A stretch of DNA of 64,000 nucleotides from Mugil cephalus (taxonomy: Eukaryota > Chordata > Actinopteri > Mugiliformes > Mugilidae): assembly GCF_022458985.1 (NCBI RefSeq), contig NC_061778.1, positions 6,961,501-7,025,500 of the forward strand. The letters run 5' to 3'. Below, piece after piece: positions 1-64,000 of this stretch. How positions within the stretch are numbered: the first letter of the stretch is position 1; each line of letters begins with the position of its first letter. The position numbers and the translations under genes are program-made. The notes below the pieces were generated by a model that searched no databases, was not told the origin of the DNA, and saw only the letters and a program-made list of their open reading frames with translations.

Positions 1-432
1 CCACTTGAGGTTGACTGTAAACGTGAGTCAGTCCCCATAAACCTCCATGTTAAAATGTCCAAATTACAATAGAAATCAACCGTGTTTAAATGGTTTTGGT
101 GTCTATACGGAATTTCCTAATTCATGACAACAGTTTCACATGACTCACCTGTTTAAATTGAAGTTATGCACAATTAAGGGTGTGGCTGCTTTGAGTGACA
201 GGTGGGTCCTGTCACAGGTTGGCCAGGCACTAGGCATTAAGTCAGGCACTGCTTCATAACTGCCTTACAGGAACCCTATGGTGACGTCATGGAGTGTTTC
301 TCCATTTTATTTTAAGTCCTCCCTTAGTATTTACTAGTTATTTTGTTCCCCTTATTCTCATGGCTCCCTTTAGCCTATTTCCCCAGATCGTCTTATTTTT
401 AATACCAATTAAAAAAAAAAGAAAAGACTTAC

Positions 433-3400
433 CAAGTTGATTGTTGTGGATGACATGCATATCATCTTGGCTCTGAAAAGACAGAGAGACTTTTTAATAA
501 TTCACATTGCAGTCTTCAAATAATGACCTACATACATTCAGTTTTTTGGTTTTAACAAAAGATGTAGAAGCTGTGGAAGGGTTGGCTTGTGTGAAGATGT
601 TCGTTTTCTGCTAAACACTCCATTTCCTCTTCCTCACCACTAATTAAGACTTAGTGATACTAAATATGGAATCCCCCATGGGTTATTTGGAGAAATAATG
701 GGTGATATCCCACGTCATTAGTCCTTCCTAATTGTGTGGATTTTGTGCCTGCAGCATTTAAACCCTGAGCATTCAGCTCAATTAAGGGATCCAGCACTGT
801 TGCACCTCCAGAGCTGTCAGCACACGCTGCAGACCATGGAGGGATGAGTAAATCAATCACGAGCCGGGGAAACTTTGAAGGGCTGTCTTTTACCTCCATC
901 TTTCAGAGGAAATCTTTCAGTCTTGGGAGAAGGCAAGAACGTGCCAGTTCTGGCAGTTTCCAGAGCTCTAGAGCGGTAGCGGCAGAGTATTAATAGATAA
1001 TGACAAACCGAGACCTGTTTTGATTTATGACTTCCTCTAGACTAACAATCATTTCACCGGCAAGCTGTTGCAGCCTTCAGAGACCTTAACTAAGTCATAA
1101 ATTCACTCTCAGCGGGTGTGGTACAGTGGTTACAGTGTGGTACAGTCGGTGCAGTTGCATGAGCCAGCCTATATATAACCCACTATCTCAGCACATTCAG
1201 AGGGCCACCAATTTTACAGAATAACCTATTAATTTAGTCAATTTCCTTCGCTTGAATAGCTTCTGGTTTCTGCCGTGACTTCACATCATTTTCCTACAAT
1301 TCATCAAATTCTAAACTGACAAGTATCAAATGAGAAAGTTCAGCCACGACAAAGACACACTATATTGCACTACACACTATATAACACTATACACACTATA
1401 TAAGTGTTCGCTCACCTGCCTTTACACGCGTATCAACTTAAGTGACACCCCATCCATAATATGTAGGGTTTAATAATACGTTGGCCCATCCTTTGCAGCT
1501 CTCACAGCTCCAACTCTTCTGGGAAGGCTTTCCACAAGGTGTAGGAGTGTTTTTATGGGACTTTATGACCATTCTTCCAGAAACACATTTGTGAGGTCAG
1601 ACACAGTCTTTGCTCTAATTCATCCCAAAGGTGTTCTGTCGGGTTGAGGTCAGGACTCTGTGCAGGTCAGTCAAACCAAACTCAATCATCAATGTCTTTA
1701 TGGACCTTGCTTTGTGCAATGGTGCAAAGCCAGAAGCAAGGAATTGTCCAAAAGAGTTCCTTTCACTTCAATTAAGAGTCCAAAAAAATAAAAAATAACC
1801 CCACACCACAACCCTACCTCCACAAAACTTTATATTTGACACAATGCAGTCATACAAGTATTGTTCTCCTGGCAACCACCAAACCCAGATCTTTCCATCA
1901 GATTGCCAGATGGAGATGCATGATTCGTCACTTCAGGGAATGCATCTGCTCTGCTCTAGAGTCCAGTGGCAGTGTGCTTTACACCATTGAAACCCATTTC
2001 ATGAAGCTCTCTACGTACTACTCTTGAGCTAATTTGAAGGCCACATGAAGTTTGGAGGTCTGACTCTGCAGAAAGTTGGCGACCTCTGTGCCGCAACATC
2101 CGTTGACCCCACACTGTCATCATATGGACTGCTGTCACTCCCAATCACTTCCACGTTGTTATAAACCCAATGACAGTTGACTGTGGAATATTCAGTGGTG
2201 AGGAATTTTCACGACTGGACTTGTTGCACAGGTGGCATCCTATCACAGTACCACACTGGAATACCACAATATATCACTTACATGTGGCCACGGAAGTGAC
2301 TGGAACACCTGAATTCAGTTACTTGGACGTATGAGCGAATACTTTTGGCAATATAGTGTATATTCCCGGCAAGGATTTGTGCATGAGCAATGCTCTCCCT
2401 CTTCACTTTATTTTTTCCAGGTGATCAGATTTAGAGGCGAATATATGCAGGGGCAGACAAGATCATATCACGGTGATTTGATTCAGTGAGCACGTCAGCT
2501 TAATTGGACTCTGTAACGTTAGTCATGCCCACCAGGCATCCGTCTCATCACATCAGACAGTACTCATTTGAAATAACTTGCTTAACTTAAGAGAGGAGTG
2601 ACATAAATGCACCTCACATGAAGGAGAATTATTACAATCTAAAAAAGAAAAATGTCTTTAGTTTGAGAATGTATACTTTAGAGTAGAGTCTTGTAAAGAG
2701 AGGGTAACACTACTATAACATAGTCATAAAACAAATGAAAGGGTGCAGATGTGTGTGGTGGCTGTGACAGGAGTGGCACATGTTTTTCACTCCGCCGCCT
2801 CCTGCAGCAGAGCTCGTCTCTCAGGGCACAGACGGAACAGTAAATCACTGCTCTATGACTGTCAAGCAAAATAAATCAAGACATCTTTTGTGAGGAATTA
2901 ACTGCTCTGTCAAACATCACCAATTAAATTGATTGCATGTACGCAACCGTGTGTGTGTGCAACGCGTGCATGCGTGTCTGCGGCATAATTAGACACAACC
3001 CCGAACGAGCACTAATGCGATTTGATGGATTTTAACGAGGAATCTCTAAATCTAGGCGGATGCTCTTTCACTGTCGTCTATCAATTTGTGAAGTTCTGCT
3101 GTTTTCCTGAGTTGGGATCTGTTGTAATGTAGGCTCTGTTGAGTCAGGGAGAGAGAGAGATAGAGGGGGGGGGGGGGGAGAAGAGGAAAAAAATAAGAGC
3201 CTCCTCATTCATTTCACTTAGACCAGTGTTTTGGCACAGCAGAGCTCGTGGCCCAGCTGCCTCGGGCAAAAACACACCAGGTCTTCTGGCAAATAGAAAG
3301 AAAAAAACAGAACCTGGCTCAAGCTTTCCGTGATACAACATCATCCAACAAAGTACTGACCTGACACATGCACAAACAAATTCTTGGCAGATAACTTTTT

Positions 3401-6400
3401 AATGTTACTGATCACTGACAGTGATGGAGGATAATATAAATGCTACTGTGTTGCAGTATTATAAACTTCAAACCTGTGCAGATTGCAACCTCTCTCTAGC
3501 CTTCAAACTCATCAGATCCTGGGTTATTATTCATCTTCTCACCTGTGCACGCCCCCACAAGCATCCGCATGCAGATCTATTTTCAGGTTTGAACACCTGT
3601 TTAAATTATCTGGACTGGTAGCTTCACAATTCCCCTTTACCTGGATGGATTAACCTCCAGTGTACCGTAGACGAGACTGAGATATTACACAGTGATGTCA
3701 CATTATCTGCATTTAGCCTTGTAACAGAGGGCGTCAAATCAATAAAAACTGAAGAGAGATATGGGTTTGGGAATGTATTGTTTTATTTGGTTTCTTTTTT
3801 GTAATATCAAATGTCCTTCCTTGATGTCTATATTATAACTGTAATATAATAGCTGTTACTCTATTACCGTGGGCGCGTTTCCATCTGCCAGGTTTTATGT
3901 TTCATCAAAGTGAAAATAAATAATAATAATAAAAAAAAAGACAGATTTGAAATGCCATAAATTATAAATGCAGCATATTTTTATCTCTGGCTGAGGTGGA
4001 AACATTTTATGTTTCAATCAAACTGAAATGCAATGGAAACACACATTGCTGGACACGGAATACGACTTAAACCTCGGCTTCAGTGAAGAGACAACAAACA
4101 GCGGGAAGTGTCAACCTGAGTGGATCAAAGGAGCAAAGAGCAGCCTTCCTCATATTAATACATACCGCTGACACAGATTTTGAGTTCATTCATTTTCTCT
4201 TCTTCCCTTCTCTTAATTACACCTTCTAGCTGAAGCTTCATGTTCTCCAAAGGTTTTAACCTCCTGAGACCCTGCGTCCTCATATGGGGACGTTAAGTTT
4301 TAGGTTTTATTGCAGCTTATTCTGCTTCATTTAAACTCGCTGTCCTTATTAGCGGATGTTTTAGTCTGCCATCTAGTGGTAGCAAAGGCTAAAACGTATT
4401 CATTTATGCTTATTAACGTTTCTAGTTTGATACGACTCACAAATTTAACAAATTAGCATTTTTTCCTAATTAGCAAGGACTCGTTTGAGGATGTTGGGGC
4501 TTCGTGGTTTGCAAATCTGTCTGTGCCCAGTTATGTTCAGGTATTAAGATAAACAGCTTTATATTATGTTACAAATTGGGGACTTCTTTATAATATAAAT
4601 AATGAAATAGTCCCAGTGTCCACATATGAGGACATTGTTGGTTTTTTGAAAAACTACTACTTCCAGTTCAAAATGGTTAGTTTTTATGCGTCTTAGGTCC
4701 TACTAATCCCAAATGTCTTGGAGGAATTGAAAGTACATACCAAATAAAAGCTCGGATTTCAGGAGGTAAAGGCTCTTTTAGAGCACTGGGGTCATCTACA
4801 CACACATCCTACACCGGTGCAAGTCATTTATACTTTTATACTGGTGTGCCCGTCAATCTGGCTCACTCTATTTTAAAAAGAGTGCTTCCTGCTTCACTTT
4901 CAACAATGGCGACTGAAACTTTTGCTTAAATCTCACCTAACGCAAGTCATACAAATGTTTGCAACCTCCTCAGTTAACCGTTCCTCAATGTGTGAATCAG
5001 TCAGTATAATTGGAAGTAGTAAATAAATATGGTTAAAGAAGATGTTTCATTAAATGTATTTTTACATTTGAAGGCGCATCTATGAACACACATGTAAACG
5101 ACACGGTCAATGAGTACCTAAAATTCCTTCTAAATCCTGCTCCTGGGTTGCACTTCATTACTCCTCTGAAGTTGGGTGACACAGGGACAACAAATCTTTC
5201 TCCAGTAAATGATCTAATATTCCACAGCAGAGTGAACTCATATCACGTCACATCATTTTTTTTTTACCGTTACCCAGAGATTAATTAGTCTCAGCTCGCA
5301 GAGCCCAGCTCTCTTTGGCCTTGTGCGATTCCACACGCAGGTAGCGCTCTCTGTAATCCCATCTGACAGCTGGCTGTCAGCCATTTGCAGGGGGATCCAG
5401 ACACCCATAGGTGTTAAAAAGAATTTGCTATGAGCCCTACACTGTCCATCTGAAGGGGTTAGTTATACCATCCCTTGAGCGCTTTTGATCTCAGACACCA
5501 CAACGTTGATGCAGACGGACGGGAAGATCGTACCGCGTGAAATTCAACACCGGCGAAGGTGCACTCGGCCGAGGCATACAAGTGTAAAATCCTCGAGAAC
5601 GATGCTGCTCCGACTATATAGTGCGACGGTTACATAATCAAGGACACCCGCAATGACAGCCCTTTGATCCCCGCGTTTGATTTGGAAGCTCTTCACATAC
5701 AGACAGCAGAGCTGCTGCCCCCTGCTACATCTACACAGTCCCTAAGGGCGCAGACGCTTCACTGATGTGAGTGACCCGTCAGGTCACATTAGCTTTCTGT
5801 TCACTGACGGCAACAATGATTCAAGGTTGCAGGATTTTCTCAATTTTGACATGTGAAAGGAGAATGTGTGATGTTGACACGAGTCACACGAGCGTCTGGA
5901 ATAACGCTTCTATTAATGTTTTTCACTCTATATTTACATTAACCAGGGAGAGGAGTGACTGAAAATTGTCAGCTTCATTTTCTGGATGCCTTCAGATCTA
6001 TCGGGTGGTTTTAAGAATTAAAAACGCCTTTTGTATCCCTCCACCGGGGGGGGCCGAGAGAACCGACAGATTAAATTTCATTCAATAATCATTTTTCAGA
6101 CACAAGCAAAACCTCTTCATGTGTAATGACTTAATGACTTGAAACGTCTGCTGCCTTGCGAGCATCGGCAGGCCATTCTTCTCAGGTCTGCCTCACAGCA
6201 CCTCTTCTGCATTTGTTGGCTTCAACTGGAAATTAGGAAAGCAAAAGAAAAAAAAGCAGCTTGCAACGGTTGGCCGGCTCTTATTGACACCAACCATTGC
6301 AAACAACATGCACCGTGATGGGCTCAACAGCTGCTTTGTAAGAACAGATTATTACTCTCACCATATTCAATTACAGGACTTGGACTGTGGCTATAATTTC

Positions 6401-9400
6401 TTATTATTGATTGGCCATTTGTTTGCAGTTATTATTTTTTTTAAAAGGAAAAGAAAAATTGAAAGTAGGAATACAAAGCCCCAAGAGCATTGAGTTCATA
6501 CTTAAATAACACAGAAAGAGCAGCAAATCCTCACATTACAGCTTGAAATTAGGACTTTATTTTTAACTTTTGCCTTCATGAAAAAGTAAACTGCCTTGAA
6601 ATGGATTCGTGTGTACCATGTTGTTGAGAAGAGTCCAGATGATGTAAAGTTTTCCCAACGATCCCCTCCTCATTTAATTTACTAATCCAAAAAAAAAAAA
6701 AAAAAAAAAACTCAGTTATACGATACCATCTTACTCTATATCAAAGTGCTATTGATGGGGCTGAGTTGCTGCCTGTTTTTATAAAGACTATACCTTTATG
6801 CAACGCACAATATGTAGTGCATGCTGTTTGCTCTCAGCATATGTATTCAGGTCATGAATATAGATTTCATTGTTGCAAAGCATTCATTTCCGCTGTGCTC
6901 TTGTTAGTGATGTCATCAGAGACTAGTCGGTGTCAACTCCATCACATAACAGTCCACCTGAGTCACGCAACCTGTAGTTAACAGTAGGAACCAATGGGCC
7001 ATATACACTACAGACATGTAAGAAGGTAGAGACCAACTTATTGCTTTGCATATAAAAATATCAGCCACCTTATCTTTTTAGTAAAAGTAAGATAAATAAG
7101 AAGGTAACGGAGCTACAGAGGTTCTTATTCCCTCTGCCTCCGTGACAAACACAGAAGAAGTAATCAAACCATAGGGACCTCCCTGACAGATTCACTTGAT
7201 GTTGATTTGTTCTGCTCATCATAAAAAGTCCCCGTTCTCCTTGAGGAGGCACAAGTACAGTGCGGGGAGCGCTGTGCGCAGTTAGCTAACAGCTACAGCT
7301 GCCGTTTCTCATTTTTACCACGCAGCCAAACAAAACAAATGTCAGTGAGCAATAACATCCGTCCAGTCAAGACAACTTAAACCTGTAATTAGACGTGGCT
7401 GGTTATAGCTTCAGATGGTATCCATAGCAACGATTAGTGAGCTCAGCTTTATTAATAATCCAAAAAAAAAAGTGAGAATGAAAGACTAATGCAACTGCAT
7501 TTAGAGTTCACGTTTGCAAAGAAATGTAATTAGCATGATAAATTACAAAGGGTTGAATATTTAACTCCTGCAAGATGGGTTTAATCTACAATTCAGTCTG
7601 AGCAGTTTTTGATATGGAGACACTCGGAGCGGCTGAAAAGGGTTTTTTGTTGTCCAGGCTGTGCTAAAGAATAATCACCATTTGTAGAGCTCTTGATTTC
7701 CCTGAGCTCATATCTTCAAATACGGATGAGGTTAGTCCTCCTATCAGTGCAACAGCTACTTTATTCATACATATGTTTTAGCATCATTATTAGCCTTGTG
7801 ACTCCAAGTTTTATTTATACATTTTTTTGTTATTATTTTTTATCAGGACAAGCTAACTTCTTTTTCATGAATAGAAAGGTGAGTCTGTGGCACTGACTTC
7901 AGCGTCCCCAAAACTCCACTTGTTCCACGCGGATCCTCTCTTGTGTGGTTATTCTGTAAAGTTGATGGGGTAATCGTTGTTTACTGTTCATTTTTCACAC
8001 AGTGGAATAGTTCAACGGGGGCACTCTCACTTTGTCAGAAGCCCGCACTCTGAGGGATTCGGCCTTGTTTTCATAAGCACCGTCGAACTGTTGCCAACAG
8101 AGGAGACCAGACCGCAAAAAATTGTTGACAGCGGTCCAAATCCGGTTGCCCGGGGCAACAGGCAATGGTTACTGTCGGGGCCCGCTGTGAAAGTTATTTA
8201 AGGTCGCAGTCCATGGCCTCTGCATGAGATGCCTGATAAGATGCTTTTGACCACAGCTTAGCGATAAAAGTTTTATAAAAGAAGAAGAGGTACATCATTC
8301 AAGCTCTTATGTGCCTCATCCTTCTGAATCACATCTCAGTATTTATAAGAATTTCTTTAGCGATATATTGAATGTGGGCTCAAATAAACAAGACGAAAGA
8401 GTTTCAATAAGAATGTGACATGAAGTGGCAAGACACAAATTAGCAAATAAGTCCCTATTAAAGTTAGAGGATTATTTAATTAAAACAAAATAAAGAACGT
8501 GCTTTCAGCTCAATTTATTTCTGCTACTGTCTTTTTTTATTGCTGCTAAGTTTTTATTGCTCTACTTTCAGATGAAGCCTTCTTCTCATCTAACTTACAA
8601 GTTTGAACTCGTCCTCACCTCATTTAGTTCCTGACGTACACCACTGACGCAGCTCATTAAGCAGCATGTGACTTTGATTTAGACGAAGACAAATTAACTC
8701 ATTTATAGGTTTGCTGGGAGAACACATGAATTCTTTCCAGCGTATCCAGAAGGTGTTTACACGTACGACAGGTCTCGTCCAAAAAAGCGCGGTTCAAGAA
8801 AAAGGTCTTGCTAGAGGCCAAGGGAATGGCAAGGAGTGTGAAAAAAATAATCTTTTTTTGTCTGCCTGCTGCTGAATCTCCAGGTGAACATTAACAGTAT
8901 TCTTAGCTTGGAGGAGTTGAAGCAGTGATTCACGACATGAGGCTCACACATCTCCTCTTCGGTTTGACTTTTCTTGAAACGAACGCCCAAAGCTAGGGGA
9001 TGGAGAGGAAGAAAACGATGGAGTGACAGCCATTTACGCTGCTCAAAGGATGTTTGGCAGAAAGCAGAGCGACCTGCAAAAAGCACCGCAAAACACCAAG
9101 TGAACAACGTCCATCTTGTGACAATTCGATGTTCTTCAGGGAAACTTTTGGACCTTGGATTCATGTGGATGTCACTTGGACATACACCACCTACAGCTGA
9201 CCAGACCAGACCAGACCAGACCAGACCAGGCATCCCCACCCCATAGCAATGACACAGCAGGATGCAGACTGGCCCAGGACTCCCTCAGAAGTCCATTCTC
9301 TGATGAGTCACAACTATTTAGGAAGCACAATAATATTAGGAACGGGGTCTTAATGTTATGCCTGGCCGCTGTTTGTCTGTATGTCAGATTATTTTATTCA

Positions 9401-12400
9401 GTGTCCAAATTAAACCTCAGAGCAGAATGATTTCTTTGTGAAGGCAGCCAGTGTTGGTGGAGCGCACCTCGTCTGTTCCTGCGCAGCCTTAATGTGAACT
9501 CAAGGAAATGTTTGGATTATGTAACTTAGTGAAGCTACATTTTACCCACAAAAACAGTGACTCAATGACTCACTTGTGTTTGCTTGTGTTTGGGTTGTGA
9601 CTGGTTATGGCTTTTTTTTTTTTTTACCCCCGCCCGACATCTAGTAACACCACCAGGGGGGAGAAGAAGACCCCTTTCACAGTAAAACTTCCTGCAGATT
9701 CTTTGAAAAATGGCCTCGTGTCTCATGTAGCTTGGGAGTTGGAAAGATTTGCACTGACTTTGCAGGATGTTTGTAAGTCATCTCTAACATTGTGTCGTTC
9801 CCCCGTATCTACTTTCTCGCTACTCAACCGAGCGCAGGAGATTAAGGCATTTCTGCGCACATAAGCAGATGTGTAGTATATGTGGTGTTTAGGATGCTTG
9901 TGAAGCCCTGAAGCGACAGATAATCACAGTACCTGCGTTCGCCTTTGACAACTTCTGCAAGTCATTCTCAGTTCAAACTGGTGCCAATCATCACAGGCTT
10001 TAGGCCATCTTCAAAGGACACTGTGATTTTTTTATTTATTTAGATTTTCTATTTTTTTTTTTTTATATACAGTTGCAGCCATCCTTCCCTAATACAATCC
10101 TCTTTTCCAAATGTTACATGCAACAATATTTGAGTCCATGCTGGCTATACATTATGAGATCAGTGTAGTACCAGAGCCCCTGCAGATTTAGGCAGGAATC
10201 TGAATCATGCAGGGATGAGCCCAGCTGTTTGAAGTCAGACAGGGAACCCTCTGTTATGTGCAGCACCAGATCTGCTGTGCTGACCGTTTGGTCTGAAAAC
10301 CTGGAGAAATAAGATCTAAACCCAGAGAACAATGCTGGTTTGAATCTATAAAATGAAAAACGTCTTCACAATGAAGTCAGCATTGCTGCTGATACTCCCA
10401 AAGGACAGAAATGTGTGGGTTTTTTTATTTTATTTTTTTTTATTATAAATAAATCTCTGAAGAAGCAGGAGACGGTTTTCTAAACAAAATAAAATAAAAG
10501 TATAAAAAGAAAATTATTCAAATAGTCAATAAGCTTATATAACTTTATTAATATCATTTGCTTTGAGTTTCAAATAAATCAATTTTCTTAACTGTAGAGT
10601 CCAGTAATTTATAAGCAAGCTTCCCGTCAAGGTCCTGATCTAAATGCCATGATGTTCCACAACCAAACTGGAGCACTTCCATGACCTAAAAATTTGCATT
10701 CCTTTTTAATTTGTTAATGTTATTCTTCCGCTAAGGAGAAAAAAAGAAAAAAAAGAGCAGCAACCTGGTCCACATTTTGTTATGAGTTGTGGAATAAAAA
10801 CCCACCCTTTCTAGATGAGCCTCTCAAAATGCAGTGAGGACATTCTCTTATTAAGAAACTTAAAAGTAGATTGCGAGTGTGAAGAGGATGCTGTGGTCCC
10901 ACGATAACTAGGCAACTTCCATCCCGTGAGCTCTCAAACCCCGCAGGGTGCTCTGGTCAACGGAGGAGGAGAAGACCGAAGGAAATGTTGCTTTTTTAAA
11001 TTTTTTTTACGCTTTCAAACACATTTCAGTGTAATAATAGATGTATTATAATAGTTTGGATTAACAAAAAAAGGGAACACAATAAACCTGTTTCTCACTT
11101 TTATGATGTCTTTTGCTTCAGCACATTAGACATTTAGACCGTTTTTCCGTCACCATTGTTGTGAAAACTCGTCTCCTTTCATTCCCCTAATGGGTTTCTC
11201 CTGCACTTTATCACGGTGACAGGCAGCTGTCCCTAATGGGTCCTTTACAGAAAAGGGAGACTATTCTTTGACGGGTAAGTATGCTGATAATGTGCCTGAT
11301 TAATTTTGAATTAAAAGTCCAGTGCATTTGTGCGCTTCTTAAATATATAATCTACACAAAGAGCCACGTGCATGTTTTCTTTAATTTTTTTTTTATTTTC
11401 CCTGACGACACACTGGAGGTTTAGTCAAAGACAATTACTGTGCAGAAACATTTGAAACGGCGAAACTTTGCCAGAAGAGAAAGTATTAGTTGACATCAGC
11501 CATAAGCGAGGCAGCAATTTCCCATTTCTGTGATGCTAAGCACCCCCCGCCATGAGGTTTACTGTCAACATCCTCTCACACCAGTAAGAAGTAGAGCAAC
11601 TGAACTGTTAATTATTTATCAAACAGCAACTGCAGAAAATGCAAGTGCAAGAAACTCATTTTGAACCGGAGGATGGAGGAAATGGACCACTAAATTAAAC
11701 TTCTAATCTGTGTTAAAAAAAAAAAAAACAAACACTAAACACTAACACTAAAGGGCTCATTTTCATGCAGGAAAATAACAGGGGTCAAGTGCTTTTCTTA
11801 CCTGTGAGCCTTTTCCTGAGCTGCCAGCAGCAAAGTTGATGTGACCTGTGTGGAAGGGAAAGAGTAATTACATTATAACAGATGCACACAGCAATCAATT
11901 ATTCTGTTTATTTTTTTTTTGTTTTTTTTCAAATGTCTCTGTCTGAAAGCTATCGAACTGAGGCAGAACTAACAGAAAACTACATTAAATTGTTTTTTTA
12001 TTTATATGCAACAGTCGCATTTAAAAAGATGTTTCAGGTCTTTCTTTGTTCCCAGCCACTGTTGGGTCTCTGAAAGAACCGTTCACCCATCCAAGTCTGT
12101 AATTAGAGCCCAGAGAGCCTCCATCCAATTATGTCGCCATCGATTCAGACACAAGAAAATCTTCGCAGAAAGATGCCCAAGATTTCAAATCAATACGTCA
12201 AAAAAAAGAAGACAAGCGTCGATGAGAATGAATTAATAGAGCAGTTTATATTAAATCCTTACCACCTCCACTTTGACATCGCTCAGCTTTAAATCTCACT
12301 TTAATTGGATGATATAACAGAGAAATAGCTAAATTGCCAGACTCGCTGCAGGAGCCATTAGAGGGCAACTGAGAGTGCAGAATAAAACCTTCAGGCAGCA

Positions 12401-15400
12401 GACGTGTTTTCTAAGAACGGGCCCGGCTGAAATTATAGCACAGTATCCGACAAAGACCAATATAATGTACATATTTCATGAGATTGATACAATTTCCTGT
12501 GACTTTCTCCTTTGCTTTTACGACCCAGACTGCGGCAAATTTCCTCAGATATTAATTCTATCAATTGCAACGAAAAACTGGACTTAAATTATTTAAAGAG
12601 CCAAGGAAACTTCAAAACACTTCTGTGTGCGAGGCCTGAAACAAAGCCACCAGGTAGGACAAATGAACAACGTAATGAACCTAATTATTTTAGTCAAGGA
12701 AGCATTAAAAACAACAACAACAGAGAATATTATATTTCCTTGTTCATTGCAGGACATGACACATCTTTAACAGAGCAGAAAACATTCACATTTATCGCAC
12801 TGATTTCATTTAAGGACTATTCGCACGTAATTTCTCTTTTTCCCATCCCGCCTTGCGTTTCGATGCTGCAGGACAACACGGTGCACAGCAGTTCACGGTT
12901 AATAGAGTGTTTTTTGTGATGAGGACAAAATGAGACAAATGGAAAAGAAACAACAAAACAGCCACTGATGATCCATTCAATCATACGAAGGCCTTTGTTG
13001 TAAGGAAAATAATCAGAGAAACGCTACGTGTCGGCGGCAAACACTGTACTAATCACATTTCAATTATATACTCACTTAAAATTACATCAGGAATGGTAAA
13101 CGTGTTATTACCGATGCCCTGAATGCGCTGTCAACTTTTAAGGCGAAATGGGTGAGAGGCTAAAAACGGAAGCACTAAAAGCACAGAGTGCCTCATCACC
13201 AAACACAAAAGAACACAAAAGTAAAGGAACCTTGAGCAGAAATCATTTTGGAAGTAGTGTCTCCAATTTAAGGACAAGCTGGAAGGTGTAAAAGTGTTTA
13301 TGTCTGCGAAAGTTCTCAGTCAGTCCACGTTATTGTTAGGGTTGCAAAGGGGTGGAAAATTTCCAGAAAAAGTCTGGAAACTTTCCATGAAAACTTCAGT
13401 CAGGGAATTTTGTGATTTTTTGTGAATTTAAGGCCTAGTGGAATTGATGGACATTAATGTGAATAAACTGGAAATTTGGGATAATTTAAAGAAATATATA
13501 TGAGTCATATGTTCTCCTAGAAGAGAACCCTAGTCTGCTAAATTTGTTGAGCTCTGGGGGAATTATTGTGGCATTCGTCATATATGTTTGTACACAATAT
13601 TTGCACATAAACAAAAACTTTCCATCAACTTTAGCTGGTGTTAAATGCTTCCACACTCTGGATGACATACGTGCATTCAAAAAAGGCAAACATGTAGCCT
13701 AAATAGAAACATATATGAGCAAGCTGAACTAATGGAAAGGTCAGAACATTTAAAACTGATGTATGAAATCTTGTGTGGTCACATAAAACCATCAAGCAGG
13801 AGGCAGAAGAAACAGCATCACATTTTGAGGTAGCTAGCATCATGATAAGCTAACTACTAGCTTACATTAAGCACATTTGGTTTACCAGTAAGCTAGCAAT
13901 AGCAATCATCATCAAAACTTACTTGACTGTATGTAGTCCTTTGGCTTCGATACTGTATCTGTGTTTTGGGCTCAGAAAAGTTGTTTTAGCAGGGAATTAG
14001 TAGGAATTCACAATGCATGTTGAGGGTGTGGCCTCAACAGCTCTGCAGGGAGTAGTGTGCTGTGATGGAGGAATAACATACTATACTCAACTGTACTCAC
14101 ATCAAATCTAAGCGTTTCAACCAAGATTATGCTCCAATATATTTTTCTACCAACTATATTATGTTCCTAACCTTCAACTTTGATAATTGCCAGTTTAAAC
14201 CAGTTAATTCCCATTAAGTCCTGTTAATTCCCATGGAAAGTTTCCAACTTTGAAAGTTCACGGAATTTTGCAAACCTAGTTATGATTTATCCAAAAAGCA
14301 TTTAGAGAAAAAGATAAAGCAACTGGTCTTATTAAGTATTGTTTCACCACTCATCTGAGCAGCTTCTTCATTTCTAGGTGGGAAATTTGAGCCTAAATAA
14401 GGAACTCTGTGGGTGTGACCCATCAGAACTGTCAGGAGACTGTTTGTCCCTGTCCTCTTTCCCTATGAACAGTGTCCTAACGAGCCATTGTCAACCAGAG
14501 GCTCCAGTCTCATGTGTTTAGTTTTGGATTAAAACAAAGACAATATATTTTAAACACTTATTGCACCAAACTGCTGCATAAAAGTAAGGAAAAGTCTTTT
14601 CATGCTGATAAACAGAAAACTAAGAGATATTAAAGAACAACGGGTGAAATTATAATAACAATTTAAATTACACTGCCTCTATTTTTGTTAATCAGCAACA
14701 ACAACAACAAAATAAATAAATTAGGCCTAAACCCATTATTCTCTTGTCTGTGAGTAGTAATTGCTGCGTAAAGTTCACAAACATGAAAATTAGTTGCAGG
14801 AAATCCTGAGCTCTGCAGATCGACCGGAGCTCCTACATCGTCATGTGGCATCGAGCTTTTCTGTCCGTATTAAAAATGCAGCATCTGGCGTGAAACGGAG
14901 CATCCTACAGGAATACATCGGAGTTTGCAATACATTCTGCTACATCTGCTCAAACTTCCCTTCTTTTCATGACTCACCCAGGGGAGGGAGATACTCGCGG
15001 AGAGAGGGAAAGACACGGCAGAGATGGGAGGACGCGGCTCTCTACATAATGCTAGGAGTGCTGATGGGAGCGCCTCCACCTCATCGTCTCTTCAGCCCGC
15101 GTAATCAAATCTGTTGTTTCCTGCCATGTTTTCAATTGAGCCACAGCGAGGGAAAGCTAGCTTTGATTTGGGAAATTCTGGAAATCACTTTACATGATGA
15201 AAGCTCCGAACGGCTCAGCCGAACGCTTTTCAGCGAGCTGCTGAATTTACATTGTCGTTGTAATAAAAGCAGATGTCCAATGCAATTAGCCAGGAAACAC
15301 TACGCTCATAACAATGAGAGAGTAAGAAGGCTGTATCTTAGGAAGAATCTGACAATGGAAAATATGTTTAGGAGTGCAGAGTTCCACTGAGAGCTATTTC

Positions 15401-18400
15401 CATCTAATGAACTTTTTTTGCCGGTAATGTGAAAGTGTTGATGGGTTCATAGTAATTAAGCAATGGTGTTCTTGTTTGACAGTCAGTGTCTGACTTCTAA
15501 TTCATCCACCGTCTAATGGGCACGGGGAGAGTTGGGAAAAAAAAAAAGACGCCACATGAAAGTGCTTTGAAGTAACTAAAGCGCATTAACAAAGGCAGCT
15601 ATGCAGCAGGTGTATTATATTAACTCGAATGCAAATTAACAGTCGGCTCTAAAGCAGCTCTGATAATCACCGTGGCTGGAAAAAAAAAAACAACAAAAAA
15701 AAAAAAATAAGTGAGCAGTGGAAAAGCTGAGCTGCGGAGATGCACTAGTTCAGAAAAACAAAGTTTAACTGGCAAACACAATAACATCTAAAATCATGTT
15801 AGGGTCACAATGCTGAGATATATGGCGGTGCTGCAATCCAGAAACCACTTGAGAGACCAGCGCACAAAAACTGCACAGCTGAGGACTCTAATAAAACCGT
15901 AGACAGCAGCTCTCAGGTCTCGAGTTCACACAAGAACGTTACCTGCGCGGCACAGTCGGGTAAAGTGGCTGGAAAAAGTCCAACCGGGGATGAGAGAGGA
16001 GCGAATATTCAACTACTAGTGAAAAAAAAATAATCTCATTTGTGTTTCCTCCTTTGCTCTGTTTCAAGTGTTTTCAAATTTAATACAAAGTGAATATTCA
16101 TCTTGATTTATTCATGCAAATTTGATGGCGGCAGTTTTTAGTTTGCAGTCTCCAGTTACAGCAGCGTAAACACAGAATGCAAAAAGGTTAGCTGTGGCTA
16201 ATCAACCATGTGGCGGTAGCGGCGTAATCCTGGGAATTCACGTCTAAAACCAAACTCTCAATGCAGGAACGGCAAGAGCAGTGTAGAGATCATAGCGACT
16301 CTGGTGCAGTTTTCATAATGAACACAATCTCTAATCTTTAATTCAATATTTGTTGCATAAAATTAACATTATTTCTAATAACTAAAGTCTTTCCCGAAGA
16401 ATAACCACACTAGATGAGAATTTTAACTCTATTAGCATTGCCATAAGCTATAATTTAGTCTGTAAAATGCCTGAAAAAGCTGATTTCTGGTTTGGCTCTG
16501 AGCATCTGTTCTGTTTGGAACCACAGATCCAATAAAAAAACAGTGCATCTTGATTGTAGCACCAGTTCAACAGGTGCCAAAAACATGGAGCAAATCCAAG
16601 ACACCACAAACTTTTCAGAAAGCTCTGCCGATAGTACAGTTTGCTTGTTTTTCTTTTTTTTTTTAACTAGAGCCTTTGAGCTTCTCCTGAAATCCAGCAG
16701 ATGTCGAGACTGACATTAAAAGTGTTTTCTTTGGACGGCCAGGCAACACACTTCATCATCATTTTGCTTGTTTATTTTATTTTATTTTTATTTATTTTTT
16801 TGCATGGGTTTAGTACTCGATCACTTCCCATTCAAATACATGTGGCATCTTGTTCTTATTCTTATTCAAGGTATTTGTGTGTTTGCGGTTGACCTTTGGG
16901 AGTGTGACACCAAACAAGAATCAAACTGGCTCTTCTTTGTCCGGTCAGGTGACCACAACTCAAACACATTTACTACACTATGACGTAAAGTAGAGATCTC
17001 TCAGTTGTGAACATAAGAGAACTTTTCACAATAAAGAGATTATTAAAATGATTGATTGGCTAATTAACTTTCCTTCTTGCCATTTCTAAATTTCCCATCT
17101 GTGCAAACATAATTTCACTTCATCTGTAAAATATATGAGTGTATAACATATACCTATCAGGCATAACATTATGACCACCTTCCTAATATTGTGTAGGTCT
17201 CCTTTGTGTCTCCAAAACAGTTGAGACTCATCAGAGAATGGACATGGGACTTCAGAGGGTGTCCTGTGGTATCTGAAAACAGGACGCTGTTAGTGGGGGT
17301 CTCAACCTACGGTTTGAGGGGAGGGGCCTCTGGATCATCCCACAGATACTTGATCAGTTTGGGGTCTAGTAAATTTGGAGGATATTTAGGGAGCTGGGGT
17401 TGGCTGCTGCCATCAACGAGTGTCATTGCTATAGGGCAGGGTGCCCGGTCTTGTATCGTCACAAAATGGTCATTGTTATTTGCTTCTCCTGTCAGTGGTC
17501 TTAATGCTGTGGCTGACTGGTGCGTGTCTGCCCCTCCATATTTGTGGTGTATATCAAGTTTTGTCGCTTTAAGTTTCAGTCCCTGATGATCAAAAATGAC
17601 TTGGACTTTAGACGTTATTTGTCCCAGAAGGGAGATTAGTTTCCACTTGACTGTACACACATTCACCACAACAGAAGATTGGACAAGACAAGAAAGTGTT
17701 CAAATCAACAACAACTTATGATATGCTCTGCTCCAGTTTCAAAGTCTGTGGTAATAATTCTAATTCTTCCACGGGGGGAAAAAAACAACAACTTTGTGTC
17801 GACAGAGACAGGAAAAAGAATTATAATGAAAGTAGGTCCTCAAAGGCTTGGCACAGATGGCACACAGTGCGCACTGTGCACATACAGTTGTAATAATGCA
17901 TTTGATTTGTATTTTACAACTGCTCTGCCAACTCTGCATGCAAGAGGCCCAGGCGGCATCATCCGGCATCGTGTCATATTAAATTTAAACTTTCTATTCT
18001 TGCTTAAGCAACGGCAGCAGCTATGCAGGACCCATGGAAGCTACACCTAACCCAGTTACCACTGTGGTATAGCTTTTTTATTTAAATGCAGTTAACATGA
18101 ATTACGTTACTAATTACTGCAGTTTTGCCCTGGGGTTCTAGCATTTAAAAAAAGATGCTTTGAAATAATAACAGTAATTCACACCATTTAAAAGGCACTA
18201 ACACTCTGTAGAACATGAAGCACATTCTTTGGAAAATTGCACATGGTGCGTGAAGTAGACCACTATCCGTCCATTGCCGATAACTGACACATACAGGAGA
18301 GGGCTTACACATTCACACTCACAAGCACAAATGTGACCAATTTAGAACCAACAATTAACTTAAAGACCGTCATACACGGAGCCAAAAGCATCTGTGGCCC

Positions 18401-21400
18401 TAGTTTTTGAGGTTGTTCCCAGAATGAGTTGCTCGGAGAGATCCCTCCGACTGGCTGATCGATTTAAAGGCTTAGTGCAGGAGAAAAGAAGATGAAGTGA
18501 CAAAATGAAAGAAAAAAAACGATGTTCAACGGGCACACACAGAAGAGTGTTCTTATTTTTCGGGACTAGCCTGACATAGCGCAGTACCAGACAGTCATGA
18601 AACCAATCAGAGCCACATGGCTCTAAACAACTGAAACTAAGCAGCGCTCAGGTGACGTGGATGACTATGGGATAACTGCTTTTTGGTTGATCACTACAGA
18701 AAGCCCAACCAAGCAACATGACTGGGACAACAGCGGCCTAATCAGTTCATAACAGAGCAACTCTCAATTTTGTGGACAGGGGAAATTCGGGCTAGCTTCC
18801 AGGCTACATTAGACCATTCAAATACACAAATATTTTCACAATAACCTGATCATCTTTTAGGAATATACTGATTCAAGAGCTAGGTCACCTCCCAGCAAAT
18901 ACAAACAACCTGCTGCCACCTGCTGGTATGGACAGTTATTTCCTATCCTACCTTTATGTCGGCTTGGTATATCACTACCTTAACATCCTGCATGTTTCTG
19001 GACGGTGATAGAAAGGAAATCCACGTTGTCACAGGGAGAACAGTGCACAGCACGCATACAACTATCCTTCCCCACTAATTCACCTGCAGAAATCACAAAA
19101 CATTCAGTACAGCGACTGCGTAGCAACACAGCACTGATAGAGATGCTGCAACACAACGCTTCACGGTTAGTGACTGCATGCATTTGTTTTATTGGGAGTT
19201 TTATTAGGGCAACTCTGCCAGCCAGTACACTGGTCACAGTCAAATGGAAACCTAACAAACTCGTCACGGGTTTTATTCTATGTTTTCTGAGATCCACCCG
19301 CACTTTCTCTTCTGTGACAGGTCAGAATATCCGCTTTGAAAAAGGTGCATCAACAGAAAAAACACATCAATAATAATCAATAGTGAAATTAAGTGTTAGC
19401 AGCAGCCCTGGGTCATGGAGCTGAATCCCTGCCCACATTGGCCTAATACCAACAGTCGGATGTATTTAAGGGAGAGATAAAGCAACATCTCTGACACCAC
19501 CAGGAGTTTTAGTGAGTGGAGCTTAATAAATGTTTTTAATCAATGAATTAAACGACTACGACTTCCATCCACCCATTTGTCCCATAGCCAAGAGCTACTC
19601 ATTGAAGCCCACAGAGGAGACTTCACCACATCCTTTATCTCTTCCGGCTTTCTATTAGATGTACCTCCAGCAGCAAATGTGAGGCCATTTTGAACCACTC
19701 TAAGCAGCAGCTTAAGTTCAATGTCCTCCCAAATCCCAGACCTTCTCACCCTGTCAACCACAGTGAGGCCACGCAGCCCGCAGAGAAAAAAGCAACGTGG
19801 CTGCGATCTCACGGCTTCAGTCAGCCCCCGAAATCTGCGGCCACAGCTGAGGTTTTGTCAGAACAAAAGGCACGAGAGCTGCTCCTTTTGGCTCAGCTCA
19901 CCGCCGTCACCCACATAAATCTCTCAGTACTTATTAATGTCACTGATCTGTGGCATCTGAAGGTGGAGGGAAGGGAAAAAAAGGTTTTACGAGGTAAAAC
20001 TGCAATCAGTACGTTTAATTTGAGCTGTAATCGTCACATCCGCAGTTGGCGTACAGCACTTTCTCTTCAAATAGCGTGAGTCACTGCACTGTCCCCCTAT
20101 GAACAAGCAAGAGCACACTGTGCCACAATTGAAATGCGCCCCATGTGGACTCAAAAATTGTGCCCCAAACTGGGAAGTGGTGCTTCTCATGCCATAACAC
20201 TCAGGTCCAGTGCACATCAGGAGTGACAGTGGGCCGAAGCTTTGCGGACACCGTCTTTGAAAAACAGCAGAGGTGGCACCCTAATGTCACCAAACTGGCC
20301 ACTCTCCAGATCTCAGCGGTGCTTCGATGTTATAGTTCCATGAATATTACATACGGGGAGGGTGGGGGGGGGGGGGTGGCAGAGAAGCAGCCTTGTCAGA
20401 GTGTGATGCCCAACTAAACGTCCTTGACTCAGTGCCAGGCACACAAATAGAGCTTTTGCTCGTGGGCAGGGTCATCTGAGACCACGGTGGTGCATATATT
20501 TCAGACATTGTATTTTTGACACGTCCACCAGCTTTAGTAGGTGTTAATATATCGAGCATCTTCAGGTAAGAGGAAGGGAAACGCTTACATACTTTCTTGA
20601 TTGAGATTTAAGATTAAGCTGATTCTAAATGACATGTGACAACTTTTTTTTCCCCATTCCCAGCAAACTCAAATTACTTTAAAATGAAGAGATTTTACAC
20701 GAGCATCATTAGGTGGAAAGCAAGCAGAGAGGAAATGTAAAAGAGCGACTAAGTTTAGGTTAAAGGCTCATTATTCTACGTCGAATCCAATTAATAATAA
20801 ATGAGTGAGCGGTAGTGATTTCATCCAACATTAAGACTCGGATACTCCTTTAGCCTGTAACCTGTGCTGTAGTCCTAACCATGAGAATAAATGATTATTT
20901 CCTGTGTCAGTGCTTTCTATTTTTCATATTTGCACATCTTTGTGTGTTCTCATTTTATTTTTTTTTTCCCCCACCACATTGTGGCCATTTTCAGAGCCAG
21001 CAAGGCCAGCAGACTCCCCTGCACTCTATTTATCTCATTCTGTTCAGTTGGACCCCCATATGGTGCACTGGGTAGAAGCAATATTGGTCACTCAGTGCAA
21101 TTCTCTTCACAGCTGCAGCCAAGCATTGTGTGCAGCATGACATCACGTACAATGTCTTGTGCTGCACGTATAGTCCTTTATTCTGAACTGCAAACTGATT
21201 AAAACACGCTTTTTTTCTTGTTATGGCAACATATTTTATATTTAAGCCATGTCTATTTTGTATAAAGATCTAATTCAGTCGCAATTTCTGCAGCAAATTT
21301 GACTAGAATGTGCAATAAAATGCATGTCTTTGAATGGTTTATAGATCTGGTTTCTTTTCACTCACACGGAAGCAAAAAGAGGGGGAAAAAAATCATGGCA

Positions 21401-22044
21401 CTAACTGTGCTTTTCGTTCATTCTCCCACTTCAGCTGCTAAAATGCACTGCGCGCTTTGCAGAGCGACAAAGAAAAGCCTAAGTTGACGCTTGTGTTGGG
21501 AGCTACAGTGCAGCCGGAGGTGCACTGATCCTCGGGCTTGACTCCTGCCAGCGCAGCGTCGATGTGTCAGGAAGAAGGAACGCCGCTTTGCCGAGACACA
21601 GACACGGACACGAACACGGGGTAGAGGGGTCGATTTAAACAGGATTGCCTCGGTTTTAAAAGAAGACAGCTTTAAAACCTTTCCCTGCGGTTAACTCTAA
21701 TGCGCAGTCATTAGTGTGCACGAAACCCACATGGCAACCGGTGCGTGCAAATCGCCTTTCAACTCCTCAGGAAGTTGAGGCGGATCATGGCTCCGCACTT
21801 CTGGAACTGTTATGAAAACACTCGCCTCTTCTTCGCGTCTGAAACATTGCCATTTTCGGCGTCGCCGCTTTTCCAAACACAAACTGTTCAGTGTTGCGGG
21901 CGTCCCCGTGCCCATGCCCCTCTCAGAAGTCCGGTCCGAGCCTCCTGACACGAGGAATAGAAAGTAAAGTGAGTACTTACAGAAGGAGAGGAAAACCAAG
22001 CAGCATGCCAGTTTGTGCCCGATGTGCGGGCTGTTCGACAGCAT
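433..22044 (-). CDS. b3glct: b3glct, first three coding exons (partial; continues beyond the left edge)
   Basis: Three minus-strand exons with strong splice sites join in frame: 22,044-21,981 (ATG, 64 nt, donor gtaagt), 11,845-11,802 (44 nt, pyrimidine-rich acceptor, donor gtaaga) and 472-433 (40 nt, donor gtaagt). They encode about 49 residues: a hydrophobic leader ending LVFLSFC, then a short polar stretch with GSSGKGSQ, then SQDDMHVIHNNQLG. This matches what I recall of the B3GLCT start: a leader ending in Leu/Cys, a second small exon ending in Gln, and a third beginning SQD and ending at the Gly of the conserved GIVFVIQ segment. B3GLCT is an ER-lumenal enzyme that adds glucose to O-linked fucose on thrombospondin type 1 repeats; its catalytic part would lie to the left of the window. 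The neighbouring tex26/wdr95/hmgb1 block fits 13q12.3 synteny. The exon structure is well supported. The name rests on a short remembered match plus synteny. Confidence 0.6.
1391..2361 (-). mobile_element. Decayed Tc1/mariner-type transposon with transposase remnant
   Basis: The ends are inverted copies: the right end reads ...gcgaatacttttggcaata-tagtgta and the left end is a worn version (actatataagtgttcgctcac). Between them the minus strand carries blocks of a Tc1-type transposase in several frames. The clearest is 2,144-1,956, with GQRMLRHRGRQLSAESDLQT and then LQTSCGLQISS, the helix-turn-helix DNA-binding region. Frameshifts, stops and deletions have inactivated it, and no full-length frame survives. 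This family is very common in teleost genomes. Confidence 0.8.
3871..4050. repeat. Candidate small palindromic element
   Basis: The left end reads gcgtttccatctgcca and the right end aatgcaatggaaacac, so the ends are roughly inverted (TTTCCAT ... ATGGAAA). The middle repeats the theme tttatgtttcatcaaa / ttttatgtttcaatcaaa. This looks like a short non-autonomous inverted-repeat transposon. No target duplication is clear, so the call is tentative. Confidence 0.35.
4256..4770. mobile_element. piggyBac-like non-autonomous element (candidate)
   Basis: The left end CCTCCTGAGACCC follows TTAA. The right end, read on the minus strand, is CCTCCTGAAATCC preceded by TTTA, so the ends are inverted repeats with one near-perfect TTAA flank, as expected for piggyBac insertions. 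The interior has the mirrored themes tcctcatatggggac and ccacatatgaggac. There is no open frame of note. The class is inferred from the ends only. Confidence 0.45.
6692..6710 (+). repeat. Poly-A tract
   Basis: A run of about 20 A residues within the b3glct candidate's second intron. It could be the tail of an old retroposon, but the sequence to its left is not recognisable. Confidence 0.6.
9102..9342 (+). mobile_element. TA-flanked inverted-repeat element, internally deleted copy
   Basis: Shares long runs with the full copy at 61,803-62,289, including catcttgtgacaat, gggaaacttttggacc, accaggcatccccacccca, tagcaatgacac and cattctctgatgagtcacaac. It lacks both termini and much of the middle. 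A local array of GACCA units (about 9,199-9,228) sits where the full copy has agaccagaccagg. The long open frames in both strands here are by-products of this repeat. Confidence 0.7.
9199..9228 (+). repeat. (GACCA)n short tandem array
   Basis: About six tandem copies of a 5-base unit (gacca) lie inside an inverted-repeat element copy. The full copy of the same element at 61.9 kb has only about two units, so the array expanded after insertion. Confidence 0.85.
13337..14280 (-). mobile_element. hAT-like transposon remnant with BED zinc-finger fragment
   Basis: The ends are inverted: left agggttgcaaaggggtggaa, right cggaattttgcaaacctag. Sub-terminal themes such as ggaaactttccatg and catggaaagtttcc are also mirrored. 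On the minus strand at 13,689-13,486 an open fragment reads SRVWKHLTPA, then FMCKYCVQTYMTNATIIPPEL: the Trp, CxxC and Asn-Ala-Thr pattern of the BED finger at the start of hAT transposases. The rest of the transposase is absent, so the copy is a deletion derivative. Confidence 0.6.
17153..17522 (-). mobile_element. TA-flanked inverted-repeat element, near-complete copy
   Basis: Reverse-orientation relative of the copies at 54.2 and 61.8 kb. It begins cctatcaggcataacattat and ends ctgtggctgactggtg. The interior carries the complements of the shared blocks (gggaggggcctctgg, cccacagatacttgatcagt, gtgtcattgctatagggc, gtcagtggtcttaatg). Overlapping open frames on both strands here are transposon by-products. 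Confidence 0.75.
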
Positions 22045-22260
22045 CCTGCGAGAGTCCTGGGAGCAGTGGAGGAGGTGGAGAAAGCTCGCAGTGCATGGGC
22101 TTTCTGACAGTGTTTTTTTTTTTCTTCAAGTAAACAACCGGGCTTTCCCTTTTCACAGTTTCACGGAAAACGGGGAGTGGGGTTGTGCCGTGGAAGGAGG
22201 CATCCCCGGTTTCTGGAGAAGGCGCAGGGACGCGCTCTGCTGGCGGAATGAATTCACTTT
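21480..22260 (-). promoter_or_regulatory. CpG-rich first-exon/promoter region of the b3glct candidate
   Basis: This stretch is clearly richer in CG dinucleotides than the AT-rich surroundings and overlaps the exon that carries the leader-peptide ATG (complement of 22,042-22,044). It is the kind of CpG-dense region that marks housekeeping promoters. No TATA box is evident on the minus strand just above 22,044. The exact transcription start cannot be read from sequence. Confidence 0.4.
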
Positions 22261-25200
22261 CTGCTCCACCAGATGGTTAAAAAAAAAAAAATCCACATAC
22301 TGGAGGCTCGCTGCTGCCTTCAAGTGCTGTTATGAAAATCCTGCTTCTGAGCACTAGATCTGGAAACGCAGCCTTGGTGGCGGACAGTTTTTTTTTTTTT
22401 GTTTTGTTTTTTTGTGGAAATAATTGCAAAAGCACCCTTTCTATCTTTCTATTTAAGAGTTTGTTAAGAACTGACCTTTAATGCTCCCAAGAAAAGCTTT
22501 AACAGAAACAGAATTGTAATTTTATACGACAAGGGGGAAGTTGTAACACATTTAATTCCTCAAAAGAGAGACAAACCACATTGATGGCAATTACTCTGCA
22601 CATACTCGGTAGGATTCGCTCTGCCTTGGGGAAAGAAAAAAAGCAGTACCACTTCATCTTGGAAGAAGTTGTTACGCCCCTCTCTAACCCCGCTGGCCTT
22701 GCAGTGGCGGTGCAGGTGTCTCCAGAAGGTTGCATGTGGTTGATTGCCTTAATCAGGCATAGGAAGGTCTGGATAACAGACACCGCTCTTCTGCTGCAGC
22801 AGCAAACCACGTCTTGTTTCATCGCCCATTTGCCTTTCAGTGTAATTTATTCAATGAAACCATTTATTTTTTACAACACCAAAATCTCCACTTTATGTCG
22901 CGGCCCCTCGGGCCAGGTCGTAAAAAAAGTTCCTCAAAAAGAAAATGATTTTGAGGAATGAAAACTGGTATTACTGGGAAAGTTTACATTGGTGTAAACG
23001 CACACTGTCTTGGTGTCGCTTACTTAGTTATGTACATTTTTTGACCGGGGCCACCTGTAACAACACGTCTCACTGTGACATTCTATTCATGTTTCTATCT
23101 TTAATAAAATTACATTAAAATTCAGCTACTACAAGAATAATTGCCCCTTCTGAAGAGAGCAGAAATACACTGTTGCTCTGTATTTGAGATAGAGTAGGTT
23201 AAATGCTGTATATGCACCTTTTTCTATCACCTCTCTCACAGCAGAATTAAGCACATGCGGAGCTAATGACATTAATCAATGACAGTTTGGTTACATGTGC
23301 GTGTCCCAGTAAACTATGTGAGCTGCCATGCATAATAATAATAACAATAATAATAGTAGGACCCCAGAACTGGGACACCTAAATGGGATGCAGACCTCAT
23401 TAGTGTTACAAATTCCACCTGTGCTCTTCTTGCTATGTGAAAAATGAAAGTCAGAGCTTTTGGCCCCGATAATGATGATGGCGCAGACCTGCCGTATACA
23501 ATGCTATTTCAACACCCAAAAATAAAAACCACATATCTGACGCAGCGCCGTGGATTACTGTGACACTTGAATAGAAAAGAGGGATTGTTTCACCGAGATT
23601 TCCGAACCCATGGCGCGCTCATTTCACCTGATTGGACTTGTTCTCTGGCTCGTGAAGAGACTGTGGATAGCTGACATCTGGCTGAATATAATTTGAGTTA
23701 ATATAAAGTTGTTAGAATGGGACAACTTACACCTTTATTAATCCTATTAGTAGACAGAGATTGGTTACATCATTTATTCAGGGCATAACCTGAGCAGGAG
23801 CCTAATTAACAACAATAACTTGTATAGGTGTTCTTGGCCTGCAAATATGCTAAGCTGGATAATTGCATTACTCTTTCCCCTTTGAGGATATGGTAATGTT
23901 ATACTATGATCCCAGAACAGCAGCGTTTCGTGGCAGTGTGCCACAGTATCATGAACAGGGATGAATTTATATGAGAGTCAGTTAACTAGTTTAAATGCAT
24001 TAAGATGCGGGACTAGAGTGAAACAATTTTCAACAATCATTTGAAGAGAGAATGGTTTTCTGAAGGCCATAATGAAGCTGAGAGTTTAATGATCCAGCAG
24101 AAATGAGCATGAGCGCCAACCAACAGTGGCTCGATTCTGTTTTAAACTTTAGACAAGGAACATTAAATCCTGCTGACTGTCATACGAGCGCCGTAATTAC
24201 TTTATTTCACATTGTGATTTTCCTCTCCTTTAATTATTAAAAGCGTGGAAGTGAAAGGATGCTTTACTTGCAGTCTTTTAACGATAGCTGCTTATTCTTT
24301 CTTGCTTGTTTTCTCTGTGTGGCTGCAGAAATGACATTTCCAACCTCGTGTGAACGCAGCATTCATTCAAATGCACTTTGATGGATCAGTCCAGATTTGT
24401 GCCCATAAGCACAACCACAAGAAGAAAATCGCCTCTGTCTCTAGTTTTCAATTGAACGTCGCACACCTGTGTGTAACTAACACACCTGGATTTGTGGATA
24501 TTTTATTATTAAAATGTTTTAGGACGTTTCTGTGTTCCATTTTTTTTTTTAAATAACCTTTTCTACATCCCACTGTGGGTGCCTTGTTCTCACTCTCAAT
24601 CATCCGGAGCTCCCACTGCTTTGAATGTGTGTAACTAGATTTTAAAGAAAGGCAGAGCACCAATAGTTACTGCAATCAAAAAGTAAATGTGATGTGGATA
24701 ACCTGCCCTGGCTTTTTCTTGCAATCATTGTTCGTTAACATTACACTACACACCTTTATGCTCTCCTTGTAAGAGACAGATTGGGAGCATGTGTGTGTGT
24801 GTGTGTGTGTTTTTATTGTGTGCATGTGAGGGATGATGAATTGCAGGTTTTCAGGAGCTCCATGGAGGGCATTTCTGTGGTACGGTACATAAACATAAAT
24901 ACCACAGTGACAATTCACGTCATGAACTATGCAAAATGAAGCTGTACTCACACAGTAAACGTCATGCCCTCATTTTTAATTTTATGCCACACTGTACTTG
25001 GCTTGCACAATCATTACTGCCTCTGCACCATTATGTCTCACTTTCCTTTTACTCAAAGCAAAACTGCACAGCTAAAAACTTTTTAATATAATATAGTAGT
25101 AGTATACACAAATGGTGGTCACTATTGCACCTTAACTTGCGAGGCGCTCCAGTGTAAGACAGACCTTTGAAAGAGCTGAATGGTTAAAACAAACTGTAGT

Positions 25201-27008
25201 GTTTTATTAATAAAGTTCAAGGCTGACAAATTTGAAACCGCGCAGGCTTTCATTAAACACAATGCACGCAAGAGCACCTTCAGAAGATCATGAATAATGC
25301 ATTTATTGCGCCAATGATACATAATATTACAAAACTAGAACCATTAAAAGTGTATTCGATCATTAGAGTCTCACAATGAGAGATAAAGCAAAATTGAGAA
25401 ACTAACTTTAAAACGTCTGTCCCACATTTAAAAAATAATAATAATAAGTCAGTAAACCAAACACATAAAACAACATAAAGCTGAAAGATGTTGTAAACTT
25501 GTAAACTTAACTGTAAAAGTTATTTAATTAGCTATGTGTTGTGCCTTTGTCACTATGACACTGATGTTAATAATTAAAAAGAAGAAGGTCAATATTCCTT
25601 TGCAAGAGTACAAACACACAAGCGTTCAACATTCATGATAACAGGGTTTGTTTGTAGATCCTGCAGAACTGAGCGTGAGCTGCAACCAACAGTGGTTTGA
25701 TTTCGTTTTAAACTGTCATATAAACGCCATAATGACCTTATTTCACATTGTTATTTTCCTTTAAATTATTAAAAGCGTGAATGTGAGAGGAGGCAAGAGA
25801 CACATAAAACAACAATGACAACGCTCAAGACGACAGTCACACATCCACAACTAGCATCTCTCATTGAAACAAAGAATATACGCCGACCAGCCATAACATT
25901 ATGACCACCTTCCTGGTATTGTGTAGGCCTCTAAAACAGTTGTGACTCATCAGAGAATGAGGCGCACCGGGGAATGAGTCCCCACTTCATTGGTTGTGTG
26001 CAGAACTTGCAGCCAAGGTCTCCTGTGATCACGATGATGAGCTTTAAACTGGACTGAAGGTGCTGAATATATTTAGATAATGAGGCCTTTTGGATGGACT
26101 GAGAAACAGAGGTGCACTAGGGGTGATACGCCAGAGGATGTTCATGCAGGTTTTTACCAAACAGCCACTTTAAGAATGATTTGTTTCACAATTCGTGTCA
26201 AATATTTGGTTTTAGTTATAATAAAGAATGTATTTGAGCAATTTAATTTAAAATTCATTCCATGTTCTTTTGCTTTGTACGGAATCCCTCAGTAAATTGA
26301 TTTATTTTAGCATCTCTCTCATAAACCTACCCATAAGTCGTCACAGTTAATTAAGTGTAAACTTCTTTTTTACTGCTTTGTGTCATTTGCAGAGCAGCCG
26401 GTTCCTCAGTGTCTCCTGGTTTTAATTAAGTCAGGTCAGGAAATGTAACATATTCAGTGTAAACAGTGGTTCTGCTGAAAAAGTCTGTTGTGCATGTATA
26501 TCTCTCAGAGACGTAAACCTCGGCATTATTTCATGAATTTCTTTTGTGTAGCTCTTTCATTATAGAATCAAATATCGCAGTGACCCGGTTTCCCAGTGTT
26601 GGTCAAAACAGTTTCAGCTGACTCCAGTTCCTCAGAGCTGCTGTGAAGGGATCAATACCAGGATGGAGGGGGAGGTCAGGTGGTTAACTGGCCTTTGGTG
26701 GCTCCACGGTATCAAAGTGCAGCAGTTCAATAGCTCGTTAGCATGCCCCACTATTTCATCACAGAATCTGAAATGCAGGAGAGGACACTTTAAATATAAA
26801 TCCACCGCTGTTTAAACTGAGACTGGTGTAATACTGTAACCCAGCGTCACCCATTCTTATAAATATTCCTCTGGGTAAGGTGGGCTTTTTAATCTCTCTC
26901 ACTGTGACGGATACTGAAGGAAGTTCAGCTGAACATTTCGAGGGTGAATACACAGACGGAGGAACGCGCAGCTCGGAAAAATCATCTGTGAAATAATGCG
27001 GCTCACCT
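22045..27008. other. Intergenic region between b3glct and wdr95
   Basis: About 5 kb between the start of the b3glct candidate and the stop codon of wdr95 (the latter transcribed towards it). The wdr95 3' untranslated region should lie in its right-hand part; a minus-strand AATAAA occurs near 26,300. A GT microsatellite lies at about 24,791-24,811 and an inverted-repeat fragment at 25,881. I see no further coding exon. Confidence 0.5.
25881..25962 (-). mobile_element. TA-flanked inverted-repeat element, end fragment
   Basis: Begins cgccgaccagccataacatt after TA and runs through tatgaccaccttcctggtat, tgtgtaggcc and gactcatcagagaatg before homology stops. Only one terminus remains. Confidence 0.65.
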
Positions 27009-42223
<15,215 letters not shown>

Positions 42224-42924
42224 TCTTCTTAAGTTCAGTATATTAAAGGATGATGTGACGTAAAATAAATAAATTAGTACATAAAAGAGACTTCAGGGTT
42301 GAAACATTCTTCAGTCCGACCTCCAAACAGACGTTAATCAGACACACGAGTCTACCTGACACTCACTCTAGCATTACACCTGAGCAGAACAGGTGGCCCC
42401 ATGGTAACTAAGAAACCAGGAGTGACAACTGAGACTACAAAACTCAAAACAAGACATTGCACCTGCAGAGATAGAGGCACAGCTTCGACTGTGACTGTGA
42501 AATGCAAATTAAAACAAATGGCACTGTTTATGCTGCCATTTTGTGTAATTGTTGTTTAGTTAATTAAATTAGTGCATGTTTTTACATTTCTTTCAAGCTG
42601 CAAAGGGAATGAATGAATGGACCAAACCATTAGCAATATTCCCTCTGGAAGTCTTGAAATCACTGTATCAGGTGTTTATATTAACAGAGCTCCAAACAGA
42701 CTGAGTACTTTAAGAAAATATGTGGTGATGAAACATGACATCAGACAAATATCTTTACATCTGGTTCAGATATTTAATTATCACGACACACAAGTTACAC
42801 ACATCTGCCAACAAATACTGACAGACGCTGTGCTTAAGGCTGTATTATTTTTACTCGTGAAACATTAAAAAGTATGTCAAAACACCACCAGTCGTGATCA
42901 TACCACTAATATAAGCAGTGAGGT
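42224..42924 (-). promoter_or_regulatory. wdr95 upstream region / tex26 3' flank
   Basis: A 0.7 kb gap between the tex26 stop codon and the wdr95 ATG, both genes running leftwards. It must hold the tex26 3' end and the wdr95 promoter. The wdr95 start context is aagaagaATGc, with a purine at -3. I see no clear TATA box. Confidence 0.4.
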
Positions 42925-44567
42925 TTAGAGAGGGCCTGGCCAGCTTGAGATCCACTCTGGTGAGCTGGAATTACGGCCAACTTCTGGGAGTTTCACATTC
43001 TTCTCATTTTTTGCACAAGCATCTTTTTTAAGAACTGTTTGCACAGTCGCTTTGTCTGCAAAGCAAGAATAGAACAGCAAACATGAGTCACCTCTAAAGT
43101 GTTAAAATGCTGCTAAAATGTTCAAAAACAAAATTCGATGCTGACTTTTCTCAGGTAAGATTCTGTGCAACTGCTGCAGCTCCTGAGGCAGCAGAGACTT
43201 GATCAGAGATGTGACATTACTGAGTCTCTTTCCACAAAACTGGTCATAGGTTGTCATGTCAGATCCTTTCTGCTGGGTGTCAACATGCCTTTTTACAACA
43301 GTTGGGACTGAAACACACGGAGGATGATTAGCTGGTAGAAATAACTGAAACTGGTGTTTAAATTAATCTTTTGTGTTTGTTAGCCTGTACCTATACCACA
43401 GGAGGTCACATTTGGAGCTATGGCGTAGTGCGAGAGATTTTCCTGCAGTTCGGGTTTTTGCTTTAGTTGGCGATAATTGGCCCTCATCTCCGTGTTGTTA
43501 GTGAGCGGTATGTGGCGCCTGTTGTGCAGTCGTCTTTCTGCTTTATTAAAATCATCACGTCCTAACAAAAGCGTTCAGCAACGAAAGGAGAATAAGCTGA
43601 AGACAAAGATGTTATAATGGCGCAACGTGGACATGCCAGCATGCCGCTTAGCTTTCATACACAAAAGATTAACTCAACACACGTGGTACCTTGAGGCATG
43701 CCCATGAAGTTACACCTGTAGGTGGAGCAGTACTGCGCTGTCAAGGCCTTACGGATCTCCCCCTCAGAAGTGGGACTATTCCACGGGAACGCAACGTAGT
43801 CAGAGCTTTGTGCAGCGTCCCTGGGCTGTTTCCACATCATGAATGACTGGGGAGAAATAGCTTGACTTAAAGGTTACGGTGCACTGGGAGAGGTCAAGCA
43901 TGGCATTCGAATATAAATCTAAAAGTGAGGCTAACGCGGCCTTAAAACCAACCTGGCTTGGATGTGGATTGTTTCTCCTGTGTCCCGAGGCTGTTGCTGT
44001 GCGAATGCATTCAGGTTTACAGACCGGCTTCCAGCAAAACTCCTTCTTGTACACAGTTGAACCAAAACTTCCAGACCGTGAGTAGGAGTCTATAAATGTT
44101 GTTGACATTGGGCGGCTACATAATGCAACAACACAGACAAAGAATTACACACAGACGAGCGATGAAAATATGCTTGCCAGTTCACAACTTTGATGTAGAA
44201 CTTACACCAGAAACTCTGCAGCAGAGTTCGGCTGGTAGACAAACTGTTTTCTGTGAGATGTTTCATATGGATCCCACCACGGTTTGCCCTCTACAAATCA
44301 AATGAGTATTTTTACATGGTTAAAAGTGTGAAAGGAATCTTTACAAAACTACTAAACGTAAAATACTGGCTATATACAGTAATAGTGGCAATGTCATAGG
44401 TCAAATTATACAAAATGATTTTTTATACATAGCATATGACAGTAAAATGTAAGAAAGTTAAATGGTGGCCACTGAATCAAATAAAATATCCGCTTGCAAT
44501 TTAAAGTTAGCTCCAGTCAATTACTGTCTTTACATGTTCTTGGTTTAACATTACCTTTAGCTGCCAT
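42925..44567 (-). CDS. tex26: tex26, testis-expressed protein 26; complete 7-exon coding model
   Basis: Seven minus-strand exons join in frame to 882 nt, 293 residues plus stop: 44,567-44,555 (ATG), 44,290-44,206, 44,115-43,953, 43,846-43,690, 43,561-43,391, 43,307-43,146 and 43,055-42,925. The protein starts MAAK and then has the family signature WWDPYETSHRKQFVYQP. It continues with FIDSYSRSGSFGSTVYKKEF, HRRNNPHPSQ, DYVAFPWNSPTSEGEIRKAL, NNTEMRANY and ends WISSWPGPL. Length agrees with the roughly 290 residues I recall for mammalian TEX26. Function is poorly known; the name reflects testis expression. The exon 6 donor (gtcagc) is weak; all others are standard. It lies directly upstream of wdr95 and head-to-head with hmgb1, as expected for the 13q12.3 block. 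Confidence 0.8.
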
Positions 44568-44899
44568 TGATGACCACCGTTTTGTTGTGGCACCTTGTGT
44601 TACAGTTGTTCTCACTCTCCTGAAATCCTTTCCATGTCCGGATGAAAGTTCCTTCTCATGGGTGGCTTGCTGAAAAGACTGGATACTCAGAGAGGGTTTA
44701 ACAGATAGAAAGTGTCTCTTTCTGGTACAAGCTTTGTGTGTACAGAGGCAGAGCTGATCCTCGCAGCATGTTTCCAGGCACTGTGGTTATGGAGACCTAC
44801 AACATTTGAATCGCTGCACTGAGCTGCTGCTCAGCAGGGGAGATGTTGCATTAAAAATGTAGCAGTGCCACAGATGTGTTATTTATGTCTGTCACCGAT

Positions 44900-45065
44900 G
44901 ATGGTGGGCAGTAAGTACATACATTTATTCAAGTATCTTTATTTATTTAATTATTCATTTCGGTCAGTAGAACAAAACAATACATTATACATACATGTAA
45001 GAATTTCATTGCTCAGTGTAACCTTTTCTGTGTGGGTGACAATAAACTGCTTGAACCTTGAATTT
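44900..45065 (+). repeat. Retroposon tail-type fragment
   Basis: Contains atacatgtaagaatttcatt, gctcagtg and a terminal gacaataaactgcttgaacc, the typical tail of a fish L2/Rex-type retroposon. Named from memory. Confidence 0.5.
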
Positions 45066-45392
45066 CATTATAAACCTGCTTAAGACAAAGTAAATGATAA
45101 TAATTATAATAAAAAATGCCTTCACAGTCTTATGTTGCTTACATGTTAATGCACAAATAACAATACAGTAGAGCGATGCTGCACAGAAGGACTACGACAT
45201 TATCATTTTCATGCCACCCGTCTGCTCACCTCTGAGCCTTAACTGGACTTAAATAAATTAATTCACACAGACACTTTGAAACATTGTATATTCATGTATA
45301 TAGGAGCTACCACTTAAGTTTACATCTCAAGTTTACAGTTTATATTTTATTTTATTCAGTTTTAATTTATTTTTCTTAAAGATACATCTATA

Positions 45393-45395
<3 letters not shown>

Positions 45396-45442
<47 letters not shown>
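45396..45442. repeat. (TA)n microsatellite
   Basis: An uninterrupted run of about 20 TA units in the tex26-hmgb1 divergent spacer. It is likely to be length-variable between individuals. Confidence 0.9.
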
Positions 45443-45447
<5 letters not shown>

Positions 45448-45754
45448 CTTGTGGTGTCAGAGCTTTAGGGGTGCTTTAATGTCAAACTACTGTGTCACAA
45501 AGCTATCATTTGGTTTAAAAAAAAAACTGAAACAAAGAAAAGAAATTGCATCTAGATGAAAAAATGGGGTTGGAACAATAACTGCAAAACAAACTTAAAG
45601 ATGTTAAGGTCAATAATAAATCTCCTTTTGGACTGAACAGAACCTGCAGACTCTTAGGAGACACCCCAGGCAATCTAGCCCTGAAAATAGTCTAGACAAG
45701 CCAGTGGCTGTATTACTATTTCTACTGTAGTACTTTTTATTTATTTTTTTTACT

Positions 45755-45860
45755 AGTGGCTGCAGGTACAGCAATACATTTCACTGTGCATTGTAAAATA
45801 CATACATATACACATAACTGTCCATGTGACGAATAATACTCGTATCTTTATATCATATCT
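45755..45860 (+). repeat. Second retroposon tail-type fragment
   Basis: Contains acagcaatacatttcactgt, gcattgta and gtgacgaataatactcgta, resembling the 3' end of L2/Rex-type retroposons (…gtgacaaataaa…). The match is diverged. Confidence 0.4.
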
Positions 45861-46049
45861 TTAAGAGTACAATGAGAAATTTCAGTAATGTGCATTTTTC
45901 CTCTCTGCTTGACTGCCATTCAAGTTTAGCGCCATCTCACCACCGTGTTTTGAACCAACCGTACAACAAGCAGGGCCCAGACAGCCAGTGTCCAATAAGA
46001 TCCTCCAAGGAGATGGCGGCAGCCAATGTCCGACAGCCGGAGCCCAACA

Positions 46050-46179
46050 CACGGGATAAACACAGACAGATCCTCCTCGGCAGATAGACCGCGCACCGCA
46101 CTGACTCACGGTGCTACTTTTTTCCCCCCATTGTTTGAAACACCCAACCGCACAACTGGCTTCATACAGCGCAAGAGGG
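46050..46179 (+). ncRNA. Probable non-coding first exon (5' UTR) of hmgb1
   Basis: A GC-richer stretch ends at a strong donor (aagaggg then gtaagc at 46,180), about 1 kb upstream of the ATG-bearing exon. HMGB1-type genes usually have an untranslated first exon, so this is its likely position. The start coordinate is approximate, because no TATA box or initiator fixes it. It is part of the hmgb1 mRNA, not an independent RNA gene. Confidence 0.45.
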
Positions 46180-47166
46180 GTAAGCATTAGAAACGTTATC
46201 TTCTTAATAAAGCCGCTAGTGCGTGGGTGGCTCCCATGAATGAGACCGTGGGCTGGGATGTTGTTTTTGAACAGTATACATCACCTTTGTACACGTTTAG
46301 TTGCAGGACTGAGCTGGATAAGATGCTAACTCACTGTCTCTCAAGCTCCTGGTGGTTTACGTTGCTTACTTGTTTTTCATAGTTACCCATCCGCGAATAA
46401 TAACCACAATAAAAAAAAGTTAAGATACGCGTCAAAGGATGTTGGGTTTAGGAGCTACGCTGAGGCTAACGTAACGTCCGTTTATGGGTTACCAGGTTAC
46501 CAAGAGTGGGGAGCTAACTGGAGTAGCCTGCTATGCTAGCATGATAACGGCTGTTGTCGCTGTGAAGAAGGCTAACGCTAGCCGCTAGCTGGTCGTAGGT
46601 TTATTTACAGCGAAGGGGGTTATTCCTCTTGACTGGTGCTGAGGCAGCCGTGTGCGGTCACACGGCCGGAGCATCTCTCCGAGACTTCACCGCTGCTTCA
46701 GTTGCAACTTAAATCATCTGCATTATCCACACAGGCCGCAAAGGTTGCACACGAAGCCGGCCATTGTTAGCAACCAAATCAGCCATTTTAATAATCGTCC
46801 CGTGGGGTGAACACTGTGCTGGTTGTTAGGGCTACTTTACAATATAACACACGGTAATGCCTTCACTAGACCTCTGTTACGCTCTAATAGACAAATAACG
46901 CCAGTAAAATAACGCGTATTTGTTTTATTGTAATATGAGCATCTTGATGGCCTCTTTATACAATGGATCATCAGTCACCCCAGACACCCTCCTCCCACCA
47001 CACGATTTAAACAATAGATGCAACTGACAAAGCAAGAGGCAGACATTAGAGCTGGAGGGGGGAGATATTTAGGTTTTTATTTCCCCCTCTACCACTGCAT
47101 CTGCATGAGTAGGTATTTTTTCATTCAAAGCATATTTTTTCCATCCTTCCCATTTAGAGGGTGAAG

Positions 47167-48053
47167 ATGGTGAAGGATCCAAAGAAGCCACGGGGCAAAA
47201 TGTCCTCCTATGCTTACTTTGTGCAAACATGCAGAGAGGAGCATAAGAAGAAGCATCCCGAGGCCAGCGTCAACTTTTCAGAGTTTTCCAAGAAATGCTC
47301 TGAGAGATGGAAGGTAAAATACGTAATTATAAATATCTTAATAAATATTTTTTTATTTATTATTATTCTCTGAATTCATTCTTTTCCTTTTTTTCCCTAA
47401 AAAGACGATGTCACCAAAAGAGAAAGGCAAATTTGAAGATATGGCCAAACTAGACAAAGTGCGCTATGAGAGAGAAATGAAGAATTACATCCCCCCCAAG
47501 GGACAGAAGAAGAAGCGATTTAAGGACCCCAATGCTCCCAAGAGACCACCGTATGTACCTTTTAATAACAATTCAACAAGCAATAAGATGTTTTTTTATT
47601 TCCGACAGTAAGTGCATTATAGTCGTCTAAATGCCAACACATTTTTCCCTCCGCAGGTCCGCATTTTTCTTGTTCTGTGCAGACTTCCGCTCCAAGGTAA
47701 AAGGTGAGAATCCTGGACTTACCATCGGCGACACTGCAAAGAAACTGGGAGAGATGTGGAACAGCTCGTCTGCAGAAGACAAGCAGCCGTATGAGAAGAA
47801 GGCCGCCAAGTTGAAGGAGAAATATGACAAGGTAAGTAGCCAGCATGCAATCGCAACCTTTTGAACATTTACAAGGTTTCTCCATGATAATAAAAAAAAA
47901 AAAAAATGCTTTCTGCAGGATATTGTTGCTTACCGCACAAAGGGCAAAGTCGACTCTGCATCAGCTGCTGCGGCCGATGACGATGACGACGAAGAGGAAG
48001 AAGATGAAGGAGAGGAGGAGGAGGATGACGATGAGGACGACGACGATGAGTAG
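47167..48053 (+). CDS. hmgb1: High mobility group box 1-type chromatin protein (hmgb1)
   Basis: Four coding exons join to 603 nt, 200 residues plus stop: 47,167-47,313, 47,405-47,550, 47,657-47,831 and 47,919-48,053. The acceptor before the first is at 47,158. HMG box A spans about residues 6-78 ([32 protein letters not shown]) and box B about 92-162 ([29 protein letters not shown]). Redox-sensitive cysteines are at 22, 44 and 105, matching mammalian 23/45/106. The linker IPPKG and FKDPNAPK, the GENPGL segment and the tex26 neighbourhood favour HMGB1 over HMGB2, though fish paralogues are very similar. The C-terminus is a run of about 25 Asp/Glu residues. The protein bends DNA, acts in chromatin and repair, and when released signals as an alarmin. 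Compared with mammalian HMGB1 the basic stretch between box B and the acidic tail is replaced by an Ala/Ser linker. Confidence 0.8.
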
Positions 48054-48475
48054 ATCTCACAGGGATGGGACCTGCAGTTTTGTTTATGCCATAATAATCC
48101 TAATATACTCAATTCACCATCTTGGAAACAGAAGTCAGACTGAACAAGAACATGTGTATATTTAATGTTTTTAAGATGTACAGTGTTATTCTCCTTTTTT
48201 TTGTAAAGTTAACTCTACATATCTTGAGTTTGGAATTTTCTAGTGGTAGTTCTTTATCCCTGCCATATTATGTAACTATTTAGGAGGACTACAAATCAGT
48301 ATGAAAAGTAACTAGTCTTTAGGTGTTGCAACTCAAAAATGAGATTTCTGAGTTGGTAGTGTATTTTTGTTTGTTCTGAAAAATATTTTTTTATGTGCCG
48401 TCCTGATGTCTTTTTATTGTTCTTTGAATACCACTCTAATATCAAATGCAGCTGTCGACATTCAAGAATGTCTTC

Positions 48476-48481
48476 AATAAA
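48476..48481 (+). terminator. hmgb1 polyadenylation signal
   Basis: A canonical AATAAA lies 423 bases after the hmgb1 stop codon, followed within 20 bases by a T-rich run. This implies a 3' untranslated region of about 440 bases. Confidence 0.7.
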
Positions 48482-48499
48482 GGTCGTTTTTTTTTTTAA

Positions 48500-49932
48500 G
48501 ATTCTGTGTTTTTTCCTTCACCTTAGTGACGTCACGATTGAGCATCGAGAGCAAGACAAAGAGTCGTCAGAAACAACTGAGGATTTTTTAATTGGCAAGG
48601 ACAGATTATTATGTAGTGCAAACATCTGAGTGATGCTTTCGCTGGATAGCCTACATACATGGTTGAATTAAAAGAAAACTATAGCCAGGACAACAATAAA
48701 ATAATCAGGAATATCATTGCACTATTTTTTTAGCTCCATATCTGCAAATATTTAGTAAAACATAATAAACCCAAACCCTGCCAGATTTATTCCCCAGTAT
48801 CTTCAGTATCCCAGAAGGTGGCGCCATGATGAGGCGCTTTCTAGTTAACAAATGTGTTACGCCCAAACAAAACTACAAAAATTTGTTGTCTCTCCCGTGG
48901 TCTCAAAGTAAAATTCTCTTCCTATTAATTATGCAGATTATGTCGTTAGAGATTAAGGACGTTTTGCAAAATAAATGAGCCTTAAATAGTAATTCAATGA
49001 GCTATAAGTCATAGATAAGACTTTAAGCTCACCTTCTACACATAGCACTCTGAGATCCCTGAAGGAAGAGTGTATTATAAATAAAATCTATAATTATTAT
49101 TATTAGCCTATTATTACTATTAGAGTATTTCTCCTGGTAGAATGTTCCTGAATCTTATTGTGCGCACAGATTTTGGACAGAAGGCTCTACTCTGTTACGA
49201 CCACACTGACCACATCCAGCACATTGTGCATCCCCCTTTGGTCTCCTCAAAAGAAAAGGTCCTTTTTGTGTATTGTGAGCGCCCTTCCCCAGTGGGTCGA
49301 GGCAGGGACCTTTGGTGATCCCTTGCTGGGATAGATTTCCCGTTTTCTGTAACTGGAGACAATCTCACAGTCATGGTGGCCTCACAGTCGCTTAAAGGGG
49401 GTTCACATGTCCGTTTATCGGATTTTTCTCAGCAGTGCTGGCCTTAGCCGTGCCAGTAATGGTTCTCTTTACAGTAGTGTTTGCAAATATAAATGGTCTC
49501 CTTTCAGTAGGTGTAACACAAAAACAGCCTTCTTGCGTGTCGCTAACACTAGATTAATAATATGTTATTCCTGCTTCTTTGTATAACAGTTATATTATGT
49601 GCTGTAGTTACGGTAATTTAATAAACCACAAATTGAATTTTGAATGATGAAGAAAAATAATAATTAAGCCAATGAGTTCAATTTGCTCTAAGGAACCTGG
49701 GTTTTAGTGAAGTTGGTACACTTCTCTCTCCTGTGATTCAGTTTTTTTTCCTGTCTTTTCTTTCCTTTTACTCATTGAATGAAAGCCCAGCACCCTCCCC
49801 TCCTGAATGAATCCCCCATCTGACATGCAACAAGAAAGCCTCCCTCCAGGCTACCTTACTGCAGGCAACTGTTCAAAGAGTTCATTTCATGTCCACACTG
49901 AGTAACCTCCAGAGCAAAATCCATGGAGAGAA
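48500..49932. other. Intergenic spacer between hmgb1 and the Fat-like cadherin
   Basis: About 1.4 kb, AT-rich, with no supported coding exon. Its right end carries the putative cadherin promoter. Some T-rich runs and short retroposon-like words occur, but nothing can be firmly assigned. Confidence 0.5.
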
Positions 49933-49939
49933 TATAAAA
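49933..49939 (+). promoter_or_regulatory. TATA box of the Fat-like cadherin gene (putative)
   Basis: TATAAAA in the context gagaatataaaacaggctg. Transcription would start about 25-30 bases downstream, giving a 5' leader of roughly 370 bases before the ATG at 50,336. Upstream ATG triplets occur in that leader, so a leader intron or uORFs are possible. Confidence 0.45.
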
Positions 49940-50335
49940 CAGGCTGATTCAGCAAAACACAGTCTCTGGCTGAGGTTTGTGAAGGAAGCTAGTGGGTGGG
50001 CTAATTAATTGAACGCTCATGGGATGTGTTTTCTTTTGATGCACGCATGTAGCAACTGCAAACTTTTAATGTGCTTCGTTTTTGGAGCATTGAGAACTTT
50101 TTGTTTTGTTTTTGTGTCTTCAGCTGCAGATTTGCATAGTGTGATGTCAAAGGGGGCGTGTCGGGCAGGATTACAAGCCGAGAAGCTTGAGTAATCACTA
50201 TGGATACAGCTTTTATAGTTTCCCATTTGTTGGCCTTGCAACACTGTGCAGCTTCAAGGACTCGCTTTTACTTTGGATCTTATTCTCCTGTTTGATTATG
50301 ACCAAGAAAGAAGCACTCTGGAGGTAAACTTTATA

Positions 50336-53300
50336 ATGGACTCCACTGGACAATGGAGAAAATATCCAATTATACTGTTGCATTTTGTGGTAAGTGCTGC
50401 AAATGTTGAGATAACAACTTTTTTATCAATCACAATCATTAAAATGCTTCAGATGCTGTATATTTTTACATTTATGTGTTTGTGTTTTTTTTTTCTTTCC
50501 TCAGGTGTTTAATGTTGCATCCCGTCATGAACCTTCACCTGGAAATAAAGGTAATGTAAGCAGTGACAGGGAGCTTTCAGATATTGTTCCAGGGCAGCAT
50601 ACGCTCACCTCCTGGTATTATACATCTGCTGATACTGTGCTGAAGCATGGCACAGTCAGCTTACACTCTCACAACAGATGGCGATCACAGATGGCTTTCT
50701 CCAAAACTGTTTATTCATTTCAAGTGAAAGAAGACACAATACCAGGTTGGTTATCTCTCCTACTGTAAGCACACACACACACACACAAGCAACTTAACTA
50801 CCAGGTCGTAATTTCTAATATGTAGGGTGGATAAGATTATTTTATTTTGGACCCTGTAATTATGTTTTGTCCACTGTGTTGACAGGAACAGTTGTGGGGA
50901 AGCTAGACGCACTGTTTGAGGGTCTCACGCCTATCACATTCTCGGTTCAGGAGGATGACGGAGAGAACCTGTTCCTCCTCAACCCCGTCTCAGGGGAGTT
51001 CCTATTATCCCGCAGCCTCGACTTCGAAACACAAAGATTCTACATTCTCACGGTGGAGGCGCAGCAGGGGGATTCGCAGGTATCCAGTGTCAGGGTTTAC
51101 TTCAACGTGCTGGACGCCAACGACAACCCCCCGGTTTTCGGTCAGGGCGCCTTTTATGCGTCGCTGCCGGAGGACACACACGCCGGCGTCTGCTTCCTGT
51201 CATTGAATGTGTCTGATAAAGATGATGGTAAGGCATCTGAAATATGACATTCAGTAGATGTTAGGGAAATCATGTAAATCACAAAACTCAATAAAGGTAA
51301 AACAATATAAATACATTGAATCACAGATCTTCAACAAGGGGTCGAACCCTAGGGGGTTTGCGGAGGTACTGCAGAGGGGTCACAAAATATTTGGTTGATT
51401 TGACATTTTTTTAATATATACACACACACATTGTAACGTTATTCTCATTTGATGAAAAAATAAATCACATTTACATTTACACAAGTACATTTACCAATTT
51501 ATAAAACTATAAAGAGTACATTTTTAGTAGAATACATATTTGTAAAGATGTCCTATTGGTTTTACGTTAGTAGTTTCAAAGCTAGAGTTACCACTTGTGT
51601 AGGTTGCACATCAAATTTCACTCTCCCTCTTCCCCTTTTCATAGTAGAGCAGCTCCTCCAGCAGGAGACTTTGGGGTCTAAGCAATTAATCCACAACCAT
51701 CCGAGCTTATCACAGTTCAGCTGAGGCTAATTAAATGCCATTGGCATGTGATAGCATTTTTTTATTTATTTTTTTTGTAATTAGCAACAACACCAATCCC
51801 ATATTTCCAGTTCATATATCTCAAACCGAAAGCAATCAGTATCATTCAGTTGATTTTCTGCAGTGAAAAAAGCACACACACACACCACATCCACACAGAC
51901 ACACACTTTTTTATTTTTTTTTTAAGATTTTCATTTAATTATAACTTTCTGAGAAAAGTGTGTTTGCATTAAAGAAGAAATGGTGGCCTGCAAAGACAAA
52001 ACAGAACTTTTTTGTGCTATTAATGAATGCTTGATTACAGTTCTTTTATGGTAATCATGTCTTACAATCAGTAGACAGTGCTCCTTGATCTGGCTCCTTG
52101 ACTTATACAAAAGGTCAAATTGGTAAAAAAGAAAAAAAAAAAGAAAGAAAGGGGGGAAAAAGTGTGGTTTGTTTTGATATGATAACTGTCACGGTTAGGG
52201 AAGTGAACCCAAGTGCAAGCCCAGGATGTAGAGTAACTGGTTCACAGTTTATTTTAAGCTGAGGACCTGGGATAAGGCTCAGTCTCAGACAGGTAGGAGG
52301 GAACCAGAGGAAGAGTTGTGGGTTTGTAGCAGACAATGTTAAGGGAAGCCAACAGAGAAGGGTTCAGAGATCTGGGATCTGAGGGCTGAGGTGACCATAG
52401 CTGACAAGGAAATCTGATGAAGTATATAGAAGAGGAATGAAGACTGAGGGATCAAAGGAAAACAGAAACACAGAAGAAGAGGAGGAGGAGAGGAATACAA
52501 AGTGAGACAGGGAGAGTAACTACAAGGCAAGGAAGGTTAAGAGGCAGAAGCAAAGTCTGTTCATGCTTAAAAAAGAAGTAGATGATGGATGTCTTCCTTC
52601 CTTTTACACCACAAGTCTTTATCATGAGGCCGTTTCATTTTTTTTTAATTACTCGTGTCATGTTTTCCTCTATGCCAGGTGAGAACGGAGAACTGCAACT
52701 GAAAATAGCCAGTGGCGATGAAGAGGGAGCGTTCATCATACACCCAACTGGTAGTTTATGCCTGAACACAGAGTTAGACAGAGAGAGACACTCCTCCTAC
52801 AATCTGACCATTACGGCCAATGACTGCGCCCAGCCCACGGCTTTACAGTTCACCAGCACGGCACATGTTTTTGTACTAATTGAAGATGTCAACGACAACG
52901 CTCCTTCATTTGTCTCAGAAAGACTTGTTAGCATACCTGAGGACACCGCACTACATTCTGTTGTAATGACTGTATTAGCCGAGGACAAAGACACGGGATC
53001 CAATGGGGAGGTTTTGTATTATTTAGATAACACATCCGGTGGAATATTCAGCATTAATAACACAAGCGGGGAAATATACCTGGAGAAGATATTAGACAGA
53101 GAGGAGATTGATATCTTGAGTATTACAGTAAGAGCCGTGGATAGAGGCTCAAGCCAGATGGCTGCTACAATGAATGTAACGGTGCACGTGGAGGATGCAA
53201 ATGACCACGACCCTGAGCTGCCACAGAGCAACTACAGCATAGCAGTCAGAGAGGACATCGCCAGGGGAACGAGCCTGTTTCGGGTTCAGGCATGTGATCA

Positions 53301-56300
53301 AGACATCGGGTTAAATGGACAAGTGAGATACACGTTGCACCAGACGAGTCCGTTTGTGGTGGACAGAGTTCGAGGTGTAGTCACTGTCATGGATCAACTG
53401 GACCGAGAGACGGACTCCAACTACACCTTAATCGTGACCGCTGTGGATCAAGGGAACATACCCAGATCTGCTACTGCTACTATTACTGTCACAGTCTGGG
53501 ACGTCAATGACTTTGCACCCACATTTTCTCCAGAAACGCTGGTCATTCATGTCAAGGAGAATGAGGAGGACCTGACCCAACTAACACATCAGGTGCTGCA
53601 GGTTCACTAAACAATGAGTTCACTGAAACTTAGTTCTAGTGTTAATCTTGTTTTTATTTTTATTTATCAGGTGTCAGCTTTGGATGATGATTTAGGAGTC
53701 AACAGTCAGCTGAATTATTTTATAGAGAAAGGAAATGAGGATGATTTGTTCTTCATCACCCCCAATGGCACGTTCCATATTTCACAAAGCCTAGACAGGG
53801 AGAAGGAATCGCTGTATATCGTCACTATCACTGCTGTTGATTCAGGTAATTTAGATCAAAGTTGAACTGAAATAAAACAAATGATAAATAATAATGAATG
53901 TAATTTTGTCATTTGAAGGACTGCCACCATTAACGGGCACTCTGACTCTACACGTTGTAGTGGATGACGTCAATGATAATCAGCCGGAGTTTACAGAGGA
54001 AGTCTACAACACCATAGTGTACGAGGACTGTCCTGTAGGCACAGTGTTTGCCATGATATCTGCATCTGACTTGGATGATGGCGTTAATGGGGAATTAAGG
54101 TAAAATAATACATACAAATTCAAAAAACATCACATCACTGTGAGAGTTGTATTGACTTCATTTGAAGAAGTCCTTTCAGAGAAACATACACCGATCAGCC
54201 ACAACATTAAATGTTGTGTGAAGTAGTGACATGAGACATGAGAAGTAAATAACATTGATCATCTTGTGATAATTCAGTGTTCTGCTGGGAAACTTTTGTA
54301 CCTGGCATTTGCGTGGACACTGCATCCTGCAATGGCAGCAGCAGGATGTGGGGTGACACAAACACACACACAAAAATGGTTTAGGAACAACTCAAAAACA
54401 TGAAAAACAGAAAAAGGTGTTGACCTGGCTTCAAAATTCATTAAATCTCAAACTAATCAAGTATCTGTAGGCCCCTCCCCTCAACCCATAGGACCCAAAA
54501 TCCCCCACTAACAACATTGTGTTGCCAGACACCACAAGACACCCTCAGTAGGTCCATGTCCATTCTCTGATGAGTCACAACTGTTTTAGAGACTCAAGAG
54601 AGACCTACACAATATTAGGAAGCTGGTCATGATGTTATGCGTGATCCTTGTATCTTTATCAACTTCCGTTGCTGCTTTATACATAGTATGTGCACTCCTC
54701 TCCATTTAGGTATTTCATGGAAAACCTCGATGTACCTTTTGCTATTGAGGAAACATCTGGAGAACTGTTCACAACCAATTTCCTGGACAGGGAGACAGTC
54801 GCCATTTACAGGCTGACAGTTATCTGCAGTGACAAGGATCCTACTCAACCTCTGTCGAGCTCTGTGCTTGTGACTGTTCTTATAGAAGATGTCAATGACC
54901 ACTGGCCCCAGTTTATGAACGGGCCCTACGTGGCCTATGTGCCCACTGAGTTGGCTCCAGGTGAGATATGACCTCTTAACATGCACATATTTATATGCAA
55001 ACTACCTATTATTATCTTTTTTATGGCGTTTCTGTTTTTTTTATAGGTGCAGTTGTTTGTGCAGTAAGAGCAACAGATGGAGACACTGAAATGAATGCAG
55101 AGCTATATTACTCATTATATGGACAGAGTTCAGACCTGTTTTCCATCGATCCATACAGTGGCACTATATTCACTTCAAATGCTCTCCGAAGAACAGACGA
55201 TATTATCGTCAACGTGCATGTGGAGGATGCTGGAGAAAACCCCAAATTTGACACTACTACTGTCAGTATCAGGTTTCATAACATCTCCGACTTCCCTGAG
55301 ATGGATGTGGATGTTCTGAGTTATTCCTTTTCTGAGGATGAACCGGTGGGAACACTGGTGGCCATGGTCTCCGCGGAGAGCATCCGAGCTGAACCCGTCT
55401 CTTTTTATGTCGCATCTGGAAACTTTGAAGACACGTTTCATGTGGGGCAATTAAGTGGAGCACTGGCAGTGGAGAATCCCTTGGATTATGAAAACAGAAA
55501 CGAGTTTTCTTTGTTGATAGAAGCCAGAGACTCGGGCTCTCCTCCCTTCTCATCATTTGCAGAAATTCACATCAACCTAACGGATGTTAATGACAATTCT
55601 CCGCATTTCACCCAGGCTGAGTACAGGTGTGAGGTTTTTGAGAACTCCCCGCCATCCTGGGTTTGTGATCTTCTCGCTGTTGATGCAGATTCTGGCCATT
55701 ACGGTATGGTGCAGTACAACATCACAGGAGGGAACACTCATAACTTTTTCACAATTGACCCTGAAAGCGGTTTACTGAGCACAACTGCAACTTTGGATAG
55801 AGAGAGGCTTCCTGAATTCAATTTAACAGTTGAAGCTACGGAACTCGACAACCCTCTTCATAAAGATAGAGCAACTGTTATCATCAGTGTTTTAGACAGA
55901 AATGACAATGCACCCCGTTTTACAGAGATTTTCCTCACTGAGGTGCCTGAGGATGCCCCTATTGGATACACAATCGTACAAGTCACCTCAACGGATGACG
56001 ACACCGATGCTAATGCAGGAATTAATTACTCCATAATCGAGCATAGTGACGACATGCCTTTTAAAATTGACTTCACCATGGGTTACATCACTGTTGAAAA
56101 ACATCTGGACAGGGAAGTGCAGGATCACTATGTCCTGAAAGTGAATGCAAATGATTCAGCATGGAGCATAAGCACAGATGTCACTATAATCATTTTAGAT
56201 GTCAATGATAACATGCCAGTATTCTCTGATCATGTTTATAGCGTTGTGCTCCCTGAAACAAAAGATGAAGAGGTGTTTGTTTTGCAGGTTCTTGCTACAG

Positions 56301-59300
56301 ATGCAGACTTTGGGAACAATGGTGAAATTTTCTACATTATTGAACCTCAAAACGAGGAGTTTTGGATGAATACCTCCTCTGGTGAAATCTATACAAAGCA
56401 GCCGCTGATGCTGCATAATTCAGCTTTTGAAATCTATCAGTTTACAGTTATTGCTTCTGATTGTGGCAAAGTTCCACTCTATAGTAATGCCACCGTCACA
56501 GTGAGATTAGAACAACCAAACCACCACCCACCTGTGTTTTTTCCTTCACAGTCTCTCATTGCTGTTCCTTATCACCTGGCTGTGGGAGCGGAGGTGGTTC
56601 AGTTCACAGCAATGGATCTGGACACCAATAGCAGCACTAATATTGAGTATGCTTTGAATGGGGGTAATGCATCTGGTCTCTTTTCAATTGAGGCTAACAG
56701 TGGTAAAGTAATCTTAAATCAAACTTTAGCGGAGCTTGAAAATCTGTTGCTCACTTTAGTAGTCGTAGCCAAAGATCAGGGCTTCCCATCTTTAACGTCA
56801 CAGACTCAAATCACTTTTGAAGTTACCGGGAGAAATCTATTTTCTCCGAGTTTTAGCGAACCAGATGTTACGTTCTCTGTCCCAGAGGACTTGCCTGTAG
56901 GATCAGTAATTGGAAAAGTTCAAGCTGAAGACAAGGATTATGGTCCCAATGGTGCGATTATGTACTGCATTACCCCGGAAAATCGATATCTACCACTGTC
57001 TGTCGGAGAAGGCTCTGGACTGCTAATACTGATCAGAGAGCTTGACTTTGAAACAGAAGTTATTTATCACCTCCAAGTCATAGCCAAAGATGGTGGCTGG
57101 GTGTCTAAAAGTGGCATATTGAATGTTACAGTAATAGTTATGGATGTGAATGACAATCCTCCAGTCTTTTCATTGTCAGAATACACCACATCAGTGCCCG
57201 AAAACTCAGAAATTGGGACAAACATTTTAGCTGTGAGGGCTGCTGATATTGACTCAGGAGCAAATGCACAGATAGCCTACTCTCTCATAGCTGGATATGT
57301 GGATAAATTTGCAATTGATTCAAGAAATGGCACCATCACCACTTTGGAGGTCTTTGATTACGAGCGAGAGCAAGTGTTTGATTTAACGATCAAAGCTTCA
57401 AACACCGGCGGACATACTTTATTCAGTTTAGCACATGTCGTCATTCAAATCTCAGACGTCAATGAGTTCACACCAACATTCAGGATAAAAGAATTTAACT
57501 TTTCAGTATTTAAAAATGTGCCTGTTGGAAGCGTGATTGGCAAAGTGACAGCCGTAGATCATGACCGAGGTCCTGAAGGCCGGGTGTTTTACGTGATGTT
57601 TGGTCAGGATAAAAGTTTAGGTTTCGATGTTGATCTGCTTTCTGGAGAAATATATACAACGGGCAGTTTGAGGAAACAAGGCAATAGCCGTGTTGTTTTA
57701 AAAGTTTTGGCAAAGAACTCTGGTGTTATTACTGGCATGGACGTAGATGAGACTTTAGTCCACATCAGTGTGATTGACACAAACGATGCACCCGTGTTCA
57801 CCTCTGAACACTATGTAGCAGATGTAGCAGAAGAAAGTCCAGCTGGGACGTCGGTGCTAACTGTTAGCGCTACAGATCAGGACTCCATCTTGGACTGGAA
57901 TCGCTTCTTCTACAGCGTTGAAAATGGAAACACAAACTTCTCTTTCTCTGTTGACCCCTCCACTGGTGTTATTTCGGTAAACTCCCCACTTGACAGAGAA
58001 ACCTGGCCTGTTTATAATTTGACTGTTACGGCCACTGATAATGGCTCTCCACCAGCTACGGGGACCACTAACGTCATTGTAACTATTGCTGATGTCAATG
58101 ATAATGCCCCCAAACTCACATCGACTGAGGCTCAGGTGAAAGAGAATCAGCCCGAAGGCACCATAGTCGCCAGATTAAATGCAACTGATCTTGATTTGCC
58201 ACCGAACCAGGGTCCTTTTACATACTGGTTATTAAATCCCTCAGCAGGCAGTGCTTTTTCACTCACTCCTGATGGCCTTTTACTCACGACACGGATTATT
58301 GACCGAGAGCAAACCTCATCATATCAAGTCCTGGTGGCTATTCGGGATGCAGGCTTTCCCTCACCATTATCATCAACAACAATGTTCCATATCAGGATCG
58401 TGGATGAAAATGATAACCCTTCAATCCCTAGGAATATCGTCATTGAGGTGAAATATTTTGGCAGCTCTTTCCAAGGAGGCATGATTGGTAATGTCCATCC
58501 TGATGATCAAGACGAGTCAGATGCATTAATCTGCGCTATCAAAAGTGGGCCAAATAACATGTTCACGATACCTAATGGCACATGCGAGCTGTGGTCTTCT
58601 CCTTTTCATGGCGAGGCTACGTTCAATGTCACAGTCGAAGCTACGGACCAGCTTCATTTCCCAGTAAACAACAGTATCTATGTCAACTACAAGGGTTTCA
58701 CAAATGCTTCTGTAGACAGCTGTATATTATTCTACGTTTCATCACCCTCTGTGGAAGAGTTCTTGTCTAATAAGTATCTGAGGTTTGTGAAAGCTCTGGA
58801 CAGTCTGTTTAACCTCCAGGCTTCTAAGACTCATGTATTTGGAATCAAACACATTGGAAATGAAATCCTTCTGTTGGCTGCAGTCAAAAATTACAACGGT
58901 CAGTATCTTAGCAGAGAGGTAGCGAGCGGCATATCAGTGGGACATAAGAAATTACTGGAGGCTCAGAGCAATGTGACGATTTCTCACATCACCAGTGACC
59001 CGTGTCTTACCAGCCCTTGTCAAAATAGGGCATCGTGCAACAAAAACATTTACATCAGGGAGGAGGTTGCTGTCCTGGAAAGTGGGGCCGTCATCTTTGT
59101 GGCACCGCAGAAAGAGATTTTTAATTGTACCTGTCTAGTTGGATTTACAGGTACGCTCTGTGAAGATGACATTGATGAATGTGAGGCAAATCCCTGTCAG
59201 AATGAAGGCACATGCGTGAACGCCGGGGGAAGTTTCTACTGTCACTGTCAAAGCGGGTTCTCTGGCTCCGTCTGCTCTGCTGATGTAGACGAATGCCTGA

Positions 59301-62300
59301 AGGTGAAGTGTCAAAATGGTGGAACTTGTGTTCCCTCTGAAGATGGATATCACTGTCACTGTGTGCCTGGATTTGAAGGTAGACTTTGGCACATGGAGAA
59401 AGCAAAAAAAAAATATATGTGAAAAGACAGATTGTCTTAAAAATCTGTTTTATTTGTCTAGGGGAAACATGTGGGCAGTTCATAGACCACTGCAGATCAA
59501 CGCCATGTGTTCAGGGCACCTGCATCAGTTCACAGACAGGATTCACCTGTAATTGCTCTTTTGGTGAGAATAATGCATAAAGATGGAAATGTATAGAAAA
59601 AAAATATTTTTAAGGAAGGACATTTGTTTTTTGTCTTGCAAAGGTTAAATGAGAAAACTCCAAACTGTAGGTAAATGGTTAGTTTGTTAGCTTAGCTTAA
59701 AAAGTGACAACTTTAGCCTGGTGTTGTTGGAGCAAATTAAATACTAAATCACTAATTTACACATTGTTTTTTCTGTGTGATCTGTACAACATAAAGCGTA
59801 AAGATATTTACTAATTTGTGAGTTTTAAAGGTGCTAGCATGCTAAACAGGACATCTGTTTCCCTATTACCAATCATTTTGCATTCCTAAACTAAGCTAAT
59901 TGACTGCTACATATAACAAGTGCTCAAGGTCAAATTAACTGTTTGTGTATTAGTGGTTAGTAGTGTATTCCTCAAAACATTAACTCTAGATTGAACGTTT
60001 TGTGCTACAACTGTAAGAATGCATTTATTAAAACACTGTGATTCATTGTGTTTTAGGGGTCAGTGGAGTTCACTGTGAGGAGCATAGCTACGGCTTTGAG
60101 GAGCTGTCCTTCATGGAGCTTCCCCCACTGGACCGCAGGACTAATTTAATCTCTCTAGAGTTTGCGACGGTGCAGAGGAACTCCCTCCTCCTCTACAATC
60201 CCGGAGGACCATCCAGCAGGGAGTTCTTTGCATTGGAGATCCTGGATGGAGCTGTGCTTCTCTCCTATGACCTGGGCTCAGGACCAGTGAGGCTGCAGAC
60301 GCACAAACAAGTTGCAGATGGGCATTTTCACAGTGTCACTGCCAGGAGGATTGGCAACGTGAGTTTAAAATATGTTACCACACAGCAAGAAGTCATTTTT
60401 TGAAGGAAATGGAAAAAAAAATCACAGTGGTATTTGCACTTCACAGATGGTTTCTTTGCATGTGGACAACTGCACAGATGTTGAAACTAAAGGATTTTGT
60501 TTTTCAAAGAGCGATGGCAGCGGCTCAGAAAGGTAGAAGTGAAATGAAAGTCACAAATTTTACATTTCTGCTTGTAGCCTTGTGTCTGCACCTTTAACAT
60601 CTCTAATTTTTTTTTCTGTCTTCTTTACATCCAACCAGGACACTAGATGTCGGCAACACCAATATGACACTTGGAGGATTGAGGACTGTTGAAGTGATTT
60701 TACAGCATCCTGCTCAGATAAAAACCCATGACTTTGTTGGGTGTATTCGAAAAATTTATATTAATGGCATCCTGCTGAGACCTTCAATGGCCCTTGCGGC
60801 ACATAATATCTTAGACAGGTAAGCTTAGAGAATTTAAAACATGGTTAGAAAAACAGCATAATGTTCAAATACATGTGGGCTTAACAGAGAAAATGTATCT
60901 GTGTTCTTTTGGTACATGTCTGAATTTTGACAAACATGCTTTCCACCTTGTGTTTATTTCATAAAGGTGTCCTCGAGCAACAGCGCCAGGTTGTCACAGC
61001 GTCCCATGCAGGAATGGTGGTGTATGCCACGATCTTTGGTCTGACTATCTTTGTGAATGCACAAGCCCTTTTACGGGAAGAAACTGTGCCAAAGGTAAAA
61101 AATAAAAAAATAATAAAAATAAATAAAACAGATTTTTAACATTTCTTTTAAATATTGTGTTTGAAGTTTTTGTTCATTCTTTGAACAGAAATGTCAGAGG
61201 AGCTTGTGCTGAGATTTAACGGGAGTGACTACATTGAATATGTTATTAAGGAGAGTTTCAAGAGAGACTATCTCCTGAAGAACTTGGTGAAGGATGAAAA
61301 AGAGGCCGACAACAAAGACCAAACTGTGATTAACGTCAAGTTCAAGACCAAAGATGACGGAGTATTGGTGTTTGTTCTTGGACAGACAGGATACATAATG
61401 CTGAAGGTGAGTGTGAAAACTGTTTAGATATTTACCTATCTCTCCCTGTTTATATGTCAAATGTAAAACTGCTTTTTTTCTTTTCATTTCCCAGATAAAA
61501 GACAGAAGGCCTGTGTACATTTTCAAAGACATGCTGTCGGGACAACTGTCAGAGTTTATTGTAGAGCCTCCTGTGGCTGATGGCTTCTGGCATGTGCTCT
61601 CGCTGTTCAGCAATGGACAAATCACTTTTCTCTACGTGGACGGTAAACCAGTCTTAAACGACACCGGTCAAAGCATAGATCTAAGTCCAGTTAGTGTGGA
61701 AAAGATCGTGCTAGGTGCAGCTCCAGTGGGCGAAACACAGCTCCTTCAGTCAGGTAAAGATAAGCATAAATCTGATTACTAAAATCAAAATATGAATATA
61801 TACACCGATCAGCCACAACATTAAAACCACTGTCAGGAGAAGTAAATAACATTGACCATCTTGTGACAATGCATTGTTCTGTTGGGAAACTTTTGGACCT
61901 GGCATTTAGGTTGATGTTCCTTAGACATGTAGCACCCACATAGACCAGACCAGGCACCCCCACCCCATAGCAATGACACTCCTTGATGGCAGCAGCCATC
62001 CCCAGCCGGATGCAGCCTGACACATACACAAAAACGGTTTAGAAACAACTCAAAAACATGAAGAACAGCACAAAATGTTGACCTGGCCTCCAAATTCACT
62101 AGATCCCAAACTGATCAAGTATCTGTGGGATGCAGCAGAACAAGATGGATCCACAGAGGCCCCTCCCCTCAATCCACAGGACCAAAAGGTCCCCACGTTT
62201 GTGGAGCACCCTGAGAAAGCCCGTGTCCATTCTCTGAAGAGTCACAACTGTTTTGGAGGCACAAGTCATAATGTTATGCCAGATCGGTGTATATAGTATC

Positions 62301-63731
62301 TCCTAGTTTTGTATTTCTGGCCGGCTATTCTTTCTGATCCTTACATAGCAGCATGCTGACTTACTGATCTATCAATAATACTGGCTCTGAACTGTCTTCC
62401 TTATTTTTGCAACAGGGTTCACTGGATGCGTGCAGTATTTCAATGTGACCGGTTACACTCTGCCCGTCAGTGGACACAGCTTAATGGCGGACGTATGGCC
62501 GAGCTCCACGCTCACCCAGTCCAGCTGCAGCTCTGCAGGCGTTTGCCTCTCCTCTCCATGCTACGAGGAGCACACTGCCAAGAGGACTTGTGGATCTGCT
62601 GAGCAGAACAGATCCTGCATCTGTTTACATAACGTCTCGGACCACTCCTGCGATATCTGCATCTCCGCAACAGACACCCAGGATATGTGCTCTGCAATGA
62701 AGGGCAGCGTTCCTCTGTGGCTCATAGCTGTGGTTCTTCCTCTTGTCTCCCTCCTGGTGATTATTGGAATGGTTTATATCTTTTACAAGGCGAGGCAGAA
62801 GGATGTAAAGTGTCAGAGTGAGAGCTTGACGCAGAAAACCGAGCAAGGGAAAGATAATGTAGCTTTCTGTTTTAATGCCAACACAATGCTCACAGAGGCT
62901 CACAGAGTGTCTCCAGAAAAAGGAAAACTACATGAGCCGATGAGCGCAGATCAGCAGGAGTTTTACTGTGATGTCAATCTGCCAAGTGTACAGCCGGTGT
63001 CGAATAGTGAGCTGGAGTATTATGAGATCAGCAGCATCTGTAGTGCATTTCATTCAGACAACACCTCTCTGAAACTCAGCTGGCACAAGCATTTATACAG
63101 CACAAAGTGTGTGGACAACGGTCCTGGGCAGTGGGGAGATTTGAGGATGTTGTTTGCGGGTTTTAAGAAGGAAAGCTCCATCGAAGAAAAACAGACTCAT
63201 AATGTTTCTTTCTTAAACAAACAGTTGCTGACTGAGCTCGACGCAGAGCCAAAGCTACCTTATTATATGAAGCAGTTCATACAACCAGATCTCCTGGAGC
63301 CAATACAGAGTCTTACCTTTGAAGAAATTAGCAAACTGAACACTCCTCTGGAGCAAACGCTGCCACATCAAGCACGGCTGAAGTCTGGGCCCCCGACAGT
63401 GACGGATATCTCATCTGAGAGTGAGACAGGCAGCACATTCACCTGCTCAGAGTCTGATTGTGGGCAGTTTTCTACCAACTGTGGCAGGAAACACACACAT
63501 TACCAGTCATCCATGTTAGCCTGCAACTTAAGGCAGCAAACCTGCCTCTGTGCTGCAGGTCATGTTAGAGCTGCGAGTATATCCACCGATATGTTTGAAC
63601 AGTGGGAACATATTTTAAATTTGCACCTTCCTTTTAGCAGCTACGCTCCAGTCTTTGAGGATATTGCGTGTCTACCCACTGAACCCAGTCACGGCTATGA
63701 TATTCAAAGTGACATAGAGGAAATTATTTGA
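50336..63731 (+). CDS. Fat-like atypical cadherin with EGF and laminin-G domains; complete 16-exon coding model
   Basis: Exons 50,336-50,389; 50,505-50,745; 50,886-51,227; 52,679-53,592; 53,671-53,845; 53,919-54,099; 54,710-54,960; 55,047-59,378; 59,462-59,563; 60,057-60,358; 60,447-60,532; 60,639-60,818; 60,967-61,094; 61,189-61,406; 61,495-61,753; 62,416-63,731 give 9,027 nt, 3,008 residues plus stop. The start was chosen for its leader (KYPIILLHFVVFNVAS). Cadherin repeats run from about residue 86 to 1,825 (17 clear repeats with LDRE and DxNDNxP motifs), then one degenerate repeat and a conserved juxta-EGF region. EGF1 starts near 2,018, EGF2 and 3 (DIDEC, DVDEC; calcium-binding type) near 2,075-2,145, EGF4 ends near 2,180. 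Laminin-G, EGF5, laminin-G and a Cys-rich stretch follow. The membrane segment is about 2,669-2,693 and the tail about 315 residues. EGFx4-LamG-EGF-LamG is the Fat4/Drosophila Fat layout, but Fat proteins have about 34 repeats. A type III (DN-cadherin-like) origin is the main alternative. Expected role: homophilic or heterophilic adhesion and planar polarity at the cell surface. Confidence 0.85.
52180..52560 (+). repeat. Interspersed repeat candidate in cadherin intron 3
   Basis: The words tgtcacggttagggaagtga and acccaagtgcaagcccagga resemble a repeat seen often in fish introns, followed by a purine-rich tract (about 52,430-52,560). Intron 3 also has AC-rich and T-rich simple sequence near 51,420 and 51,870-51,930. 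Class not determined. Confidence 0.3.
54189..54650 (+). mobile_element. Complete TA-flanked inverted-repeat element in cadherin intron 6
   Basis: Begins caccgatcagccacaacatt and ends gatgttatgcgtgatccttg, flanked by TA on both sides (54,187-54,188 and 54,651-54,652). About 462 bp, same orientation as the 61.8 kb copy. No transposase, so non-autonomous; the TA duplication points to the Tc1/mariner superfamily. Confidence 0.75.
61803..62289 (+). mobile_element. Complete TA-flanked inverted-repeat element in cadherin intron 15
   Basis: The best-preserved copy of the family (487 bp). It begins caccgatcagccacaacatt, ends ataatgttatgccagatcgg then tg, and is flanked by TA at 61,801-61,802 and 62,290-62,291. 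The terminal 8 bases are perfect inverted repeats and the next dozen nearly so. Open frames on either strand are accidental. Confidence 0.8.
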
Positions 63732-63831
63732 TTGTCAATACACTGGTGTAGCTGATAGGTCAGATGGATTAATGTTTCTTGCACATTAATGAACAACATA
63801 TTTCTAATATAATGATATTGTTGGGGGTGGC

Positions 63832-63980
63832 ATGTGTTGCTGACTGGAGCCTTTCTGTGTGGAGTCTGGACTTGTCCAGAGTGTACCCTGCATCTCGCCC
63901 AATGACAGCTGGGATATGCTCCAGCCCCCCGCTACCCTCCAGAGGACAAGCGGTTACAGAAAATTAATGAATGATATTGT
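63832..63980 (+). repeat. L2/V-SINE-type retroposon tail
   Basis: Contains the highly recognisable fish tail words gtccagagtgtaccctgcat, ctcgcccaatgacagctggg, atatgctccagccccccgct and aggacaagcggttacagaaa, ending in a short aatga repeat. It begins about 100 bases after the cadherin stop codon, so it may be part of that gene's 3' untranslated region. No AATAAA is seen before the window ends. Confidence 0.8.
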
Positions 63981-64000
63981 TAAATGCATCTATTGCACTT

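What the first reader, a model, noticed from the sequence alone, without database searches (positions are those of the whole stretch)
50336..63731. A compact Fat-like cadherin: Fat4-type membrane-proximal domains on about half the usual repeats
The exons join in phase to one 3,008-residue protein that has its own signal peptide and an upstream TATA box, so it is not simply the 3' end of a larger Fat gene; hmgb1 lies immediately upstream. It carries EGFx4-LamG-EGF-LamG-membrane segment as in Fat4, yet only about 17 clear cadherin repeats instead of 34. Its total length and repeat count are closer to type III cadherins such as Drosophila CadN, but the tail is not a clear catenin-binding classic tail. 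It may be a little-described vertebrate Fat/CadN-like lineage.
Basis: partly seen in the sequence, partly recalled or inferred. Interest (0 to 1): 0.75.

Follow-up and report, generated by a model that had tools for sequence, protein, structure and literature searches.

The report
Shortened Fat4 cadherin paralog in fish
This fish gene is a second copy of the giant cell-polarity cadherin Fat4 that has lost the first half of its repeats and starts with a short exon of its own, so one of Fat4's two known contact sites for its partner Dachsous is gone while the region of the other remains.

Summary
Sixteen exons at 50336-63731 join in phase to one 3,026-residue protein (reader: 3,008) with 17 cadherin repeats, EGFs-LamG-EGF-LamG, a membrane span and a non-catenin tail. 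The window's genome (634.8 Mb, 24 contigs, most likely a teleost) also holds a canonical fat4 on C5. Compact exons 2-16 match fat4 exons 3-17; 14 of 14 shared introns agree in position and phase, and compact repeat k best matches fat4 repeat k+17 in 16 of 17. It is a fat4 paralog keeping EC18-34; an 18-codon signal-peptide-like exon stands in place of fat4 exons 1-2, and EC17 is unrecognisable. It is not CadN-like. No missing repeats were found upstream in the window. A LamG1 search found only these two Fat4-type genes. Linkage to hmgb1 and an nbea-like gene, and equal distance from fish and (recalled) human Fat4, point to an old vertebrate duplication. By homology it lacks Fat4's EC1-4 Dachsous site but keeps the region of the second (EC26-30). 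Mechanism is inferred; expression and distribution are untested.

The parts
50336..50389 (+). Exon 1: start codon and 18-codon signal-peptide-like segment; stands in place of fat4 exons 1-2
   Evidence: donor gtaagt; hydrophobic stretch PIILLHFVVF; no fat4 match better than E 1.3
50505..50745 (+). Exon 2: counterpart of fat4 exon 3; only its 3' end is recognisable, repeat EC17 is lost
   Evidence: same entry phase 0 and exit phase 1 (241 v 262 bp); FSKTVYSFQVKED v FSRVTYSFDIPED at the 3' end (E 0.89 alone); 15 of 75 aligned residues identical
50886..51227 (+). Exon 3: repeat EC1 (= fat4 EC18) and start of EC2
   Evidence: 53 of 112 identical to fat4 exon 4
52679..53592 (+). Exon 4: EC2 to EC5 (= fat4 EC19-22)
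   Evidence: 128 of 305 identical to fat4 exon 5
53671..53845 (+). Exon 5: EC5
   Evidence: 25 of 58 identical; same length (175 bp) as its fat4 counterpart
53919..54099 (+). Exon 6: EC5-EC6
   Evidence: 30 of 60 identical; same length (181 bp) as its fat4 counterpart
54710..54960 (+). Exon 7: EC6-EC7
   Evidence: 30 of 84 identical; same length (251 bp) as its fat4 counterpart
55047..59378 (+). Exon 8 (4,332 bp): EC7-EC17 and first EGFs; EC9-EC13 (residues 908-1427) correspond to fat4 EC26-30
   Evidence: 620 of 1,441 identical to fat4 exon 9 (4,350 bp)
59462..59563 (+). Exon 9: EGF
   Evidence: 14 of 34 identical to fat4
60057..60358 (+). Exon 10: first LamG domain
   Evidence: LamG; 54 of 101 identical; best other match in the genome is fat4
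60447..60532 (+). Exon 11: LamG1 continued
   Evidence: 8 of 28 identical; same length (86 bp) as its fat4 counterpart
60639..60818 (+). Exon 12: LamG1 end
   Evidence: 27 of 60 identical; same length (180 bp) as its fat4 counterpart
60967..61094 (+). Exon 13: EGF between the LamG domains
   Evidence: 21 of 42 identical
61189..61406 (+). Exon 14: second LamG domain
   Evidence: 20 of 72 identical; same length (218 bp) as its fat4 counterpart
61495..61753 (+). Exon 15: LamG2 continued
   Evidence: LamG, below cut-off; 24 of 84 identical
62416..63731 (+). Exon 16: end of LamG2, juxtamembrane segment, membrane span and a 314-residue cytoplasmic tail with some Fat4-type blocks
   Evidence: (124 of 430 identical)

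Best explanation
What it is (shown): a paralog of fat4 whose protein keeps Fat4's EC18-34, EGF-LamG-EGF-LamG block, membrane span and a shortened tail with Fat4-type blocks. Its 5' half is gone: an 18-codon signal-peptide-like exon is joined, at a phase-0 junction, to the counterpart of fat4 exon 3, which no longer encodes a recognisable EC17. Origin (supported, not proven): one of the early vertebrate genome duplications, kept in this fish beside hmgb1. How it works (inferred): a short Fat4-type surface receptor with half of Fat4's repeats. It lacks the EC1-4 site for Dachsous EC1-4, so any Dachsous contact should use the second, membrane-nearer site (Fat EC26-27, human Fat4 EC26-30), whose counterpart here is EC9-EC13. 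With only part of the Fat4 tail, it most likely tunes Fat4-Dachsous planar polarity signalling, by occupying the second site or joining Fat-Dachsous clusters, rather than replacing Fat4. My confidence is about 0.97 for the identity, 0.7 for the old duplication and 0.35 for the mechanism; the score below is for the whole.
For: 14 of 14 shared introns at the same alignment column and phase. Repeat k best matches fat4 repeat k+17 in 16 of 17, both ways. Exon 8 aligns to fat4 exon 9 over 1,441 residues at 43%, 1137 bits against 390 for the next-best place, in fat4 exon 1. LamG1 finds fat4 at 5.3e-26, next match 1.1e-6, 27 of 27 first-look candidates scored. The C5 gene is canonical Fat4: 319 of 419 residues identical to human Fat4 EC1-4 (8egw_B). 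Tail block WEHILNLHLPFSSYAPVFEDIACLP scores 61 against a maximum of 51 in 200 shuffles. Linkage: nbea-like gene 0.42 Mb away on C9 and hmgb1 about 2.3 kb away; fat4 has a Sprouty gene 0.32 Mb away on C5. Two-site Fat-Dachsous binding: PMC9935876 (passages) and PMC11497213 (abstract, passages and two sections).
Against: No expression data, so exon 1 as the real start is unproven. Fat4 splice sites were chosen from the list with the compact phases known, and compact repeat boundaries for one search came from the fat4 alignment. EC26-27 counterparts are not unusually conserved (41% and 51%; all repeats 28-55%), so conservation gives no special support to retained Dachsous binding; the EC28|29 calcium linker is degraded and the EC29 counterpart is the most diverged (28%). 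The chained tail score is only modestly above shuffles (5 of 200 reach it; a local score was reached by 3 of 300). The two-site paper found no significant effect of deleting Fat EC26-30 in cell culture and says the role of the Dachsous C-terminal site is not conclusively proven. Against solved structures exon 8 matches CELSR1 best and human Fat4 EC1-4 only 18th of 54, though no solved chain of Fat4 EC18-34 was seen.
Confidence: 0.6

Rival explanations
1. Teleost-specific duplicate: one of two fat4 copies from the fish genome duplication that lost its N-terminal half and evolved very fast.
For: Would also give one full and one shortened copy in the same fish, with all shared introns conserved.
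Against: The copy shares fish-only and human-only Fat4 residues equally, 22 against 21 in 415 columns (human stretch recalled). Its neighbours are hmgb1 and an nbea-like gene, while a Sprouty gene sits by fat4 on C5; of 8 Sprouty-domain hits the only one on C9 is the lowest-scoring, 2.85 Mb from the gene.
Confidence: 0.25
2. It does not engage Dachsous at all: a shortened Fat4-type cadherin with its own adhesive partner or matrix role, for example through its LamG/EGF block.
For: EC1-4 absent; EC26-27 counterpart shows no extra constraint; tail much diverged. A 'protocadherin fat 4-like' protein is reported in fish otoliths (PMC9992438, two passages), but I cannot link it to this gene.
Against: EC26-30 counterparts are all present; deleting EC1-4 leaves Fat-Dachsous binding and polarity in flies (PMC11497213).
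Confidence: 0.35
3. Assembly or model artefact: the 3' part of a larger cadherin gene whose 5' exons lie elsewhere.
For: It corresponds exactly to the 3' exons of fat4, exon 1 is tiny and unverified, and split Fat4 gene models are a known annotation fault in other animals (PMC10734073 passage).
Against: No match to fat4 exons 1-3 in window 1-50335; hmgb1 lies about 2.3 kb upstream on the same strand; exon 1 has an ATG in good context (A at -3, G at +4, by eye), a hydrophobic stretch and a strong donor.
Confidence: 0.05
4. A type III (CadN/Hz-type) classical cadherin.
For: Similar length, repeat number and an EGF/LamG membrane-proximal block (reader; general knowledge).
Against: No catenin-binding domain found in the tail; intron-by-intron and repeat-by-repeat match to fat4. 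No type III sequence was compared directly.
Confidence: 0.01

Closest known systems
Fat4 (canonical fat4 of the same genome, C5:25355871-25468558; human Fat4 PDB 8egw_B)
   Same: EC18-34, EGFs-LamG-EGF-LamG, membrane span, some tail blocks; 14 of 14 shared introns
   Different: No EC1-17; own short first exon; tail 314 v 471 residues; about 40% identity over exons 3-16; gene span 13.4 kb v 112.7 kb
Fat1/2/3-type cadherin (C2:18.85-18.91 Mb; type judged from architecture and recall)
   Same: Cadherin repeats, LamG and EGFs
   Different: Its LamG-matching segment precedes the EGFs, and matches compact at 30% against 47% for fat4 over exons 10-12 (89 of 189)
Type III classical cadherins (Drosophila CadN, chicken Hz-cadherin)
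   Same: About 15-17 repeats (start of PMC8325961 abstract in the listing) and an EGF/LamG membrane-proximal block (recalled)
   Different: No catenin-binding tail found here; sequence and introns match fat4
Laboratory Fat lacking EC1-4 (Drosophila, PMC11497213)
   Same: N-terminal Dachsous site removed, membrane-nearer site region kept
   Different: Natural gene, lacks EC1-17, tail diverged; binding not tested

Membership tests
Fat4 | Fat4-type membrane-proximal order: EGFs-LamG-EGF-LamG | tested here: met
Fat4 | 34 cadherin repeats | tested here: not met
   17 repeats, matching EC18-34; so it is filed as a Fat4 paralog, not as Fat4
Fat4 | N-terminal Dachsous-binding repeats EC1-4 | tested here: not met
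   No counterpart of fat4 exons 1-2 in the gene or in window 1-50335
Fat4 | Counterpart of the second Dachsous site (EC26-30) | tested here: met
   Sequence counterpart EC9-EC13 present; binding itself not testable here
Fat4 | Intron positions and phases of fat4 | tested here: met
   14 of 14 shared introns
Fat4 | Fat4 cytoplasmic tail blocks | tested here: inconclusive
   C-terminal block exceeds 200 shuffles (61 v max 51); the whole chain is reached by 5 of 200 shuffles; long Fat4 stretches absent
Type III classical cadherin | Catenin-binding cytoplasmic domain | tested here: not met
   No such Pfam match at E <= 0.1
Fat1-3 | LamG preceding the EGFs, closest sequence to Fat1-3 | tested here: not met
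   the repeat comparison used only 2 repeats of one Fat1-3-type gene
Vertebrate-age (2R) fat4 ohnolog | Split from Fat4 before the human-fish split | tested here: inconclusive
   (22 v 21, recalled human stretch) and linkage searches support it; no other vertebrate genome was available

The most novel reading that the evidence does not exclude
A fifth vertebrate Fat gene: a fat4 ohnolog from the early vertebrate genome duplications, kept beside hmgb1 in fishes and lost in mammals, which became a natural 'one-site' Dachsous receptor by discarding EC1-17 and acquiring a new signal-peptide exon, so that evolution itself separated the two Fat-Dachsous binding sites.
Probability: 0.25. Interest if true: 0.75.

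Novelty: new variant of a known kind. Interest (0 to 1): 0.5.

Why it matters
Fat-Dachsous signalling sets tissue polarity and growth, and recent work proposes two separate contact sites (PMC11497213). A natural Fat4-type gene with the region of only one of them, in an animal that also has full-length fat4, gives a direct way to ask what each site does in a vertebrate. If the gene is as old as the linkage suggests, it also adds a member to a family counted as four in vertebrates (PMC10734073 passage).

Tried and rejected
CadN/type III membership: rejected. Fat1-3 membership: rejected. Missing repeats upstream or in introns: none found. Rfam search of the window: 0 matches. Solved-structure search with the tail: 5 chance membrane-span matches; with exon 8: CELSR1 first, human Fat4 EC1-4 18th of 54, uninformative because these repeats are not counterparts. 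Longer exon-4 donor at 53601: rejected because fat4's boundary matches the 53592 one. Literature searches for Hz-cadherin, Fat5/fat4a/fat4b/fat4-like, 'protocadherin Fat 4-like' and ohnologs gave no description of this gene; passages of PMC7035326 held nothing on Fat4 duplicates. Codon scoring beside fat4 and beside the window gave few recognisable neighbours. Genome searches with Mab21, TRPC and the compact tail did not complete, so those checks are missing. No structure was predicted.
Full report
The observation. I rebuilt the gene from raw sequence. Sixteen exons from 50336 to 63731, all with AG/GT boundaries, join in phase to an open frame of 3,026 codons and a stop. Exon frames carry cadherin repeats, EGF and LamG domains and no catenin-binding C-terminus (Pfam, E <= 0.1). 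The start has a hydrophobic stretch at residues 11-20 and there is one strong membrane span within about 2683-2714. The claimed TATA box is only TTTATA at 50212. An HMG box about 2.5 kb upstream on the same strand scores best against HMGB1 chains, then HMGB2, then HMGB3.

What it is. The window's genome has 634.8 Mb in 24 contigs and the window is C9:6961501-7025500. A 166-residue piece from exon 8 finds itself, then one place on C5 at 1.8e-30, then other cadherin frames from 3.4e-10 (150 of 333 candidates scored). I built the C5 gene's DNA: 17 exons, 4,972 residues, ending EQYV (still lacked the short exon 2, added). Its N-terminal repeats match human Fat4 EC1-4 (8egw_B) at 319 of 419 residues, so it is canonical fat4.

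Compact exons 2-16 correspond to fat4 exons 3-17. All 14 shared introns fall in the same alignment column with the same phase, and 6 of the 15 paired exons have equal length. The fat4 splice sites were picked from a printed list by consensus, but I knew the compact phases. Over exons 3-16 the two proteins share 1,178 of 2,911 aligned residues (sum rows; exons 1-2 left out as not reliably alignable; over all rows 1,197 of 3,004). Each compact repeat k is most similar to fat4 repeat k+17 in 16 of 17 cases, in both directions; the exception in the forward direction is compact EC12, whose counterpart EC29 ranks second (repeat boundaries came from the alignment, and two fat4 boundaries outside EC18-34 were set at midpoints). 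So the protein keeps fat4 EC18-34, half of the usual 34 repeats. A search of exon 8 against solved structures puts CELSR1 first and human Fat4 EC1-4 18th of 54; those repeats are not counterparts, so this does not bear on the assignment.

What was lost. Fat4's 5.1-kb first exon and 132-bp second exon have no counterpart; the 54-bp exon 1 takes their place. Exon 2 enters in phase 0 and leaves in phase 1 like fat4 exon 3, and its last residues match, but the rest of EC17 is not recognisable (15 of 75 identical). No match to fat4 exons 1-3 lies in 1-50335, and none to either protein at E <= 0.01 in the window with the compact exons masked. A search with LamG1 returned the compact gene, fat4 (53%, 5.3e-26) and then ten weaker matches from 1.1e-6 that I did not identify, with 27 of 27 first-look candidates scored, so two Fat4-type genes are present as far as this exon shows. 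A Fat1-3-type gene on C2 has a LamG-matching segment ahead of its EGFs and matches less well.

The tail. The cytoplasmic part is 314 residues against 471 in fat4. The C-terminal block (WEHILNLHLPFSSYAPVFEDIACLP v WDNLLNWGPGFGHYVDVFKDLALLP) scores 61 against a maximum of 51 in 200 shuffles; SSESETGSTFTCSESD v SSESDSHDSFTCSEME scores 49, which is below that maximum. As a chain the tail scores 255 against a shuffle mean of 205, reached by 5 of 200 (Fat4's lysine-rich stretch masked); an earlier unmasked local score of 63 was reached by 3 of 300. So the tail appears derived from Fat4's but much eroded.

Age. Over 415 columns from LamG1 to LamG2, human and fish Fat4 agree at 295, human and compact at 155, fish and compact at 156; where human and fish differ, compact sides with fish 22 times and with human 21 times. 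A teleost-only duplicate should side with fish. Linkage agrees: an nbea-like gene lies at C9:6.579-6.597 Mb (neurobeachin 88 v LRBA 66 bits) and hmgb1 beside the gene, while fat4 on C5 has a Sprouty gene 0.32 Mb upstream. Related genes sit on C15 (neurobeachin 91.4 v LRBA 87.5) and C2 (LRBA 89.3 v neurobeachin 86.6), so the nbea-like link is not unique to C9. I recall human NBEA and HMGB1 on chromosome 13, and FAT4 and SPRY1 on chromosome 4, with the two chromosomes sharing many duplicate pairs. Planned checks with Mab21 and TRPC did not complete. No other vertebrate genome was available, so distribution, including loss in mammals, is unknown here.

How it may work. Human Fat4 EC1-4 binds Dachsous1 EC1-4, and Fat4 EC4 is indispensable (PMC9935876, passages). 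A second site has been mapped to Drosophila Fat EC26-27, with human Fat4 EC26-30 binding human Dachsous1 EC10-27; flies lacking Fat EC1-4 still show Fat-Dachsous binding and polarity. The same paper found no significant effect of deleting Fat EC26-30 in cell culture, though a strong one in flies, and calls the role of the Dachsous C-terminal site not conclusively proven (PMC11497213: abstract, passages and sections 8 and 12 read). The compact protein lacks the first site and keeps the repeats of the second as EC9-EC13. Those repeats are not specially conserved: EC26 41%, EC27 51%, EC28 45%, EC29 28%, EC30 45%, against 38-55% for the other twelve, and the EC28|29 calcium linker is degraded. My best mechanism, a short receptor that contacts Dachsous only by the second site and modulates Fat4-Dachsous signalling, is therefore inference (about 0.35), with a Dachsous-independent role a close rival.

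Novelty. Ten literature searches listed no paper describing a second, shortened Fat4 in vertebrates. One search listed a fish otolith proteome naming a 'protocadherin fat 4-like' protein (PMC9992438, two passages read), which may or may not be this gene. One search showed 25 of 85 hits and one search showed 10 of 115, and the library omits most subscription journals. Genome databases may well carry the gene under a generic name. I rate it a new variant of a known kind.

Noticed in passing
window 54188-54230 and 61800-62300: Introns 6 and 15 both hold stretches with the words 'acaccgatcagccacaacattaa' and similar following sequence, probably copies of one dispersed repeat (read by eye).
   Followed up: no
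window about 27000-39500, minus strand: Codon scoring shows minus-strand coding-like segments; one at 35200-35295 has a weak WD40 match (E 0.064, below cut-off), possibly a WD-repeat gene upstream of hmgb1.
   Followed up: partly
window 14794-15387, plus strand: A 198-codon open frame with a weak, below-cut-off match to an OTT_1508-like deaminase model (E 0.0039).
   Followed up: partly
G000:C5:12.05-12.55 Mb, minus strand: Dozens of cadherin matches in open frames mostly near 800 codons, presumably a clustered protocadherin array.
   Followed up: no
L033, C9:7031553-7031675, minus strand: A short receptor-like frame ending in NPAIYCFKTKDI, resembling an olfactory-type receptor (by eye).
   Followed up: no
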